64,000 nucleotides of DNA from Aquabacter sp. L1I39 (GTDB lineage: Bacteria > Pseudomonadota > Alphaproteobacteria > Rhizobiales > Xanthobacteraceae): the NCBI RefSeq assembly GCF_017742835.1, contig NZ_CP072392.1, positions 893,388 through 957,387 on the forward strand, given 5' to 3'. Numbering within the stretch: the stretch's first letter is position 1; the number at the start of each line of letters is the position of its first letter. The notes beneath the pieces are model-generated. The model was not told where the DNA came from, did no database searches, and saw only the letters and a program-made list of their open reading frames with translations. Shown here piece after piece: positions 1 through 64,000 of the stretch. A program made the translations under genes and the position numbers.

Positions 1-1
1 G

Positions 2-946
2 GCCCTGGTGGAGGCGGTCATCGCGGCCCTCCATGCGCCCGCCGACTTTCCCATCGGCGAGAAGACGCTGGCCGAGGTCTTGCTGCGCGAGGTGAGCCTT
101 GGGGCGGCGCCCGATCCGCTCTTCACCCTCATTTCCTACGTCACCGGCGGCGCACGCAAGGCGGTGGCCAAGGCCTTGGCGGCGGGGGAGGATCCGGAGG
201 GGGATGCGGCCAGCCTCGACGTTCTGGCGGCGCTGGAGAAATTTCCCGGTATCCGGCCCGACCCGGAAGCCTTCATCGAGAGCCTCGATCCGCTCCAGCC
301 GCGCCTCTATTCCATCTCCTCCAGCCCGGCCGCCACACCCGGCCGGCTCTCGCTGACCGTGGATGCGGTGCGCTACGCCATCGGCGCGCGCACGCGGCTT
401 GGCGTGTGCTCCACCTTCCTCGGCGGCCGGGTGGCGCCGGGCGCGCGCCTGAAAGCCTATGTTCAGAAGGCCCACGGCTTCGGATTGCCCGACGATGCCA
501 GCCGTCCCGTCATCATGGTGGGTCCAGGCACGGGCATCGCGCCTTTCCGCGCCTTCCTGCATGAGCGCATGGCCACGCGCGCGCCAGGCAAGAACTGGCT
601 GTTCTTCGGCCACCAGCGCCGCGACACCGACTTTTTCTATGAAGATGAATTGTCGGGCCTTCAGGCCAGGGGCGTGCTTACGAAACTGGACTTGGCCTGG
701 TCCCGCGATGGCGGTGCCAAGGTGTATGTGCAGGACAAGATCCGCGCCGCTGGCCCTGAACTTTGGGCTTGGCTGAAGGAGGGCGCGCATTTCTATGTCT
801 GCGGCGATGCCAAGCGCATGGCCAAAGACGTGGAAAAGGCGGTGATGGACGTGGCGGGCGCGGTGGGCGGACTGTCGCCGGATCGGGCAACCGCTTTCCT
901 CGCCGACCTGAAAAAGGCCGGCCGCTACCAGGCCGACGTCTATTGA
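2..946 (+). CDS. CysJ-like diflavin reductase (sulfite reductase flavoprotein alpha type), 5' end missing
   Basis: The reading frame is already open at the first bases, so this is the C-terminal 314 residues of a longer protein. It shows the FAD/NADPH-binding half of the CysJ/cytochrome P450 reductase family: the RLYSISSSPA FAD motif near residue 102, the GPGTGIAPFRAFL NADPH-ribose motif near 177, FFGHQRRDTDFFYEDEL, a YVCGDAKRMAKDVE segment near 270 and the terminal aromatic residue (RYQADVY). Such proteins pass electrons from NADPH through FAD to FMN and then to a redox partner. It lies 72 bases upstream of nasA on the same strand, so I infer that it supplies electrons to nitrate reductase rather than to sulfite reductase. 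Whether a flavodoxin domain lies upstream, or a fusion to another enzyme, cannot be seen here. Confidence 0.9.
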   Translation, partial: ALVEAVIAALHAPADFPIGEKTLAEVLLREVSLGAAPDPLFTLISYVTGGARKAVAKALAAGEDPEGDAASLDVLAALEKFPGIRPDPEAFIESLDPLQPRLYSISSSPAATPGRLSLTVDAVRYAIGARTRLGVCSTFLGGRVAPGARLKAYVQKAHGFGLPDDASRPVIMVGPGTGIAPFRAFLHERMATRAPGKNWLFFGHQRRDTDFFYEDELSGLQARGVLTKLDLAWSRDGGAKVYVQDKIRAAGPELWAWLKEGAHFYVCGDAKRMAKDVEKAVMDVAGAVGGLSPDRATAFLADLKKAGRYQADVY

Positions 947-976
947 GGGGACGCGCATGGGCCGAAGAGGGGCAGC

Positions 977-995
977 GGCTGCGCCCAGCGCAGCC
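977..995 (+). other. Intra-operon hairpin between reductase and nasA
   Basis: Perfect inverted repeat with 8-bp arms, GGCTGCGC and GCGCAGCC, around a 3-base CCA loop, in the 72-base gap before nasA. There is no T-tract. It could stabilise or process the mRNA, or adjust nasA expression. It does not look like the two-stem, six-base-loop leader that ANTAR proteins such as NasT bind. Confidence 0.4.
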
Positions 996-1018
996 TTGGG
1001 CAGCACAGGGGTGAACCG

Positions 1019-3724
1019 ATGAATGCGCCGGTACGGAACCCTGCCGCCGTGCGCACCACGTGCCCTTATTGCGGGGTGGGCTGCGGCGTGGTGGCAACAC
1101 CGGAGCCCGCCGGCCCCGTCCATATCGAGGGCGACGCCGCCCATCCAGCCAATTTCGGCCGCCTCTGCTCCAAGGGCGCTGCACTCGGCGAGACGGTGAG
1201 CCACACGACGCGCCTGCTCACCCCCATGATGCGGGATGGCACCGGCACCTTTCAGCCGGCCGCCTGGGAGGTGGCGCTCGACCATATCGCGGCGGGCCTG
1301 CGCCAGACGCTGGAGCGCCACGGGCCGCAGGCCATCGCCTTCTATCTGTCCGGCCAGTTGCTGACCGAGGATTATTACGCCGCCAACAAGCTGGCCAAGG
1401 GCTTCCTCGGCACCGCCAATGTGGACACCAATTCCCGCCTGTGCATGGCTTCCTCGGTCGCCGGCCACAAGCGCGCCTTCGGCTCGGACACGGTGCCGGG
1501 TAGCTATGAGGACCTGGAAGAGGCGGACCTCATCATTCTGACCGGTTCCAACACCGCCTGGTGCCATCCGGTGCTGTACCGCCGCATGGCGGCGGCGCGA
1601 CAGCGGCGCGGCACCAAGCTGGTGGTGATCGACCCCCGCCGCACTTCGACCGGCGAAGAAGCCGATCTCTTCCTGCCCATCGCTCACGGAACGGATACGG
1701 TTCTGTTCAGCGGACTGCTGGTGCATCTGGCCGAAACGGGCGCGCTGGACGAAAGCTATATCGCCGCCCACACCACCGGCTTCACGGCCGCGCTGGAACA
1801 GGCCCGCCGCATCGCCCCCACTCTCGCCGCCATCGCCACGGCGACCGGCCTGTCCGAGGCGGACGTGGCGCGCTTCTTTGCGCTGTTCGCCGCGACCGAG
1901 CGAACGGTGATCTGCTATTCCCAAGGGGTGAACCAGTCGGCGCAGGGCACCGACAAGGTGAATGCCATCCTCAATTGCCACTTGGCCACCGGGCGCATCG
2001 GGCGACCGGGCATGGGGCCCTTCTCGCTCACCGGCCAGCCAAACGCCATGGGCGGGCGCGAGGTGGGTGGGCTGGCCAACCAGTTGGCCGCCCATATGGG
2101 CTTTTCGCCGGAAGAGGTGGACCGGGTCCGCCGCTTCTGGGATGCACCCGCCATGGCGCAGAAAGAGGGCCTCAAGGCGGTGGACATGTTCGCTGCCATC
2201 GCGCGCGGCGAGATCAAGGCGCTCTGGGTCATGGGCACCAATCCCGCCGTGAGCCAGCCACGTGCCGATGCGGCGCGTGCGGGGCTCTCCAGGCTCGACC
2301 TTTTCGTCGTCTCCGACAATGTGCGCCATACCGACACCATTGAGAGCGGCGCCCATATCCTGCTGCCCGCCGCCGCCTGGGGGGAAAAGGACGGCACCGT
2401 CACCAATTCCGAACGCCGCATCTCCCGCCAGCGCCCCTTCCTGCCCCGCCCGGCGGACGTGAAGCCCGATTGGTGGGCGCTCTCCGAAGTGGCCAAGCGT
2501 CTTGGCCATGGCGGCGCCTTCGCGTGGCGCGGCCCCGCCGATATTTTCCGCGAGCATGCGACCCTTTCCGGCTTCGAGAATGCGGGCACACGCGACTTCG
2601 ACATTTCCGGCCTCGCCGACCTCTCCGACGCCGCCTATGAGAGCCTCGCTCCGGTCCAATGGCCGCTTTTGCCCGGCGCGGAACGGGGCCGGGCGCGCCT
2701 GTTCGGCCAAGGCGGATTCTTTACGCCGGACCGCAAGGCCCGCTTCGTCTCCCCCGCCCCGCCGCGGGCCTCCTCCGCCACGGCAGACTTCCCGCTCCTT
2801 CTGAATACCGGACGCATCCGCGACCAGTGGCACACCATGACGCGGACCGGCCTCAGCCCCCGCCTCGCCCGCCACATGCCCGTGCCCTTCGTTGCGGTGA
2901 ACCCGGACGATGCGCGCGGCCTGGGCCTCGAGGATGGCGGCCTCGCCCGCCTGTCCACCGCGCACGGCACGGTGCGTCTCCAGGTGCGCGTGGACGCAGG
3001 GCAGGCCCTCGGCACCGTGTTCGCCCCCATCCATTGGAGTGCTGCCACCTGCTCCGACGGACGGGTCGGGCCGCTGGTGCAGGATGCGACCGATCCTTTC
3101 TCCGGCCAGCCGGACATGAAGGCGACGCCGGTCGCCCTAGCCCCCCTCCCCGCGCCGCAGGACGCGTTCCTCCTATCGCGCACCCCGCTCGACCTGCCGG
3201 AGGGCAGCTTTTGGGCGCGAGTGGCGCTCCATGGGGGGCAGGGCTGGAAGGTGCTGGCCGACCTCGATATCCGCGTGTGGCAGGCCTTCGGCCGCGCGCT
3301 CATCGCCGGGCGGGACCACGCGGAGCTGCAGGACCTGCCGGGGGGACATTACCGGTTGGCGGTGTTCGAGCCCGATGGGAGCCTCGCCCTCGCGCTCATG
3401 GCCGGCCCGCACGGCAGCGTGCCTGCCTGGGACACGCTGGTGCACCTGTTCGAGCATGGACCTGTCGCCGAAGCGGACCGCAAGGTGATCCTCTCCGGCC
3501 GGCACGGGGAGGGGGAAGCGGCCTCGGGGCCCCTGGTCTGTGCCTGCTTCGGCGTCGGCGCGGGCGCCATCTGCGCTGCCATCGAGGGCGGGGCGGCGAC
3601 GACTGAGGCGGTGGGCGCCCGACTGAAGGCGGGCACCAATTGCGGCTCCTGCCTGCCGGAAATCCGCCGTCTCATCGGCGCGGCGCCAGCACCGCCTGAG
3701 GAAGTGCTTACGTCCGCCGCATGA
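1019..3724 (+). CDS. nasA: Assimilatory nitrate reductase catalytic subunit, with C-terminal BFD [2Fe-2S] domain
   Basis: This 901-residue cytoplasmic molybdopterin oxidoreductase reduces nitrate to nitrite. The N-terminal Mo4Fe4S domain has C15, C18, C22 (CPYCGVGC) and C50 (LCSKG) for a [4Fe-4S] cluster. The molybdopterin body follows, with typical segments such as NTAWCHP, GTNPAVSQPRAD and the QWHTMTRTG dinucleotide-binding region. The last ~65 residues form a BFD-like domain with C841, C843, C875 and C878 (CAC...CGSC), giving an extra [2Fe-2S] relay seen in NasA/NarB-type enzymes that accept electrons from a flavoprotein. Length and domain order fit assimilatory NasA, with no Tat signal. 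The upstream diflavin reductase is the likely donor, and moaA for cofactor synthesis lies just beyond. Transcription probably ends at the hairpin at 3728-3761. Confidence 0.95.
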   Translation: MNAPVRNPAAVRTTCPYCGVGCGVVATPEPAGPVHIEGDAAHPANFGRLCSKGAALGETVSHTTRLLTPMMRDGTGTFQPAAWEVALDHIAAGLRQTLERHGPQAIAFYLSGQLLTEDYYAANKLAKGFLGTANVDTNSRLCMASSVAGHKRAFGSDTVPGSYEDLEEADLIILTGSNTAWCHPVLYRRMAAARQRRGTKLVVIDPRRTSTGEEADLFLPIAHGTDTVLFSGLLVHLAETGALDESYIAAHTTGFTAALEQARRIAPTLAAIATATGLSEADVARFFALFAATERTVICYSQGVNQSAQGTDKVNAILNCHLATGRIGRPGMGPFSLTGQPNAMGGREVGGLANQLAAHMGFSPEEVDRVRRFWDAPAMAQKEGLKAVDMFAAIARGEIKALWVMGTNPAVSQPRADAARAGLSRLDLFVVSDNVRHTDTIESGAHILLPAAAWGEKDGTVTNSERRISRQRPFLPRPADVKPDWWALSEVAKRLGHGGAFAWRGPADIFREHATLSGFENAGTRDFDISGLADLSDAAYESLAPVQWPLLPGAERGRARLFGQGGFFTPDRKARFVSPAPPRASSATADFPLLLNTGRIRDQWHTMTRTGLSPRLARHMPVPFVAVNPDDARGLGLEDGGLARLSTAHGTVRLQVRVDAGQALGTVFAPIHWSAATCSDGRVGPLVQDATDPFSGQPDMKATPVALAPLPAPQDAFLLSRTPLDLPEGSFWARVALHGGQGWKVLADLDIRVWQAFGRALIAGRDHAELQDLPGGHYRLAVFEPDGSLALALMAGPHGSVPAWDTLVHLFEHGPVAEADRKVILSGRHGEGEAASGPLVCACFGVGAGAICAAIEGGAATTEAVGARLKAGTNCGSCLPEIRRLIGAAPAPPEEVLTSAA

Positions 3725-3727
3725 CGG

Positions 3728-3761
3728 GGAAAAGGGTCAGCCCCGGCTGAGGCCCTTTTCC
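3728..3761. terminator. Bidirectional terminator between nasA and the DUF971 gene
   Basis: Long inverted repeat: GGAAAAGGG plus TCAGCC pairs with GGCTGA and CCCTTTTCC, about 15 base pairs with a two-base GG bulge and a 2-base loop. It sits between two convergent genes and contains the stop codon of the minus-strand gene. The TTTT run is inside the right arm, serving the nasA side, and the AAAA run in the left arm serves the opposite strand. Confidence 0.8.
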
Positions 3762-4138
3762 TTCAGCGCCTCCAGATAGGCGGCAAAGCGCTGTTCCTGT
3801 TCGAGGCCAAGCGTATAGAGCAGCACCCAGCTGTAGAGCCCGGTGGAATGCCCGTCATCGAACACGATGCGGACCGCATAACTGCCCACGGGATGAAGCT
3901 CGGCAATGCGTACCATGCGCTTGCCCGGCACCGTCACTTTCTCGTGCGGCGCGTGGCCCTGCACCTCCGCGGAGGGGCTCTCCACCCGCAGATACTCCGC
4001 CGGCAAGGTGAAGCTCGCGCCATCCTCGAAAGTGACCACCAAAGCGTGCTTTTCCTGCGCGACGCGCAGCTCGCTGGGCCAAGGATCGGAAGGGACGGCG
4101 GGGGCGGCAGAGGCTTGGCCGGACCCGTGCTCGGTCAT
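3737..4138 (-). CDS. DUF971 protein (GBBH-like N-terminal domain)
   Basis: Small cytoplasmic protein of about 133 residues made almost entirely of a DUF971 domain, the fold found at the N-terminus of gamma-butyrobetaine hydroxylase. Recognisable pieces are WPSELRVAQEKHALVVTFEDG, LPAEYLRVESPSAEVQGH and the tail VRIVFDDGHSTGLYSWVLLYTLG. I place the start at the ATG at 4138 (MTEHGSGQ), because GAGG lies nine bases upstream. A longer frame to 4294 has unlikely sequence, and an ATG at 4147 lacks spacing. The precise role is not known to me. Stand-alone DUF971 proteins are widespread in proteobacteria, and here the gene sits between nasA and moaA, which suggests but does not prove a link with molybdoenzyme or Fe-S metabolism. 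Confidence 0.85.
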   Translation of the reverse strand: MTEHGSGQASAAPAVPSDPWPSELRVAQEKHALVVTFEDGASFTLPAEYLRVESPSAEVQGHAPHEKVTVPGKRMVRIAELHPVGSYAVRIVFDDGHSTGLYSWVLLYTLGLEQEQRFAAYLEALKEKGLSRG

Positions 4139-4315
4139 GGGGGTCATCCTCGAACTGGCAGGCAGAGCACATGCTTCGCCCTTGGCGGGGGTGAGCGGTG
4201 ATAGCCGCCGAGCCGACCTCTCCTCAAGCAGGATCGCGCACCAGCCCCTACCCTTTCGGCTCAGGCATACGATATAACAGGGACAAGACCGCAAAAAGCC
4301 AGAGAGGAACGGTCA

Positions 4316-5380
4316 GTGAAGCGGATGGCACGGGACCTGAGCGACCGGAGCGGCGGAGCGGGCACTTTGCAGGGCCAATCCCTTGGCCCGCTGATGGACA
4401 CGTTCGGCCGCACCGTCAGCTATCTGCGCGTGTCGGTGACGGACCGCTGTGATTTTCGCTGCGTCTATTGCATGGCAGAGCACATGACCTTCCTGCCCAA
4501 GCAGGACCTGCTCTCGCTCGAAGAACTGGACCGGCTGTGCTCCGCCTTCGTGGAACGGGGCGTGCGCAAGCTGCGCCTCACCGGCGGCGAGCCCCTGGTG
4601 CGGCGGGACGTGATAACCCTCTTCCGTGCCCTCTCCCGGCACCTGGAGAGCGGAAAGCTGGAAGAGCTGACCCTAACCACCAACGGCTCCCAGCTCGGCC
4701 GCTATGCGGCGGACCTCGCCGCGTGCGGCGTGCGGCGGGTGAATGTCTCCATCGACACCCTCAATCCGGACAAGTTCCGGGAGGTGACGCGCTGGGGTGA
4801 CCTCGGCAAGGTGCTGGAAGGGATCCGCGCCGCCAAGGCTGCAGGCATCCATGTGAAGATCAATGCGGTGGCCCTGCGCGACGTGAACGAGCACGAGATC
4901 GCCTCGCTCATGGAATGGTGCCATGGCGAGGGCCACGACCTCTCCCTGATCGAGGTGATGCCGCTCGGCGAAGTGGGCGCGGAGCGGGTGGACCAATACC
5001 TGCCCCTGTCCGAGGTGCGCGCGAAGCTGGAGGAGCGCTTCACGCTGGAGGACATCCCCTACCGCACCGGCGGGCCCGCCCGCTATGTGGAGGTGAAGCA
5101 AACCGGCGGTCGGCTCGGCTTCATCACGCCCCTGACCCACAATTTCTGCGAGGGCTGCAACCGGGTGCGCGTCACCTGCACGGGCACGCTCTATATGTGC
5201 CTCGGCCAGGAGGATGCGGCGGACCTGCGGGCCCCGCTGCGCGCATCGGCGGATGACCAGCTTCTCCACGCTGCCATCGATGCCGCCATCTTCCGCAAGC
5301 CCAAGGGCCATGATTTCGTGATCGATCGCGGCACCCGCGCGCCGGCGGTCCACCGGCATATGAGCACCACGGGCGGCTAA
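4316..5380 (+). CDS. moaA: GTP 3',8-cyclase (molybdenum cofactor biosynthesis protein A)
   Basis: Radical SAM enzyme that converts GTP to 3',8-cyclo-7,8-dihydro-GTP, the first step of molybdopterin synthesis. The N-terminal SAM cluster is C45-x3-C49-x2-C52 (CDFRCVYC). The C-terminal substrate-binding cluster is C278, C281 and C295 ([12 protein letters not shown]...MC). The protein ends in the conserved Gly-Gly tail needed for activity in this family. The GTG start at 4316 is preceded by GAGAGGA at good spacing. An ATG at 4394 ([13 protein letters not shown]) matches the usual family N-terminus and would shorten the protein by 26 residues. The context next to nasA fits supply of cofactor to nitrate reductase, but it appears to have its own promoter because the preceding gene is on the other strand. 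Confidence 0.96.
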
Positions 5381-5623
5381 GTCCTACCGCCTGTAACCCA
5401 GCCAAGTTTTCACGCTCCCGCAACGGTTTAACGACCTGTTCGGGATTGCGGCGCGCAGATGGCGGACCCATGCCGGAAGCGACGGGCTTGGCGCGACGAT
5501 CAGCCATTTACGCAACGGCGCGTCGTCATCAAATGGGTTAGAGACATTCTCGTTGGCTTCTTGCGCACCGTTGGGGTCCATCCCCACGGACAGCCTCAGC
5601 GCAGGCCGCAAGGAGACGTTCCG

Positions 5624-6583
5624 GTGACCCTCAGTCCTGTCATGCGCGGCATCGTGGCCATGGTCACGTCCATGGTGCTGTTCATGGGCAATGATACGTT
5701 CATGAAGCTGGCCACCGCCAAGCTTCCCGTTGCCGAGGTCATCGGCATTCGTTCCCTCATGGCGGGGGTGCTTCTCTTTGCGCTGCTGGTGGTCACCGGA
5801 GACATCCGGGATGTACACCATGCGTTCCGTCGCAAGGTCGCCATCCGCTCGGCGCTCGATTCCGCCACCACCTATACCTATGTGGTGGCGCTGGCGGTGC
5901 TGCCCATTTCCACCTCCACCACCATCTATATGGCCGCGCCCCTCATCACCACGGCGCTCGCCGTGCCCATGCTGGGCGAGACGGTCTCCTTCAAGCGCTG
6001 GTGCGCCATCATTGTCGGGTTTGCGGGCGCGGTGATCGTCACCCACCCCGATCCCAGCACCTTCGACATGCTGGCCCTGCTGCCGCTCCTGGCGGCGCTG
6101 TTCGGGTCCATCCGCGATATCGGCACGCGCTCCATCGCGTCTGCGGTGCCGGCCACCGTGATCTCCTTCTCCAGTTCGGTGGTGCTGTCGGTCACCGGGC
6201 TGCTCTTCGCCATCATGCATCCCTGGACCTGGCCGGACCTGACCTCGTTTCTCTATATGGCGGGGTCCGGCATCTGCTACGCGGCCGGCACGCTGTGTCT
6301 CGTCTACGCCTTCCGCAATGCGCCGGTGCGTGCGGTGTCGCCACTGCGCTATGTGCTGGTGCCGCTGGCGCTCGTGGTGGGCTATTTCGTGTTCGGCCAT
6401 ATGCCGGACGGCTGGGCAAGCGTCGGGGCGGTGCTGGTGGTGGGCGCGGGACTATATTCCATCCACCAGGAAGCGGTGCGCGGCCGGGCAGAGAACCGGG
6501 CGGCCCGGGCCTTGAACGAAGCCGCGGCCACCGGATGCGCCACTCCGCTCGCGAGCGCCATCACCCGGGCTCCGCCGCGCTGA
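5624..6583 (+). CDS. DMT-superfamily transporter (EamA type)
   Basis: Integral inner-membrane protein of about 319 residues with roughly ten hydrophobic segments arranged as two EamA repeats. The first repeat contains [30 protein letters not shown]; the second begins near the [23 protein letters not shown] segment and ends with [18 protein letters not shown]. The substrate cannot be told from sequence; relatives export amino acids, nucleosides or drugs. I start it at the GTG at 5624 because AAGGAG lies eight bases upstream; the open frame further upstream to 5459 reads as non-coding. It is convergent with the MarR-type gene that follows and shares no obvious operon with moaA. Confidence 0.85.
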
Positions 6584-6607
6584 TGCCCTGGAGTGGTCGA
6601 CCGCGCC

Positions 6608-7066
6608 TCAGGCCGGCCCGGTCTTCCCCTCGTCCCCCGTCCCCAGGGTCTCACGCAGAGCGACCAGTTCGTCCTTGAGCCGGACGAGGTCTTCCATGCG
6701 TCCGCCAGTGGCGGCAAAGATGCAGGGCGGCACATCCGCCGCCTTGGCCCGCAGGGCGCGGCCCGCCTCGGTGAGACTGACTCGCACCACCCGCTCATCC
6801 TTGGAATCCCGGAGGCGGTGCACCAGCCCGTTGGCCTCCAGGCGCTTGAGCAGAGGGGTGAGCGTCGAAGATTCGAGGAACAGACGCTCGCCGATCTCTC
6901 CCACCGTCTGCCCGTCCTTCTCCCACAGCACCACCATGGCCAAGTATTGGGGATAGGTCAGGCCCAGCTCGTCCAGCAGCGGCTTGTAGACGCGGTTGAA
7001 GGCGTGGTTCGCGGAATAGACGGCAAAGCAGAGAAAATCCGCCAGCCGCAAATGTTCATCGGCCAT
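6608..7066 (-). CDS. MarR-family regulator resembling OhrR (organic hydroperoxide sensor)
   Basis: Winged-helix DNA-binding protein of about 152 residues. The N-terminus, [42 protein letters not shown], is typical of OhrR, including the reactive cysteine (C13 with the start used here) that peroxides oxidise in that subfamily. The helix-turn-helix is [28 protein letters not shown] and the wing is [15 protein letters not shown]. The start at 7066 (MADEHLRL) has GAGGA eight bases upstream; the ATG five codons earlier is less well placed. No ohr hydroperoxide reductase gene is next to it, so its target is elsewhere or one of the neighbours. A candidate operator lies at 7123-7142. Confidence 0.88.
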
Positions 7067-7122
7067 CCGGCCATTCCTCATCCAGCTGCGGCGCCCTGAA
7101 GGTTTGCCGCCTTCCCCAATAT

Positions 7123-7142
7123 AGATCGCACACGACCGATCT
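7123..7142. promoter_or_regulatory. Candidate operator upstream of the MarR gene
   Basis: Inverted repeat AGATCG-8-CGATCT, 57 bases or more upstream of the MarR start. On the minus strand the adjoining TATATT could be a -10 element, so a bound protein would block the promoter. Suggestive only; it is not a known OhrR consensus that I can cite. Confidence 0.35.
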
Positions 7143-7213
7143 TCCAGTGGCCGCCTGACAGCTCGGCACGCAGCCGGCCAGCCACATGCAACCTTGACAG
7201 ATCCAACTCTCTC

Positions 7214-7247
7214 TGTACCATTTGGTACACTAACAACTATTTGGTAC
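7214..7247. promoter_or_regulatory. TetR-type operator, one full palindrome plus a half-site
   Basis: TGTACCA-TT-TGGTACA is a perfect 7-2-7 palindrome at 7214-7229, followed by a second TTTGGTAC half-site at 7240-7247. They lie 11-44 bases before the start of the NTF2-like gene, whose downstream partner is a TetR regulator of the LmrA/QacA-like group. I infer autorepression of the two-gene operon. Confidence 0.7.
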
Positions 7248-7257
7248 GGATTGCCTC

Positions 7258-7722
7258 ATGTCACGTCCCCCTTTTCCTCCCTTCACGCTCGAAACCGCCA
7301 AGCAGAAGGTGCGCATGGCGGAAGACGCCTGGAACCACCAGGACCCGGTGAAAGTCTCGCTCGCCTATAGCGAAGGCAGCATCTGGCGGAACCGTTCGGA
7401 CTTCTTCTCCGGCCGGGAGGCCATCGTCTCCTTCCTCACCACCAAGTGGGAAAAGGAGCTGGACTATCGCCTCATCAAGGAATTGTGGGCCTTCCACCAG
7501 AACCGCATTGCCGTGCGCTTCCAGTACGAGTACCGCACGGCTGAGGGCGCGTGGTTCCGCGCCTATGGCAATGAGAATTGGGAGTTCGACGAGGCCGGCT
7601 TGATGCGGTGGCGGCAGGCGAGCATCAATGATGTTTCGATCACGGCCGGCGAGCGCAAGTTCCTGTGGCCGAAGGGGCCGCGCCCCGCCGACCATCCCGG
7701 CCTCTCCGAACTTGGGCTTTGA
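7258..7722 (+). CDS. NTF2-like protein of the DUF1348 family
   Basis: Soluble protein of 154 residues belonging to the DUF1348 branch of the nuclear transport factor 2 / SnoaL fold. The diagnostic core is [26 protein letters not shown], then the [31 protein letters not shown] stretch, the [34 protein letters not shown] strand region and [11 protein letters not shown]. Members form a cone-shaped barrel that can bind or isomerise small hydrophobic molecules, but no reaction is established for this family as far as I know. The stop codon overlaps the start of the TetR gene (TGATG), so the two are translationally coupled. The palindromic operator just upstream suggests induction by the ligand of that regulator. 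Confidence 0.9.
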
Positions 7723-8291
7723 TGGCGCGCACCGTCCATGAACGTTCCGACGTGCTTCCCCTCCTCGGCGAGGTGTTCCGGGAGCACGGCTATGAAGGCG
7801 CCAGCCTGTCCGTGATCTCCGCGCGGACAGGCCTCGGCAAGGGCAGCCTCTATCACTTCTTCCCCGGCGGGAAGGAGGAGATGGCACAGGCGGTGCTCGC
7901 CCATATCGACGCCTGGTTCGAGACAGAGATCTTCGCGCCCTTGCGCACCGATCCGAACCCGGATGCCGCCATCGCCCATATGATCCGGGGGGTGGATGCC
8001 TATTTCCGCTCCGGCAATCGGGTGTGCCTCGTGGGCGTGTTCGCCCTGGTGGAGGCCCGCGATCGCTTCGCCCTGGCGGTGAAGGACTATTTCGCCCGCT
8101 GGACCGCCGCCCTGGCGGACGCGCTCACCCGCGCCGGCCGGCCGGCGGACATCGCCTTTGCGGATGCGGAAGAGGCGGTTCTCGCCATTCAGGGCGCGCT
8201 GGTGCTGGCCCGCGCGCTGGACGATGCGAACGTGTTCCGCCGTGCCATGGCGCGCATCGCGGAGAGATTGGGAGTGGCAAAGAGCCCTTAA
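7722..8291 (+). CDS. TetR-family repressor (LmrA/QacA-like C-terminal domain)
   Basis: Protein of 189 residues. The N-terminal helix-turn-helix reads LLGEVFREHGYEGASLSVISARTGLGKGSLYHFFPGGKEEMAQAVL, with the characteristic GKGSLYHFF recognition helix end. The C-terminal ligand-binding domain (SGNRVCLVGVFAL...FARWTAALADAL...EEAVLAIQGALVLARALDD) matches the TetR_C group found in LmrA/YxaF-like regulators. The ATG overlaps the upstream stop by one base, which is why the longer frame from 7665 is rejected. It most likely binds the TACC/GGTA palindrome at 7214-7247 and represses the pair. The ligand is unknown. Confidence 0.92.
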   Translation: MARTVHERSDVLPLLGEVFREHGYEGASLSVISARTGLGKGSLYHFFPGGKEEMAQAVLAHIDAWFETEIFAPLRTDPNPDAAIAHMIRGVDAYFRSGNRVCLVGVFALVEARDRFALAVKDYFARWTAALADALTRAGRPADIAFADAEEAVLAIQGALVLARALDDANVFRRAMARIAERLGVAKSP

Positions 8292-8335
8292 GGTTCCGCT
8301 TGCGATGGGCGGGTCCCTGATCCAGTCTCCGGCCC

Positions 8336-9784
8336 ATGTCGAGCCACGCCCCCGCCCCCCTCCTTCTGCCCCCCGAAGTCACCGCTCCGGTCCTTGAGCG
8401 CATCGCCGCCCGCATCGGCGCGCGCCATGTGCTCGTGGATGCTGGCGACATGGCGCCCTATCTGGTGGAGGATCGCGGACTGTTCCGGGGTGTGGCCCCT
8501 GCCGTGCTGCGCCCGGGCAGCACGCAGGAGGTGGCCTTCTGCGTATCGGCCTGCGCCGAGGCGGGCATCCCCATGGTACCCCAGGGTGGGAATACGGGGC
8601 TTGTGGGCGGGCAGGTGCCGCTGGGCGGCATGGTGATCTCGCTCCAGCGCCTCGACCGCATCCGCCGGGTGGATGCCTCCGACTATACGATGACCGCCGA
8701 AGCGGGCTGCACCCTCCACGGGGTGCAGCAGGCGGCGACGGAGGCCGGCTGTCTGTTCCCCCTCTCCATTGCTTCGGAAGGCTCCTGCCGGATCGGCGGC
8801 AACCTGGCTTCCAATGCGGGGGGCACCGCCGTCCTGCGCTATGGCAATACACGGGAGCTGACGCTGGGCCTGGAAGTGGTGCTGGCCAATGGCGAGGTGT
8901 GGAACGGTCTTTCCCGCCTCCGCAAGGACAATACGGGCTATGATCTGAAGGATCTCTTCATCGGCTCTGAGGGCACGCTCGGCCTCATCACCGCCGCCGT
9001 GCTGCGCCTTTACCCCAAGCCCCGGCAACGGGCGACCGTGCTGGCCGGCGTGCCCGATCCCCACCTTGTGCTGTGCCTGTTCGAGCGGCTGCGCGCCGAG
9101 GCCGCAGATGCCCTCACCGGCTTTGAGATGATGCCCTCCTTCGGCATGGAAATGGTGCTGCGGCATATGCCCGGCATGGTGCGCGCACTCCAGGGCACCC
9201 ACCCCTTCTATGCCCTCATCGAGCTGACCTCCCCTCGCGCCCGCGATGACCTGTCTGGCCTCGCGGAGGACGTGCTGGGCGCGGCGCTGGAGGCGGGGGA
9301 GATCGAGGATGCGGTGATCGCCGCCAGCGAGAGCCAGGCCGACGGGCTCTGGGCGCTGCGCGAGAACATGTCGGAAGCCCAGAAGTTCGAGGGCGGCTCC
9401 ATCAAGCACGATGTCTCGGTTCCCGTCTCCTGCGTCGCCGACTTCGTGGTGGAAGCCAGCCGTCGCTGCGAGGCGCATATGCCGGGCGTGCGGGTGTGCG
9501 CCTTCGGCCATGTGGGCGACGGCAACATCCACTTCAATCTCAGCCAACCCCCAGACATGGAGAAGGCCGCCTTCCTCGCCTCCTGGGAGGGCTTCAACCG
9601 GATTGTTCATGACTTGGTGGCGCAGATGGACGGCTCCATCTCCGCCGAACACGGCATCGGCTTGCTCAAGCGGGAAGAGCTGGTCCGCTATAAGGACAAG
9701 GTGGCTCTTGACCTGATGGCCCGCCTGAAGAGCGCCATCGACCCGCGCGGCCTGCTCAATCCCGGCAAGGTGCTGATGGGCTGA
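8336..9784 (+). CDS. FAD-linked D-2-hydroxyacid dehydrogenase (D-2-hydroxyglutarate/D-lactate dehydrogenase type)
   Basis: Cytoplasmic or membrane-peripheral flavoprotein of 482 residues in the GlcD/D2HGDH family, which oxidises D-2-hydroxyacids and passes electrons to the respiratory chain or an ETF. The FAD-binding PP-loop is VPQGGNTGLVGGQVPLGG near residue 81, followed by SEGSCRIGGNLASNAGG and GSEGTLGLITAAVLRLYPKP. The C-terminal FAD-oxidase domain has FGHVGDGNIHFNL, whose histidines hold a metal in relatives, and SAEHGIGLLKREEL near the end. Length and motif order are complete. It stands alone, starting 44 bases after the TetR gene, and ends four bases from the convergent MFS gene. Substrate (hydroxyglutarate, lactate or glycolate) is not decided by the sequence. 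Confidence 0.9.
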   Translation: MSSHAPAPLLLPPEVTAPVLERIAARIGARHVLVDAGDMAPYLVEDRGLFRGVAPAVLRPGSTQEVAFCVSACAEAGIPMVPQGGNTGLVGGQVPLGGMVISLQRLDRIRRVDASDYTMTAEAGCTLHGVQQAATEAGCLFPLSIASEGSCRIGGNLASNAGGTAVLRYGNTRELTLGLEVVLANGEVWNGLSRLRKDNTGYDLKDLFIGSEGTLGLITAAVLRLYPKPRQRATVLAGVPDPHLVLCLFERLRAEAADALTGFEMMPSFGMEMVLRHMPGMVRALQGTHPFYALIELTSPRARDDLSGLAEDVLGAALEAGEIEDAVIAASESQADGLWALRENMSEAQKFEGGSIKHDVSVPVSCVADFVVEASRRCEAHMPGVRVCAFGHVGDGNIHFNLSQPPDMEKAAFLASWEGFNRIVHDLVAQMDGSISAEHGIGLLKREELVRYKDKVALDLMARLKSAIDPRGLLNPGKVLMG

Positions 9785-9788
9785 GGCT

Positions 9789-11009
9789 TCAGGCCCGCTT
9801 CTGGCGCCCGCCCACCCCAAGCACCGCCAGGATGCACAAGGCCAGAGGAACCGACGCGGCCAGGAACACCGCCTGGTTCAGGTGGTGGTCGAGCAGCACG
9901 CCATAGACCAGCGGGCCCAGCAGCGAGCCGATGTCGAACCCGGAATAAACGACGCCGAACACCTTCCCCGTCGCCCCGACAGGCGCGGCACGCCTGACCA
10001 GAACGTCCCGCGAAGGCATGGTGACGCCGAAGAACAGGCCGATGCCGGCGATCAGCGAGACTGTGACCCAGGGCGGATGGACTGCCATCCCGACACTAGC
10101 ACAGGTGAGGGCCGCAAGCGCCAAACCCGCCATCGCGACCCGGTGGTGATGGGTCGCCCGATCCGCCAGCACGCCGCCGATGGACACGCCCACGATGGTG
10201 GCGAGCTGGTAGCAGCCGAGCGCCAGCGCCGCCAGCGAGGCGGAAAGGCCATAGCCCTCCTGAAGGGCGGTAATGGAAAAGGACTGCACGCCCACCAGAG
10301 CCATGGCAGAGGACAGGAAGTAGAGAAAGGCCAGCACCACCACCGGGGTCATCAGCACATGGGCGAAGCTGATGACCGGCAGGCCATCCGGATGCGCCGC
10401 AGCCCGCGCCGCCCGACTCTGCGTCTTCAGAAGCGGGCGCGCCAGCAGGAGGCCGCAGGCAATGGTCAGGCAGGTCAGGCCAAGAATCATCAGTGCGGTG
10501 CGCCAGCCGAACATGAGCGCCAGGAAGCCGGAGGCGATGGGTGAGAGGGCAAAGCCCAGATTGCCCGCGATCACATGCGCCGCGAAGGCCCGCCCCAGCC
10601 GCTCAGAGCGCACCCGGTGGCTCAGGATGGACAGGTCGGCCGGGTGATAGACGCTATTGCCGAGGCCAGCGAGGGCCGCGAGCGGCAGCATGGCGGCATA
10701 GGACGGGGCTAGGCCCAGCCCCGCCATGGAGGCGGATTGGAGCACCATGCCCGAGATCAGCAGCCGGTCGGCACCGAACCGGTCCACCAGCACGCCGGCC
10801 ATCACCTGCCCGGTGCCGGAAAACAGATAGAAGACCGAGAGCAGCAGGCCAAGATCGGTGAACGACACGTTCAGGTCGCTGCGCATGCCGATGAAGAGCG
10901 GCGCCAAGGCGAGTTGAAGCAGATGGCTAACGAAGTGGGCGGTGCCCACGGCCGAGATGGTCGCAAGCTCGCGCTGCGGCTCGACGGCTGAAGGTGCGGC
11001 AAGGCTCAC
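9789..11009 (-). CDS. MFS transporter, fosmidomycin-resistance (Fsr)-like
   Basis: Inner-membrane protein of about 406 residues with twelve predicted helices. Segments such as ISAVGTAHFVSHLLQLALAPLF near the N-terminus, VFYLFSGTGQVMAGVLVDRFGADRLL (motif A) and the NSVYHPADLSILSHRV loop resemble the Fsr efflux family. I use the GTG at 11009 (VSLAAPSAVEPQRE) because GGGAG lies about five bases upstream; the ORF extends to 11120 with implausible sequence. It follows the SpoIIE phosphatase gene on the same strand after 155 bases, so co-transcription with that operon is possible but unproven. Substrate unknown. Confidence 0.85.
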   Translation of the reverse strand: MSLAAPSAVEPQRELATISAVGTAHFVSHLLQLALAPLFIGMRSDLNVSFTDLGLLLSVFYLFSGTGQVMAGVLVDRFGADRLLISGMVLQSASMAGLGLAPSYAAMLPLAALAGLGNSVYHPADLSILSHRVRSERLGRAFAAHVIAGNLGFALSPIASGFLALMFGWRTALMILGLTCLTIACGLLLARPLLKTQSRAARAAAHPDGLPVISFAHVLMTPVVVLAFLYFLSSAMALVGVQSFSITALQEGYGLSASLAALALGCYQLATIVGVSIGGVLADRATHHHRVAMAGLALAALTCASVGMAVHPPWVTVSLIAGIGLFFGVTMPSRDVLVRRAAPVGATGKVFGVVYSGFDIGSLLGPLVYGVLLDHHLNQAVFLAASVPLALCILAVLGVGGRQKRA

Positions 11010-11164
11010 GCGTCTCTCCCGGGCACCGCCTGCTCTGGGCGGCGCGCTTGTATCTGGCCAGGGGATCCCGCGCGAGCCGCCTACCCGCCAGCGGGCAAAA
11101 CTCTCCCGGCACTGAAGCACCCATCTTTCCAGAATTATCTTTTAGACCAGCTGGGAGGATCGCC

Positions 11165-13216
11165 CTAATGCGTATTGCGCGGGCCTTGCCCGCCGAAATA
11201 GCGGAGCGTCAGCAATGTGATGTCGTCGGCTTGGGGGGCACCCCGCTCGAAGGCGCGGATGGAGGCCAGCACGTCGTGCTCCACCTGCGGCACCGGCCGC
11301 TCGTGGATGCCCGATGCCAGCAAGGCCTCCAGGCGCTTTTCGCCATAGGGCTCGTCGTCGATGTCGAAGGCCTCGGTCACGCCATCGGTGAAGAGGATGA
11401 GGGTATCGCCGGGGACCAGTTGGATCTCCCGCTCCGCATAGACGAACCCCTCCATCACCGCCACCGCCATGCCCTTGGTGGTTGGCAGTGCATCGACCTT
11501 GCCTTCGCGGGAGATGCGGTAGGGCGGATTGTGCCCGGCATTCACATAGGTACAGCGGCCCGTGTCCAGGTCGATGACGCCATAGAACAGCGTCACGAAC
11601 AGCATCTGGTCGTTCTCCACCGCCAGGAGATCGTTGAGGCGGCGCACGCTGCTGGAGGGCGACCGTTCGAACATGGCCGTCGAGCGCAGCAGGGTCCGGG
11701 AAATGGCCATGAACAGCGCGGCCGGTACGCCTTTGCCGGACACGTCCGCGACCACGAAACCCAGCGTCGAGCGGTCGATGAAGAAGTAATCGTAGAAATC
11801 GCCGCCCACTTCGCGGGCCGGCGTCATGTGGCCGTCCACCATCACGCGCGGGTCCGGCGGGAATTCCTTGGGCAGAATGGCCAGTTGAACCTGCCGGGCG
11901 ATCTCCAATTCCTGCTGGAGGCCGGCCAGCTTGGTCTTGGTGATCAGAGCCTCGCGCAGCTCCACCACCATGGAGGACAGGCGCGTATATTGCTCGACGA
12001 TGCGGCGCGAGAGATCATGCAGCACCCGCGCAACCCGGCGCAGCTCATCGTCGCCCTCACTGGCCTCAGGACGCGCGAGCAAGGCCAGGACTTCTTCCCG
12101 GTCGGTGGGGTCGATGGCATCGGCCAGCGCCTTCAGTTCGCTGGAAATCACCGCCTCCTGCCGACGCCGCACCCGCTCGCGCTGCCGCCGGCTTTCGGCA
12201 AGGGCCTGGGCATTGGCCCGAAGCCCCACAACGGCCTGTCCGATGCGGCCGATCTCGTCCGCCCCCGTGTGATCGAGCGTCCCGGAGGTGTCGCCGCGCG
12301 AGAGCGCCTCCAGCACTGCGATGGCGTTTTCCAGCGGGCGGAAGCTGTACCAGAGGAAGACATACAGGCCGAAGAGGCCGAAGATCACCAAAGCGAGGCT
12401 GACCAGGATGGCGGTACGGCGCAGCGTGGCCTGTGCCTCCCATTCTGCGGTCTCGTCCTTCAGACTGACCACGGCGCCGACGATGGAGCCGGCGAGGTCG
12501 TCCACCGGCACCGTGGTGACCGAATAGGTGCGCGGCCCCACCGCCACCTGTTCATAAAGGGCGACGCGGGGGGAGACGGCGAGATTTGCCTGCCGCCAGA
12601 GCACCTCGTCCGAGGTGTCCACCAGCTTCCCGCGCAGCGACACCAGGGAGGCGACGGCGCCCAGGCTGGAGGCGAATCGGTTCACGGCAATGCGCGCGTC
12701 GCGGGCCAGCACCACCGCCACGGCGCCTCGCCCGGCCAAGGTGAGGGTACGGGAGGCTACCACCAGGATGTCCGTCGCCGAGACGGCGCGCAGCCCGCCC
12801 ACGGACCGCCCGGTCAGGGCCTTGTCCAGAGCGCCGGCATCCAGAATACCGCGCCCGAAGGCATCGCCGATGCTGAAAACAATGTCGCGCCTCTGGTCGA
12901 TCATCTCCAAAGAGAGGTTGGGGATGTCTTCCTCGTACCCCAGTTCCTTCAGCTCCTGGAGCACCCGCTCCCGATCGCCGGCGGCGAGCGCCTCCATGGC
13001 AAGGGGGGAAGCCTCCAGTTCAGCCAGAATCTGGTCGAGATCGGAGACTTGAGCCTCGACGATCTCGCTCCACAGGGAGCCTTGCAGCGAGATGGCGATC
13101 TGGGAGGACCGGCGGTGCTCCAGCCGGTCGCGCACCAAGCTCGCCCCGAAGAAAGCGAGGCATAGCGCCACGAAGCCGATGCCCACCAGCAGGGTGATGC
13201 GTGATCTCAGCAGCAT
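11165..13216 (-). CDS. Membrane HAMP-SpoIIE serine phosphatase (RsbU/IcfG-like)
   Basis: Protein of 683 residues, the phosphatase arm of a partner-switching system. Layout: TM1 at about 8-27, a periplasmic sensor region to about 268, TM2 at 270-292, HAMP at about 293-345, a coiled-coil linker to about 445, then a PP2C/SpoIIE domain. Catalytic metal-binding motifs are GGDFYDY (471-477), DVSGKG (491-496), TDGVTEA (610-616) and ADDITLL (663-669), so it should be active. Family members dephosphorylate a STAS anti-sigma-antagonist; the likely substrate here is the STAS protein encoded at 21409. The start codon overlaps the stop of the preceding gene (TGATG), and three genes form one minus-strand operon divergent from the kinase/STAS operon. 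Confidence 0.95.
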   Translation of the reverse strand: MLLRSRITLLVGIGFVALCLAFFGASLVRDRLEHRRSSQIAISLQGSLWSEIVEAQVSDLDQILAELEASPLAMEALAAGDRERVLQELKELGYEEDIPNLSLEMIDQRRDIVFSIGDAFGRGILDAGALDKALTGRSVGGLRAVSATDILVVASRTLTLAGRGAVAVVLARDARIAVNRFASSLGAVASLVSLRGKLVDTSDEVLWRQANLAVSPRVALYEQVAVGPRTYSVTTVPVDDLAGSIVGAVVSLKDETAEWEAQATLRRTAILVSLALVIFGLFGLYVFLWYSFRPLENAIAVLEALSRGDTSGTLDHTGADEIGRIGQAVVGLRANAQALAESRRQRERVRRRQEAVISSELKALADAIDPTDREEVLALLARPEASEGDDELRRVARVLHDLSRRIVEQYTRLSSMVVELREALITKTKLAGLQQELEIARQVQLAILPKEFPPDPRVMVDGHMTPAREVGGDFYDYFFIDRSTLGFVVADVSGKGVPAALFMAISRTLLRSTAMFERSPSSSVRRLNDLLAVENDQMLFVTLFYGVIDLDTGRCTYVNAGHNPPYRISREGKVDALPTTKGMAVAVMEGFVYAEREIQLVPGDTLILFTDGVTEAFDIDDEPYGEKRLEALLASGIHERPVPQVEHDVLASIRAFERGAPQADDITLLTLRYFGGQGPRNTH

Positions 13217-14043
13217 CAGACGCCCCCCGGCGTGTCACTCTTGGCCCCGGGCCGGGCGAAAACCTTGCGCCGCAGGCGCTCCACCTCAGGGCGCAGGCGG
13301 CCGTCAAAATCGACGGTCAGAATCTCTTCCGCATAGGCCTGCACCGCCGTCTGCCGCTCCACCACGCGCCGCACGCCCTCGCGCAGGGCCCTGAAGGCGG
13401 TGCCCACCGCACCGAAGCTCAGGACCGCAGGGGGCGGACCAAGATCGACATCGCCGTCTGCCGTCTTGGCCAGCATGCCCGCCAGCCGCCGGCGCGAGCG
13501 GGCGAGGCTGGCCCCGGCGAACACGGCAGCGGCGCCGGCACCGAGCACCGCGCAGACCGCCACCGAAAGAACAGCCTGGCGCGTGAGATCGGCGAAGGCG
13601 GAGGATAAGGTGGCGGGCGTGGTCACCACGTCCACCTGTCCCATTTGGATGCCATCCACCTGGATCGGCATGGACACCGTGTCCGTCCCCGGCGCGGGGC
13701 CGACGGCGCTGCGCAATTCCCGCCCATCCGGCCCGCGCAGGACAATCCGTGTGAGGCCGGGCGTGCGCGAGAGCGTCTCGTCCAGATAGGCCTCGACCCC
13801 CGGCAGGAGCTTGAGCGGAATGCCGAAACGGGCGGCCTTCTCGAACTGAGAGGCGAGCGCGCGCGCCACCGTGGTCCCAATCAGGGTCGCGTCGCGGCGC
13901 GCCTCGTGCTCCACGCGCTCGCGGAAAGTGGAAACCAGGAAGGCGGCCGCCGCCCCTCCAACCAGCAGGGTCACGAGGAAGACGAACAGGGCGCAGGCGA
14001 GGCGGTCGCGGCCTCTGGCGGCCGGGTGCGAATCAGTGCGCAT
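13216..14043 (-). CDS. Two-helix membrane sensor protein A
   Basis: Protein of about 275 residues with no family I can name. TM1 is at about 16-37 and TM2 at about 157-180, enclosing a 120-residue periplasmic domain. That domain contains FGIPLKLLPGVEAYLDETLSRTPGLTRIVLRGPDGRELRS, a cache-like pattern also found in the proteins at 14033, 14944 and the N-terminus of 15594. The cytoplasmic tail (about 95 residues) has a HAMP-like start and a short helical end but no enzyme domain. The ATG at 14043 (MRTDSHP) lies inside the end of the upstream gene; the 14169 start would overlap it far too much. It probably senses an extracellular cue and acts with the phosphatase. Confidence 0.8.
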   Translation of the reverse strand: MRTDSHPAARGRDRLACALFVFLVTLLVGGAAAAFLVSTFRERVEHEARRDATLIGTTVARALASQFEKAARFGIPLKLLPGVEAYLDETLSRTPGLTRIVLRGPDGRELRSAVGPAPGTDTVSMPIQVDGIQMGQVDVVTTPATLSSAFADLTRQAVLSVAVCAVLGAGAAAVFAGASLARSRRRLAGMLAKTADGDVDLGPPPAVLSFGAVGTAFRALREGVRRVVERQTAVQAYAEEILTVDFDGRLRPEVERLRRKVFARPGAKSDTPGGV

Positions 14044-14779
14044 CGTCCAGCTCCTGCAGCTCCCGCATCCCGATCTCGGCCCTCTCTTCCGCTGCGTCCC
14101 AGGTCTTGCGGGTCTGCGCGGCAAGGGTCTCAAGCCGCCATCCGCGATGAGGCCGCATGCGTTCCCCACGCAGGATGCGGGACACCCGTGCGAAAGGGCG
14201 GGTCAAGACGAACGCGCACCCCATGGCCGTCAGGAAACCGACAAGGCCAGCGGCGCCGATGAGGAGGCCGGATTGGGTGATGAGCGAAAGACCCAGCGTC
14301 TCAACCCGATGCACCCGTGCCGAATCCGACACCGTCACGGCGATGCCGCCGGCAAGGCCCAGATCGCCGTCGAAGCGGGTGCCGAAGATGGTTTCCCGGC
14401 GACCCTCCAGGCGCCAGATGCCGTCGTGCGCGAGCGGGGTCAGCCACGACTTGTCCACCGTCTCGCCGATGGCGCCGCGGTCGGTGCTGTACATGAACCG
14501 ACCCGGCGCGCTGAAAATATCGATGGCGACGATGGATGGGTCATTCACCTTCTCGCGCTCGATCCGCGCCTGCAGCAGGGAGAGCTGATCGAGGGTCAGG
14601 CCGATGGACAGGTTGGCTTCGGTGGCGCTGCGCAGCGTACCCAGGAGGTGGGACACGCGGGCCATCTCGATCTCTTCGCCCACCTTGGTGCCCGCAAGGA
14701 AGGCGGCGCCGGCCACCGTCACAAGCGTGACGAGGAGCGTCCCCAATGTCACCAAGACGAGCCGACTGACAAATGCCAT
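14033..14779 (-). CDS. Two-helix membrane sensor protein B
   Basis: First gene of the minus-strand operon, 248 residues. TM1 at about 6-29, periplasmic segment 30-165, TM2 at about 170-193, then a cytoplasmic tail of about 55 residues ending in helical, charged sequence (TWDAAEERAEIGMRELQELDD). The periplasmic part has IGLTLDQLSLLQARIE, then VNDPSIVAIDIFSAPGRFMYSTD, which aligns by eye with the sensor modules of the neighbours (glycine-hydrophobic-QL, a helix, then a strand and a DGR-like turn). No catalytic domain is present. The ATG lacks a clear Shine-Dalgarno sequence. Its stop overlaps the next gene by 11 bases. Role inferred: input subunit for the SpoIIE phosphatase. Confidence 0.8.
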   Translation of the reverse strand: MAFVSRLVLVTLGTLLVTLVTVAGAAFLAGTKVGEEIEMARVSHLLGTLRSATEANLSIGLTLDQLSLLQARIEREKVNDPSIVAIDIFSAPGRFMYSTDRGAIGETVDKSWLTPLAHDGIWRLEGRRETIFGTRFDGDLGLAGGIAVTVSDSARVHRVETLGLSLITQSGLLIGAAGLVGFLTAMGCAFVLTRPFARVSRILRGERMRPHRGWRLETLAAQTRKTWDAAEERAEIGMRELQELDDAH

Positions 14780-14943
14780 GAAGAGAAAATGCTGTTTCGT
14801 GAAGCGCGCGGGACGTTACCGCCCCGGGCCGTTGCAAACCAGACCCAAACTGAGCAGAATCGAAAATACCAAACTCTTCGAGACGTTTCCCCGCCTTTCG
14901 AGCCGCCAACGGGACGCGCGGCGATCTCAGCGAGCGAGCCATC
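14780..14943. promoter_or_regulatory. Divergent promoter region of the partner-switching locus
   Basis: 164 bases between the two divergent operons. It is AT-richer than its surroundings in the middle (CAGAATCGAAAATACCAAAC). I see no perfect operator palindrome and no clear GGAAC/GTT EcfG-type promoter, so control is left open. Both operons must start here or very near. Confidence 0.5.
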
Positions 14944-15597
14944 ATGACCCGTACGACCGTGGGCCTGATTACGCTGTTTGCTCTGATCGCGGCCGTCTGC
15001 GTTGCGTTCGGCGCCTATTTCTCCTTCATCACGCTGCAGAATGCCCACCGCCAGGCGGTGGAGGCGCGTTTTACCATCACCGCCGAACGCATCGCCCAGA
15101 CCGCGCAAGTGGCCGATGCCCTCGGCATTGCCCTGCCCATGCAGGAGACGCTGACCGGCGTGCTACGCCGTGAAGAGCGTCTCGACGATGCAATCCGCTC
15201 CATAGACGTGGTGGACCGGCGCGGTCATGTGCTGTTCAGCAGCGCGCCGGACCGGGTGGGCGTCACCGAGCCGCGCCGGATCGCCGATTCGGTGGCGGCC
15301 GGCATCGAGAATGACCTGGCAGCCGTCATCGGACAGGTGGTGGTGCGTTATGATCCGCACGCGCTCGCCACCGGCGCCGCGGCCCTGTCCGAGGATCTCT
15401 CACGGATCGCCGTTCCCACCCTGCTGGGCGCCGGCCTCGCCACCTTGGTTATCGGCCTTCTGCTCGCATTCGGCCTGAAGCGGGCGGTGCGCCGGGCGGC
15501 AGACCCAGGCTCCTGGCCGCCTGCGGCCGTTTCCGCGCGGGCGGCGGCCGACGCTGCGCACGCCACCCTCATCGCACCGGAGGTCTCGGGGTCATGA
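14944..15597 (+). CDS. Two-helix membrane sensor protein C
   Basis: Protein of 217 residues, first gene of the seven-gene plus-strand operon. TM1 at about 6-29, periplasmic domain about 30-150, TM2 at about 152-174, and a short cytoplasmic tail of about 40 residues rich in alanine. The periplasmic part has ALGIALPMQETLTGVLRREERLDDAIRSIDVVDRRGHVLFSSAP, the same pattern as the sensor modules at 13216, 14033 and 15594. No enzymatic or HAMP domain of full length is visible, so signal would have to pass by contact with another membrane partner. The stop overlaps the next start by four bases. Unknown family. Confidence 0.78.
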   Translation: MTRTTVGLITLFALIAAVCVAFGAYFSFITLQNAHRQAVEARFTITAERIAQTAQVADALGIALPMQETLTGVLRREERLDDAIRSIDVVDRRGHVLFSSAPDRVGVTEPRRIADSVAAGIENDLAAVIGQVVVRYDPHALATGAAALSEDLSRIAVPTLLGAGLATLVIGLLLAFGLKRAVRRAADPGSWPPAAVSARAAADAAHATLIAPEVSGS

Positions 15598-17585
15598 TCG
15601 GGCTGAGGGCCGGGATTTCCATTGCCATCTCCGTGGTACTTTGCGCGGCGCTCGCCATCATCGGCTGGGGCGCGCAGCACGCGGCTTCGCGCACCATCGT
15701 TCCCGCCATCACGGAGAAGGCCGAATCGGTGAGCCTGTCCGCCGCGGCGCTGGTGGAAAGCGCGCTCCGTGCCGGCATTCCCGTGGACCAGCTGGTGGGG
15801 GTGCGGGACTATTTCGAGGATCTGCGCACCCGCAATCCCGAGCTGGCGGAAATCCGGCTGACCGCCACGGACGGGCGCCTTCTGGGCGTTGCCGGCGCGC
15901 CGCCGGAGACGCCCGATCCCCCTCACGTCCTGGCGGCGGTCACCGCCACGTCCGGCGCGCCCCTGGCGACCCTTGCCATCACCATTGACCCCGGCGTGGT
16001 CGCGCAGCGGGTGAATGCGGTGCTGGTGGACGTCGCCTTCATCGGCATCGTATCGCTCCTGGTGGCGCTGGAACTGGTGGCCCTGGTGGTCGGCAGCAGG
16101 GGCGTCGAGGCGCTGTCCGCCATCGAATCGCGGGTGCGCGCGCTCGCGCGGGGACGGCTGTGGCTGCACGAGGCCCGCCAGGACGCTTCGGCGCCGCTCG
16201 TTGCACCCATCGACCGGCAGGTGCAGCACTTGCACGAGCGCCACGCCAGGGCGCGCGCCGAGGCGATCCGCCGAGGCGATGACGAGGCCGTGGCCGCCCT
16301 CGATGCCATGGCGGTGCGCACCGGGCTCGGCACGGTTCATCCGGGTGAGAACCACGCCGCCACCGTCGTCCGGCCCGCCCTGTTCCTGTTCATGATGGCG
16401 GAGGAACTCACACGCCCGTTCCTGCCGCGCATGGTCCAGGGCATGATCCCCCCCGATTCGAGCCTGACGCTGGATGTGGCGGTGTCCCTGCCCATCGTTG
16501 TCTTCATGGCCGGCGTGGCGCTGTGCCAGTTGCCGTTCGCGGTGGCGTCCGAACGGCTCGGGCGTCGGCGCGGCTTCGTGCTGGGCGCTCTCATCGCCGC
16601 GTGCGCCTATGCCGCCTCTGGCCTCGCCGAGAACTATTACGTCTTCCTGGCGGCTCGGCTCGCCTCGGCGGTGGGCTATGCTCTGGTGTTCGTCTCAGCC
16701 CAGGGCCATGTGATCGACCATTCCCGCCCCGCCGAACGCACAGCGGGCCTTGCCATGTTCGTGCGCGCCATCATGGTTGCGGGCCTGTGCGGCCCCCCCA
16801 TCGGCGGTGTGATCGCCGATCGCCTGGGAGGGCACGCCGCGCTCATGGCCTCCGCGCTGCTGGCCGGGACAGCATTGCTCGTCGCCTTACTGACCCTGCC
16901 GCGCTCCGAGCCGCGCAAGGATGCGGCAGGGGTGGGGCTGGCGGACCTGGCGGCCGCGTTCCGCGCGCCGCGCCTGGCGCCACTTCTGTTCGGCTGCGCA
17001 CTCCCGGCCAAGTTTCTGCTGGTGGCCGTCTGCTTCTATCTCGTTCCGGTGGAGTTGCAGCGGCAAGGCTACAGCTCGGCCGCGATCGGGCGGCTGCAGA
17101 TGATCTATCCCATCCTGATGGTGTTTGCGGTGCCCCTCTTCGCGGCCCTGGCGGAACGGCTCGATGCGCGGGCGAGATTTGTTGCCATGGGCGGCCTGGT
17201 GGCGGGAGCCGGCACTCTGGTACTGCTGCTCGGCACCTCGCCGCTGACGGTCGCTGTGGTCCTGGCGCTGCTGGGGCTGGGCCAGGCCATGTCCATCGCG
17301 CCGCAATCGGCGCTCGTGGCGGACAGTGCCCGCCACATGCCGGGCGGCGGATCGGCTGGCGTCCTCGGCCTGTTCCGCCTCATTGAGCGCAGCGGCAATG
17401 CGGCGGGGCCTGCCGCGGCCGGATTCCTGCTGGCGGTGGCGGGATTTGCTTCCGCAACGGCGCTGATCGGGGTATTCGTGATGTCGGGCGCCCTCGTTTT
17501 CGCTCTGTCCGGCCGCCAGAAGCGCTCCCGGACCGGAACGGCTGGCGACCCGAGGAATGTTTCACCAGAAGGTAGCCCGTTGTGA
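15594..17585 (+). CDS. Sensor-MFS fusion: cache-like two-helix module joined to a 12-helix transporter
   Basis: A 663-residue protein with two parts. Residues 1-240: TM at about 6-27, a periplasmic module with AGIPVDQLVGVRDYFEDLRTRNPELAEIRLTATDGRLLG, a second TM at about 145-167, then a HAMP-like, highly charged helical linker (VQHLHERHARARAEAIRRGDDEAVAALD). Residues 258-640: a major facilitator domain with motif A ASERLGRRRG at 318-327, ERTAGLAMFVRAIMVAGLCGPPIGGVIADRLGG mid-domain and an even helix pattern to the end. A sensory head on an MFS transporter is rare. It overlaps both neighbours by four bases, so it is coupled with the sensor upstream and the binding protein downstream. Whether it transports, senses, or both is unknown. 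Confidence 0.9.
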   Translation: MIGLRAGISIAISVVLCAALAIIGWGAQHAASRTIVPAITEKAESVSLSAAALVESALRAGIPVDQLVGVRDYFEDLRTRNPELAEIRLTATDGRLLGVAGAPPETPDPPHVLAAVTATSGAPLATLAITIDPGVVAQRVNAVLVDVAFIGIVSLLVALELVALVVGSRGVEALSAIESRVRALARGRLWLHEARQDASAPLVAPIDRQVQHLHERHARARAEAIRRGDDEAVAALDAMAVRTGLGTVHPGENHAATVVRPALFLFMMAEELTRPFLPRMVQGMIPPDSSLTLDVAVSLPIVVFMAGVALCQLPFAVASERLGRRRGFVLGALIAACAYAASGLAENYYVFLAARLASAVGYALVFVSAQGHVIDHSRPAERTAGLAMFVRAIMVAGLCGPPIGGVIADRLGGHAALMASALLAGTALLVALLTLPRSEPRKDAAGVGLADLAAAFRAPRLAPLLFGCALPAKFLLVAVCFYLVPVELQRQGYSSAAIGRLQMIYPILMVFAVPLFAALAERLDARARFVAMGGLVAGAGTLVLLLGTSPLTVAVVLALLGLGQAMSIAPQSALVADSARHMPGGGSAGVLGLFRLIERSGNAAGPAAAGFLLAVAGFASATALIGVFVMSGALVFALSGRQKRSRTGTAGDPRNVSPEGSPL

Positions 17586-18619
17586 TCGATCGGCGTTCGC
17601 TCCTTTCGCTGGGCCTCGGCGCGGGCGCCGCGGGCGCGCTCGGCGGGTTCTCCGGGGCCGCGGCCCAGACTGCCGCTGCCGCTGCCGGGCAGGATGCCCC
17701 ATTTCGCATCCTCATGCTGACCTTCCGCGGCGAGACCGACGTAGAGCGGGGCTTCCGCTATTTCTTCGAGGCGGCCGGGGTGAAGGCGGACTTCCTCTCC
17801 CGGGACGTGGAGCGGGACGCCAGTCGCGTGAAGGGAATCCTGGCGGAGACCCTGCCCACCTTCAAGCCTGACCTGATCTACACCTACGGCACGCCCAACA
17901 CGCTGGCCGTGGCCGGTCCCTATGACGCCGCTGACGGTTCAAGTTTCGTCCACGACATCCCCGTCGTGTTCGCCCTCGTGGCGGCGCCCGTACCCACCAA
18001 GATCGCGCCGTCTGTGGCCTCCTCCGGGCGCAATGTCACCGGGGCGGTGCATGTGGTGCCCACTGACGTGCAGATGCGCGCCATGCAGACTTACAAGCCG
18101 TTTTCCAAGGTGGGCGTCATCTATTCGCCCAACGAGAGCAATTCGGTGGTCATCGTCAACGAGATGAAGGCCTTCTGCGACAGCACCGGCGCCGAACTGT
18201 TCGCCCAGCCGCTGAACATGGCCGGCAACCGTCCCACCGGGGACGGGGTGGAGCAGTTCGTGCGCGACATGCGCAACAAGGGCGCGGATTGGCTCTATCT
18301 GCCGCCCGACACCTTCCTCGCCACCATCTTCAACCGCATCGCGCCGGTGGCCATTGACGTGGGCCTGCCCACGTTCGGTTCCACCGAGTTCTTCCTGCGG
18401 GAAGGCGACGGGCTGGTGGGCCTCGTCTCGCGCTATTATTCCGTCGGGCAGCTGGCCGCTTCCAAGGCGGTGCAGATCCTGGTGGAGAAGCGGGCACCCA
18501 AGGACATCCCCATCGAGACGCTGAAGCGGTTCGCGCTGATCATCAACATGAAGGTGGCCAAACGCCTGAGCGTCTATCCGCCCATCGTGATGCTCAACTA
18601 TGCCGAGGTGATCGCCTGA
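17582..18619 (+). CDS. ABC-type substrate-binding protein (ABC_sub_bind/TrpX-like) without a transporter
   Basis: Secreted periplasmic protein of 345 residues. The N-terminus MIDRRSLLSLGLGAGAAGALGG looks like a Tat signal, with a twin arginine at 4-5 and cleavage probably after the GAAAQ region. The mature part has the two-lobe pattern of the ABC_sub_bind family: ILMLTFRGETDVERGFRYFF, IYTYGTPNTLAVAGPYD, IPVVFALVAAPV, GRNVTGAVHVVP and VGVIYSPNESNSVVIVNEMK. No permease or ATPase of an ABC system is nearby, so it more likely delivers a ligand signal to the sensor proteins or to the MFS fusion. The GTG start overlaps the previous stop (GTGA). Confidence 0.88.
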   Translation: MIDRRSLLSLGLGAGAAGALGGFSGAAAQTAAAAAGQDAPFRILMLTFRGETDVERGFRYFFEAAGVKADFLSRDVERDASRVKGILAETLPTFKPDLIYTYGTPNTLAVAGPYDAADGSSFVHDIPVVFALVAAPVPTKIAPSVASSGRNVTGAVHVVPTDVQMRAMQTYKPFSKVGVIYSPNESNSVVIVNEMKAFCDSTGAELFAQPLNMAGNRPTGDGVEQFVRDMRNKGADWLYLPPDTFLATIFNRIAPVAIDVGLPTFGSTEFFLREGDGLVGLVSRYYSVGQLAASKAVQILVEKRAPKDIPIETLKRFALIINMKVAKRLSVYPPIVMLNYAEVIA

Positions 18620-19317
18620 TGCGGGCGGCCCTGGTGGAGACAACGGACATCGCCTTGCATTGGCGCGAGCTGGAACCGTCGGACATCGAGGCGGTGGAGG
18701 CCCTGCATCGGCTGGCGGTGGGTCCCGTGGTGCGACCAGATATCGTCAAGCCGGAGAGCCGGGCCTATTTCGAGAGCATCCTGGCCGGGCGCGGGCGGGT
18801 AATCGGCGCCTTCGACCAGACCGCGGCGGAGGCCGAGCACTGCCTTGTGGCCTACGGCATTCTCCAGCACGAGCATGCGCCGAAGGACAATTGGGAAGCG
18901 GACCTGAAGGTCGCGCCCGGCACGGCCACGGGGCGCCTGGCGGGTGCCTCGGTCGCTCCCGCATTTCGTGGGCGCGCCCTTCAGCGCGCCACCATTTCGG
19001 CGCGCGTCTCCATGGCGCCGCGTGGCATGCTGCTGTTCTCCACGGCCGCTCCCGTAAATACGCCCAGCTGGGCGAGCCTGTTGGCGGAAGGCTTCCCCAT
19101 TCACGGCCTCATCCGCCGCTATGGCGGCTATGCCCGCTATCTGATGGTGCGAGACCATGCCCTCCACGACAGCGAGCAGGCGATCGCGGTGGACCCGGCG
19201 GACATTCCCGCCCAGCTCTCCCTGTTCGAGAAGGGCTGGCATGGCTTTGCCCGCACCCGCCTGCCCTCCGGCCTGCCCGGCATCCTGTTCGCGCCTCCAA
19301 TCGGTCGCCCTTCATGA
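18619..19317 (+). CDS. GNAT-fold N-acetyltransferase-like protein
   Basis: Cytoplasmic protein of 232 residues. The acetyl-CoA pyrophosphate-binding segment is readable as LAGASVAPAFRGRALQRATISARV (about 107-130), equal to GNAT motif A (V-x-P-x-x-R-G-x-x). The following strand MLLFSTAAPVNTPSWASLLAEGFPIHGLIRRYGGYARYLMVRD fits motif B and the closing strand. The N-terminal WRELEPSDIEAVEALHRLAVGP is the usual first strand and helix. The acceptor is unknown: it could be a protein of the switch or a small molecule. The start overlaps the binding-protein stop by one base and its own stop overlaps the kinase start, placing it in the core of the operon. Confidence 0.8.
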   Translation: MRAALVETTDIALHWRELEPSDIEAVEALHRLAVGPVVRPDIVKPESRAYFESILAGRGRVIGAFDQTAAEAEHCLVAYGILQHEHAPKDNWEADLKVAPGTATGRLAGASVAPAFRGRALQRATISARVSMAPRGMLLFSTAAPVNTPSWASLLAEGFPIHGLIRRYGGYARYLMVRDHALHDSEQAIAVDPADIPAQLSLFEKGWHGFARTRLPSGLPGILFAPPIGRPS

Positions 19318-19760
19318 CTGCCAGCGGCTCGCAGCCTTCCAGCGACACGCTTCCGATCACGGCGGACGTGGATGAAATTCCGCGGGTCAGCGAATGGCTG
19401 GACACTCTCTCGGAGCGGGACGAGTTGCCTCCCGGTCTCCTGTTCGGCGTGCAGCTGAGTATTGAGGAAGCGCTGGCCAACGTCATCAATCATGGCTTTC
19501 CCGGGGGGCGTCAACGAGCTGTCATAAGGCTCGAATACCAGAAGCTTGATGATCATAGGTTCCAGGTGCGGATCGTCGACAACGGCGTGGCGTTCGATCC
19601 GACCGCCGTCGTCTCTCCGGACATGGCGGAGAGTGTCGAGGATGCGAAAATCGGTGGTCATGGGGTGCGCCTCATGCGGCACTTCCTTGAGGCCATCCGT
19701 TATGAGCGCAAAGGTGACGAAAATCATCTTCTCCTGGTGGCAGGGCCCAAGGCCGAATAG
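19314..19760 (+). CDS. RsbW-like serine kinase / anti-sigma factor (HATPase_c)
   Basis: Cytoplasmic protein of 148 residues with a GHKL ATP-binding fold. The N-box is SIEEALANVINHGF (E51, E52, N56), the G1 box DNGVAFDP (from 89) and the G2 region IGGHGVRLMRHF (113-124). In the RsbW/SpoIIAB family such proteins phosphorylate a STAS antagonist and bind either it or a target such as a sigma factor. The ATG at 19314 overlaps the preceding stop (ATGA). The likely partner is the STAS protein at 21409 and the opposing enzyme is the SpoIIE phosphatase at 11165. No sigma factor gene is in the window. Confidence 0.93.
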   Translation: MTASGSQPSSDTLPITADVDEIPRVSEWLDTLSERDELPPGLLFGVQLSIEEALANVINHGFPGGRQRAVIRLEYQKLDDHRFQVRIVDNGVAFDPTAVVSPDMAESVEDAKIGGHGVRLMRHFLEAIRYERKGDENHLLLVAGPKAE

Positions 19761-19787
19761 GGCGTCGCGCGGCCGGGCTCAGTTGCC

Positions 19788-21419
19788 ATGTTGATCATCG
19801 CCGAACTCCTGGCCGGCCTCGGCCTTCTCTTCATCGGCCTCAAGCTGGTGGGTTCGCATCTGCAGGCCGCGCTCGGGCACCGCATCAAGGCGCTCCTCAA
19901 GACCGCCACCAGTTCCGTCCCGGTCGGTTTTGCCTGCGGCACCCTCGCGGGCGCGGTGATCCAGTCCTCGAACGCAGTCACCCTGATCACAGCCAACCTG
20001 GTGCGCAGCGCCTTCCTCACCACCCGCGAGGCGGTGTCGGTGGTGGGGGGGGCCAATGTGGGCACGTCGGTGCTGGTGTTCCTGGCCGCCATCAATGTCC
20101 GTCTGGCCGTTCTTTACCTCCTGGCGCTGATCGGGATGGGATACCAGTTCAAGCTCGACCGCGCGCCGCGCGTGCGCGAATGGCTCGGCGTGCTGCTGGG
20201 CCTCGCGCTGCTGTTCATGGGGCTCGACTTCATCAAGACGGCACCAAAGTCTTTGCCCCTCATTGAGCTGTCCACCTTCGTGAGCGGCTACATCAACCCG
20301 GTCACCGGCATGGCTCTGGGCATTGTGGTGGCCCTCATCACGCAATCCTCCTCCACTGCCGCGATCCTGGTCCTGCCGCTGGTCCAGACAGGTCTGATGA
20401 CCTTCGACGACGCGGTCGTCGTGGTGCTCGGCGCCAATGTGGGGTCTGGGTTGGCCACCCTTTGGACCACCGCAGGCCTCGCCGGCACGGGCAAGCAATT
20501 GTGCTACGTGCATGTAATGGTGAAGGTCTCGGGCACGGTACTGTTCGGCCTCGTCTGGATCATCGCCGAGAAGGGCTTCGGCATCGATGCCCCGATGGTC
20601 GCCCGCGACCTGGTCGACGGGCAGGACTCGGTGGCAATTTCCACTCTATTCCTGGTCCTGCAAGTGCTTGGCGCAGTGGTTGTCTGCATCTCGCCGGGAC
20701 GGATGGCGAGCCTCGCAGCGAGGATCAGTCCGCCCACCCACGAAGACCACATTTCGCAGCCCACTTATATTCATCCGGCCGCACTCGAAGACCCCTCGAG
20801 CGCCCTTGAGCTCGCCGCGCGGGAGGCCCGCCATCTCCAGCGCCACTTGCCCGGACTGATCCCTGACCTTGACCAGCGGACGGGGGACGATCGCACCCAC
20901 CGCGCGGCCATCGCTCGCGGCGCAAGCATGGTGTCCACCGAAACCGAGCTCTTCCTCACCGACCTGATGCAGCGAGGCTTGGCGCCTCAAGACCTGGATT
21001 TCGCCCTCAGGATCCGGGGCGAGTTGGTGCTGATGCGAGACCTGAGGACCACCCTCTCGGAGCTCAGCGACATCATTGATGACTTCGACACCGTGCCGCC
21101 GCTCGCGTTCAACCTGTCGGAATCCCTGCGCGCGCTCACCCTGTCGCTGGTGGAGGCGGAGGATGCCGAGGACCTGGACACACTCAGCACCCTTACGGGG
21201 GACCGCAGCGGTTTGATGGAGCGCCACCGGCGCGCCATAGCCACCTCCATGTCCGCTTCGGGAACCGACTTGGCGGCGCTCCAGCACGCAACGGGATTGT
21301 TCGAGCGAGCCGTATGGCTGCTGCATCGGATCGCCCTCACATTGCGCGCGGGCTCGAATGCGGCTAATGCGGCAGAGGAATTGGTCCAAGACGCGCGGGA
21401 ACAGGTTCATGCAGATTGA
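19788..21419 (+). CDS. Na/Pi cotransporter family protein (NptA/PF02690 type) with PhoU-like tail
   Basis: Inner-membrane protein of 543 residues. Two inverted repeats carry the family hallmark: QSSN at 59-62 (AGAVIQSSNAVTLITA) and QSSST at 186-190 (VALITQSSSTAAILVLPL). Residues from about 340 on are cytoplasmic and helical (REARHLQRHLPGL...ELFLTDLMQRGL...LRDLRTTLSELSDIIDDFD), like the PhoU-related domain of bacterial NptA. The first motif ends in Asn where Ser-Thr is common, so the transported ion may differ or transport may be altered. Its end overlaps the STAS gene by 11 bases. Being inside a partner-switching operon, it could be a target or a sensor of phosphate-like anions. Confidence 0.9.
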   Translation: MLIIAELLAGLGLLFIGLKLVGSHLQAALGHRIKALLKTATSSVPVGFACGTLAGAVIQSSNAVTLITANLVRSAFLTTREAVSVVGGANVGTSVLVFLAAINVRLAVLYLLALIGMGYQFKLDRAPRVREWLGVLLGLALLFMGLDFIKTAPKSLPLIELSTFVSGYINPVTGMALGIVVALITQSSSTAAILVLPLVQTGLMTFDDAVVVVLGANVGSGLATLWTTAGLAGTGKQLCYVHVMVKVSGTVLFGLVWIIAEKGFGIDAPMVARDLVDGQDSVAISTLFLVLQVLGAVVVCISPGRMASLAARISPPTHEDHISQPTYIHPAALEDPSSALELAAREARHLQRHLPGLIPDLDQRTGDDRTHRAAIARGASMVSTETELFLTDLMQRGLAPQDLDFALRIRGELVLMRDLRTTLSELSDIIDDFDTVPPLAFNLSESLRALTLSLVEAEDAEDLDTLSTLTGDRSGLMERHRRAIATSMSASGTDLAALQHATGLFERAVWLLHRIALTLRAGSNAANAAEELVQDAREQVHAD

Positions 21420-21711
21420 GCGGGAACAGGCTGGCGCCGACGTGCTGTTGAAGGTATCGGGGCGCCTCGATACTCCCAATGCCAAGCCGTTCGAGGCGAG
21501 CCTTCTCGAAGTGGTGTCCACCACCACCGGGGGCATCCAGGTGAATCTGGCTGGCGTGGACTATGTGTCCTCTTCCGGCCTGCGCGCCCTGCTGGTGGCC
21601 GGCAAGGCCATGCGCAGCGCCAAGCGCAATCTCTCGCTGGCCTCCCTTCAGCCGCAGATCCGGGAAGTGTTTGACATTTCCGGCTTCTCCACGCTGTTCG
21701 AGATCAGCTGA
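21409..21711 (+). CDS. STAS-domain anti-sigma factor antagonist (RsbV/SpoIIAA-like)
   Basis: Cytoplasmic protein of 100 residues, a single STAS domain. The phosphorylation loop is YVSSSGLRALL, with the conserved serine at position 55 or 56, and the preceding strand is IQVNLAGVDYV. The pattern VLLKVSGRLDTPNAKPFEASLLEVV at the start and REVFDISGFSTLFEI at the end is textbook for the family. When unphosphorylated it should sequester the RsbW-like kinase. I use the ATG at 21409; the frame upstream lies inside the transporter gene. It is the last gene of the operon, 83 bases before trmD. Confidence 0.93.
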   Translation: MQIEREQAGADVLLKVSGRLDTPNAKPFEASLLEVVSTTTGGIQVNLAGVDYVSSSGLRALLVAGKAMRSAKRNLSLASLQPQIREVFDISGFSTLFEIS

Positions 21712-21794
21712 GCGCAGGCGCCCGGCCGGCGGGGCCCAGCCTTGCCGGCTATCGCTGATTTGACCTTCCCCCTCCTCTCGCCCATCAGTGGCGC

Positions 21795-22508
21795 ATGACC
21801 TTTCGCGCCAGCGTCCTCACGCTTTATCCGGACATGTTTCCCGGCCCCCTCGGCCATGCTTTGGCGGGGCGCGCGCTTGACGGTGGCCTTTGGGCGCTGG
21901 AGGCGGTGCAGATCCGCGACTTCGCCCTGGACCGCCACCGCTCCGTGGATGACACCCCCGCCGGCGGTGGCCCCGGCATGGTGATGCGGGCCGACGTGCT
22001 CGCCCGCGCCATTGACGCCACCGCCCCGGCCGATGACCCCCGCCCCCGCCTGCTGATGACCCCCCGCGGCCGCCCGCTGACCCAGGCGCGGGTGCGCGAC
22101 CTCGCTTCAGGTCCAGGCGTGGTGATCCTGTGCGGGCGCTTCGAGGGGGTGGACGAACGCGTCATCGCCGCCCGCCGGCTGGAAGAGGTGTGCGTGGGCG
22201 ATGTGGTTCTGTCCGGCGGAGAGACGGCCGCCTTGCTGCTGCTGGACGCCTGTGTCCGCCTCATTCCCGGCGTCATGGGCAAGGCACAAAGCGGGGAGGA
22301 TGAGAGCTTCTCCGCCGGCCTGCTGGAATATCCCCAATATACCCGTCCGCAGATATTCGAGGGACAGCCCATTCCCGAGGTGCTGGTGTCCGGCGACCAT
22401 GCGCGCATCCATGCCTGGCGGCACCAACAGGCGTTGGACATTACTCGCGCGCGGCGGCCCGACCTCCTCTCCGGCACCGATGACGGTCCGGTGACGGAAA
22501 AGACATGA
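21795..22508 (+). CDS. trmD: tRNA (guanine-N1)-methyltransferase
   Basis: Cytoplasmic SPOUT-class enzyme of 237 residues that methylates G37 of tRNAs with SAM, guarding against frameshifts. The knot is visible as [15 protein letters not shown] and [26 protein letters not shown], with the early [17 protein letters not shown] loop and the C-terminal [33 protein letters not shown] helix region. Complete in length. It precedes rplS, as in the usual rpsP-rimM-trmD-rplS operon, but rimM and rpsP are not upstream: the STAS gene of the switch locus is there instead. Confidence 0.97.
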
Positions 22509-22580
22509 CAGGCGGCCGGTTCTGCGCTATAGGCCGCGCCGTCCCTTAACTTACAACGACACGATGTGGCGCCGGGGCAT

Positions 22581-22614
22581 GGTTCCCGCGAGGGAGCCCG
22601 TTTGCGGTGACCGC
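22581..22614 (+). promoter_or_regulatory. Structured leader before rplS
   Basis: In the 120-base gap before rplS there are two short hairpins: GGTTCCC-GCGA-GGGAGCC (22581-22598, one G-T pair) and GCGG-TGA-CCGC just after. They could take part in ribosomal-protein autoregulation or mRNA stability. Not a known leader class that I recognise. Confidence 0.3.
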
Positions 22615-22628
22615 TAGAGGTTGGTGAC

Positions 22629-23027
22629 ATGAACATCATTCAGACGCTTGAGGCCGAACAGGCCGCCCGTCTTGCCGAGAAGCGCCCGGTTCCGGCCTTT
22701 CAGCCCGGCGATACGGTGATCGTGAACGTGAAGGTGGTCGAAGGCGACCGCAGCCGCGTGCAGGCCTATGAGGGCGTGGTGATCGCCCGCAATGGCGGCG
22801 GCCTCAACGAGAGCTTTACGGTCCGCAAGATCTCCTATGGCGAGGGCGTGGAACGCGTGTTCCCGGTCCACTCTCCCCTGATCGATTCCATCAAGCTGGT
22901 GCGTCGCGGCAAGGTCCGCCGCGCCAAGCTCTATTATCTGCGCGACCGTCGCGGCAAGTCTGCCCGTATCGCCGAGCGCACCGACCGCACGGGCGACGGC
23001 AAGAAGAAGGCCGCGTCCGCCAAGTGA
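22629..23027 (+). CDS. rplS: 50S ribosomal protein L19
   Basis: Ribosomal protein of 132 residues located at the 30S-50S interface. The core is unmistakable: [91 protein letters not shown]. The lysine-rich tail ([10 protein letters not shown]) is common in alphaproteobacteria. It follows trmD on the same strand and ends at a strong intrinsic terminator, so this is the end of a translation-related operon. Confidence 0.98.
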
Positions 23028-23077
23028 GCGTCAAAGCGGGAGGCCACAGCCTCTCGCGCCGTTCGCGAACCTCTTTC

Positions 23078-23108
23078 AACGCCGCCGGTCTCCCGGCGGC
23101 GTTTTTTT
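23078..23108 (+). terminator. Intrinsic terminator after rplS
   Basis: An 11-bp perfect stem (AACGCCGCCGG pairing with CCGGCGGCGTT), a 4-base TCTC loop and seven consecutive T residues. Fifty bases after the rplS stop. The clearest factor-independent terminator in the window. Confidence 0.95.
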
Positions 23109-23127
23109 GTGCGATCGCGCGGGCGCC

Positions 23128-24045
23128 TCAGCTCGCCTGCGTCCGCACAGAGGCCATGAGGCGGGCGAGAAGGCCCTGGGGATCGGCCTCATAGGCCGCC
23201 CGCACCCGTTCCAGCGCCGCCGCCCCGCCGCCCCGATGGCCGGCGCCCCCCACATGGAGCCACTGGTCCGCCAAGAGATAGGATTCAGGCTTGCCCGTTT
23301 CGGGATCCTCGAGAAATACCTCGCGGGTCCGCGCCTGGGCGAGGTCGGGCAACGACAGGTGGCGATAGAGCACCCGCCAATTCTGCCCACCGGTATCGAG
23401 GGTTAGCGGCGTGTCGGTGCCGAAGTCCAGCGGCAGGTGCGCCACGGCGGCGAAATCGAACACACTATAGCCCGGCCAAAGATACCAGCCGCCGAACCGC
23501 TCCCCATGGCGCACCATGCCGTAGGCCGGCTGACGGGCGACGCGGGCGGCGAGGTCGTCAGGGGCCAGCGGCAGCAAATCATGGTCCAGGAAGGCAAAGA
23601 TGCGGGGCCGGGACGGCCGGATGAGGTTGGACCACACCCAGTTGAGAGCCACGCCATGGGAGCGCGAGCCATTGGGCCTTTTGTGCGGCCGGGGCGCTGG
23701 CGGCATGGGGCAATAAAGCAGCCCTCTCTCCCGGCAGAGGTGGGCGATGCGCGCGCGGGCCTCCCGGTCCGAGGAATTGTCGCAGACCAGCAGGCGCGCA
23801 TCGGGGACGCTGCGGGCCATCCCTTCGGCCAGAAGGGCCACCGCCTGCGGCAGGTTGAAGGCGATGGTGCAGGCCAGCACCTCGTCCCGCCGCGCAGAAA
23901 GCTCCGCCACCAGCGCCTCCTGTCCTGTCGCGCGTCGGCCGGCATACAGGGCGTCGATGGCGAGGTTGCGCAGCCGCCGCGCCCGATGCGAGAGCGGCGC
24001 GGCGTTCGCCCATTCGCGCAGCGTATAGTCCTTCAGGTCGCGCAT
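23128..24045 (-). CDS. Glycosyltransferase-like protein (GT-A fold)
   Basis: Protein of 305 residues. The N-terminal half reads like a GT-A nucleotide-sugar binding fold: VLACTIAFNLPQAVALLAEGMARSVPDARLLVCDNSSD, then IFAFLDHDLLPL, where the DHD triplet may serve as the DxD metal site. Further on are HGERFGGWYLWPGYSVFDFAAV and WRVLYRHLSLPDLAQ. No transmembrane segment is visible. It follows the GT39 gene on the same strand after 56 bases, so both may act on the same surface glycan. Donor and acceptor are unknown, and the assignment rests on pattern rather than a specific signature. Confidence 0.65.
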   Translation of the reverse strand: MRDLKDYTLREWANAAPLSHRARRLRNLAIDALYAGRRATGQEALVAELSARRDEVLACTIAFNLPQAVALLAEGMARSVPDARLLVCDNSSDREARARIAHLCRERGLLYCPMPPAPRPHKRPNGSRSHGVALNWVWSNLIRPSRPRIFAFLDHDLLPLAPDDLAARVARQPAYGMVRHGERFGGWYLWPGYSVFDFAAVAHLPLDFGTDTPLTLDTGGQNWRVLYRHLSLPDLAQARTREVFLEDPETGKPESYLLADQWLHVGGAGHRGGGAAALERVRAAYEADPQGLLARLMASVRTQAS

Positions 24046-24101
24046 GGAGAGACGGTCGCCGGGTAGGGTGGAGAGTGAGCTGCGCCGTGGCGCATCATCG
24101 A

Positions 24102-25775
24102 TCAGAAATTGCGTCCCTGCATTACTTTCTCTTGCAAAGCACCCCTGTCTGGCGTGCGCGACTCATTGCCCACCAATTGATAGAGCCGCACCTCGCCCGT
24201 GCGGTCCGAGCGGGGATAGGTGCCCAGCAGCCGGAAGCGGTCGGGGTAGACGGCGGCCGCCTCGGCAAGCTGGCGGTTGTGCAGGATGGCCTGCGCCACC
24301 GGCGAGGTATCCAGCACCACATAGCCGATGCCGAGGTCATCAAGCCCCCGCATCAGGGCCGCCGCATCGGGGTAAAGGGGGGCATAGTCCTTGCCGTTCC
24401 AGTCGGAAACGGCGAGCAGCTTGGAGCCGCGGAGGGCAAAATAGAGCATGGCCCGATCGGCTTGCGCCACCGACGCGACCAGGGCCCCCTCCCCCATGGC
24501 ATCCGAGCCGACGAGGATGAGCGGATTGGCCGCGCCCGTGGCCATGGCCGCGCGGGCGGCCGGCACCATGCCCACCGAGGGCTTGGCCAGCGTCACCAGC
24601 AGGAAGGGCGAGGCGATCACCAGCAGGAGGAGGCAAGCTAGAAGCCCTGTGATGAGCGGCCAGCTGCGCGTCAACAGGCTGAACACGCCCATGAGGCCGT
24701 AGGCGGCCATCAGCAGGAGAGGCGCCGCCGCCGGCAGCAGGTAGCGCGGGTCGAGCCCGGCCGGAACGATGCACTGGAAGGCCAGAACCGCCAGAAGCCC
24801 GGCGCCCACCGCCGCCCAGGGCTGCGCCGCCGGAGCCTCATCGCCACCGCGCCAGGTGCGCACCATGACGAACAGCAGGCCGAGGGCGGCGAGCGCCACG
24901 AGAGGGCCGCCAATCCCCGCCAGGAGGCCATGCCAATAGGTCTCGGCCGCCTGGCGGATGAAGGCTGTTCCCCAGCCATACTGGAAGCCAGAGGCGGCCA
25001 TGGAATAGGTGCCGAGCGTCCAGGGACCGGCAATCACCGCCACCACCGGCAAGGGCAGCCAGAAGTCCGGCCGGCGCAGCAGGCCGAACCGTCCGGTGAG
25101 CAGAACGGCGAAGGGGGGCACCAAGGCGAGAGCCGCGCCCGTGCCCTTGGTGAGAATGGCCATGGCGGCGAGCAGCCCGAAAATGAGCGCCGGCACCCAG
25201 CGGGGCGCCGCCAGATAGCGGCCATAGGCCAGGATCGCCAGCAGCACCAAGAGAGCCACAGGCAGATCCAGCATGATGATGAGGGTCGCTTCCCGCAACA
25301 ATGGCAAGGCGAGCAACACGGTGCCGACGCCCACCCCCACCAGCGGTCCCAGCGCGAGGGCAGCCAGGAAGCCGGCGCTCGCCACCAGAAGCGCCGCGAT
25401 CAGAGCCGGCAGGAACAGCGCGACCGGCGTCGCAGGCGAGGAGGCGAGAAAAAGCAGCCCCTCGGCCATATAATAGAGGGGCGGCCAATGGCCGATGCCC
25501 ACCTTCGGATAGTGCAGATAATAGTCGCGGGCGAAGGCCAGCGGTGAGGGAAAGCCCGCCCGCGCATAATCGGTGAAGAGCAGGCCGGTCACATAATGGC
25601 TGGCCTCGTCCGCATTGTTGGCGGAGAACTCCGCCACGAAGGCGCCGCCCGCCTGCTGCTGGAAAATGATGATGACCAGGACCAGCAAGGTCAGGATGGC
25701 GAAGACCAGCCCGCGTGAGGCGACGCGCGCCCAGCCGATGCCCCTTGCCGGAGCGCTCCCGTGCCTGTCCGCCAC
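24102..25775 (-). CDS. Membrane glycosyltransferase, GT39/ArnT-like
   Basis: Polytopic inner-membrane protein of 557 residues with about eleven hydrophobic helices in the first 420 residues. The acidic loop after TM1, FSANNADEASHYVTGLLFTDYARA, and the GIGHWPPLYYMAEGLLF loop are typical of the ArnT/PMT superfamily, which uses polyprenyl-phosphate sugars to glycosylate lipids or proteins on the outside. The C-terminal soluble part (AMLYFALRGSKLLAVSDW...YVVLDTSPVAQAILHNRQLA...TYPRSD) fits the periplasmic tail of such enzymes. The GTG start has GGAGG six bases upstream. It is divergent from the DUF4091 gene and probably co-transcribed with the GT-A gene. Confidence 0.85.
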   Translation of the reverse strand: MADRHGSAPARGIGWARVASRGLVFAILTLLVLVIIIFQQQAGGAFVAEFSANNADEASHYVTGLLFTDYARAGFPSPLAFARDYYLHYPKVGIGHWPPLYYMAEGLLFLASSPATPVALFLPALIAALLVASAGFLAALALGPLVGVGVGTVLLALPLLREATLIIMLDLPVALLVLLAILAYGRYLAAPRWVPALIFGLLAAMAILTKGTGAALALVPPFAVLLTGRFGLLRRPDFWLPLPVVAVIAGPWTLGTYSMAASGFQYGWGTAFIRQAAETYWHGLLAGIGGPLVALAALGLLFVMVRTWRGGDEAPAAQPWAAVGAGLLAVLAFQCIVPAGLDPRYLLPAAAPLLLMAAYGLMGVFSLLTRSWPLITGLLACLLLLVIASPFLLVTLAKPSVGMVPAARAAMATGAANPLILVGSDAMGEGALVASVAQADRAMLYFALRGSKLLAVSDWNGKDYAPLYPDAAALMRGLDDLGIGYVVLDTSPVAQAILHNRQLAEAAAVYPDRFRLLGTYPRSDRTGEVRLYQLVGNESRTPDRGALQEKVMQGRNF

Positions 25776-26077
25776 ACTCGACCTCCGGTCCCAGCGTTCC
25801 CGCCAGACGCTTCTAGAATGCGCACGCCCCGGTGGGAAGCGTCACAGTCCCCATCCCCCTACCTCGGCTAACATCTTGAAAGGCGACAAATTCGCCCCCT
25901 GCCCGGGAAATCCCCGCCGAACATGGACGCACCCGCTTGCGCCCGCAGCGGATCAGGGGAAACGTGCGCCCGTTCCGGGCAACGGGCATGGCCAGGCCAG
26001 CAGGCGCCGCCACACCCGCTCGCCGGAGCAGACCGAGGGACGCCGCGCAGCGGCGCCAGACGGGCAAGGAGACACAG
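25776..26077. other. 302-base divergent intergenic region
   Basis: Lies between the GT39 and DUF4091 genes and must hold both promoters. The only structure I see is a dyad GGCGA-CAAAT-TCGCC at 25882-25896, possibly an operator. No small gene with convincing composition is present; the reading frame that runs through it into the DUF4091 gene has arginine-rich, shadow-like sequence. Confidence 0.5.
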
Positions 26078-29050
26078 ATGGGCGGATTTAAAACCTGGCT
26101 CAGCGGCTTCGCCTGGGGGGCCATGCTCGCCTTCCTGGCCACATGCGCGGCCGGTGTCGTGCTGTTCCGGCCAGACATCATCGATCGCCTGAAGGGCGAT
26201 ATCGCCAGGGGTGACATCACCACCGAGCGCGTCCAGAAGGCGCTCACCCCGGCGAGCACCGAGGATGGGCGCGTGCTCGCCTCCAACACCAGCACCAAGC
26301 AGGCGCTGGACATTCCCTTCGCCCCGCCCCGCGCCTTCGCGGTGGGGGACGACCTCGTCATTCGCGGCACCAATTCCAGCGGCGGCCCCGTGGAACTGAA
26401 CGTCCGCATTGATGATACCGCCTCGCAGAACTGGATGTCCCGCTTCGGCCATGTGGCGGTGCTCCAGCCCGGGCCCTATTCGGTGCGCATCCCGCTGGAT
26501 TCGCTGCCGACGCCGGGCCAGTCCAAGCTCAACATCAATGCCATTACCCGGATCGTGATCTTCACCCCTGAAGGCGCGCCCACCGCCAATATCGAGGCGG
26601 TTCGCATCGAGAAGCGCCAGACCACGGGGTCGCTCGCCCCCGCCCCCACGGATATTTCGGTGGGGCAAGCCTGGCTGAAGGGCGCGCGCTTCCCGGCGGT
26701 GCAGGAATTTCCGAACCCCGTGGCTTTCGACGCCAACCAGGAACTGGTCATCACCGGCGTGAACACCTCCGACAAGCCGGTGACCGTCCATCTGCGGGTG
26801 GACGATGAGAATTCCAAAAACTGGTATTCGCGCGCCAATGCCAGCGGCACCTATCCGCCCGGCCCCTTCATTCTGCGCTCGCCGGTCTCCTCCTGGGTCA
26901 CCCCCTCCAAGGCGCGGCTCGACCGCACCAAGATTTCCCGCATCGTCGTCTCGCTCGGGGATGGCGAAGGCCCGGCCACGCTCGGCGGCGTCGCAGTGGA
27001 AGGGGCGAGCCCCGTCCCCTCCGACGCCCTCGCATTGCGCTTCGTGCCCTCCGCGGACTTCGCCGTGCCCGGCTTCGAGACGGTTCTGCCCGATGACAAG
27101 CGCCTGGACCGCCCGGCGGGCAGCCTGACCCGGACGCCCAATGATCCGCTCCTCTCCAGCGGCCTGAACGGCATCCACACTGTCACCGTGCCCTGGACCA
27201 AGAGCGGCACGGCCACGGTCTCGCTGTGGACTGAGGACCAGGGAGAGTGGGAGTATTTCCCCCACTCGCTCAACCGAACCATCGTCATCAACGGCCAGGT
27301 GGTGCTCCAAGAGAGCTACACGCCCGGCCAATGGATCGACCAGGTGTTCAAGCGCGGGCTGTGGAAGGAAGCGATGATCGATGGCGGCCCGTGGGAGGTA
27401 TTCGCCCGCGAGCGCGCCGGCCTCATCACCGCCACCGTGCCCGTGATCGACGGCAAGATCGTCGTGCAGCTCTCCTCCGACCAGCCGCCCAATAACGGCT
27501 ATCTCGCCGCCATGGTGGTGGAGCCGGGCGACAGCACGAGCGCGGTGGATGCGATCGAGGACTGGCGCCGCCAGCGCTTCCTGGAGCGCTGGCCGGTGGT
27601 GGACAAGCCGGTGGACCCAAGCCTCGCCAAGGGCGTCACCTTGCGGGCAGTCGGCGACGGCCATCGCATCCAGCACCCGTTTTGGAACCCGGCCCTGCCC
27701 TTCGAGACACCTATCCGGGCGGCGCGCGGGGCCCTGGTCTCCGTGGACTTTCTCGCCTTCTCCGACCAGGACGACCTGATGCCCAATGTCACGGTCACCG
27801 CGCCGGACGGCATCAGCCCGCAGGTACGCTGGGGCAAGTGGACCTATATGCGCGGCCGGGGCGAAGGCGAGCGGGCGCTGTCCATCACCTCCGACGTGCT
27901 GGAAGGCAATCTCGACCATATGCGGATCGTCGCCGGCGTGCCCCGGCGCATCAACCTGACCTTCACCGTTCCCGAAACGGCCAGCGGCACCTTGCCCATC
28001 GTCCTGCAGATGAACATTGCCGGCAATAACGTGCAGGCGCAGGCAAACGTCACGGTCATTCCCCAGGTCCTGCCGGCCATCGACAAGCCCATCGGCTATT
28101 ATGTGGCCGCGCCCAATGACGAGGTGTGGTTCCCGCCCACCCCGGCGGACGTCGACCGGCTGATGGCCTGCGATTTCGCGACCCTGCGCAGCTTCGGCAT
28201 CACCGGCATCTCGCCCGAGATCACCGCCCCCTTCGCGGACAAACGCGCGCGCTATGTGGACCAGATGCGGCTCGTGGCGCAGGCTGGCTTCAAGCCGCCT
28301 TACTTCGACTACACCTCGGTGAAGCACCTGCTCGACCGGGAGGACAAGATGGCGGCCGCCCAGGACGTGGCGACCATCCAGAAGGAACTGGCCATTGCCG
28401 GACTGCCTCTCCCGCTCTGGTCCATCGCCGACGAACCCATGCCCGGCAGCGAGGAGGCAGGAAAGCTGCGCGCCATCCGCGACGCCATCCGCCTCGCCGC
28501 CCCCGATGCCAACATTGCCGGCCATCTCAACGACGCCAAGGTGCAGGACCTGGTGCCGCTGTTCGACACCCTGCTGGTGAATAATGGCTTCGGCGTCTCC
28601 TCGGCCATCTTCGACTTCATGCGCTCCAAGAATGTCACGCCCTGGCTCTACAACATGCCCGACCATCGGGCGGCCGCGGGCTTTCTCTTCTGGCGGCTGG
28701 GCGTCGGCGGATACCTTCAATGGCATGCCCGCGCCGTGACCGCCGACCCGCGCGACCCCACGGACGGGCGCGAGCCGGATTTCACCATCCTGCCGCTCGC
28801 TTCCGACCGCTGCCAGCTGGTGCCCACGGTGGATGCCCTGATCCTGACCATGGTGGACGGCATGCAGGATCTGCGCTGGCTGATGTGGCTGGATGAGCGC
28901 GCCAAGGACGATACCAGAGCGCGGGACCTGCAGCAGGCGCTTGTCGCGGCCGTGCCCAATGACTGGACGGCCTTCGCCCGCCAGAAGCCGGATCTGCGGG
29001 CCCTGCGCGGCCGCATCCTGGACTATGCGGCGAGCCTGCCCGCCAATTGA
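26078..29050 (+). CDS. Membrane-anchored DUF4091 protein (glycoside-hydrolase-like C-terminal domain)
   Basis: Large protein of 990 residues. It has one N-terminal membrane anchor (about 8-30, FAWGAMLAFLATCAAGVVLF), so the bulk is periplasmic. Residues 60-480 contain repeated beta-rich modules: two segments each end in an ITRIVIF or ISRIVVSLGDGEGPATLGGVAVEG type strand. The C-terminal half looks like a barrel domain with YVAAPNDEVWFPPTPADVDRLMACDFATLRSFGITG and LPLPLWSIADEPMPG, then a DUF4091 region (FLFWRLGVGGYLQWHARAV...DFTILPLASDRCQLVPTVDALILTMVDGMQDLRWL). The start at 26078 has AAGGAG seven bases before it. Probable polysaccharide-binding or -processing role alongside the divergent glycosyltransferases; catalytic activity is not shown. 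Confidence 0.8.
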   Translation: MGGFKTWLSGFAWGAMLAFLATCAAGVVLFRPDIIDRLKGDIARGDITTERVQKALTPASTEDGRVLASNTSTKQALDIPFAPPRAFAVGDDLVIRGTNSSGGPVELNVRIDDTASQNWMSRFGHVAVLQPGPYSVRIPLDSLPTPGQSKLNINAITRIVIFTPEGAPTANIEAVRIEKRQTTGSLAPAPTDISVGQAWLKGARFPAVQEFPNPVAFDANQELVITGVNTSDKPVTVHLRVDDENSKNWYSRANASGTYPPGPFILRSPVSSWVTPSKARLDRTKISRIVVSLGDGEGPATLGGVAVEGASPVPSDALALRFVPSADFAVPGFETVLPDDKRLDRPAGSLTRTPNDPLLSSGLNGIHTVTVPWTKSGTATVSLWTEDQGEWEYFPHSLNRTIVINGQVVLQESYTPGQWIDQVFKRGLWKEAMIDGGPWEVFARERAGLITATVPVIDGKIVVQLSSDQPPNNGYLAAMVVEPGDSTSAVDAIEDWRRQRFLERWPVVDKPVDPSLAKGVTLRAVGDGHRIQHPFWNPALPFETPIRAARGALVSVDFLAFSDQDDLMPNVTVTAPDGISPQVRWGKWTYMRGRGEGERALSITSDVLEGNLDHMRIVAGVPRRINLTFTVPETASGTLPIVLQMNIAGNNVQAQANVTVIPQVLPAIDKPIGYYVAAPNDEVWFPPTPADVDRLMACDFATLRSFGITGISPEITAPFADKRARYVDQMRLVAQAGFKPPYFDYTSVKHLLDREDKMAAAQDVATIQKELAIAGLPLPLWSIADEPMPGSEEAGKLRAIRDAIRLAAPDANIAGHLNDAKVQDLVPLFDTLLVNNGFGVSSAIFDFMRSKNVTPWLYNMPDHRAAAGFLFWRLGVGGYLQWHARAVTADPRDPTDGREPDFTILPLASDRCQLVPTVDALILTMVDGMQDLRWLMWLDERAKDDTRARDLQQALVAAVPNDWTAFARQKPDLRALRGRILDYAASLPAN

Positions 29051-29241
29051 GCGGATGCAGGGGGACTTGGCTAAACTTCACCCCTTGACGGCCAAAGCGG
29101 GGGCGGCGAGCTTCGTCCTTGCATTGCCCGTCCGCCGCCACGCTCAGCGCCGGCCACGCCAAAGCCCGCCGCCATCCATCCGCCCAAGAGGCCGGCACGC
29201 TTCTTGCCAAAGACTGTGGCCTTCAATGACTGTCGCCTGCA

Positions 29242-29847
29242 ATGTCACGGACTGAAATGGCCAGCGACCTGTCCCTGCGTATCGTGATCGTGGACGACAG
29301 CCCGGTTCGGGCGGCGATCCTGGACGAGGGGCTGCGCGAGTCGGGCTTCGTGAACGTGCTGCGCCTCGAAGGGCGCAACAACCTGCTCGAGCGCATCTAT
29401 GCCATCGACCCCGACGTGATTCTGATCGACCTGGAGAATCCGAGCCGCGACACCATCGAGCAGATGTTTCAGGTGAGTCGGGAGGTGAAGCGGCCCGTGG
29501 CCATGTTCGTCGACCAGTCGGACCGCAAGACCATCGAGGACGCCATCGAGGCAGGCGTCGCCTCCTATGTGGTGGACGGGCTGCGCAAGGACCGGGTGAA
29601 GCCAATCCTGGAGACCACCATCTCCCGCTTCCAGGCCTTCGCCCGCCTGAAAGCGGAACTGGAAGAGGCCAAGAGCCAGTTGGAGGAGCGCAAGCTCGTG
29701 GACCGCGCCAAGCTGATCCTCATGAAGGCCAAGAATATCGACGAGCAGACCGCCTACGGCCTCATCCGGCGCACCGCCATGAACGAGAAGAAGCGGCTCG
29801 TGGACATCGCCCAATCCATCATCACCGCCGCGGAGTTGCTGCGATGA
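29242..29847 (+). CDS. nasT: NasT-type ANTAR antitermination regulator
   Basis: Cytoplasmic RNA-binding regulator of about 201 residues. The N-terminal receiver-like domain contains IVIVDDSPVRAAILDEGL and PDVILIDLENPSRDTIEQM. A coiled coil follows (KAELEEAKSQLEERKLVDRAKLILM), then the C-terminal ANTAR domain (KNIDEQTAYGLIRRTAMNEKKRLVDIAQSII). In nitrate-assimilating bacteria NasT binds leader RNA hairpins and prevents early termination of nas mRNA, while NasS holds it back without nitrate. The stop overlaps nasS by four bases. The start may be the ATG at 29242 or at 29257; neither has a strong ribosome site. Confidence 0.94.
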   Translation: MSRTEMASDLSLRIVIVDDSPVRAAILDEGLRESGFVNVLRLEGRNNLLERIYAIDPDVILIDLENPSRDTIEQMFQVSREVKRPVAMFVDQSDRKTIEDAIEAGVASYVVDGLRKDRVKPILETTISRFQAFARLKAELEEAKSQLEERKLVDRAKLILMKAKNIDEQTAYGLIRRTAMNEKKRLVDIAQSIITAAELLR

Positions 29848-30989
29848 GACGGCTTTCCATCGGCTTCATCCCCCTGACCGACGCCGCGGTGCTGATCGCT
29901 GCCGCCGAGCGCGGCTTTGCCATGGCCGAAGGGATCGAGATTGCCCTCCACAAGGAAGTCTCGTGGGCCAATATTCGCGACAAGGTCAATATCGGCCTTC
30001 TGGACGGCGCCCATATGCTGGGGCCGCTGGCCATCGCCTCATCGCTGGGGCTTGGCCACGTGCGCGTGCCGCTGGTGGTGCCCTTCGCGCTGAACCTGAA
30101 CGGCAGCGCCATCACCCTTTCCAAGAGCCTCTATGCCCAGATGGCGGAGACCGATTTCGACCTCTCCACCGCTCCCGGCGCTGCCAAGGCGCTGGGACAG
30201 GTGGTGCGGGTGCGCCGGGCTGCGGGGGCGGAGCCGCTCATTTTTGCCGCCGTCTATGCCTTCTCAACACACACCTATCTGATCCGCAACTTCCTGAAGG
30301 CCGGCGGCGTGGACCCGGACAAGGACGTGCGCCAGGTGGTGGTGCCGCCGCCCTTCATGGCCGAGAGCCTGCGCAACGGCCTCATTCACGGCTTCTCCGT
30401 GGGTAGCCCCTGGAACAGCGTGGCGGTGGATGCGGATGTGGGCCGCATCGCGGTGCTGGGCGCGGAGCTTTATGGCTGGGTGCCGGAAAAGGTGCTGGGC
30501 GTGCATGCGCGCTTTGCCAATGCCGAGCCGGACGTGCTGCACCGGCTGGTGCGGGCGCTCCATGCGGCGGCCCGCTGGTGCGAGGACCCGGCCAATCATG
30601 AGGATCTTGCCCGGCTGCTGGGTGAGACGCGGCACCTCGCCTTACCCGCCGACGTGCTGCGGCGGACCCTGGACGGGCGCCTGCGCACCGCGCCCGGCGG
30701 CGCGCTGCGGGTGCATCCCGACTATCTCGTGCTCCACCGCGACCAGGCCAACCGGCCTGATCCCGGACACGCTTTGTGGATCTACCACCAGATCGTGGAG
30801 GCCCGTCAGGGCGAGTGGGCGCCGGATGCGGCGCGCGAGGCGGTGAGCGTCTATCGCCCCGACATTTTCGACGCGGCCGTGGGCGCCTCGCCCGTCCTGC
30901 CGCCGCGCAGCCCCGATTGCGTCGCCACCCAGTTTGGCCCGGCCTTCGATGCGGATCTGTTCTTGAAGACGGGCGGCCAAAGCGACTGA
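29844..30989 (+). CDS. nasS: NasS-type nitrate sensor (NrtA/CmpA-like, no signal peptide)
   Basis: Protein of 381 residues with the fold of nitrate-binding ABC proteins but beginning directly with LSIGFIPLTDAAVLIAAAERGFAMAEGIEIALHKEVSWANIRDKVNIGLLDGAHMLGPL, with no leader, so it is cytoplasmic. Later segments PPFMAESLRNGLIHGFSVGSPWNSVAV and LLGETRHLALPADVLRRTLDGRL are typical of the NrtA/NasS group. Nitrate binding releases NasT in characterised systems. It is coupled to nasT by an ATGA overlap. Downstream comes a convergent gene, not the usual nitrate transporter genes, and nasA lies about 26 kb away. Confidence 0.93.
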   Translation: MRRLSIGFIPLTDAAVLIAAAERGFAMAEGIEIALHKEVSWANIRDKVNIGLLDGAHMLGPLAIASSLGLGHVRVPLVVPFALNLNGSAITLSKSLYAQMAETDFDLSTAPGAAKALGQVVRVRRAAGAEPLIFAAVYAFSTHTYLIRNFLKAGGVDPDKDVRQVVVPPPFMAESLRNGLIHGFSVGSPWNSVAVDADVGRIAVLGAELYGWVPEKVLGVHARFANAEPDVLHRLVRALHAAARWCEDPANHEDLARLLGETRHLALPADVLRRTLDGRLRTAPGGALRVHPDYLVLHRDQANRPDPGHALWIYHQIVEARQGEWAPDAAREAVSVYRPDIFDAAVGASPVLPPRSPDCVATQFGPAFDADLFLKTGGQSD

Positions 30990-31012
30990 CGCGCCGCGAG
31001 AGCGGCGCGTCA
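30987..31012. terminator. Hairpin terminator overlapping the nasS stop codon
   Basis: Perfect 11-bp stem TGACGCGCCGC / GCGGCGCGTCA with a GAGA tetraloop. The stop codon of nasS is the first three bases of the stem. There is no T-tract; it lies between convergent genes and may act in both directions. Confidence 0.65.
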
Positions 31013-31033
31013 GAACCGCGAAGGCGATGCCGC

Positions 31034-31900
31034 TCAGAACGCGTAGTTGACGGTCACCGTCAGCGCCTGATTGTTGACGGTGCCGGAGCGGTATCCGCCG
31101 GAGACGCCAACAAACTCCACTTGCGGATAGGACGTGTCGAACTGGTTCGCGAACGAATTCGTGGGGGTGGCCGAGGCCGTGTACGAATAGCTCATGTCAA
31201 TGAACCAGCCCCGCGCGAAGAAATAGGTGACGCCCGCCGTGGCCGTGGCGCCCCACACCCAGTTGGAATCGGAGAACGAGGCCGGCGCGCCGGAGACCGC
31301 ATAGCGGTGGTCCAGCTCGGCAAAGCCGACCAGCCCGTTCATGTTGTTGGTGATGTGCGAGAGCGTCGCACCGGCGCCGCCATAGACGAAGCCCCGGCCA
31401 AAGGAATAGCCGAGAATAGGCACCAGGGCGAACTGGTGGTCGAGACTGACTTCGTAGGAGCTGAGCAAATAGTTGCCGGTGAAGGTGCCTTGAATGAGCC
31501 CGGTATAGCCGCCCGACTGCGGGATCAGGACATCACGCGCCACACCGGTGACGCCCACCTGATTGTAGGAAAACTTGGCGCCCCAGATCCAGGGCGTGCC
31601 CTCGAAGGTGCGATAGAAGCCGGCCTGGATTACAGGGGAAATCGAGGAATCCGTTCCGAGATTTGGATAGGCATTTCCCGCCGCGGCGCCCGTCGCGACC
31701 AGAATACGCCCGATCGCGTAATTCTGGCTGACCCCGAAGCCGTAGATGTTCTGGTCGGGGAAATTCGCCCCGTTCCAGGCGCCGCCGGCCCCGATGAAAA
31801 TGCCGTTGGCCGGCATGAAACCCGAATCGTTCTCGCCCGCCTGCGCCGCCAGCGGCAAGGCCAGAAGGCAAAGCGCCCCCCAAATACCTGTCTTGATCAT
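31034..31900 (-). CDS. Outer-membrane beta-barrel protein
   Basis: Protein of 288 residues with an N-terminal Sec signal, MIKTGIWGALCLLALPLAAQA, cleaved probably after AQA. The rest alternates polar and hydrophobic residues in strand-like runs (GIFIGAGGAWNGANF, VIQAGFYRTFEGTPWIWGAKFSY, LVPILGYSFGRGFVYGGAGATLSHI, VTYFFARGWFIDMSYSYTA) and ends in Phe (VTVNYAF), the BAM recognition signature of outer-membrane barrels. It is similar in style to small OmpA/Omp25-like porins, though length suggests 8-10 strands. I start at 31900 because the longer frame to 31963 precedes the signal peptide. Function beyond envelope structure is unknown. Confidence 0.85.
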   Translation of the reverse strand: MIKTGIWGALCLLALPLAAQAGENDSGFMPANGIFIGAGGAWNGANFPDQNIYGFGVSQNYAIGRILVATGAAAGNAYPNLGTDSSISPVIQAGFYRTFEGTPWIWGAKFSYNQVGVTGVARDVLIPQSGGYTGLIQGTFTGNYLLSSYEVSLDHQFALVPILGYSFGRGFVYGGAGATLSHITNNMNGLVGFAELDHRYAVSGAPASFSDSNWVWGATATAGVTYFFARGWFIDMSYSYTASATPTNSFANQFDTSYPQVEFVGVSGGYRSGTVNNQALTVTVNYAF

Positions 31901-32017
31901 ACCAAAGCACCCCGCACGTGTTTCGTCGGGAGCAATAAGGGGATCAGCCCCATCTCGCCTCAACGGCGATTTATGTCCGAATGAGGCCGGAGCCGTCCCC
32001 GGCCCCGGCCCTGTTCC

Positions 32018-33022
32018 TCAGTCCAGCTTGGCGCCGGATTCCTTCACCACCTTCGACCACTTGGCCTGCTCGGCCTTGACGAAAGCGCCGAGCTGGTCAG
32101 GCGTCATGACGTTCATCTGCGCGCCCACTTCCGCATAGCGCTGCTTCACGGCCGCCTCGCCCAGCGACTTGTTGGCGGCGGCGTTCAGCTTGTCGACGAT
32201 GGCCTTGGGGGTGCCAGCGGGGGCAAAGATGGCGAACCAGCTGGAGGCGTCGAAGCCCGGCACGCCGGATTCGGCGATGGTGGGCACGTCCGGCAGCGCG
32301 GCGGAGCGCTCGGCGGAGGTGACCGCGATGGGGCGCAGGTTGCCCGCGCGAATCTGAGCGATGGAAGACGGCAGATTGTCGAAGCTGAGATCCACCTGGC
32401 CGCCCACCAGATCGTTCACCATGGGTCCCGAGCCCTTATAGGGCACATGGACGAATTTCACGCCGGTCATCTGCTGGAACATCTCGCCGGACAGATGGAT
32501 GGACGTGCCATTGCCGGAGGAGGCCATGGTCATCGGCTGCTTGGCCGCCTTGGCCTCGGCGATCAGTTCCTTGACCGTTGTGGCCTTTACATTCTTCGGG
32601 TTCACCTCCAGCACATTGGGCACACCGGCGGCGAAGGCGACGGGAAGGAAGTCCTTCTCCGCATCATAAGGCATCTTGGTGTAGAGGAACGGATTGATGG
32701 CCTGGGTGCCCACCGTGCCCATGAGGATGGTGTAGCCGTCCGGCTCGGAACGGGCGACACCGGCTGCGCCCGTATTGCCGCCGGCACCCGGCTTGTTGTC
32801 CACGATCACCTGCTGGCCGAGGATCGTGCCCATATGCTCCGCGAGGATGCGGGCGAAGATGTCCGTGGTGCCGCCAGGCGCGAAGGGCACGACCATGCGG
32901 ATCGCGCGGTTGGGATAATCAGATTGCGCGAAGGCTCCCGTGGAGGCCAGCGAACCGGCGGCGAGCAGGAAGGAAGCTGCGAGGGCACGGAGCGTGCGCC
33001 GGCGGGCGCGGAATGACGTCAT
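32018..33022 (-). CDS. Tripartite tricarboxylate transporter binding protein (TctC/Bug family)
   Basis: Periplasmic binding protein of about 334 residues. Signal peptide: MTSFRARRRTLRALAASFLLAAGSLASTGAFA. The mature part has the Bug family hallmarks: YPNRAIRMVVPFAPGGTTDIFARILAEHMGTILGQQVIVDNKPGAGGNTGA, DGYTILMGTVGTQAINPFLY, FVHVPYKGSGPMVNDLVGGQVDLSFDNLPS and LPDVPTIAESGVPGFDASSWFAIFAPAGTP. The start at 33022 has AGAGGA at proper distance. No TctA/TctB membrane genes are adjacent, which is usual for this expanded family. The substrate is probably a carboxylate, not identifiable from sequence. Confidence 0.93.
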   Translation of the reverse strand: MTSFRARRRTLRALAASFLLAAGSLASTGAFAQSDYPNRAIRMVVPFAPGGTTDIFARILAEHMGTILGQQVIVDNKPGAGGNTGAAGVARSEPDGYTILMGTVGTQAINPFLYTKMPYDAEKDFLPVAFAAGVPNVLEVNPKNVKATTVKELIAEAKAAKQPMTMASSGNGTSIHLSGEMFQQMTGVKFVHVPYKGSGPMVNDLVGGQVDLSFDNLPSSIAQIRAGNLRPIAVTSAERSAALPDVPTIAESGVPGFDASSWFAIFAPAGTPKAIVDKLNAAANKSLGEAAVKQRYAEVGAQMNVMTPDQLGAFVKAEQAKWSKVVKESGAKLD

Positions 33023-33241
33023 CCTGGGTTTCCTCTCGTGGCAGGCGCGCTGAGCGGCGCCGTTGGGCGCAGACTGCCACATCCCGGTAGCGAAACTCAA
33101 ATCTCACCTACAAACTTGTGGAAGGGCGGTCGAACGCCACCCGAAGAACGTCCATTTAAACAATGGCTTACTCGGGAAGACCGCGACTTCGGCAAGGCCG
33201 TGGCGGGCATGGGCTTGAATGCATCGGGAAGCCGTGGCATG

Positions 33242-33264
33242 AAAATGATACATTATATCATTTT
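33242..33264 (+). promoter_or_regulatory. Zur-like box upstream of the COG0523 GTPase
   Basis: Inverted repeat with 9-base arms AAAATGATA and TATCATTTT around a 5-base CATTA centre, strikingly AT-rich in this GC-rich region. By eye the core matches the proteobacterial Zur consensus (TGTTATA-N-TATAACA) at 11 of 14 positions. It ends 10 bases before the start codon at 33275. Zur control of COG0523 metallochaperones is established in several bacteria. Confidence 0.65.
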
Positions 33265-33274
33265 GGTTCCAGAC

Positions 33275-34489
33275 ATGCCCTCCTTGGACTCCCGCCTTCC
33301 CGTCACCGTCCTGTCCGGCTTTCTCGGCGCCGGAAAGACCACGCTTCTCAACCATATCCTCGCCAACCGCGAGGGTCGGCGGGTCGCGGTGATCGTCAAC
33401 GACATGTCGGAGGTGAATATCGATGCCGAGTTGGTGCGCCAGGGCGGTGCCGGCCTCTCGCGCACCGACGAGACGCTGGTGGAAATGACCAATGGCTGCA
33501 TCTGCTGCACCTTGCGGGAGGATCTCCTCAACGAGGTCAAGCGGCTGGCCGGCGAAGGCCGCTTCGACAGCCTCGTCATCGAGAGCACCGGCATTGGCGA
33601 GCCGCTCCCCGTGGCCGCCACCTTCGAGTTCCGCGACGAGGCTGGCTTCTCGCTGTCCGATCTTGCCCGCCTCGACACCATGGTGACGGTGGTGGACGCG
33701 GCGCATCTGCTGAAGGACTATGGTTCGCGCGACTTTTTGCGCGACCGCGGCGAAAGCCTCGGAGAAGAGGACCACCGCACCCTGGTGGACCTCCTGGTGG
33801 ACCAGATGGAATTTGCCGACGTGGTCATCCTCAACAAGGTCGGCGCCACCCCGCCGGATCAGTTGGAGGCGGCCCGCGCCATCGTGCGCGCCCTCAATCC
33901 GGCGGCCCGGCTGATCGAGACGGACTTCTGCGACGTGCCCCTCGCCGAGGTCCTGGAGACCGGGCGGTTCGATTTCGAGGCCGCGCACACCCATCCTTTG
34001 TGGTATCGCGAACTCTATGGCTTTGCCGACCATGTGCCGGAGACGGAGGAATATGGCGTCGGCAGCTTTGTCTATCGCGCCCGGCGCCCCTTTGATCCAG
34101 CTCGCTTTTCCGCCTTCCTGCGCACCACCTGGCCGGGCCTCATCCGCGCCAAGGGCCTGTTCTGGCTCGCCACCCGCCCCGATTTCGTGGGCGACATGAG
34201 CCTTGCGGGCGCCATCTGCCGCACCGAGCGCATGGGGCGGTGGTGGTCCTCCGTGCCCAAGGAGCGTTGGCCCCAGGAGGAGGAATGGCGGCGCGAGATG
34301 AAGCGCCACTGGGTGCCCGGCTATGGCGACCGGCGCCAGGAAATGGTGTTCATCGGCCAGTCCCTCGATGCGGAGGCCATCCGCGCCGCCCTGGATGCCT
34401 GCCTCGTGGGACCCGCCGACGGTAGCCGCGCGGACTTTTCCGCCTGGGCGCACCTGCCTGATCCCTTCCCCTCCTGGGCCATCGGATAG
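33275..34489 (+). CDS. COG0523/CobW-family GTPase, putative zinc metallochaperone
   Basis: Cytoplasmic G3E GTPase of 404 residues. Walker A is GFLGAGKTT (15-23), the family metal site is C75-I-C77-C78 (NGCICCTLREDLL), followed by VIESTGIGEPLPVA and the guanine-specificity region VVILNKVG. The C-terminal CobW_C domain includes the ELYGFADHVPETEEYGVGSFVYRARRPFDP segment and ends WVPGYGDRRQEMVFIGQSLD. No histidine-rich tail is present. The start chosen, MPSLDSRLPV, is 3' of the Zur-like box; the ATG at 33238 would lie before the box and give atypical residues. Together these suggest expression under zinc limitation and delivery of zinc to a client enzyme; cobalamin-related use is an alternative. 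Confidence 0.92.
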   Translation: MPSLDSRLPVTVLSGFLGAGKTTLLNHILANREGRRVAVIVNDMSEVNIDAELVRQGGAGLSRTDETLVEMTNGCICCTLREDLLNEVKRLAGEGRFDSLVIESTGIGEPLPVAATFEFRDEAGFSLSDLARLDTMVTVVDAAHLLKDYGSRDFLRDRGESLGEEDHRTLVDLLVDQMEFADVVILNKVGATPPDQLEAARAIVRALNPAARLIETDFCDVPLAEVLETGRFDFEAAHTHPLWYRELYGFADHVPETEEYGVGSFVYRARRPFDPARFSAFLRTTWPGLIRAKGLFWLATRPDFVGDMSLAGAICRTERMGRWWSSVPKERWPQEEEWRREMKRHWVPGYGDRRQEMVFIGQSLDAEAIRAALDACLVGPADGSRADFSAWAHLPDPFPSWAIG

Positions 34490-34541
34490 GCGAGGACATG
34501 GAGGAGGACGCCGCGCGCGCGGCGCATCCAAGCCGTCTTGC

Positions 34542-34700
34542 TCAGTGGGCGCTGGCGATCTTTCGGCCGAACAAGATGACGGCCGCGAATACCAGCCCGA
34601 ACACGCAGGCATGTGCAACCAGAGGCAGCCAGGAGAAGAAGGCGAAGACGGTCAGCGCCACCAGCAGGGCCAGACACAGGGCGACCATCACATCACGCAT
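34542..34700 (-). CDS. Possible small two-helix membrane protein
   Basis: Frame of 52 residues beginning MRDVMVALCLALLVALTVFAFF and ending in VFGLVFAAVILFGRKIASAH. Two clean hydrophobic helices separated by a short turn, with a basic C-terminus, are unusual for a random frame. The upstream extension to 34937 reads like non-coding sequence. No good Shine-Dalgarno sequence precedes the ATG. It is convergent with the GTPase gene. No homologue is recognised. Confidence 0.45.
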   Translation of the reverse strand: MRDVMVALCLALLVALTVFAFFSWLPLVAHACVFGLVFAAVILFGRKIASAH

Positions 34701-34974
34701 GCTGGGGCGACAGCGCGTGTCATCCTGCAACCAAAGCACGAGGTCCTGGTCATACTCGCACTTGGGGAAGGTCGGGAAAGCTTCCCTTCCCCCGCCGCCC
34801 TCTGACGTGTGCTTCTGCAACTGATGCCCCCACACCAATATGCCACCGACAAGGCGTCGGTCAGATGAGGGTATTATTATAGGGCATAAACGACAAGCCT
34901 GGAAGCAGGCTCGGGACATACCGCGGTTGAGCGCCATCGGGTCAGATCAGTCGACCCGAACGGGACATCCGACG

Positions 34975-36222
34975 CTATCCGTAGCGACGCCCCGCTTCGA
35001 TGGCGAGGCCCGTGCCCACGGAGCCGAAGGTGTCACCGGCCACCACCCGCGCCAGGGGCACGCAGGCGCAGATATCGGCGCGCACATGCGCGAGGCGCGT
35101 CGATCCGCCCGTGAGGAAGAGGGCGTCGATTTGCCCCGCCTTCAGCCCCGCCGCCGAGAGACAGGCGCCGATGCGCGCGGCGATGCGCCCCGCAAGGGCG
35201 CCGGTATGGTCCACCATCTCGTCGTGCGAGATGCCGACCGAAAGGCCCGCCTCCAGGAAAGCGAGGTCCAGCACCATGCGACCGGTCTCCGCCACCTCGA
35301 TCTTGGCGCGTTCCGCGGCGAGCGCCAGCGTGTGGCCGCGTTCCTCCTCCACCGCGCGGGCGAGGCGGCCAACCAGCTCGGGCCGCGCCGCCTCCCGCTC
35401 CAGCTCGCGGATGGTCCGCAAGGCCTTGCCGTCATAGAGACGGTTGATGGAGGCCCAGGTGGCAAGGTCGTGATAGAGCCCGACCGGCATGGCAAGGCCC
35501 GCCCGTTTCAGCGGACTGCCATGCCCCAGAAGGGGCATGATCGTGGCCAGCGACAAATGCCGGTCGAAGTCGGTGCCGCCGATCCGCACGCCCTCATTGG
35601 CGAGAATATCGGACGCGCGATCCGCCAGTCCGCTGCGATCGCGCGAGATGCGCACGATGGAAAAGTCCGACGTGCCGCCGCCAATATCGGCGATAAGCGC
35701 CAGTTCCTCGCCCTGCACCTGCCGCTCATAATCGAGGCTGGCAGCGATGGGCTCGAACTGGAACGAGATGTCCTCGAAGCCGATCTGACGCGCCACCGCG
35801 CCCAGCACCGCTTCGGCGCGGGCATCGCCCTCCGGATCGCCATCGACGAAATGCACTGGACGGCCGAGCACAACCTGCGTGAGCGGCCCGTCGGCGGCAG
35901 CTTCGCCCCGTGCCTTCACCTCTCCGATATAGGTGCCGATCACCTCCCGGAAGCCGAGGCGCATGCGGCCGACGGGCGTGGTCTCGTCCACCAGGGAAGA
36001 CCCCAGCACCGATTTCAACGCCCGCATCAGCCGTCCCTGATCGCCCTCCACGTAGGCGGCCATGGCGGCCCGGCCGAACAGGGGGTCACCGCTGCGAGGA
36101 AAGAAGATGGCGCTCGGCAACGTGTCCGCCTCCCCCTCCAGGGGCGCAAGGCGCGGTATGCCGTCGCGCATGAGGCCCAGCGTGGTGTTGGACGTGCCGA
36201 AATCGAGGCCGCAGGCGGTCAT
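34975..36222 (-). CDS. Short Hsp70-family protein (YegD-like ATPase domain only)
   Basis: Protein of 415 residues made of an actin-like/Hsp70 nucleotide-binding domain. Phosphate 1 is CGLDFGTSNTTLGL at the N-terminus, phosphate 2 is ALIADIGGGTSDFSIVRI (about 178-195) and the adenosine motif LFLTGGSTRLAHVRADI is near the end. The usual substrate-binding domain and lid of DnaK are absent, as in YegD and related proteins. The start at 36222 has a strong AAGGAGG; the ATG five codons earlier is worse placed. It lies downstream of the YcgN-type gene on the same strand, 110 bases away. A client or partner is not known. Confidence 0.9.
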   Translation of the reverse strand: MTACGLDFGTSNTTLGLMRDGIPRLAPLEGEADTLPSAIFFPRSGDPLFGRAAMAAYVEGDQGRLMRALKSVLGSSLVDETTPVGRMRLGFREVIGTYIGEVKARGEAAADGPLTQVVLGRPVHFVDGDPEGDARAEAVLGAVARQIGFEDISFQFEPIAASLDYERQVQGEELALIADIGGGTSDFSIVRISRDRSGLADRASDILANEGVRIGGTDFDRHLSLATIMPLLGHGSPLKRAGLAMPVGLYHDLATWASINRLYDGKALRTIRELEREAARPELVGRLARAVEEERGHTLALAAERAKIEVAETGRMVLDLAFLEAGLSVGISHDEMVDHTGALAGRIAARIGACLSAAGLKAGQIDALFLTGGSTRLAHVRADICACVPLARVVAGDTFGSVGTGLAIEAGRRYG

Positions 36223-36332
36223 GGGACCTCCTTGCAAGAAGGCGGAAACGCGGAAAGGGCGCGCTTGCTAGATCATGTTGCGCTGCAGCGCAAGAGGGGG
36301 AAGGCGCCCATTGTCCGCGGGAGGGGAGCGTC

Positions 36333-36848
36333 TCACGCGGTTTTCGGCCGGCGTGGTGCAGCCGGAGCGGGCTTGCGCAGGGCCTTGGCCCCGCGCGGCC
36401 AGCGCACCGGCCAGGAGACCACATGCTCCATCAGCTCGAACAGGCCGAAGGATTGCTCCGGCCCCGCCACCCGTCCACGCACCGAAATGCCGGCTTCGTG
36501 AACGGTATCCCGCGTGCCCGACACCAGAGGATGCCACCAGGGCAGGTCCTCCCCCTCCTCCATCAAGCGGTAGGCACAGGTGGGCGGCAGCCAGGTGAGA
36601 CTCGTGACCGCCTCCGGCGTCAGGCGGACGCAATCGGCCACCTGTGCCTGCCTGTTGGGATAATCCGTGCAGCGGCACGAGGTTTCGTCCAGCAGCCGGC
36701 AGCCCACATCCGTATAGGCCACCATGCCGGTATCCTCGTCCTCTAGCTTGACGAGGCAGCAGCGACCGCAGCCGTCGCACAGGCTTTCCCATTCCGCATC
36801 GGAAAGCTGCCAGAGGGTCTTGGTGCGCCAGAAGGGTTCGTCCGCCAT
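36333..36848 (-). CDS. YcgN-family cysteine cluster protein (UPF0260)
   Basis: Soluble protein of 171 residues. The family cysteine cluster is visible: [43 protein letters not shown] and [25 protein letters not shown]. Such spacing suggests a zinc- or iron-sulfur-binding role, but the biochemical function is unestablished to my knowledge. The N-terminal [22 protein letters not shown] block is typical. The ATG has AGGAAGGG upstream. The alanine/proline-rich C-terminus ([14 protein letters not shown]) is a species-type extension. Confidence 0.9.
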
Positions 36849-37066
36849 GGACCCTTCCTACTGGATGCGGCCGCGCAGGACCAGGGCAGGCACGACACAG
36901 AGGAGCCGCAGGACAGCGACGGCTCATATACCTTGTCGCGGGATCGCCGGAGGTCACCCTCGCCGGACGCATGGGCACGCGCTATAGACCATGAGGGGGT
37001 CTTGAGGAGAGGTCCGCCGCCGTGTTTCCGACATGCCTGCGGGGCAAACCGGAAACGGCACGCGGT

Positions 37067-37095
37067 AAGGCGAGACGCGACAAGGCGAGACGCGA
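37067..37095 (+). repeat. Tandem 14-base repeat just before the PBP gene
   Basis: Two exact copies of AAGGCGAGACGCGA (37067-37080 and 37082-37095) with one base between, ending three bases before the GTG start. It duplicates a weak AAGG ribosome-binding-like core, so copy number might influence translation. Confidence 0.7.
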
Positions 37096-37098
37096 ACG

Positions 37099-39267
37099 GT
37101 GAGCGAGCGCAAGACATCTTCTTTCCGGGTCTGGCTGCGCAATGCGCTGCTGGATGCGGATGCGCGCATCGACAGTGGCTTGTTTCGCCTCGGCACCGGA
37201 ACCGTGCGCGCCGCCGCCGCCTATTCCGCCTTCATGGAACGCTTCGCCCTCACCGGCTTCAAGCGTTTCCTGGTGGGCATGGCCTCGGAGGGCTTCACGC
37301 TCGGCACCGCCGGCATCATCGCCGTGCTGGCCCTCGCCTTGCCCGCCTTCCGCGAGACCTCCGACGACTGGCTGAAGCGCACCGAACTGGCTGTCACCTT
37401 CCTCGACCGCTACGGCAATGTGCTGGGCGAGCGCGGGGTTCGGCAGAACGATACGGTGCCGTTGGAAGACTTCCCCGACTATCTCATCAAGGCGGTGCTG
37501 GCCACCGAGGACCGGCGCTTTTACGAGCATTTCGGCATCGACATTGCCGGCACGGCCCGCGCCCTCGTCACCAATGCGCGGGCGGGCGGGGTGCGGCAGG
37601 GCGGCTCCTCGCTCTCCCAGCAATTGGCCAAGAACCTGTTCCTGTCCAATGAGCGCACCATCGAGCGAAAGATCAAGGAAGCCTTCCTGGCCCTGTGGCT
37701 GGAAAGCCGGCTGACCAAGAGCCAGATCCTGAAGCTCTATCTCGACCGCGCCTATCTCGGCGGCGGCGCCTATGGGGCGGACGCGGCGGCCAAATATTAT
37801 TTCGGCAAGTCCATCCGCGAGGTGAACCTGGCCGAGGCGGCCATGCTGGCGGGCCTGTTCAAGGCCCCCTCCAAATATGCCCCGCACGTAAACCTGCCGG
37901 CCGCTCGCGCCCGCGCCTCCACCGTGCTCGACAATCTGGTGGAAGCCGGCTTCATGACCGAGGGCCAGGTGTTCGGCGCCCGCCGCAATCCGGCCACCCC
38001 GATCGACCGGCGCGACATCGCGGTGCCCGATTATTATCTCGACTATGCCTTCTCCGAGGTGAAGAAGCTGGTGGAGACGCTGCCGAAGTCCGTCAGCGAA
38101 CGCATCTTCGTGGTGCGGACGGGGCTCGACCCCAACATCCAGAAGGTGGCGGAAGCCGCGCTCGACCAGTCGCTGCGGCAGTTCGGAAAGGACTACAAGG
38201 CGAGCCAGGGCGCCATCGTCATCATGGAGCCCAACGGCACCGTGCGTGCTTTGGTGGGCGGGCGCGATTATGGCGAAAGCCAGTTCAACCGCGCGACCGA
38301 TGCCCTGCGCCAGCCCGGCTCCTCGTTCAAGCCGTTCGTCTACACCGTCTCACTGATGAACGGCTACAAGCCCACCACCATCGTGCAGGACGCGCCCATC
38401 TGCCTCGGCAATTGGTGCCCGCAAAATTATGGGCGCTCCTATATGGGCTCCATCACGCTGCAGACGGCGCTCCAGCACTCGCTCAACACCGTGGCGGTGC
38501 GGCTCGCGGAAAAGTTCGGCCGGCAGAAGATCGTCGACCTTGCGAAATCCATGGGCATCACCTCGCCTTTGACGCTGACCGCCCCCCTGCCGCTCGGCGC
38601 TGTGGAGGTGACGGTCATCGACATGACCACGGCCTATGCGGTGTTCGCCAATGGCGGCAAGAGCGTCTATCCCCACGCCGTGGTGGAAATGCGGGTCGGC
38701 ACCGGGGATGTGGTGTGGCGCTATGACCGCGACGCGCCCCAGCCGGTGCAGGTGATCCCGCCCTCGGTCATCAACGACATCAATCCCATGCTCAACAATG
38801 TGGTGGAGAACGGCACGGGCCGGCGGGCGCGGCTGGAAGGCATCAAGGTGGCTGGCAAGACCGGGACCACCAATGCCTATCGCGACGCCTGGTTCATGGG
38901 CTTTACCGGCAATTATGTGGGCGGGGTCTGGTTCGGAAATGACGACTACACCTCTACCAACAAGATGACCGGCGGCTCCCTGCCCGCCATGACCTGGCAG
39001 AAGGTGATGGCCTATGCCCACCAGGGCATCGACCTGAAGTTCATTCCCGGCGTCGGCGATGCGCCCGCGCCCAAGCTCGACCAGGCGCCGACCCCGCTGG
39101 ATGTGCCCGGCCTTGAGGCCACCTCGCGGCCCATCACGCTCTCCCCCCGCAGCGCCGAGCGCCTGGGGCGGCTGGAGCGCCTGTTCAAGGAGGCGCCGCC
39201 TTTGCCGCCCACCCCCGGCGGCCCCACCGCCATGGATGCCCGGGCGCTCCCCGCGCGCACCAATTGA
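37099..39267 (+). CDS. Class A penicillin-binding protein (PBP1A-type transglycosylase/transpeptidase)
   Basis: Bifunctional cell-wall enzyme of 722 residues anchored by one helix (about 72-92, TLGTAGIIAVLALALPAF). The GT51 glycosyltransferase domain shows ATEDRRFYEHFGIDIAGTARAL, then GGSSLSQQLAKNLFLSNERTIERKIKEAFLALWLE and LYLDRAYLGGGAYGADAAAKYYFGKSI. The transpeptidase domain has the SxxK box at S408-K411 (PGSSFKPF), the SxN box in QHSLNTVAV and the KTG box in VAGKTGTTNAYRDAWF. All catalytic motifs are intact. The N-terminal cytoplasmic ~70 residues are longer than in E. coli enzymes. The GTG start is preceded by a tandem 14-base repeat rather than a strong ribosome site, so translation could start elsewhere. 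Confidence 0.93.
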   Translation: MSERKTSSFRVWLRNALLDADARIDSGLFRLGTGTVRAAAAYSAFMERFALTGFKRFLVGMASEGFTLGTAGIIAVLALALPAFRETSDDWLKRTELAVTFLDRYGNVLGERGVRQNDTVPLEDFPDYLIKAVLATEDRRFYEHFGIDIAGTARALVTNARAGGVRQGGSSLSQQLAKNLFLSNERTIERKIKEAFLALWLESRLTKSQILKLYLDRAYLGGGAYGADAAAKYYFGKSIREVNLAEAAMLAGLFKAPSKYAPHVNLPAARARASTVLDNLVEAGFMTEGQVFGARRNPATPIDRRDIAVPDYYLDYAFSEVKKLVETLPKSVSERIFVVRTGLDPNIQKVAEAALDQSLRQFGKDYKASQGAIVIMEPNGTVRALVGGRDYGESQFNRATDALRQPGSSFKPFVYTVSLMNGYKPTTIVQDAPICLGNWCPQNYGRSYMGSITLQTALQHSLNTVAVRLAEKFGRQKIVDLAKSMGITSPLTLTAPLPLGAVEVTVIDMTTAYAVFANGGKSVYPHAVVEMRVGTGDVVWRYDRDAPQPVQVIPPSVINDINPMLNNVVENGTGRRARLEGIKVAGKTGTTNAYRDAWFMGFTGNYVGGVWFGNDDYTSTNKMTGGSLPAMTWQKVMAYAHQGIDLKFIPGVGDAPAPKLDQAPTPLDVPGLEATSRPITLSPRSAERLGRLERLFKEAPPLPPTPGGPTAMDARALPARTN

Positions 39268-39285
39268 CGCGGGGACCCGCCGCCC

Positions 39286-39861
39286 GTGCGCCTCTTCCCC
39301 CTCGCCTTCATCCTCGCTGCCTCGGTCGCCCTGGGGCTCGGCACCACCTATGAGGCGGTCACCCGCACCCGTGGGCTCGACATGGTGAAGCTCGGCCCCT
39401 GGGAGGGCTGGCCGCGCTCCGGCACGGTGCAGGCCGACCCCTATGCGCGCGCGGTCTTCGCCCGCTCTGGCGAATTGCCGTTGGAGCTGGCGGACGGCCT
39501 GCTCTTCCTGGCCACCAATGACAGTGCCGGCGCGCCGTTGGACGGCCGGTGCGACATCCGCATCGTGGGCTCCCTGCCCCAGTCGCGCCTGTGGACCATC
39601 ACGCTCACCGACGAGGACGGCCACCTCATCGCCAATGAAGCGCGGCGCCATGGCTTCACCAGCGCCGAGACGGTCTATCGCGACGACGGAGAGATCGACA
39701 TTGTGCTCTCGCCCCGTGCCCGCGCCGGCAACTGGATTCCCTCCGGCGCACGCGGGCGGGTGAAGGTGGCGCTGCGGCTCTATGATGCCCCGTTCAGTTT
39801 CTCGTCCGGCGGCCAGGAAGGGGCGGACATGCCGCGCATCGTGACGGAGCGCTGCCCATGA
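39286..39861 (+). CDS. DUF1214 membrane-anchored protein
   Basis: Protein of 191 residues with an N-terminal hydrophobic anchor or signal (MRLFPLAFILAASVALGLGTTYEAV). The periplasmic remainder is a DUF1214 domain: GPWEGWPRSGTVQADPYARAVFARSGELPLELADGLLFLATNDSAG, RIVGSLPQSRLWTITLTDEDGHLI and NWIPSGARGRVKVALRLYDAPF. It overlaps the DUF1254 gene by four bases. In many bacteria DUF1254 and DUF1214 are parts of a single protein, so these two probably form a complex. GTG start, 18 bases after the PBP stop. Function unknown. Confidence 0.88.
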   Translation: MRLFPLAFILAASVALGLGTTYEAVTRTRGLDMVKLGPWEGWPRSGTVQADPYARAVFARSGELPLELADGLLFLATNDSAGAPLDGRCDIRIVGSLPQSRLWTITLTDEDGHLIANEARRHGFTSAETVYRDDGEIDIVLSPRARAGNWIPSGARGRVKVALRLYDAPFSFSSGGQEGADMPRIVTERCP

Positions 39862-40535
39862 GCGTGCTTCCCACGTCCCGGCTCTCCCGCTTCGCCTTCT
39901 GGCGCCGCCCGCCCGAGCCCGAGCCCTACCTCGAGTTTCACACCCCCCGCCGCACCCGCGGGGCGGCCCTGTGGGAATGGCTCGCCAAGGCGTCGGGGCA
40001 GTTGGCGCTGGGGCTCGCCTTTATCCTGGTGCTGGCCGGCATCGTGCACCTCGCCTCGGTGCTGGCCATGCCGCTGCTTGCCACCAACAATGCCTTCGCG
40101 CGGCTGACGCGCATCGCGCCCATGAACGGAATGACGCTGCTGCCGGACCCATCGCCGTCCGGCATGACCTTGCCGCTGTCCGACCCCGCCTTCGTCAGCG
40201 CGGTGTGCCTCTATGACCTCGCCGACCACCCACTGAAGGTGCGTGTGCCAGCGACCTCCGACTATACGTCGGTCTCCTTCTATACGGCGCGCGGCGTCCC
40301 CTTCTACGCGCTGAACGACCAGGCGGCGGGGCGGGTGATCGAGCTCGACCTGCTCTCCCCCATGCAAAGGGCGGCCTTGCCGGAGGACGAGGAAATCACC
40401 GCAGCGGACCGGCTGATCGTGGAATCCCCGTCCCTGAAAGGCGTGGTCCTGATCCGCGCCTTCGCCCGCTACCCCGACACGCGCGACGCCATCCGCCGCC
40501 AATTGGAGGCGGCCACCTGCATGCCCTCCACCTGA
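39858..40535 (+). CDS. DUF1254-related membrane protein
   Basis: Protein of 225 residues with one transmembrane helix (about 46-70, GQLALGLAFILVLAGIVHLASVLAM) after a cytoplasmic, proline-rich N-terminus. The periplasmic part contains LLATNNAFARLTRIAPMNGMTLLPDPSPSGMTLPLSDPAFVSAVCLYDL and the PATSDYTSVSFYTARGVPFYALND region, typical of the short alphaproteobacterial DUF1254 proteins. Coupled with the DUF1214 gene by an ATGA overlap and transcribed from the PBP region. A role in the envelope is inferred from topology only. Confidence 0.85.
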   Translation: MSVLPTSRLSRFAFWRRPPEPEPYLEFHTPRRTRGAALWEWLAKASGQLALGLAFILVLAGIVHLASVLAMPLLATNNAFARLTRIAPMNGMTLLPDPSPSGMTLPLSDPAFVSAVCLYDLADHPLKVRVPATSDYTSVSFYTARGVPFYALNDQAAGRVIELDLLSPMQRAALPEDEEITAADRLIVESPSLKGVVLIRAFARYPDTRDAIRRQLEAATCMPST

Positions 40536-40592
40536 CACGGCTGCGCGCAGCAGAATGGACCGGGATGCGATCCATCCTGCTCGCCCTGCGCT

Positions 40593-42173
40593 TCACCGCA
40601 CCTTGGCGCCCCATCCGCCGCCGCCGGGCGTTTCCACGGCAATGACCTCCCCAGGCTGGAGGGTCAGCGACCCCTTGCCGGCCAGGGTCCGGCGCACGCC
40701 ATCCTTATCCTCCATCCAGTTCTCCCCCGCCGCGCCCTCGCCGCCGCCATGGAGGCCATAAGGGCGGAACCTGCGGCGGTCCGTCTGCAGGGAAACGCGG
40801 GCCTCGTGGTCGATCATCCGCAGAGCACGAACCACCCCTTCCCCACCCTCATGCAGCCCTTGCCCGGAGGAGCCGGGGCGCAGTTCATAGCGTTCCACCC
40901 GGAAAGGATAGCTGATCTCCAGCGCTTCGATGGGCGTGTTGAGGGTGTTCGACATGTTGGCGTGGACACCACTCATGCCCGGCCCCATAGGCCGCCCGCC
41001 CTGCCCTCCGCCAATGGTCTCGATATAGGTGTAGGGCTTGCCGTTGCGGGGGTCACGCCCGCCAATGCCGATCAGGTTCATGGTGCCCTGGCTCGCCGCC
41101 GCGATGCGGTCGGGGGCGAACTGGGCGAAGGCCTTGAGCACCGTGTCGGCGAGCCGCTGCGTGGTCTCGGTATTGGCGGCGCAGACTGCCGCCGGCCGCT
41201 GCGCATCCAGGAAGGAGCCTTCCGGAATGCGGATCTCCACCGCGCGCATCACGCCCGCATTGGGCGGCAAGGTGGCATCCATCAGGATCTTGATGGAATA
41301 GAACACCGACGAGTGCACCATGGCCTGCACCGCATTGATGTTGCCCCGGCGCAGCGGCGAGCTGCCCTCGAAGTCGAAGACCATGCGGTCCGGCTGCACC
41401 TTCACCTTCAGGCGGATGCGGACCGGTTCGTCGCTGCTGCCATCATCGTCGAGGCAGTCCTCCGAGGTCCACTCGCCCGCCGGAAAATCCGCCAAGCGGC
41501 GGCGCATGCGGCGCTCCGAATAATCGAGGATGGCGGCAAGTCCTTCCTCCAGCGCGGCCGCGCCGAAACGCTCCGCCAGTTCCTCCACACGGCGGATGCC
41601 CACCTTGAGGGCGGCGAGCTGGGCATTGAGGTCGCCCTTGCGCTCTTCCGGGGTGCGCACATTGGCCAGGATCATGGCCATGAGGTCACGCTGCTCGATC
41701 CCCTTCCGATGGAGCAGGACCGGCGGAATGATTAGGCCTTCCTGGTAGATCTCCGTGGACCGCCCGGGCATGGAGCCCGGCTCCATGCCGCCCACGTCCG
41801 AATGGTGGGCCCGGCTCGCCACATAGGCAATGCAGCGCCCGGCGACGAAAATGGGCGCGATCAGCGTGATGTCGGGCAGGTGCGCGCCGGCAATATAGGG
41901 ATCGTTCACTACCACCACGTCCCCCGCTTCCAGCGGGTCCAGCATGGCAAGGGTGGGGCCGACCGCCCTGAGCATGGAGCCCAGATGCACCGGCACATGC
42001 TCCGCCTGGGCCACCAATTGGGCCTTGGCATCGAAGATGGCGCAGGAGGCGTCCATGCGCTCCTTGATGTTGGGGGAGAAGGAGGTGAGCTTGAGCACCA
42101 CCCCCATTTCCTGCGCCGTGGCCTCCAGCGCGTTCTTCAGGACTTCCAGGCGGATGGGATCGAACGCGGTCAC
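40593..42173 (-). CDS. hyuB: Hydantoinase/oxoprolinase family subunit B
   Basis: Cytoplasmic protein of 526 residues of the HyuB family, which with HyuA opens hydantoin or 5-oxoproline rings using ATP. Readable signatures include FDPIRLEVLKNALEATAQEMGVVLKLTSFSPNIKERMDASCAIFD, DVVVVNDPYIAGAHLPDITLIAPIF, ASRAHHSDVGGMEPGSMPG, MVFDFEGSSPLRRGNINAVQAM and PYTYIETIGGGQGGRPMGPGMSGVHANMSNTLNTPIEALE. The C-terminal VIAVETPGGGGWG is complete. The ATG overlaps the hyuA stop (ATGA). The exact substrate (hydantoin, N-methylhydantoin, acetone-like or oxoproline) is not decided by sequence. Confidence 0.92.
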   Translation of the reverse strand: MTAFDPIRLEVLKNALEATAQEMGVVLKLTSFSPNIKERMDASCAIFDAKAQLVAQAEHVPVHLGSMLRAVGPTLAMLDPLEAGDVVVVNDPYIAGAHLPDITLIAPIFVAGRCIAYVASRAHHSDVGGMEPGSMPGRSTEIYQEGLIIPPVLLHRKGIEQRDLMAMILANVRTPEERKGDLNAQLAALKVGIRRVEELAERFGAAALEEGLAAILDYSERRMRRRLADFPAGEWTSEDCLDDDGSSDEPVRIRLKVKVQPDRMVFDFEGSSPLRRGNINAVQAMVHSSVFYSIKILMDATLPPNAGVMRAVEIRIPEGSFLDAQRPAAVCAANTETTQRLADTVLKAFAQFAPDRIAAASQGTMNLIGIGGRDPRNGKPYTYIETIGGGQGGRPMGPGMSGVHANMSNTLNTPIEALEISYPFRVERYELRPGSSGQGLHEGGEGVVRALRMIDHEARVSLQTDRRRFRPYGLHGGGEGAAGENWMEDKDGVRRTLAGKGSLTLQPGEVIAVETPGGGGWGAKVR

Positions 42174-44263
42174 TGGGCGACCTCCACGAGCAGGTTGCCG
42201 GACGCGTGCACGGTGAGCACGTCGCCGGGATAGATGATGGTGGTGGCGGAGATTTCCTCGATCACCGCCGGCCCCTGGATCATGTCGCCAGCCTTCAGCG
42301 CCGCCCGGTCATAGATCAGCGCCACGTGGGCGCGGACCGGGAGCCCCGGGTCGAACGGCTCGAAATGGATCTCCCGCGATCCCTTGACCGCCTGCGCCGC
42401 CGGCGTGCCGGTGCCGGCGGGCAGTACCGGGAGAACCGGCTTGTCGATGCGGCCGATGCCTGTCACCACCAGGCCCACGATCTCGATGGGGCTTGCGGGA
42501 TCCGCATGGCCGAAGCGGGCCGCGTGGGCGGCGTGGAACTGGCCGGGAAGATCCGCCCAGAAGGTCGGCGCGCCGATGTCCACACCGATGGGCAGGTCAT
42601 AGCTCTGGCCGATATAGCGCACGTCGATCTTCACCTCGATCTCGCGGCGTTCGGGCGGCACGCCATCCTCGTCCAGGTGGCCCTCGGCGCGGGCGATGAG
42701 GGCATGGATCGCCCGCAGCGCATCCTCCGCCCCATCGGCGCGATAGGCGGCGATATGGGTCTCGGCGAAGGTGTGGTGCAGGTCGGAGATCAGCTGGCCC
42801 ATGGCGCACAGGATGCCGGGGGTGGGCGGCACCATCACGCGCGGCATCCGCAATTCCCGCGCCACCGGGCTGCCATGCATGGGACCCGCGCCGCCGAATG
42901 GCACGAGGGCGAAGTCGCGCGGGTCATAGCCGCGCTCCACCGAGACCACGCGGATGCCGCGCACGATATTGGCATGCGCCACCCGCAGGATGCCCGCCGC
43001 CGCCGCATGGAGGTCAAGGCCCAGCGGCTCTGCGATCTCGCGGCGGATGGCCTCGCGCGCGGCCGCGATGTCGAGGCCGAGATCGCCGCCGAGCCGCGAC
43101 GTGTCGTCGAAGCGGCCGAGGACAAGGTTGGCGTCGGTGACGGTGGGGCGCGTGCCGCCGCGCCCGTAGCAGACCGGCCCCGGCACCGCCTCGGCGCTCA
43201 TGGGGCCGACGCGCAGGGCGCCCCCCTCGTCGATCCAGGCGATGGAGCCGCCGCCGGCGCCGATGGCGTTGATGTCGATGACGGGGAGGCGGATCGGCAC
43301 CGTCTCCAGGGTGTTGGTGCGCGTGATTTCCGGATGGCCGTTGCGGATCAGGCTGATGTCCGTGCTGGTGCCGCCGATATCCATGGTGATGATGTCGGAA
43401 ATCCCCGCCAGCGCCGCCACATGGGCGCTGGCCACCACCCCGCCGGCGGGGCCGGAGAGCACCGTGTGCACCGGCTTGACGCGCGCGCTTTCAATGCTCA
43501 TGAGGCCGCCGGCCGCGTCCATGACCATGACCGGCTTTTCCGCCGCAAGGCCGAGGCCCTCGTCCGCATCGCCCAGCATGTCGCGCAGCGAGGCGAGGTA
43601 TTTGTGCATGACGGGGCGCAGATAGGCGTTCAGGACCGCCGTGCTGGCGCGCTCATACTCGCGAAATTCCGAATTGATCTCGGTGGAGATGCAGACCGCG
43701 ACGCCCGGCAGCATCTCTTCCAGGATGGCCCGCGCCCGCTGCTCGTGGGCGGGGTTGGCATAGGAGTGCAGGAAGAGGATCGCGATGGCCTCCACCCCCG
43801 TGCCGGCAAGGGCGCGCGCGGCCTCCCGCACATCCTCCTCGTGGAGGGGCTCGATCTCCCGTCCGCCCGGCCCGAGGCGCCCCCGCACCGTCAGGCACAA
43901 GTCCTGCGGCACCAATTGCTCGGGCCGCACCACGGAAATATCGAACAAAGTGGGTCGGTTCTGGCGGCCGATGAGAAGGATGTCCCGAAAACCGCGATTG
44001 GTGATGAAGGCCGTTACCGCGCCCTTGCGCTGGATGACCGCATTGGTGGTGGTCGTGGTGCCGTGCCCCACATAGACCACGTCGGACCCGGTGCCGCCCT
44101 GCAAAGCGATGGCCCGCGTCAGGCCCTGGACCGTGCCGCGGGCGCGGTTGTCCGGGGTGGTGGACACCTTGGAGACGGTGATGGTCCCGGTCGTCTCGTC
44201 ATAGGCGATACTGTCCGTGAACGTGCCCCCCACATCGGAGGCCACCCGCATGCGCGCACCCAT
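42170..44263 (-). CDS. hyuA: Hydantoinase/oxoprolinase family subunit A
   Basis: Cytoplasmic ATPase subunit of about 697 residues. The nucleotide-binding N-terminus is RVASDVGGTFTDSIAYDETTGTITVSKVSTTP, with YVGHGTTTTTNAVIQRKGAVTAFITNRGFRDIL and VRPEQLVPQDLCLTVRGRLGPGG after it. The core carries SGPAGGVVASAHVAALAG, IITMDIGGTSTDISLI and ALVPFGGAGPMHG. The C-terminal region (DVRYIGQSYDLPIGVDI) is intact. The ATG at 44263 (MGARMRVASD) has GGGGA eight bases upstream; GTG at 44281 is the alternative. Divergent from a TetR gene whose likely operator lies at 44292-44305. Confidence 0.93.
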   Translation of the reverse strand: MGARMRVASDVGGTFTDSIAYDETTGTITVSKVSTTPDNRARGTVQGLTRAIALQGGTGSDVVYVGHGTTTTTNAVIQRKGAVTAFITNRGFRDILLIGRQNRPTLFDISVVRPEQLVPQDLCLTVRGRLGPGGREIEPLHEEDVREAARALAGTGVEAIAILFLHSYANPAHEQRARAILEEMLPGVAVCISTEINSEFREYERASTAVLNAYLRPVMHKYLASLRDMLGDADEGLGLAAEKPVMVMDAAGGLMSIESARVKPVHTVLSGPAGGVVASAHVAALAGISDIITMDIGGTSTDISLIRNGHPEITRTNTLETVPIRLPVIDINAIGAGGGSIAWIDEGGALRVGPMSAEAVPGPVCYGRGGTRPTVTDANLVLGRFDDTSRLGGDLGLDIAAAREAIRREIAEPLGLDLHAAAAGILRVAHANIVRGIRVVSVERGYDPRDFALVPFGGAGPMHGSPVARELRMPRVMVPPTPGILCAMGQLISDLHHTFAETHIAAYRADGAEDALRAIHALIARAEGHLDEDGVPPERREIEVKIDVRYIGQSYDLPIGVDIGAPTFWADLPGQFHAAHAARFGHADPASPIEIVGLVVTGIGRIDKPVLPVLPAGTGTPAAQAVKGSREIHFEPFDPGLPVRAHVALIYDRAALKAGDMIQGPAVIEEISATTIIYPGDVLTVHASGNLLVEVAQ

Positions 44264-44284
44264 GTCCTGTTCCCCGCTCACGAT

Positions 44285-44310
44285 GTAACTATAACGTTTG
44301 CGTTACAGAT
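44285..44310. promoter_or_regulatory. Candidate TetR operator between hyuA and the TetR gene
   Basis: Nested dyad: TAACG-TTTG-CGTTA at 44292-44305, inside a wider TGTAAC...GTTACA pair (44284-44307 region). It is AT-rich in an otherwise GC-rich region and 22 or more bases upstream of hyuA. A TetR regulator encoded divergently is the natural candidate to bind it. Confidence 0.6.
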
Positions 44311-44440
44311 CAACACGAGCTAGAACGCCTGTAAAGCCCAATTCTCAACCGGCAGAACATTTTCCTGAAAGGAAAAGCACCCGTTGGCGGCCGCCTGGGC
44401 GCCGTGCTACCGCTCGGGAGCAGCAAGGAGAGCGGGAGCC

Positions 44441-45094
44441 GTGGCAGCCAGCGACAAGAAGATCGTGTCCTACGAGGAACGCTCCAACCGCACGCGGGAC
44501 GCCATCCTGACGGCGGCGGAGCAGGAATTCGTCGCCAACGGTCTCAGCGGCGCCACCATGGAAAGCATCGCCAAGGCGGCCGGCGTCAACAAGGCTCTGG
44601 TCTATCGCCATTTCGAGCGCAAGGAGCTGCTGTTCCGCCAAGTGCTGGTCCAGGCCTATCGCCGGCTGCGGGCGCGGGAGGCTGAGTTCATCTTCGCCGA
44701 CGATCCCATCCGCGCGATCGAACAGGTGTGCGAATTCACGCTGGCCTACTACCTGGAAAACCCGAATTTTCTCGTACTGGTGGGGATCGAGAACCTGCAC
44801 CGCGGGGAGAACCTGCGGCCGGTGGCCCGGGAGGAACTGGGGGTGGAGACGCTCATCCATACCATCTCGCGCATCTTGCGCGAGGGCGAGGCGCGCGGCC
44901 TGTTCCGGTCCGGCCTCGACCCCGTGGACGTCTGGCTGTCCATTTCCAACCTGTGCTGGTTCAGCGTGGCCGGCGCCTACACGGTGGACATCACCTTCGG
45001 CCGGGACATTCACAAGCCGGAAGAAGTGACCGCCCGCCTCGGCGTCATCAAGGACATGGCGCGGCGCTACGTGCTCCGGTCCGATCAGCTGTAA
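44441..45094 (+). CDS. TetR-family regulator, divergent from hyuAB
   Basis: Protein of 217 residues. The N-terminal DNA-binding domain is RSNRTRDAILTAAEQEFVANGLSGATMESIAKAAGVNKALVYRHFERKELLFRQVL. The C-terminal part (AIEQVCEFTLAYYLENPNFLVLVGIENLHRGENL...WLSISNLCWFSVAGAYTVDITFGRDI) resembles the ligand-binding domain of TetR proteins that control catabolic genes. I use the GTG at 44441, preceded by AAGGAGAGCGGGAG; the longer frame from 44384 has arginine-rich, unlikely residues. Most likely it represses hyuAB and itself through the dyad at 44292-44305. Confidence 0.9.
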   Translation: MAASDKKIVSYEERSNRTRDAILTAAEQEFVANGLSGATMESIAKAAGVNKALVYRHFERKELLFRQVLVQAYRRLRAREAEFIFADDPIRAIEQVCEFTLAYYLENPNFLVLVGIENLHRGENLRPVAREELGVETLIHTISRILREGEARGLFRSGLDPVDVWLSISNLCWFSVAGAYTVDITFGRDIHKPEEVTARLGVIKDMARRYVLRSDQL

Positions 45095-45109
45095 GCGCCC
45101 GAAAGTGTC

Positions 45110-45295
45110 TCAACCCGAGCGGCGCAAGCCCCGTTTGCCCCGGCCTTCCGATGGGCGAGCAATGGGACGAGCGGGCGGCGCCTCGGCATATTCGTAGCGC
45201 ACCACCGGCAGGATGATGATCTCAGCACCCGATGCGGGCACCGGGCGGGACTTGCGGCGAGCCTTGCGGATCGGAAACGCGACGAGATTGCCCAT
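45110..45295 (-). CDS. Small basic hypothetical protein
   Basis: 61 residues, MGNLVAFPIRKARRKSRPVP then SGAEIIILPVVRYEYAE and a basic tail. A strong GAGGAGGGG ribosome site lies three to four bases before the ATG. The N-terminus with a hydrophobic/proline start and a run of basic residues resembles short conserved proteins seen in rhizobial genomes, but I recognise no named family. Convergent with the TetR gene. Confidence 0.55.
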   Translation of the reverse strand: MGNLVAFPIRKARRKSRPVPASGAEIIILPVVRYEYAEAPPARPIARPSEGRGKRGLRRSG

Positions 45296-45455
45296 CTTCC
45301 CCTCCTCTGCGACCCGCCTTGCCCTGGCGATGCGGGCCTTTCACGCCTTGAACGGCGCAGCTCTGCTTCTTCAACGCCTGGCTGGAGCGAAGGTTGCATC
45401 GACAAGGGGGGAAACGTGGCGGTCCCCGAAGAAGGCACCGCGAGGGGAGGCGCGG

Positions 45456-45800
45456 TCAGTCCTGCGCAAGGTCCACGAAGGGGCGACCGGCACGATCCTC
45501 GATCTCGATCCACCAGAGGTCGGGATCGAATCGCACTTCCTTTTCCATCCGCGCAGCCCCGTCCGCCTCCGGACTGCCAGGCGGCAGCAAGGCGCGGAAG
45601 CGGCGGTCGGCGGGGAAGCTCTCGTCGAAGTCGGTCTGTGGCGCGGGGCCGTAAAGAGCCGCCTTGCCATCCTGGGTGGAGACGGTGACGAAGACGGCAC
45701 CCGCCTCTTCCGCCCCCCTGCGGCGCACGGCGGCGAACGCCCCCGCGCCATTGGCGGTGCGGAGGATGGCGGCAACGAAAATGGCGCTTTTGAGCCGCAT
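45456..45800 (-). CDS. DUF1491 family protein
   Basis: Small cytoplasmic protein of 114 residues. The family pattern is clear: RLKSAIFVAAILRTANGAGAFAAVRRRGAEEAGAVFVTVSTQDGKAALYGPAPQ near the start and ARMEKEVRFDPDLWWIEIEDRAG near the end. The function of DUF1491 is not known to me. It starts two bases from the stop of the peptidoglycan-binding gene and is the last member of the three-gene minus-strand operon that begins with the histidine kinase. Confidence 0.88.
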   Translation of the reverse strand: MRLKSAIFVAAILRTANGAGAFAAVRRRGAEEAGAVFVTVSTQDGKAALYGPAPQTDFDESFPADRRFRALLPPGSPEADGAARMEKEVRFDPDLWWIEIEDRAGRPFVDLAQD

Positions 45801-45801
45801 G

Positions 45802-46668
45802 CTATTCGATGGGCATGCCGGACACGGTGCTCAGCTCCCGCACCAGCCGGTCAGTGATCTCGCCGGAGGCCGGCAGGTTGCGGTCGCGCTCGAAGCGCTG
45901 GATGGCGAGGCGCGTCTCGGTGCCGGGCTTGCCGTCCATCTTGATGGGGCCGTAGCCGAGCTTGGCCAAGGTCTTCTGCACCGCGAGAATGCGATTGGAG
46001 CCGGGCACGTCCGCCGGCGGGCGCACCGATCCGGTGGCATCCGACACGACGGCACTCGCTGTGAGCGGCGAACGGCGGATCTGGGCGAGCAGTGCGTCGC
46101 TGGGCTCGCCGGTGGCTTTCAGGCGGGCCGCCTGCTCAAAACCGCGGATGGCGGCCTCGGTGCGGGGTCCGGTGAGGCCATCGGCGGGGCCGTCATAGAA
46201 GCCCCGGCGGGCCAGTTCCCGCTGGATGTCGGCAATGAGGGGCACCGGGGTCTTGACGGGCACCGGGGCGGGGGGAACCGGCACGCCGGCGGGGACGGCG
46301 CTGCGCGCCGCACTTCCCGCAGGTGCGCCGCCGGTCGCCGCACCACCGTTCAGCACGGTGCCCTGCGGCACCGAGGTGCTCAGGGAATTGGGGGTGAACA
46401 TGGCGGCGGTGCCCGGCGGCAAGGGCGCGGGGGCGGTGCTGGCCTTGGGCTTTTCCACCAGCGGAATGAGCTTGCCGTCGGCGGCGGGCATCACCGCGCC
46501 GTGCTGGTTCATGAACACATTGGCGAGGATGGCTCCGGCGAGCCCCAGCGCCACCAACAGCGCGAAGCCGTCGGCGATGCGGAAGGCCATGCGGCCGCCG
46601 CCAGCATCCGGCGCCATGTCATGGGACGGCATTCCGGCAACCGCCTCGCGTCCGAGACCGATCCTCAT
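45802..46668 (-). CDS. Membrane-anchored peptidoglycan-binding protein with two PG_binding_1 domains
   Basis: Protein of 288 residues: a cytoplasmic N-terminus, one helix (about 32-52, ADGFALLVALGLAGAILANVFM), an alanine/proline/glycine-rich linker, then two peptidoglycan-binding repeats. The first is LIADIQRELARRGFYDGPADGLTGPRTEAAIRGFEQAARL (about 144-183) and the second ILAVQKTLAKLGYGPIKMDGKPGTETRLAIQRFERDRNL (about 227-265). The protein thus spans the inner membrane and touches the cell wall. It overlaps the histidine kinase gene by four bases, suggesting it may relay wall status to the kinase. Confidence 0.9.
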   Translation of the reverse strand: MRIGLGREAVAGMPSHDMAPDAGGGRMAFRIADGFALLVALGLAGAILANVFMNQHGAVMPAADGKLIPLVEKPKASTAPAPLPPGTAAMFTPNSLSTSVPQGTVLNGGAATGGAPAGSAARSAVPAGVPVPPAPVPVKTPVPLIADIQRELARRGFYDGPADGLTGPRTEAAIRGFEQAARLKATGEPSDALLAQIRRSPLTASAVVSDATGSVRPPADVPGSNRILAVQKTLAKLGYGPIKMDGKPGTETRLAIQRFERDRNLPASGEITDRLVRELSTVSGMPIE

Positions 46669-48209
46669 GCGCTGCGCCTCCCGTCCCTCATGTCCGCTTG
46701 TGCGCCGCAGGCCTCATCCGCCCGGGCGAAAGCGACAACGCCGCTCTCCCGCACCAAGGGAATGGTGATGGTCACCGCTGTACCACGCCCCTTTGTGCTC
46801 GCCACATGGAAGCTGCCGCCATGAAGCAGCACCAGCCCGCGCACCACCGCAAGCCCGAGGCCGCTGCCGGCGCGCCGATGTTCCATGTCGCCGGTCTGGA
46901 AGAAGGGCTCGCCCAGGCGTGCGACATCGCTGGCGCTCATGCCCGGCCCGGTATCACGCACGCAGAAGGACATGGTGCCGCCACGCTCGCGCACCGACAG
47001 CTCCACCTTGCCGTCCCTGGGGGTGAACTTCACCGCATTGGACAGGAGGTTGAGCAGGATCTGGCGCAGGGCGCGATGGTCGGCGCACAGGCTCGGCAGG
47101 CGGGGGGCGACGCGCACCTTCAGGGCGACGCCCCGGCGCACGGCCTCCAGCGACATCATTTCCAGGCACCCGTCCACGAGGCCCGCCACCTCCAGCGGCT
47201 CGGGCGAGAGCTCATAGGCGCCCGCCTCCACCCGCGAGAGGTCGAGAATGTCGTTGACGAGGCCCAGCAGATGCTGGCCGCTCTCATGGATGATGCGGGC
47301 ATAATCCGCCCGGCGGGTGGCATCGAGATGCCCCGCCCCATCGCTGGCGAGCAGTTCGGAATAGCCGAGGATGGTGTTGAGCGGCGTGCGCAGCTCATGG
47401 CTCATGGCGGCGAGGAAGCGGCTCTTGGCATGGTTTGCCCGCTCCGCCTCGGCGCGCGCGGCTTCCTCGCGCTCGGCCTTCAGCTTGGCGGCATCGATGT
47501 CGCGCCAGGACACGCGGGTGAGACCGGCGCGAACGATACCCGTGCGCAGCGGGCCACCGTCCCTGCGCGCAGCACCGGCCCGCACGGCCCGCATCTCCAT
47601 CCATACATAAACGGGCGTCTCGCCTGCCCCCTCGCAGCGCAGGCGCACCTCGCAGCGGGCCTCGCCCTCCCCGGCCCGCGCGCTGGACAAGGCGGCGAGG
47701 AAGGCGGGCCGGTCGGCCACCTGGATGCGGTCGAACAGGTCGGAGGCGGCGGTAAGGCCGAGGCCGGCGCAAGGGGCCTGGGCATGCTCCACCGCCAGGA
47801 ACTCGCCGGTGGGGCCATGGAGGGTGACAAGGGCGAGATCGGCCAGCAGGCCGGCGCGCCCCACCCGGCGGGCGGCGCGGGAAAGGCCGGTGGAGACGGC
47901 GGCGAGCGCTGCGGCGATGAGGCCGCAGGCCACCAGCCACAGGGCATCGGGCGCGGCCCCGGTGAACAGGCCCGCCGCCTCGCCCCAAAGCACGGCGCCG
48001 CCGGATCCGAGGCCCAGGAGACCGAGGGCGGCCAGCGCCCGCGCGCTGCGGCGGGCGAACAGGGCGATCTGATCGGGGGTCGCCGGCAAGGCTTCGGCCC
48101 GCGCACGGCACTGCCCGGCGGCTCCGGCCACCGCTCCCTTCACCCTCGCCGCCGACACGTCCCCCACGCCCAATGGGCCCTCCCACGCATTCTGGGGAAA
48201 CCCTGCCAT
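46665..48209 (-). CDS. PAS-containing membrane sensor histidine kinase
   Basis: Protein of 514 residues. Two hydrophobic helices at about 58-80 and 88-110 form a short membrane hairpin, followed by a PAS-like segment (about 125-235, EFLAVEHAQAPCAGLGLTAASDLFDRIQVADRPAFLAAL). HisKA has the phospho-acceptor H271 in MSHELRTPLNTILGYSELL. The catalytic domain has LRQILLNLLSNAVKFTP (N box), CVRDTGPGM (G1) and GSGLGLAVVRGLVLLHGG (G2). No response regulator is adjacent, so its partner is elsewhere. It is the first gene of an operon with the peptidoglycan-binding protein and DUF1491. Confidence 0.93.
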   Translation of the reverse strand: MAGFPQNAWEGPLGVGDVSAARVKGAVAGAAGQCRARAEALPATPDQIALFARRSARALAALGLLGLGSGGAVLWGEAAGLFTGAAPDALWLVACGLIAAALAAVSTGLSRAARRVGRAGLLADLALVTLHGPTGEFLAVEHAQAPCAGLGLTAASDLFDRIQVADRPAFLAALSSARAGEGEARCEVRLRCEGAGETPVYVWMEMRAVRAGAARRDGGPLRTGIVRAGLTRVSWRDIDAAKLKAEREEAARAEAERANHAKSRFLAAMSHELRTPLNTILGYSELLASDGAGHLDATRRADYARIIHESGQHLLGLVNDILDLSRVEAGAYELSPEPLEVAGLVDGCLEMMSLEAVRRGVALKVRVAPRLPSLCADHRALRQILLNLLSNAVKFTPRDGKVELSVRERGGTMSFCVRDTGPGMSASDVARLGEPFFQTGDMEHRRAGSGLGLAVVRGLVLLHGGSFHVASTKGRGTAVTITIPLVRESGVVAFARADEACGAQADMRDGRRSA

Positions 48210-48305
48210 GGCAGGCTTTAAGCGAACGCTAAAGCCGCGCTGCGTCTGGCGGCTTTTGGCAGGGAATGTGAATGATTTTTCAGCCGACGCCTCAACGCAG
48301 GAAAT

Positions 48306-48331
48306 GCCCCGCGCGGCAGGCCGCGCGGGGC
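48306..48331 (-). terminator. GC-rich hairpin after the TehA-family gene
   Basis: Perfect 12-bp inverted repeat GCCCCGCGCGGC / GCCGCGCGGGGC with a 2-base centre, 23 bases beyond the stop of the minus-strand gene. It is followed on that strand by ATTTCC only, so it may work with Rho rather than as a classic intrinsic terminator. Confidence 0.55.
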
Positions 48332-48353
48332 GAGGGAAGGGAGGCGCTGGCCG

Positions 48354-49547
48354 TCAAGCCGCCTTGGGCTGTGGCACCACTTGGGGCAGGCTCTGGGCCG
48401 GGGCGACGCCGGAGACCAGGCAGGGCGAGAAGAACAGCGTGCCGCGCCAGGCGCCCTGTGCCGTGCGGGTGGCCACCACCAGCCACAGGCCCGTGAGGAG
48501 CAGGATGAGGCCGCTGCCCACGATGGTGAAGAAGTCGAAATGGGTGACCCGGCCAAGGCCCATGGTGGCCAGCGAATAGACGCCCAGGGGGAAGGTGAAG
48601 CCCCACCACCCGATATTGAAGGGCATGCCCTCCTTGAGGTAGCGGGCGGTCTTGAGCATGGCCAGCATCAGCCACCAGGCGCCATAGCCCCACAGGATAG
48701 TGGCGCCGATGATGCCGATGCCGAAGGCGACCGGTCCCACGCTCTCCAGGCCCGCATGAGCCAGCACGGGGGAGGCGTTTCCGCCGAGGGTGAGCAGCCC
48801 CAGAGCGCCGGTGCCGATGGGGCCGAGGGCCAGCCAGCCGGAGGCAGCCATGTCACGGGTGGGCAGCTTGTGCAGCGTCAGGCGCAGCAGCAGGATGACC
48901 AGGATGCTCATGGCCAGCGGCACCGAGAAGGCCCACAGGGCATAGGAGATGAACAGCACGCCATAGGCCTCGCCGGCCGGCAGGACCGGCACGAGCCCGC
49001 CGCCAGAGGCCGCCGCGACCTCCGCCGCAACGATGGGCAGCAGCCAGACCGCCGTCATCTTCTCCAACGCATGGTCCTGCTGGGTAAACATGAGGAAGGG
49101 GATCAAGAGACCGCAGGCCAGCGCCAGAGCCACGTCCAGCCACCACAGCACATGGGCGATGTTGAGCGCCACCTCGCCCCACATGGGCATGCCGAAAGTC
49201 ACGAAGCCGTTGACGATGGTCGCCAGCCCCATGGGAATGGTGCCGAAGAACATGGACACCACCGGGTGCTGGAAGATGCGCTTGGCCTCATGACCGAAGA
49301 AGATCCAGCGCGACGCATAGAGCACGGTGAACAGGCAGAAGAGGCCGATATTGAAGAGCCACAGCGTCACTGCAAGGGGATGCTGGCCGGGAAAAGCGAT
49401 GGGAAACTGGTTCAGCGCCAGCGCCAGCACACCGGTGCCCATGGTCGCCGCAAACCAGTTGGGCGTGAACTGGCGGACCGCTTCGCGCAGGCCGCCGAAC
49501 GGCACATGACGGCCGCTTCCGGCCTGGGGTGCATGCGTCGTGGCCAT
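48354..49547 (-). CDS. TehA/SLAC1-family anion exporter (TDT family)
   Basis: Inner-membrane protein of 397 residues with ten predicted helices. FTPNWFAATMGTGVLALALNQFP is the family N-terminal signature; FGTIPMGLATIVNGFVTFGMPMWG and the FNIGWWGFTFPLGVYSLATMGLGRVTHFDFFTIVGSGLI region follow the TDT pattern, with the gating phenylalanine likely in the latter. Relatives export sulfite, malate or tellurite. A strong AAGGAGG precedes the ATG. It is divergent from a LysR regulator with a large dyad between them, and the LysR resembles those next to sulfite exporters, so sulfite or related anion export is my first guess. Confidence 0.88.
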   Translation of the reverse strand: MATTHAPQAGSGRHVPFGGLREAVRQFTPNWFAATMGTGVLALALNQFPIAFPGQHPLAVTLWLFNIGLFCLFTVLYASRWIFFGHEAKRIFQHPVVSMFFGTIPMGLATIVNGFVTFGMPMWGEVALNIAHVLWWLDVALALACGLLIPFLMFTQQDHALEKMTAVWLLPIVAAEVAAASGGGLVPVLPAGEAYGVLFISYALWAFSVPLAMSILVILLLRLTLHKLPTRDMAASGWLALGPIGTGALGLLTLGGNASPVLAHAGLESVGPVAFGIGIIGATILWGYGAWWLMLAMLKTARYLKEGMPFNIGWWGFTFPLGVYSLATMGLGRVTHFDFFTIVGSGLILLLTGLWLVVATRTAQGAWRGTLFFSPCLVSGVAPAQSLPQVVPQPKAA

Positions 49548-49642
49548 GACAACCTCCTTGGGATGGGGCTCGTCGCCCGCTCATCGAAAACTGGTCACAC
49601 GCTACCGGCGCGACATTGATCGCACAAACGGATCTTTTGCAT

Positions 49643-49671
49643 CAAATCAATCTTGATATAGGATTGATTTG
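49643..49671. promoter_or_regulatory. LysR-type binding dyad between the exporter and the LysR gene
   Basis: Perfect inverted repeat CAAATCAATC - 9 bases - GATTGATTTG, with the AT-rich centre TTGATATAG. The 10-9-10 layout fits LysR recognition sites with a T-N11-A core. It begins 31 bases upstream of the LysR start and about 95 bases upstream of the exporter start. Confidence 0.8.
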
Positions 49672-49701
49672 CCCGGTCGCGGCCAAGCCTAGGATAATTG
49701 T

Positions 49702-50589
49702 ATGACGCTTGAGCAGCTTCGCATCTTTGTGGCCGTTGCGGAACGCCAGCATGTGACCCAGGCCGCCCGCGCCCTGCATCTGGCCCAGTCGGCGGCGAGC
49801 AATGCCATCGCCATGCTGGAGGCCCGCCACGACACCAAGCTGTTCCACCGCGTCGGCCGTGGTATCGAACTGACCGAGGCTGGCCGCGCCTTCCTGCCGG
49901 AGGCCCGCGCCGTGCTCGCCCGCGCCGAGGCGGCGGAGCAGGTGCTGGCGGAATTCGGCTCGCTGCGCCGCGGCACGCTGGTGCTGCAGGCCAGCCAGAC
50001 CATTTCCGGCTATTGGCTGCCCCGGCACATGGTGGCCTTCCGGCGCGCCTATCCCCCGATCGAGTTGCGCCTGTCGGTGGGCAATACGGCGCAAGTGGCC
50101 GAGGCGGTGGAGGAAGGCACGGCGGAACTGGGCTTCGTGGAAGGCTCGGTGGACAATCCCGCCTTCGACCGCATCGAGGTGGCGCACGACCAATTGGTGA
50201 TCGTGGTGGGGCCGGATCATTCCTGGGCGGGGAAAGCGCTCACCCCCGCCGATCTCCTGGACGGCGACTGGGTGCTGCGCGAGGCCGGCTCGGGCACCCG
50301 CTCGGCCTTCGAGGAAGCGCTGCGGGACTTAGGTCTCGACCCGGCCCGGCTGAAGGTGCCCCTCGACCTGCCGTCCAATGAGTCCGTCCGGGCGGCGGTG
50401 GAAGCGGGCATGGGCGCCACGGCCCTGTCCGCCTCCGTAGCCGCGCCGAGCCTGGAGGCGGGGCTGCTGGCGCAGGTTGACTTTCGCCTGCCCGAGCGCG
50501 CCTTCACCGTGCTGCGCCACCGCGAGCGCTATCGCAGCCGCGCCGCCGATGCATTTCTCGCCATGATGCGCTCGGAGCGGCGGGGCTGA
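49702..50589 (+). CDS. LysR-family regulator divergent from the TehA-type exporter
   Basis: Protein of 295 residues. The winged helix is MTLEQLRIFVAVAERQHVTQAARALHLAQSAASNAIAMLEARHDTKLFHRVGRGIELTEAG. The effector domain starts at GTLVLQASQTISGYWLPRHMVAFRRAYPPIELRLSVGNTAQV and ends near SERRG. The TISGYWLPRHM type of start is common in the CysL/CbbR-like branch that responds to sulfur or carbon metabolites. It probably binds the dyad at 49643-49671 and controls the divergent exporter. The stop lies 19 bases from the convergent catabolic operon. Confidence 0.92.
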   Translation: MTLEQLRIFVAVAERQHVTQAARALHLAQSAASNAIAMLEARHDTKLFHRVGRGIELTEAGRAFLPEARAVLARAEAAEQVLAEFGSLRRGTLVLQASQTISGYWLPRHMVAFRRAYPPIELRLSVGNTAQVAEAVEEGTAELGFVEGSVDNPAFDRIEVAHDQLVIVVGPDHSWAGKALTPADLLDGDWVLREAGSGTRSAFEEALRDLGLDPARLKVPLDLPSNESVRAAVEAGMGATALSASVAAPSLEAGLLAQVDFRLPERAFTVLRHRERYRSRAADAFLAMMRSERRG

Positions 50590-50608
50590 AGGCCCATCGC
50601 AGGCCGCC

Positions 50609-51670
50609 TCAGCGGCGGACGATCACCGCCGCCGGGCCGCCACCATCGGGACCCTGGTGCTCCGCGCCGCCGGAAACATAGATTTCAGGCAGCCCGACGA
50701 GCCCCGCCAGAGCGCCGGCCACATAGGCGCGGGCATGGCGGGTGGAAGAGATGTCGCTGTCATCCAGCATGGTGTGGCGATAGCCGCGGATCAGGCCGGA
50801 GCGGCTCGCCTCGGCCTTGGCAAGCAGCGCCACCAGCCTGTCGCCCTCCAGCGCCCCGAGCCGGCCGAGCGCCGCGCGCACGGGGGCGACATCGATGGCA
50901 TCCGCCATCACCCCATGGTCGATGGCGAGCGGCCCGGACCAGTCGGGCGACATGCCCAGCACCACCACTTCGTGCCCCATCAGCTCGATGCCCGACGAGC
51001 AGCTGGCCCGTCCCGAATAAAGCGAGAGGTCGGCGCAGATGACGGCATCGGAGAGCGCCGCCTCTTCCACCTCGCCCAATGCCAGGGCGATGCCCAGCGC
51101 GCTCGCGCCGCGCGACAGGCCCATGGATTTCAGCGTATCTGAGGTCGCCGTATCGGCCCCCCGCGCCTTGGCCTCGGCGACGCGCGCCATGGTCAGGAGC
51201 GGACATTTCACCTGCACGAAATGCACGTCCTGCGGCCGGTGGATGCCCGCTTCCGCCATGGCGTGGCGCACCGCCTCCGCCACCTGGCGCACCTGACCCA
51301 TGCGGCCGATGTCTTCAGGCAGGAGATCGGCGGTGTGGGTACGTCCGATGGCGAGCGCCGGGCCGGGCGTGCCCTCCCCTTCCCCCCGCTCGAACACCAG
51401 CCAATGGGGCGCCATGCCCCCTTCCGTGCCGCCGGACATGACGAGGCATACGGACTGCGCGGAGGCGCCAAGATGCTCCTTCAGCATCAGGCCAAGCGCG
51501 TGCACCGCGAAGCCGCGGGAAAAGTCGTTCACGCAGCCATTGCCCTCGGTCTTGCCGAAGATGGCGAGAATGCCCGACGGGTGGATGCGGCGTTCAGCGA
51601 TGGCGGCTTCGATGCCCGACACGTCGTCGGGCCCGGCCGCGCTGATCCGGTGGACCTTGGCGATGGGCAT
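50609..51670 (-). CDS. Cyanuric acid hydrolase/barbiturase family ring-opening amidase
   Basis: Protein of about 353 residues of the AtzD/barbiturase family, whose fold has three homologous units each with a Ser-Lys pair. With the start used here these are K40/S79 (FGKTEGNG and VMSGGTEGG), K155 with S225 or S226 (VQVKCPLL and SGRASCSSGIEL) and K285/S333 (LLAKAEAS and YVSGGAEHQGP). The enzyme hydrolyses an amide bond in cyanuric acid or barbiturate. The start is ATG 51670, overlapping the preceding stop (TGATG), with AGGA eight bases upstream; an ATG three codons earlier is possible. Last gene of the nine-gene operon. Sequence alone does not separate the two substrates. Confidence 0.93.
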   Translation of the reverse strand: MPIAKVHRISAAGPDDVSGIEAAIAERRIHPSGILAIFGKTEGNGCVNDFSRGFAVHALGLMLKEHLGASAQSVCLVMSGGTEGGMAPHWLVFERGEGEGTPGPALAIGRTHTADLLPEDIGRMGQVRQVAEAVRHAMAEAGIHRPQDVHFVQVKCPLLTMARVAEAKARGADTATSDTLKSMGLSRGASALGIALALGEVEEAALSDAVICADLSLYSGRASCSSGIELMGHEVVVLGMSPDWSGPLAIDHGVMADAIDVAPVRAALGRLGALEGDRLVALLAKAEASRSGLIRGYRHTMLDDSDISSTRHARAYVAGALAGLVGLPEIYVSGGAEHQGPDGGGPAAVIVRR

Positions 51671-53115
51671 CAGCAGCATCCTGGTTCGAAATGTCTGCCC
51701 GCGGCGGCATCGAGCGCCGGCATGGCAGCGGCAAGGGCGGCCTTATCGGGCATGGCGGCGCGCATGCGAGCCAGCACTTCCGCCCGCACCGCCGGATAAT
51801 CGATGCCGGTGACCACCCCGTCCCGCACGATGGTGCGCCCGCCGATGACGAGTTCGCGCATATGGCGGGCGGTGGCGCGGGTCAGCATCATGTCCAGCAC
51901 GTCGCACGGCACGCCGAGGCGGTCGTCCTCGATCCGCGCCCAGTCCAGCACGATCAGATCCGCCGGCGCGCCCGGCGCGAGCACGCCGCCCTCGTCCCGG
52001 CCGGTCACCGAGCGGCGTCCATTCACCAGGGCCATGCCGAGAATGTCGGCGGCGGTCACTTTGGCGCGAAAGCCCGTGCCGAGGTGCAGGAGATGGGCGA
52101 CGCGGATCTCCCGCAAGGCATCGTCGTCTTCCTCCAGCGCCTTGCCGTCGACGCCGATGGCCACGCGGCAGCCCTTGGCCTTCATCTGCGCCACCGGCCC
52201 GATGCCCGAGCGCAGATGCAGATTGGAGGAGGGATTGGAGACGATGGTCACGCCCCTCTCCGCCAGAAGCTCCAATTCTTCGGGCCGCGCCCACACGCAA
52301 TGGGCAAGCGTCAGCCGCTCGGAGAGGAGGCCGATGGAATCCAGGTGCCGCACGATGCCGCCGGGATAGGCCTCGTCCGCCCAGACCCGCTGGTAGCGGG
52401 TTTCCAGAAGGTGCATATGCACCCGCCGGCCGGTGCGGGCGGAGGCCTCCGCCACCGCCTCCAGCAAAGCATCCGAGCACCATTGCGGACCGTTGGGGCC
52501 GTATTGGACGTCGAAGTCGGGTCCGCCCGCCGCCTCGGCCACCGCGTCGGCCAGTTCGATGAAGGCCTTGGGCGACAGGGGCTGGCGGAGAAACTGGCCG
52601 GCCAGCACGCCGCGCGCCGGCTCGGGAATGGTGGCGAGGAAAGGCTCGCTCGGGCCATAGACAAGGGGGTGGCGGTCCTTCATGGAGACGGCAAACCCCA
52701 CCCGCACGCCCACGTCGCGCGCGGCCCGGGCGACCTCCTGAACCTCGCGCGGCAGGTCGGTGAAACCCTGCGCGCGCGTATAATGCATCATCACGATGCC
52801 CGACCCGCCGAGCGCGCTGCGGGCGAGAGACAGCGCCGCCGCGAGATAGGGGTCCACGGAGGGAAAGAGGGCGAGGTAATTGAGCCACGCCTCCAGCGGC
52901 TTGCCACCCGCCCCCACCGATGTGGTGCGCACCGGGCGGCCGTGGTCATGGGCGTTGACCGGCGCCGGCATGACGAACACATCGTCCACCGGCCCCTCGG
53001 CGGGGCCGACTTCGGCGATGCGCCCATCTGCCAGGACAAGCCGCGCCGGCCCCGAGACCGGCCCGCGCGGGTCGGCCAGGAGGTGGGCGCAGGTGAGGGC
53101 AAGCGGGCCGCTCAT
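51670..53115 (-). CDS. Amidohydrolase-superfamily deaminase-like enzyme
   Basis: Zinc or iron hydrolase of 481 residues. Metal ligands are H56 and H58 in APVNAHDHGRPV, the MHLLETRYQR region, the histidine in LTLAHCVWARPEELELLAERGVTIVSNPSSNLHLRSG and the aspartate in VAIGVDGKALEED. This order resembles the chlorohydrolase/cytosine deaminase/guanine deaminase group, which remove amino or chloro groups from N-heterocycles. The ALVNGRRSVTGRDEGGVLAPGAPADLIVLD stretch is the usual C-terminal beta-sandwich. It overlaps the binding-protein stop by four bases. I infer deamination of a heterocycle that then feeds the ring-opening enzyme. Confidence 0.9.
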   Translation of the reverse strand: MSGPLALTCAHLLADPRGPVSGPARLVLADGRIAEVGPAEGPVDDVFVMPAPVNAHDHGRPVRTTSVGAGGKPLEAWLNYLALFPSVDPYLAAALSLARSALGGSGIVMMHYTRAQGFTDLPREVQEVARAARDVGVRVGFAVSMKDRHPLVYGPSEPFLATIPEPARGVLAGQFLRQPLSPKAFIELADAVAEAAGGPDFDVQYGPNGPQWCSDALLEAVAEASARTGRRVHMHLLETRYQRVWADEAYPGGIVRHLDSIGLLSERLTLAHCVWARPEELELLAERGVTIVSNPSSNLHLRSGIGPVAQMKAKGCRVAIGVDGKALEEDDDALREIRVAHLLHLGTGFRAKVTAADILGMALVNGRRSVTGRDEGGVLAPGAPADLIVLDWARIEDDRLGVPCDVLDMMLTRATARHMRELVIGGRTIVRDGVVTGIDYPAVRAEVLARMRAAMPDKAALAAAMPALDAAAGRHFEPGCC

Positions 53116-54143
53116 TGGCCCACCTGCGGCGGCACGCGGTCGGCCTTCGGCGGCAGAAAGGCGCGGTTGAAGACCTCGGCCGGGGTGGGCTTCTTCGGCA
53201 GTTCGAAGGCATCGGAGATCAGCGTGATGGCCGTCTCCAGCCGCGCATCGCTCACATCGCCAAGGCCAAGGGCGCGAGCCTCCGGCGTGTCGATGAGGGA
53301 CTTGTAGACATAGATCAGCCGGCGCTTCTCGATGTCCTTGTTGATGAGCGGCTCCTTGGCCGCCAGGAGCGCGATGGCCGCGTCCGGATTCTCCACCGTC
53401 TCCTTGATGGCGCGGTTGATGGCGCGCAAAAGGCCCTTCACCGCCTCGGGGCTGTCCTTGGCCAGCTTCTGGGAGACCATGATGCCGTTGGAATAAAGGT
53501 CGATGCCGGCATCGGAATAGAAGATCCAGCGGAAGTCCTTGTCGGGATCGAGCTTCAGCGCCACGAGGTTCATGTAGCTGGTGGCCGAGAAGATGGCGAT
53601 GGTGCTCACCTGCCCCTGCAGCAGCATCTGCTCCTGGAGGTTCGGCGCCACCTGGGTGATGGCGATGGAGCCGTAATCGAGCCCATTGGCCTTGGCGAGC
53701 AGCGGCAGCAGCTTGAAGGACGCCCCGCCCGGCGGCGTGCCGAGCTTGGTGCCGGCCAGGTCCTTGACGGTCTTGATCGGGCTGTCCGCCTTGGTGAGCA
53801 GGGCAAACGGCGCCTTGTTGTAGATCATATAGACCATCACCGGCGTCTCGGCGGGCCGGGTGGCGGCGTTCTGGATGACGGCATTGATGTCGCCGAAGCC
53901 GGCATCATAGACCCCCGACATGATGCGGGTGACGGTGGCCGCCGAGCCCTCGCCCTGGTCGATGGTCACGTCCAGATTCTCGGCCTTGAAGTAGCCCTTC
54001 TCCAGCGCCCAGTAATACCAGGCGTGCACGCCCTGGAGCTTCCAGTCCAGGGTGAAGCGGATCTTGGTGGGCTCGGCATGGGCGGCGGGGGCCGCACCGG
54101 ACAATAGCAGCGCGCCAAGCGCCGCCAGCAGCAAGCGTTTCAT
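53112..54143 (-). CDS. NMT1/THI5-type ABC binding protein 1
   Basis: Periplasmic binding protein of about 343 residues. The signal peptide MKRLLLAALGALLLSGAAPAAHA ends in a clear A-H-A site. Mature start: EPTKIRFTLDWKLQGVHAWYYWALEKGYFKAENLDVTIDQGEGSAA, followed by VYDAGFGDINAVIQ, DLAGTKLGTPPGGASFKLLP and WIFYSDAGIDLYSNGIMVSQKL. This is the SsuA/ThiY-like family for planar N- or S-compounds. The start at 54143 has AGGAG. It follows the permease gene and precedes the deaminase. A paralogue is encoded at 58174. Confidence 0.93.
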   Translation of the reverse strand: MKRLLLAALGALLLSGAAPAAHAEPTKIRFTLDWKLQGVHAWYYWALEKGYFKAENLDVTIDQGEGSAATVTRIMSGVYDAGFGDINAVIQNAATRPAETPVMVYMIYNKAPFALLTKADSPIKTVKDLAGTKLGTPPGGASFKLLPLLAKANGLDYGSIAITQVAPNLQEQMLLQGQVSTIAIFSATSYMNLVALKLDPDKDFRWIFYSDAGIDLYSNGIMVSQKLAKDSPEAVKGLLRAINRAIKETVENPDAAIALLAAKEPLINKDIEKRRLIYVYKSLIDTPEARALGLGDVSDARLETAITLISDAFELPKKPTPAEVFNRAFLPPKADRVPPQVGQ

Positions 54144-54190
54144 GAGCAACTCCTGGAAGGTGTTTATGTTTTTTGAAAATGCGGCCGGCT

Positions 54191-54964
54191 TCAGCCGACC
54201 GCGAAATCATCCTTGCGGCGCGCCCAGCCGATGACGCGGCCCTCGATGAGGGAGAAGAGCGCGTAGAGCCCAACCCCCAGCACCGCGAGCACCAGGAGGC
54301 CGGCAAAGACCAGGGGCACGTCGAAGGAGGAGGAGGCGATCATCATGAGATTGCCGATGCCCCGATTGGAGGCCACCGTCTCCGCGATCACCGCGCCCAC
54401 GAAGGCCAATGTCACCGACACTTTCAGCGAGGCGAAGAAGAAGGGCATGGTGCGCGGCAGCCCCACATTCATGAGGATGTCCATCTTGGAGGCGCGCAGC
54501 GCCCGCATCACGTCCTCCAGCTCCGGCTCGGTGGTGGCAAGGCCGGCCGCCACGTTCACCACGATGGGGAACAGGCTCATGATCATGGCGGTGAGGATGG
54601 CGGGGATGGAGCCCGCCCCGAACCACAGCACGAAGATGGGCACCAGAGCCACCTTCGGGATGGAGGAAAAGCCGATCAGCAGCGGATAGCCCGCATCATA
54701 GGCAAGGCGCGAGGAGCCGATGAGCGCACCCAGCGCGACGCCCGAGACGATGCCGAGGGCAAATCCCACCAGCGTCGTATAGAGGGTTTGCAGTGCATGG
54801 GGCCAGATGGCGGGGGCGCGCTCGATGAGGGTGGCCACCACCTGGGTCGGCCGGGGCAGCACGATCTCCTTGATGCCGAAGGCGATGCAGGCCAGCTCCC
54901 AGATGACGAAGAAGCCGATGATGACGGCCACCGAGGACAGGCGGCGGCGCACTTGGGTGTTCAT
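54191..54964 (-). CDS. ABC transporter permease
   Basis: Inner-membrane protein of 257 residues with six helices (first at about 10-30, VAVIIGFFVIWELACIAFGI). The EAA-like coupling loop is DVMRALRASKMDILMNVGLPRTMPFFFASLKVSVTLAFVGAVIAET. Family: SsuC/TauC/ThiX-type importers of taurine, sulfonates, pyrimidines and similar. It overlaps the ATPase by four bases and is followed by binding protein 1. Only one permease serves two binding proteins in this operon. Confidence 0.94.
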   Translation of the reverse strand: MNTQVRRRLSSVAVIIGFFVIWELACIAFGIKEIVLPRPTQVVATLIERAPAIWPHALQTLYTTLVGFALGIVSGVALGALIGSSRLAYDAGYPLLIGFSSIPKVALVPIFVLWFGAGSIPAILTAMIMSLFPIVVNVAAGLATTEPELEDVMRALRASKMDILMNVGLPRTMPFFFASLKVSVTLAFVGAVIAETVASNRGIGNLMMIASSSFDVPLVFAGLLVLAVLGVGLYALFSLIEGRVIGWARRKDDFAVG

Positions 54965-55776
54965 CGGGCGACCTCCACCGGTTCGCGCGCGGAAACGATC
55001 AGTTCGCGCAGGCGCTGGGTCAGGCTCACGAAGCCCGGCTCATAGGTCATCTCGATGCTGCGCGGCCGGGCAAACGGCACGTGGCAATCCTCAATGATCC
55101 GGCCGGGTCGGGCGCGCATGACGCACACCCGGTTGGCCAGGAAGCCGGCTTCCTTGAGATCATGGGTCACAAGGATGACGGTGGGCTTCCTGTCCAGCCA
55201 CAGATCCTGGAGAACGCCCCACAATTCCTCGCGGGTGAACTGATCGAGCGCGCCGAAGGGCTCGTCCAGCATGAGCAATTGGGGATCATGGATCAGCGCC
55301 CGGCACAAAGAGGCGCGCTGGAGCATGCCGCCGGACAATTGCCAGGGAAAACGATCGGCAAAGCCCTTCAGGCCCACCTGGTTGAGCAGGGCATCGGCGC
55401 GGTCGCGAAATTCGGTGCGGCGCTTGGCACGGAACTCGCCCCGGAAGGGCGGCACGATCTTCAGCGGCAGCATGATGTTGTCGCGGATGGAGAGCCAGGG
55501 CAGCAAGGTGGGGTTCTGGAATGCCATGCCCACCCGAACCGGCGATGCCCCCACTTCCCGGCCGTCCACGAACACATGGCCGGTGGTGGCGGAGATGAGG
55601 CCCGTCACCAGCTTCAGGATGGTGGACTTGCCGCACCCTGAAGGGCCCACCAGAGCGACGAAATCGCCCTGGCCGATGGTCAGGCTGGTCTCGCCCAGCG
55701 CGTGGACCTGATGTCCCTCCCGCCCATAGGAGAGGGTGACGTCTTCCAGCTCGACAAAGGTGCGCGGCGTGCTCAT
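54961..55776 (-). CDS. ABC transporter ATP-binding protein
   Basis: Cytoplasmic ATPase of 271 residues. Walker A GPSGCGKSTI, Q-loop GMAFQNPTLLPWLSIRDNI, signature LSGGMLQRASLCRAL, Walker B LLMLDEPFGALD and the switch histidine in VILVTHDLKEA are all intact. SsuB/TauB/NrtD-type. It overlaps the cyclic amidohydrolase gene by four bases and the permease gene by four, so transport and metabolism genes are interleaved in one transcript. Confidence 0.95.
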   Translation of the reverse strand: MSTPRTFVELEDVTLSYGREGHQVHALGETSLTIGQGDFVALVGPSGCGKSTILKLVTGLISATTGHVFVDGREVGASPVRVGMAFQNPTLLPWLSIRDNIMLPLKIVPPFRGEFRAKRRTEFRDRADALLNQVGLKGFADRFPWQLSGGMLQRASLCRALIHDPQLLMLDEPFGALDQFTREELWGVLQDLWLDRKPTVILVTHDLKEAGFLANRVCVMRARPGRIIEDCHVPFARPRSIEMTYEPGFVSLTQRLRELIVSAREPVEVAR

Positions 55777-57218
55777 GCGGCTTCCCCCGGTCGGTGGGCC
55801 ACCACGGCGGCCAGCGTCTCGTCGGTGTGGCGGGGGCTGGGGGTGCCCACGTCCTGGATGGTGTGCACCGAGCGGCCATGACCGCGCGTGTCCACCATGA
55901 GGGTGCGGTCCTTCATCACGAAGCGCCCGCGCACCATGGTGTGCACCGGCAGACCCTGCACCTCCCGCCCATGCCAGGGCGAGACCTTGGAGCGGGACTG
56001 GAGGGCCGCGTCATCGATGGTCCAGCGCCGGTCGAGATCGATGAAGGCGAGGTCCGCGTCGGCGCCCGACTGGATGGCGCCCTTGCGCGGATAGAGCCCC
56101 CACACCTTGGCGGGATTATAGGCGCTCCAGCGCACCAGATCCGTGAGCGCCATGCGCCCGGCCGCCACCTCGGTGAGCATGAGCGGGATCTGCGTCTCCA
56201 CGCCCGGGAAGCCGCAATCCACCGTCCAGATGTCCGTCCGGGTCTTTTCTTCCGGCGTATGGGGCGCGTGGTCGGTGGCGATCATGTCGATGGTGCCGTC
56301 CATGAGCGCGTCCCAGAGCGGGCCCTGGTTGGCGGCCTCGCGCACCGGGGGATTGACGCGGATGATGCCGCCCCAGCGGCCATACTCCTCCGCCGCCAGC
56401 ATCAGATAATGGGCGCCGGTCTCGCCCGTAATGTCCACGCCCCGCGCCTTGGCGTCCCGCAGGGGGCCGAGCTCGGCGGCGGAGGAGATGTGGAGGATAT
56501 GGATGCGGGCGCCGGTCCATTCCGCGAGAATGGCCGCGCGGGCCACCGCCTCCACCGCCACCACGGCGGGGCGGGAGGCGAGATGGGCAAGGGCATCGGT
56601 ACGGCCGGCCTCCACCAGGCGGGATTGGCGGCGCTCCATGATGGAATTGGTCTCGGCATGCAGCGAGACGCGCTTGCCCGTGGGCGCCACCACCTCGAAC
56701 GCCTCCAGCATGGCCCCCGTGGAGGGCGAGGGAATGCGGCCGAAGGTGTTGCCCATATAGAGCTTGAAGCCGATGATCCCGCCTTCCACCAGCGCCGGCA
56801 CGTTTGCGAGGCTCTCCTCGCCCAGCACCGCATAGAGGCCGTAATCCACATGGGCCTTGGCGCTGGCGATGGCGTGCTTTTCAGCCAGGCTCGCCGCGTC
56901 GGCGACGGTGGGAATGGTGTTGGGCATATCGAAGACGGTGGTGACGCCGCCGAAGGCCGCCGCCGCCGTGCCGCTCTCAAAGTCTTCCTTGTGGGTGTAG
57001 CCGGGATCGCGGAAATGCACGTGCACGTCGATGGCGCCGGGCAGGATGTGCAGGCCGGTGGCATCGAAGGTCTGCCGGGCGGCGGGCATGGCGTCTTCCT
57101 CGCCCACCGCCACGATGCGCCCGTCCTTCACCGCGATGGCGGCGGGGCGGATGGTCTCGTGGGTGACCACCTGCCCGCCGGTGATGACGAGGTCGGCGGG
57201 GAAATCCTGATCGCTCAT
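55773..57218 (-). CDS. Cyclic amidohydrolase (dihydroorotase/allantoinase type)
   Basis: Protein of about 481 residues. Metal-site motif DVHVHFRDPG (H66, H68), the carboxylated lysine candidate K152 in GIIGFKLYMGNTFG, then SLHAETNSIM, HILHISSAAEL and IATDHAPHTPEEK are in the right order for dihydroorotase/allantoinase-like enzymes that open or close cyclic ureides. The C-terminal part includes SRSKVSPWHGREVQGLPVHTMVRGRFVMKD. The start at 57218 has GAGGAGG; the frame to 57314 is a shadow of the SDR gene. Placed between the SDR and ATPase genes, it probably acts on a hydantoin- or dihydropyrimidine-like ring. Confidence 0.93.
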   Translation of the reverse strand: MSDQDFPADLVITGGQVVTHETIRPAAIAVKDGRIVAVGEEDAMPAARQTFDATGLHILPGAIDVHVHFRDPGYTHKEDFESGTAAAAFGGVTTVFDMPNTIPTVADAASLAEKHAIASAKAHVDYGLYAVLGEESLANVPALVEGGIIGFKLYMGNTFGRIPSPSTGAMLEAFEVVAPTGKRVSLHAETNSIMERRQSRLVEAGRTDALAHLASRPAVVAVEAVARAAILAEWTGARIHILHISSAAELGPLRDAKARGVDITGETGAHYLMLAAEEYGRWGGIIRVNPPVREAANQGPLWDALMDGTIDMIATDHAPHTPEEKTRTDIWTVDCGFPGVETQIPLMLTEVAAGRMALTDLVRWSAYNPAKVWGLYPRKGAIQSGADADLAFIDLDRRWTIDDAALQSRSKVSPWHGREVQGLPVHTMVRGRFVMKDRTLMVDTRGHGRSVHTIQDVGTPSPRHTDETLAAVVAHRPGEAA

Positions 57219-57228
57219 TCCGTCCTCC

Positions 57229-58020
57229 TCACAGCATGGCCCAGCCGCCATCCACCGGCAAATCGATGCCGGTGAGCTGGCGGGACACGTCGGAGGCAAG
57301 GAAGAGGCAGGCATTGGCCACGTCCTCGTCCTGCGTCACCCGCCGCAGCGCATAGTCAGCGGCGTGGCGCTCCATGGCCTCCTCCACCGTGATGTTCAGC
57401 TTGGCCGCCATGTTGGCGCACACTTTCTCGCGGAAACGGGGGCCGTCCACCATGCCGGGGGCGACGCAGTTCACATTGATATTGTGCGGTCCCACCTCCA
57501 GCGCGAAGCTCTTGGTGATGCCGCGCAGGCCCCATTTGGAGGCGGAATAGGCCATGCGCCCCGCCCGGCCGCGCATGCCGAAGGTGCCGCCCACATTCAC
57601 CACCTTGCCGTAGCGCCGCGCGATCATGCCAGGGAGCACCGCGCGCATGGTGTGGAAGCAGCCATTCATGTTGAGCGTGACGATGTCGTCGAACTCCTCC
57701 GGCGTCGTCTCCACGCCGGTCTTGCCGATGGGGCCGGAGCCGCCGGCAATGTTGACGAGGATGTCGATGGCGCCGAACGCCGCCAGCGTCTTCGCGGCGG
57801 CGACCTCGCAGGCGGCGGCATCGGTGAGGTCGCAGCCCAGCACGATCACCTCGGCCCCCTTCGCCCGCGCCTCCTCCGCCACCGGCCCGATGGCGCCCGT
57901 GTCGCGTCCCACCAGAGCGAGGCGGCAGCCCTCGGCAGCGAAGGCGAGGGTGACGGCGGCGCCCATGCCCTTGGCGGGGCCGGTGATGAAGGCGACGCGA
58001 TCTTTCAGCTTGAGGTCCAT
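57229..58020 (-). CDS. Short-chain dehydrogenase/reductase
   Basis: Cytoplasmic NAD(P)-dependent oxidoreductase of 263 residues. The cofactor loop is GPAKGMGAA, variant of TGxxxGxG, followed by LVGRD and the NIAGG motif. The catalytic tetrad is in VVNVGGTFGMRGRAGRMAYSASKWGLRGITKSFALE (Ser replaced by Gly-Thr region to be checked, Tyr-x3-Lys intact). The end QLTGIDLPVDGGWAML is typical. The start at 58020 has only a weak ribosome site. Substrate unknown; in this operon it could reduce a ring or an aldehyde product. Confidence 0.9.
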   Translation of the reverse strand: MDLKLKDRVAFITGPAKGMGAAVTLAFAAEGCRLALVGRDTGAIGPVAEEARAKGAEVIVLGCDLTDAAACEVAAAKTLAAFGAIDILVNIAGGSGPIGKTGVETTPEEFDDIVTLNMNGCFHTMRAVLPGMIARRYGKVVNVGGTFGMRGRAGRMAYSASKWGLRGITKSFALEVGPHNINVNCVAPGMVDGPRFREKVCANMAAKLNITVEEAMERHAADYALRRVTQDEDVANACLFLASDVSRQLTGIDLPVDGGWAML

Positions 58021-58075
58021 GGCACGTCCGGGGGTTCTTGATTGAAAGCAAGCGGGCGGCGCGGGGCACACCCCG

Positions 58076-58140
58076 CCCCTGCCCTCCCCCGTTGGGGGGA
58101 AGGTGGGGTTCGGCAGGGGCCGGCGCGCGGCGCGCCGGCC
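58076..58140. repeat. GC-rich nested palindromic element inside the catabolic operon
   Basis: Two adjoining structures in the 153-base gap between binding protein 2 and the SDR gene. First: CCCCTGCC pairs with GGCAGGGG (58076-58083, 58112-58119), enclosing CCCCC/GGGGG around GTT. Second: an 11-1-11 perfect palindrome at 58118-58140 (arms GGCCGGCGCGC and GCGCGCCGGCC). It has the look of the short intergenic repeats found many times in rhizobial-type genomes. Confidence 0.65.
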
Positions 58141-58173
58141 GGAGGTGAGGAGGAGGAGGTCCGTAACGCGGGG

Positions 58174-59238
58174 TCAGAACAGCTTCTTGGGCAGGTCGGC
58201 CACCGGCGGCAGAAAGGCCGGGGTGAAGACCTGGTCGACCTTGGGGGTCGTGGGCAGCTTGTTGGCATCCACCAGGATGTCGATGGCCTGCTTCAGGCGC
58301 ACCGGGTCCACATTGCCGAGGCCGATCTTGGCGATCTCGGGATGGTTCATCTCCGAGCGGAGCGTTGCCTCCAGGCGCTCCAGTTCCACCTGCGGCTTGA
58401 TAAGCGGCTCACGCTTCTGAACCGCCGCGACGCCGGCCTTGGGGTCCTTCAGCATGTCGATGAGGCCCTTGTTCAGCGCCCGCACCAGGCCCTTCACCGC
58501 TTCCGGCTTTTCCTTCACCAGCTTCTGCGAGACGATGATGGCGTTGGAATAGAGGTCCATGCCGTAATCGCCATAATTGATGTAGCGGATCTGGCTGTCC
58601 TCGATGCCGATCATCTTGGCCGAGAAGCGGATGGTGTTCACATAGCCGAACACGCCATCCACCTGGCCCTGCATGAGCATCTGCTCGCGCAGGTTCGGCT
58701 GCATGTTGACGATCTTGATGCCCGAGCAATCGATCTTGGCCAGCTTGCAGAAGGCGGGGAACAGCTTGAGCGCGCCGTCATTGGCGGCCCCGCCCAGCGT
58801 CTTGCCCACCAGGTCCTGCGGGGTCTTGATGGGGCTGTCGGCCTTCACCGCAATGGTGAAGGGGGGCTGGTTGAACATCACATAGACGGCGATGGGCGCG
58901 TCCTCGGGCTTCTTGGCCACCAGCTCGATGAGGGCGTTGATGTCGCCGAAGCCGGCGTCATAGGTGCCATTGGCCACCAGCGGCACGGCGGCGCCGGAGC
59001 CGTTCCCCTGGTCGATGGTCACATCGAGGCCCTCGGCCTTGAAGTATCCATTGTCCTCGGCGAGGAAGAACATGGCCTGCGGGCCCTGATACTTCCAGTT
59101 GAGCACCAGCTTGATCTTGGTCTGCGCCGCAGCCGGGGCGGCGGACAGCCCAAAGGCGAGCCCAAGGGTCAGGCCGGCCGCCACGGTAGCAAGCGCGCGT
59201 CGGGCAAGCGCACGTCGGGTCAGGGACTTGAACGGCAT
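58174..59238 (-). CDS. NMT1/THI5-type ABC binding protein 2
   Basis: Periplasmic binding protein of about 354 residues, clearly a paralogue of the product at 53112. The export signal MPFKSLTRRALARRALATVAAG carries arginine pairs before the hydrophobic core and ends near PAAAQ, possibly Tat. Mature start: TKIKLVLNWKYQGPQAMFFLAEDNGYFKAEGLDVTIDQGNGSGA, followed by TYDAGFGDINALIEL, DLVGKTLGGAANDGALKLFPAFCKLAKIDCSGI and YINYGDYGMDLYSNAIIVSQKL. The start at 59238 has AAGGGA. It lies between the isochorismatase-type gene and the hairpin element. It should share the single permease/ATPase downstream. Confidence 0.93.
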   Translation of the reverse strand: MPFKSLTRRALARRALATVAAGLTLGLAFGLSAAPAAAQTKIKLVLNWKYQGPQAMFFLAEDNGYFKAEGLDVTIDQGNGSGAAVPLVANGTYDAGFGDINALIELVAKKPEDAPIAVYVMFNQPPFTIAVKADSPIKTPQDLVGKTLGGAANDGALKLFPAFCKLAKIDCSGIKIVNMQPNLREQMLMQGQVDGVFGYVNTIRFSAKMIGIEDSQIRYINYGDYGMDLYSNAIIVSQKLVKEKPEAVKGLVRALNKGLIDMLKDPKAGVAAVQKREPLIKPQVELERLEATLRSEMNHPEIAKIGLGNVDPVRLKQAIDILVDANKLPTTPKVDQVFTPAFLPPVADLPKKLF

Positions 59239-59258
59239 CGGAAAAACTTCCCTTCTGG

Positions 59259-60011
59259 TCAAGGTTTGTCTTTGGTTTCTTGTTGTGTGAAGGCGGCCAT
59301 CAGCGCGTCGGCGGTGGCGGTGGCGCCATAGAGCAGGCGCACGAGATAGAGGATCGCGTCGCGCACATAATCGGGGGACGGGGTGGCGCAGGCATCTTCC
59401 ACCAGCACGCAGCCATAGCCCAGGAAGGACGCGTCGCAGAGGGTGGAGAAGACGCAGCGGTCGATATTGATGCCTGTGAACAGCAAGGTGTCGATGCCGC
59501 GATTGCGCAGCACCGAATCCAGCTCATTGTCCGTGAAGCCGCTGAGGCGGTGCTTGTGCACCAGGAGATCGCCCTCCTGCGGCGCCAGCTCCTCCACCAC
59601 CTCCGCGCCCCAGTCGGTGGCGACCGTGATGCGGCCACGCCCCGCGGGCGAGGGATCGCCATAGACCGGCCGCGTGCCGCCCGCCGAGCCCTTGGCCAGC
59701 ACCAGCGGCGGCAATTCGGCCACGTCCGCCCGCACGCCCCAATTGACGAACACCACCGGCACATCCGCCGCCCGCGCCGCCGCGGCGAGGCGGGAAATAG
59801 CGGGGATGACGGCCTTCAAGGGTGCCGGGTCGACGCCGGAGCGGGGGAACCAGCCGTCGGCGTGCAGAAAGTCATTCTGCATGTCCACCACCACGAGGGC
59901 GGTGGTGGAAAGGTCCAGTTCCGCCGGCTGAGGCTCCGCCGCGAAGGTGGCAAGGCGCTGCGCCGGACGGGGGCGCGCGAAGCTCAGGGTGCCGGGGGTG
60001 GAAGGGGGCAT
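59259..60011 (-). CDS. Isochorismatase-family cysteine amidase (RutB/biuret hydrolase-like)
   Basis: Cytoplasmic hydrolase of 250 residues, first gene of the operon. The catalytic triad can be placed at D43 (LVVVDMQNDFLH), K153 (LVHKHRLSGF) and C186 (TGINIDRCVFSTLCDASFLGYG). The motif set and length match RutB (ureidoacrylate amidase) and biuret hydrolase, which cleave the linear ureide formed after ring opening. That fits a pathway with the cyanuric acid hydrolase/barbiturase at the other end of the operon. I use the ATG at 60011 (MPPSTPG); an ATG at 60071 is possible, and neither has a strong ribosome site. Confidence 0.9.
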   Translation of the reverse strand: MPPSTPGTLSFARPRPAQRLATFAAEPQPAELDLSTTALVVVDMQNDFLHADGWFPRSGVDPAPLKAVIPAISRLAAAARAADVPVVFVNWGVRADVAELPPLVLAKGSAGGTRPVYGDPSPAGRGRITVATDWGAEVVEELAPQEGDLLVHKHRLSGFTDNELDSVLRNRGIDTLLFTGINIDRCVFSTLCDASFLGYGCVLVEDACATPSPDYVRDAILYLVRLLYGATATADALMAAFTQQETKDKP

Positions 60012-60116
60012 GGGCTGCTCACGAAACCTTGTCGCCGGCCCGGTCCGGTCCGTTCCGGTGCGCCGCAACATGATCCTTTCGTGACACAGCCTAGGCACGA
60101 TCGGTGATGCGATCCA

Positions 60117-60153
60117 TAGCCGATTTCGATACATTGCGTTGCCGAATAGGCTA
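60117..60153. promoter_or_regulatory. Candidate LysR site between the catabolic operon and its regulator
   Basis: Imperfect inverted repeat TAGCCGATTTCG - 14 bases - CGAATAGGCTA, which differs from perfect by one inserted base and one mismatch. It lies 28 bases before the LysR start and about 106 bases before the isochorismatase gene, the usual place for LysR binding between divergent genes. Confidence 0.5.
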
Positions 60154-60180
60154 CGAACTTTCGACCCCAGGGCAGCTCTG

Positions 60181-61095
60181 ATGCGCCACCTCCGCTTCCT
60201 GCGCTACATGGACGAAGTGGCCCGCACCGGCTCCATCCGCCGGGCGGCGGAGCGGCTGAACGTGACGCCCTCGGCCCTCAATCGCCGCATCATGGATCTG
60301 GAGGAGGAACTGGACGCCAAGCTCCTGGAGCGCCGCCCGCGCGGGGTGCAATTGAGCGCGGCGGGCGAGGTGTTCGTGGCCTATCTGCGCGAGCAATTGG
60401 CCGACGCGGAGCGCATGCGCTCCCAGATCGAGGATTTGCGCGGCCTGAAGCGCGGCACGGTGAAGATCGCCTGCAGTCAGGCGCTCGCCCACGACTTCCT
60501 GCCCCAGCAGATCGCCGCCTTTCGCAAGCGCTATCCGCTGATGAATTTCGAGGTGTCGGTGGCCGACCATGAGCGCGCCGTGGCGCTGCTCACCGCCTAT
60601 GAGGTGGACCTGGTGCTGGTGTTCCGCCCGCCCTTCGTGGGCGCGCTGCGCCTGCTCACCACCTTGCCCCAGCGCCTCGTCGCCCTCTTGCCCGCCGACC
60701 ATCCCCTCGCGGCGCGCACCTCGCTGCGCCTGTCCGACTGCACCGGCTATGCGCTGGCTTTGGCCGAGCGCAGCACCGGCGGGCGGCAGATGATCGAGGA
60801 GAGCATCGCCCGCTCAGGGTTGCGCTTCTCGGTGGCGGCGGAATGCAATTCCTTCGAGATGCTGCGCGGGCTGGTGGCCCATTGCGGCATGATCTCGTTC
60901 CAGATCGAGCTGGGGGCGCTGCCCGCCGCCATGCCGCCTGGCATCGTGGTGCGCCAGATCGACGACTTGGCCGGCGCCGACATGGTGCTCGCCCAATTGC
61001 GCGGCCGCAGCCTGCCGCTGGCGGGCGCACAGTTCGCCGAGCATCTCACCAAGGCACTTCGGGCCCTGGCGCCGCCAAAGGCCGCTTCATCCTGA
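60181..61095 (+). CDS. LysR-family regulator of the N-heterocycle operon
   Basis: Protein of 304 residues. The winged helix is MRHLRFLRYMDEVARTGSIRRAAERLNVTPSALNRRIMDLEEELDAKLLERRPRGVQLSAAGEVF. The effector domain follows at GTVKIACSQALAHDFLPQQIAAFRKRYPLMNFEVSVADHERAVALL. The ATG at 60181 is preferred over TTG 60139, which would add 14 residues before the domain. Divergent orientation and the dyad at 60117-60153 make it the probable activator of the nine-gene operon, with a pathway intermediate as inducer. Confidence 0.9.
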   Translation: MRHLRFLRYMDEVARTGSIRRAAERLNVTPSALNRRIMDLEEELDAKLLERRPRGVQLSAAGEVFVAYLREQLADAERMRSQIEDLRGLKRGTVKIACSQALAHDFLPQQIAAFRKRYPLMNFEVSVADHERAVALLTAYEVDLVLVFRPPFVGALRLLTTLPQRLVALLPADHPLAARTSLRLSDCTGYALALAERSTGGRQMIEESIARSGLRFSVAAECNSFEMLRGLVAHCGMISFQIELGALPAAMPPGIVVRQIDDLAGADMVLAQLRGRSLPLAGAQFAEHLTKALRALAPPKAASS

Positions 61096-61101
61096 GAAGG
61101 C

Positions 61102-62151
61102 TCACACCCCCGGCCGAAACCTCTCGAAGGCGGTGATCTTCTGGACCAGGAGGTCCACCTCGCGCAGATAGATCTCGGCCTTCAGATAAGCCAGCTCGTC
61201 CGCCAGCCCCGTCTCCGGCACCTCGATCCACCAGGATTTGGGCCGCCCGTCGGAGCCGTCATTCCAGCGATAGCCGCGCTTCTTCAGATGGTCCTTCATG
61301 TCGAAGGGCGCGCTTTCCGCCCAGACGCGGAAGGTGGGCTGGCGGGCGGTGGCCAGCAGCCGGGAAAAGGCGATGCCCTCCGCTTCCTTCAAGGGCGCGC
61401 CGAGCACGGCGAGCAGCGCCTGGCAATCGTCTACGGCCCGGTGGCCATTGTGAAACCAGCCGGACTGGCCCACCAGATAGCCCAGCTTCACCCCCTCGAA
61501 CCCGAAGCCCGACCAGTCCACCTGGCTGGCTGAGCAGGCCCAGGCCTTGTGGGCGAAGTCCGGCAGCAGGCGCTCGCAGAAGGGCCGGTCGAACCGGGCA
61601 TTGTGGGCGATCACAAGGGCGGCGGGCGCGATGAAACTGGCGACTTCGTCCAGATCCAGCGCATGGCCCTTCACCATCTCCGGCGTGATGCCGGTGAGCT
61701 TGGTGATCTCGGCGCTGATGGGCACGGAGGGCTCGCGAAGCTGGCTGTAGGTGGCGATCACATCGCCCACCGCGCCATCCTCCCCATAGGCGAAGGCCAC
61801 CATGCCCAGCTCGATCACCTCTTCCTTGGCGGGGTCGAGCCCGGTGGTCTCGGTGTCGATGATGACGGCGAGCTTCTCCCCCGCCTTGAGCGGCCGGGAC
61901 ACCACGGGCGGGAATTCCAGGCGGCGCAGGATGCGATAGCGCCCGGTGCGCTCCAGCTCGCAGGCCCAGGCCTCGTATTGCGCGTCATAGGCGATTTCGG
62001 GCACCGGCGGCGCGACGGGCTCGGGCGCGGGGCGCACGGCGGCCGTGCGGGCGCGGCGGCGGGGCTTATGCACCGCCTCGCCCTCGTCCAGATTCATCAG
62101 GGCGAAGAAATCCGCCTGCTGCGCCAAGGCCAAAGCTCCGAATCGCCCCAC
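61102..62151 (-). CDS. DEDDh 3'-5' exonuclease (DnaQ-like)
   Basis: Cytoplasmic nuclease of 349 residues. The exonuclease motifs are VIIDTETTGLDPAKEEVIELGMVAF (Exo I, D and E), LVIAHNARFDRPFCERLLPDF (Exo II) and HRAVDDCQALLAVLG (Exo III, His-x4-Asp). The C-terminal KKRGYRWNDGSDGRPKSWWIEVPE segment is found in proteobacterial proteins annotated as exonuclease domain proteins rather than the polymerase epsilon subunit itself. The N-terminal 60 residues with RRRARTAAVRPAPEPVAPP are probably disordered. It is convergent with the LysR gene at a 6-base gap. A repair or RNA role is possible. Confidence 0.88.
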   Translation of the reverse strand: MGRFGALALAQQADFFALMNLDEGEAVHKPRRRARTAAVRPAPEPVAPPVPEIAYDAQYEAWACELERTGRYRILRRLEFPPVVSRPLKAGEKLAVIIDTETTGLDPAKEEVIELGMVAFAYGEDGAVGDVIATYSQLREPSVPISAEITKLTGITPEMVKGHALDLDEVASFIAPAALVIAHNARFDRPFCERLLPDFAHKAWACSASQVDWSGFGFEGVKLGYLVGQSGWFHNGHRAVDDCQALLAVLGAPLKEAEGIAFSRLLATARQPTFRVWAESAPFDMKDHLKKRGYRWNDGSDGRPKSWWIEVPETGLADELAYLKAEIYLREVDLLVQKITAFERFRPGV

Positions 62152-62195
62152 TCATATGGGGGCGGCGGGGAGATTACACCATTGGCGCCCGCCCC

Positions 62196-63818
62196 TCAGG
62201 CGCGGGCATCCTCCAGGATCATGCGCGCGCCCTTCTCGGCGATGACGAGGGTGGGCGTGTTGGTATTGCCCGAGGTGATGGTGGGCATGACGGAGGCATC
62301 CACCACCCGGAGGCCTTCCAGCCCCACCACCTTCAGCCGCGCATCCACCACCGCCATGGGGTCGGAGGGCAGGCCCATTTTGGCCGTGCCCACGGGATGG
62401 AAGATGGTGGTGCCGATATCGCCCGCCGCCCGCGCCAGCGCGCTGTCCTCATCCGGCACGGCGGGACCGGGCAGGATTTCCTGCGGCGTATAGGGGGCAA
62501 GCGCCTTCTGGCCAACGATGCGGCGGGCCACCCGGATGGAATCGGCCGCCACCTGCCGGTCCTCCTCGGTGGCGAGATAGCCGGGCCGGATCTCGGGGGC
62601 GGAGGTGAACACATTGTCCTTCAGGCGGATGGTGCCGCGCGAGGTGGGCCGCAGATTGCACACGCTCATGGTGAAGGCGGGGAAGCGGTGGAGCGGCTCG
62701 CCGAACTTGTCCAGCGACAGAGGCTGGACGTGGAACTCGATGTTCGCCCGCTCCTGCCGTGCATCGGAGCGGGTGAAGATGCCCAGCTGCGAGGGCGCCA
62801 TGGTCAAGGGTCCGCGCCGGAAGAGGGCATATTGGGCGCCCATCCAGGCCCTCCCCAGCAGAGAATGGTAGCGGGTGTTCAGCGTCCCGATGCCCTGGAT
62901 CTTGTAGATGAGCCGCAATTGCAGATGGTCCTGCAGATTGCCGCCGACGCCGGGCAGATGATGGGCGACATCGATGCCCTTGTCATTGAGATGCTCCCCC
63001 GGCCCGACGCCCGAGAGCAGCAGCAATTGCGGCGAACCCACCGCACCGGCGGCCAGAATCACTTCCCGGCGGGCGGTGAGCGTGCGTGGCCCGTCGCGGC
63101 CGGTCACCACCACGCCGGTGGCGCGGCGATTCTCGATCAGCACCTTGCGCACATGGGAGGCGGTGATCATGAACAGGTTGTCGCGGTCGAGCACAGGCTT
63201 GAGGAAGCCGCGCGCCGCGCTCCAGCGCACGCCGCGCTTCTGGTTGACGTGGAAATAGCCGGCCCCCTCATTGTCGCCGGTGTTGAAATCCTCCACCGCG
63301 CGAATGCCCGCCTCGCCCGCCGCCTGCCGCACGGCGTCCAGCAGCGGCCAGGTCATGCGGGGAAATTCCACCCGCCATTCCCCGCCTTTGCCGTGATGCG
63401 CGTTGGGGCCGAGGAAATGGTCCTCATTGCCCTTGAAGAGGGGGGCGAGATCGTCCCAGCCCCAGCCGGGCAGGCCCAATTGCCGCCAATGGTCATAGTC
63501 CGCCGCCTGGCCGCGCATGGAGATCATGCCATTGATGGCGGACGAGCCGCCGATCACCTTGCCGCGCGGATAATTGAGCGCGCGGCCATTCAGGCCGGGT
63601 TCCGGCTCGGTCTTGAAGCACCAGTCGGCGCGGGGATTGCCGGTGGCATAGAGATAGCCGACGGGAATGTGGAACCAGAGCCAGTCATCCCGCCGCCCCG
63701 CCTCCACCACCGCCACGCGGATATTGGGATCTTCCGAGAGCCGGTTGGCGAGGACGCAGCCGGCGGTGCCTGCCCCGACGATGATGTAATCGAAGATGTC
63801 GTCCACTTCCCCCGCCAT
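62196..63818 (-). CDS. GMC-family FAD oxidoreductase (choline dehydrogenase-like)
   Basis: Flavoprotein of 540 residues. The Rossmann fingerprint is DYIIVGAGTAGCVLANRLSEDP, GMC signature 1 is RGKVIGGSSAINGMISMRG and signature 2 is GAVGSPQLLLLSGVGP. The active-site histidine is in FHPVGTAKMG and the asparagine in SGNTNTPTLVIAEKGARM. All are in order, so the enzyme should oxidise an alcohol, with a quinone or oxygen as acceptor. It is related to BetA but no betaine genes adjoin, so the substrate is open. No signal peptide is seen. Next to the exonuclease on the same strand after 44 bases. Confidence 0.92.
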   Translation of the reverse strand: MAGEVDDIFDYIIVGAGTAGCVLANRLSEDPNIRVAVVEAGRRDDWLWFHIPVGYLYATGNPRADWCFKTEPEPGLNGRALNYPRGKVIGGSSAINGMISMRGQAADYDHWRQLGLPGWGWDDLAPLFKGNEDHFLGPNAHHGKGGEWRVEFPRMTWPLLDAVRQAAGEAGIRAVEDFNTGDNEGAGYFHVNQKRGVRWSAARGFLKPVLDRDNLFMITASHVRKVLIENRRATGVVVTGRDGPRTLTARREVILAAGAVGSPQLLLLSGVGPGEHLNDKGIDVAHHLPGVGGNLQDHLQLRLIYKIQGIGTLNTRYHSLLGRAWMGAQYALFRRGPLTMAPSQLGIFTRSDARQERANIEFHVQPLSLDKFGEPLHRFPAFTMSVCNLRPTSRGTIRLKDNVFTSAPEIRPGYLATEEDRQVAADSIRVARRIVGQKALAPYTPQEILPGPAVPDEDSALARAAGDIGTTIFHPVGTAKMGLPSDPMAVVDARLKVVGLEGLRVVDASVMPTITSGNTNTPTLVIAEKGARMILEDARA

Positions 63819-64000
63819 GGCGTCGGCCTCCCGGTCTTGTTGTCGGGACTGTGGCGGCGGGCCGGCACGGGGGCAAGCGCGACGCGCTGTCTCCCCGGCA
63901 CGATCCGCTGGCCAAGTCCATCTGCACTTGGGGCATGCCGCGCGCGCGGTGTGAATGCGCCATAAGTCGAAGGGCGTCAGCCGGCGGCGGCGGCGCCCTC
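63819..64000. other. Right-edge intergenic region
   Basis: 182 bases upstream of the GMC gene. A minus-strand TGA at 63977-63979 could end a gene continuing beyond the window (tail EGAAAAG), but eight codons cannot prove it. No operator or hairpin stands out. Confidence 0.3.

Follow-up and report, generated by a model that had tools for sequence, protein, structure and literature searches.

A ten-gene partner-switching locus with periplasmic sensors and transporters in Aquabacter sp. L1I39

Gene content and layout of the locus

Within the 64,000-nucleotide stretch of DNA that we analysed (the window), the Aquabacter sp. L1I39 locus at positions 11165..21711 consists of ten genes arranged in two divergent operons, with genes A, B and C on the minus strand and genes D to J on the plus strand. 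The operons are separated by the 164 bases between C and D (14780..14943); a search of this gap for a sigma-70-like site and for promoter or terminator signals returned none, and only weak repeats were found. An earlier note on this DNA had described the genes as interleaved by overlaps of 1 to 11 bases. This description fits seven junctions (A/B, 1 base; B/C, 11; D/E, 4; E/F, 4; F/G, 1; G/H, 4; I/J, 11), but neither the H/I junction, where a 27-base gap takes the place of an overlap, nor the divergent C/D gap. A possible eleventh gene, encoding a second MFS permease (9789..11120, minus strand), lies 44 bases downstream of A. It occurs near A in most Aquabacter, Xanthobacter and Azorhizobium loci, and was not detected in the named loci (see below) outside this group.

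Gene A (11165..13216) encodes a membrane HAMP-SpoIIE (PPM) phosphatase of 683 amino acids (Pfam SpoIIE, E 7.6e-53; HAMP, 9.6e-8), gene H (19314..19760) an RsbW-type serine kinase of 148 amino acids (HATPase_c_2, 1.7e-19), and gene J (21409..21711) a STAS antagonist of 100 amino acids (STAS, 1.1e-15). In phosphatase A, residues D472, D490, D610 and D664, which we take to be the metal ligands of the SpoIIE/PPM phosphatase, are invariant across 23 aligned sequences, an alignment that omits two copies, the split A of L034 and the A of L097, which has a stop in the chosen frame. In kinase H, for which a profile search of solved structures ranked RsbW first and also listed SpoIIAB, residues E52, N56, D89, G114, G115 and G117 are invariant across 12 aligned sequences and presumably represent the N, G1 and G2 motifs of HATPase_c_2 kinases. 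In J, residues S54, S55 and G57 are invariant across 11 aligned sequences; S55, picked by its presumed correspondence with SpoIIAA, is the likely site of phosphorylation. With the phosphatase, kinase and STAS motifs all intact, A, H and J are, as judged from their sequences, a complete partner-switching set. Reading frames, Pfam matches and motifs together confirm the earlier proposal of two divergent operons that carry all three partner-switching parts.

The sensory genes flank the divergent gap. Genes B (13216..14043; 275 amino acids) and D (14944..15597; 217 amino acids) each encode a two-TM periplasmic sensor without a recognised output domain, gene C (14033..14779; 248 amino acids) encodes a two-TM periplasmic sensor of the Cache/PAS type, and gene E (15594..17585; 663 amino acids) encodes a fusion of a periplasmic sensor to an MFS permease (MFS_1, 2.5e-42, residues 262-583). 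Pfam assigned no family above cut-off to B, C, D or G. By profile comparison, we found that the N-terminus of E is homologous to B, C and D: the B profile matches the E N-terminus (hhalign, E 4.5e-17), and D is related both to C and to the E N-terminus (7.4e-13). From profile comparison and predicted fold, we annotate the N-terminal part of E, together with B, C and D, as four related Cache-type membrane sensors.

Gene F (17582..18619) encodes a solo TrpX-like substrate-binding protein of 345 amino acids with a Tat-like leader (ABC_sub_bind, 1.2e-24). Its Pfam TAT_signal match falls below threshold, it scores 96.6 bits against a TrpX model with a cut-off of 390 bits, and its solved relatives are 6hni, 3lkv and 3lft. 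TrpX-type ABC tryptophan importers likewise have a binding protein of the ABC_sub_bind family; they differ from the present locus, in which F pairs with the sensor-MFS protein E and Pfam detected neither an ABC permease nor an ABC ATPase in the ten proteins, which rules out an ordinary ABC importer. Gene G (18619..19317) encodes a GNAT-like protein of 232 amino acids, labelled from its relatives: 4 of 53 homologues carry a precomputed PF00583 match, another has PF13527, and several bear the name GNAT in their source. The earlier designation of G as a GNAT protein therefore suits some relatives, by PF00583 or by name, but the copy in the window has no Pfam match. Gene I (19788..21419) encodes a Na/Pi symporter of 543 amino acids (Na_Pi_cotrans, 6.8e-39) with a dedicated C-terminal tail of ~215 residues. 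None of the ten proteins matched a PADLOC defence model at E 0.001, which speaks against a known or candidate anti-phage defence system.

Conservation and modular make-up

Eleven of the 13 other loci of the family that contain gene G retain the complete set of ten genes in unchanged order, and the remaining two are cut by contig ends. In some of the 11 complete loci a further gene separates G from H; in family locus L034 gene A is split over two frames. At the level of the order, the phosphatase lies in the same 20 kb as G in all 13 other genomes with G. A wider scan yielded 50 named loci; two peptide patterns decided which loci were seen, and some of the 50 belong to the same genomes as the family and order samples. 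The gene calls of relatives are mechanical frames, some starts and small genes of which may be wrong, and the clustering of neighbour frames took only frames that do not overlap core genes. The phosphatase lies at most 10 kb from the binding protein in 38 of the 39 full-length named loci, and E is found together with F in 43 of 50 named loci and in 8 of 8 distant loci; the absence of H or J from a few loci may reflect a contig end or weak similarity. The gene order of the family loci, together with the 50 named loci, rules out a chance neighbourhood.

The earlier note had held that failure of the genes to stay together in relatives would speak against it. Because the locus is kept as a unit, being complete in 11 of 13 family loci, this objection falls away. 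What did not survive is the ten-gene set as that unit. The recurring core is smaller and consists of phosphatase, sensors, binding protein, kinase and STAS protein. The Na/Pi gene is found mainly in the Aquabacter-Xanthobacter-Azorhizobium group, and the additions seen in relatives are an alanine racemase gene (positioned after G, in 26 of the 50 named loci), a cyclase-linked kinase (a kinase-cyclase fusion) or a purine permease. The system is modular, the ten genes being one of its versions, and we found it in alpha- and betaproteobacteria. The loci of two Azospirillum plasmid records, both unannotated in this stretch, have matches of the D/C, E, F and G types only, with two-component genes nearby.

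Candidate outputs of the switch

Partner switching is known mainly as a form of sigma-factor control. The earlier observation that the locus has no sigma factor was borne out, as none of the nine Sigma70_r2 matches of the genome falls in the window; the output had been proposed to be the transporters themselves or some other target. Symporter I is of a subfamily that has its own C-terminal tail and that we found repeatedly next to the switch. The genome's one other Na/Pi gene matches I only up to residue 363, leaving most of the tail unaligned, and the Na/Pi gene as a generic neighbour is therefore ruled out. In relatives, NCS2 purine permeases also lie beside the switch, and these permeases have a C-terminal domain with a predicted fold like that of RsbW/SpoIIAB and without the ATP motifs of those kinases. 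The window's genome contains two NCS2 copies with this RsbW-fold domain, at 1.69 and 2.69 Mb, and no switch genes were found around either.

We surveyed 398 genomes with profiles for the I tail and the NCS2 domain; because both profiles derive from the system's own loci, the survey was not blind. The I-tail profile matched 4 of the 398 genomes, and the NCS2 domain occurred in 3, as six copies in total, all 3 genomes also having an I-type symporter. In one genome (G077), switch, I-type symporter and NCS2 permease lie side by side with a different input, a receiver-SpoIIE protein; this is the sole switch-adjacent copy among the six. Another genome (G584) carries three NCS2-domain copies, and the surroundings of these yielded no switch gene; in a further one (G380) the I-type gene starts its contig and no switch gene was detected in the 15 kb examined. 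The proposed relationship of the NCS2 domain to anti-sigma kinases rests on predicted fold and on sub-threshold Pfam matches in the window's genome. By sequence the link is weak: hhalign of the domain against kinase H gave a probability of 7.7% (P 0.0045), Pfam at E 0.001 found no HATPase in four NCS2 proteins, and a PDB sequence search with the domain returned nothing useful.

Because a dedicated-tail symporter and RsbW-fold NCS2 permeases recur beside the switch, the transporters are now the best-supported candidate among the outputs that the earlier note had offered. I or an NCS2 permease is within reach in only 8 of the 30 named loci outside the Aquabacter-Xanthobacter-Azorhizobium group, and so most relatives need another output.

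A rival output would be type VI secretion: the F/E pair would sense a cue in the periplasm, perhaps something made by a competitor, with the switch licensing assembly or firing of the T6SS. Four of eight distant genomes (L114, L116, L117 and L118) have E and F within T6SS clusters, in two of them between the ClpV and FHA genes, and the E of L117 has named homologues from Vibrio; yet the stretches examined of these four clusters yielded no A, H or J. In one genome (G072), the switch (J H C E F G A) and a T6SS cluster are divergently oriented, the cluster being recognised by TssC, TssE and TssF (Pfam) and by TssJ, TssK and TssM (similarity), whereas the T6SS genes tested had no match in the flanks of any of the 50 named loci. 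TssF was present in 11 of 14 family genomes with the locus versus 3 of 86 without it (p 8.5e-10, shared ancestry ignored), and in 8 of 14 versus 22 of 185 genomes of the order (a single one of these 22 scoring below cut-off; p 1.7e-4, phylogeny ignored); at genus level the association has a p of 9e-4. The window's genome itself has two TssF genes, but at 771 kb and 2.88 Mb they are not close to the locus (~905-915 kb), and all three sampled Xanthobacter genomes have the locus but no TssF. On these data we regard control of type VI secretion as unlikely.

We find it similarly improbable that the system responds to a signal of its own making. Such a signal could be a D-amino acid or a modified amino acid; it would be made by the racemase and GNAT proteins, exported by E and read by F and the sensors, with an enzyme or another target receiving the STAS output. 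The racemase gene that follows G in about half of the named loci would fit such a role, as would the membership of F in the family of the tryptophan-binding protein TrpX. One locus (L111) has D-E-F-G alone beside NRPS-like, PALP and ABC-transporter genes, and another (L067) has F-G-racemase beside a GGDEF gene. However, neither the window nor most of the Aquabacter and Xanthobacter loci contain the racemase gene, A. spiritensis (L068) and X. tagetidis (L067) being exceptions; the racemases of relatives lack a motif that we take to be typical of Alr, and the window's copy of G could not be assigned a domain with confidence.

Classical anti-sigma control at a distance, in which H would sequester an unlinked sigma factor as RsbW does, is in our judgement distinctly unlikely. 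H is a standard HATPase_c_2 kinase closest by profile to RsbW, and all nine Sigma70_r2 matches are potential partners elsewhere in the genome; the nearest, however, lies ~240 kb past the end of the window. For several of the Gram-negative switches that have been described, no sigma target has been identified (PMC8256260, PMC3999984), and the sigma explanation leaves the transporter links, namely the tail symporter and the NCS2 domain, unexplained.

Related systems and a proposed mechanism

SiaA has a HAMP-SpoIIE make-up, and we know of no sensor array, binding protein or transporters in the Sia system. SiaABCD of Pseudomonas aeruginosa resembles the present locus in its phosphatase, kinase and antagonist and, on the reading proposed below, in a non-sigma output; it differs in that this output is, in the accounts drawn on here, the diguanylate cyclase SiaD (PMC7647112, PMC8457831, PMC7278518); no GGDEF domain occurs among our ten proteins. 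A scores 51.2 bits against the SiaA equivalog model (cut-off 700), and this, with the missing cyclase, rules out a SiaABCD orthologue. The Bacillus RsbU/RsbV/RsbW and SpoIIE/SpoIIAA/SpoIIAB systems share the phosphatase, STAS and kinase families and expected motifs, but they control the cognate sigma-B and sigma-F, as outlined in PMC8256260, whereas the window has no sigma gene. RbaV/RbaW/RbaY of Rhodobacter capsulatus is an alphaproteobacterial STAS-kinase-phosphatase set whose target is left unresolved in the sections of PMC3999984 used here. Its phosphatase, RbaY, carries a receiver domain, and rbaVW form an operon of two genes, whereas A, a membrane protein with HAMP and without Response_reg, is encoded in a locus of ten. 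The G077 locus, with its receiver-SpoIIE phosphatase and Response_reg domain, is closer to Rba in input. Our literature searches found no description of this ten-gene system.

We propose that the ten genes form a partner switch that responds to a ligand and, with no sigma factor involved, controls membrane transporters, a reading that we hold to be evenly balanced between right and wrong. Exported F would capture a small ligand and dock on the Cache domains that B, C, D and E present in the periplasm. Lacking recognised output domains, these sensors could act through a membrane complex shared with A, setting its SpoIIE phosphatase activity, and the phosphate on J, probably at S55, would be added by H and removed by A, as the intact motifs suggest. 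Unphosphorylated J or free H would then bind cytoplasmic domains of transporters in place of a sigma factor, opening or closing transport; candidate docking sites are the I tail and, on the two NCS2 permeases of the genome, the C-terminal domains with the predicted RsbW fold. The ligand or its product may be handled by E, G and, in about half of the named relatives, the alanine racemase.

A more specific and more tentative proposal, with the balance somewhat against it, is that, in a switch governed by phosphorylation, the STAS protein docks on the RsbW-fold pseudokinase domains of NCS2 permeases and on the dedicated Na/Pi tail, so that uptake rather than transcription is gated directly, which would be a new class of transport control. 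SulP/SLC26 transporters, which carry a STAS domain according to the portion of PMC8256260 used here, are likewise fused to one half of a STAS-kinase pair. In SulP the fused half is STAS, whereas in NCS2 it is the predicted RsbW-like fold, with the STAS protein separate, so that a transporter with such a fold would be the mirror image of SulP.

If this proposal is true, a binding protein with an array of headless sensors gates uptake directly rather than through transcription. Several Gram-negative switches are without an identified target, and transporters with an anti-sigma-kinase fold are a concrete, testable non-sigma candidate. The E-F pair, for its part, looks like a portable receptor placed before varied outputs (a partner switch, type VI secretion and a natural-product-like cluster), and would as such be relevant to how bacteria rewire sensing.

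Layout and conservation of the ten-gene locus

The Aquabacter genome that carries the window (5.39 Mb, one contig) contains at window positions 11165..21711 the ten genes claimed in the earlier note, and we found all ten frames at the coordinates that it reported. They form the two divergent operons described there, C-B-A (-) and D-E-F-G-H-I-J (+), both tight and separated by a 164-base gap; the overlaps of 1-11 bases hold for seven of the nine junctions, but not for H/I, which has a 27-base gap, or for C/D, the divergent gap itself. Pfam families were assigned to A (HAMP-SpoIIE, phosphatase), E (MFS, in a sensor-MFS fusion), F (ABC_sub_bind, a TrpX-like binding protein), H (HATPase_c_2, an RsbW-type kinase), I (Na/Pi symporter) and J (STAS). 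The sensors B, C and D and the GNAT-like protein G gave no Pfam family above cut-off, and none of the ten proteins matched a PADLOC defence model. Downstream of A, on its strand, a further MFS gene (9789-11120) is present, and it lies near A in most Aquabacter, Xanthobacter and Azorhizobium loci; in most loci of these genera the same is true of the gene with which it shares window positions 8336-11120, presumably FAD-oxidase-like, the two adjoining the locus here.

The genes are conserved together in relatives. Gene G, whose best named relatives are Aquabacter and Xanthobacter proteins, had matches in 14 of the 100 genomes sampled from the family and in 14 of the 199 from the order, both counts including the window's own genome. 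The neighbourhood check revealed all ten genes in order in 11 of the 13 other family loci, the remaining two being truncated at contig ends. Within the same 20 kb as the G match, the other order genomes contained the phosphatase in 13/13 cases and the kinase or STAS gene in 12/13; an additional second G match in one order genome (L125) had no locus around it. Scanning named genomes, partly the same as those of the family and order sets, with a profile of F yielded 50 loci from alpha- and betaproteobacteria. Among the 39 longer than 20.5 kb, 38 have A, 35 have A together with a kinase or STAS gene, and 31 have the full set of three; the one without A, in Xanthobacter tagetidis (L067, 9920-15758), has F, G and an alanine racemase only, followed by a PAS-GGDEF gene. 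We conclude that the earlier observation is real and that the module almost certainly exists.

The partner-switch proteins

Judged by sequence, the switch of A, H and J looks functional, and partner-switch biochemistry is very likely. Residues D472, D490, D610 and D664 of A, which we take to be the metal ligands of SpoIIE phosphatases, are invariant in an alignment of 23 sequences (without those of loci L034 and L097). Similarly, E52, N56, D89 and the GGxG motif of H are kept in 12/12 aligned sequences, and S54, S55 and G57 of J in 11/11. Elsewhere in the genome, beyond the window, a HATPase_c_2 match and a SpoIIE match (G000:C1:1851551-1853011(+)) each lie within an open frame of 678 aa, which may encode a kinase-phosphatase fusion and thereby another partner-switch element.

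Modular variants in relatives

The ten-gene locus is one form of a modular system. E was detected in 43 of the 50 named loci and alanine racemase in 26, although neither the window nor the majority of Aquabacter and Xanthobacter loci have the racemase (L068 and L067 do). A second STAS gene is frequent in Xanthobacter loci, and in some loci of Rhizobiales and Albimonas a nucleotide-cyclase-like domain is fused to the kinase or lies beside it. Four loci (L045, L046, L048 and L050) show an unusual architecture in which the RsbW-type kinase is the last part of a fusion, preceded by a class III nucleotide-cyclase-like domain and by another region at the N-terminus; the Pfam runs on this fusion covered L046 and L048. 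Ancylobacter (L097) and a MAG (L076) have a reduced form that lacks D, E, G and racemase.

Of 398 genomes sampled evenly across the phylum, nine, the window's own included, had F at E 1e-60. E accompanies F in all eight others. The partner switch is present in three of these, the E-F pair sits within type VI secretion clusters in four, and the last has D-E-F-G. There, at L111:2-16954, these genes (sensor, sensor-MFS, binding-protein and GNAT-like) adjoin NRPS-like, PALP and ABC-transporter genes, with no partner switch in 20 kb. Azospirillum plasmids (two records mapped of eight matched) likewise contain D/C-, E-, F- and G-type genes, with no switch genes within 15 kb on either side.

Candidate outputs of the switch

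We propose, with about an even chance of being right, that the switch gates transporters, the best of several possibilities, mainly because one genome, G077, has the switch and both candidate transporters together with a different input. By its sequence, the window's symporter I is a member of a subfamily with its own C-terminal tail: the match of I to the genome's other Na/Pi protein ends at residue 363 (62 bits). I is present in 18 of 20 Aquabacter-Xanthobacter-Azorhizobium loci (the L054 copy is truncated at a contig end), and matches spanning the tail occur also in L076, L077, L100 and L113. The second candidate comprises NCS2 purine permeases with a C-terminal domain of predicted RsbW-like fold. 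Domain-profile searches of the 398 genomes found the tail in four and the NCS2 domain in three, all three among the four (p 3.8e-7). Counting for the link, the genes for an NCS2-domain permease, STAS and kinase share one orientation in G077, and those for an I-type Na/Pi symporter, a hybrid histidine kinase and a receiver-SpoIIE phosphatase have the opposite one; F gave no match there at E 1e-60. The window's own genome has two NCS2 copies outside the window, at 1.69 and 2.69 Mb (domains at G000:C1:1689635-1690015(-) and 2693336-2693725(-); L157, L158), one of the two giving a sub-threshold HATPase_c_2 Pfam match. Counting against the link, no switch gene lies around these two copies or the three of G584, nor within 15 kb in G380, the fourth tail genome.

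It is unlikely that the partner switch controls type VI secretion. E-F pairs are embedded in such clusters in L114, L116, L117 and L118, between ClpV and FHA genes in two, and in G072 the switch is divergent from one. TssF occurs in 11/14 family genomes with the locus vs 3/86 others, and in 8/14 vs 22/185 order genomes, counts that ignore phylogeny; at genus level the association has p 9e-4. However, the three sampled genomes of the genus Xanthobacter have no TssF, the 50 named loci gave no match to the type VI genes tested, and the four type VI clusters that contain an E-F pair revealed no A, H or J. The embedded pair of L116 is followed by an SBP_bac_3-like gene. Similarly unlikely is control by H of a distant, unlinked sigma factor: nine sigma-factor matches lie elsewhere in the genome, but none in the window (the earlier note had seen none in the locus), an absence by itself insufficient against control at a distance.

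The earlier note knew of no described system of such composition, and none of the open-licence PMC papers listed by our searches describes the locus, to judge by title and abstract start. The locus is apparently an undescribed, conserved variant of partner switching, in which F likely captures a ligand and acts through sensors B-E on the phosphatase A.
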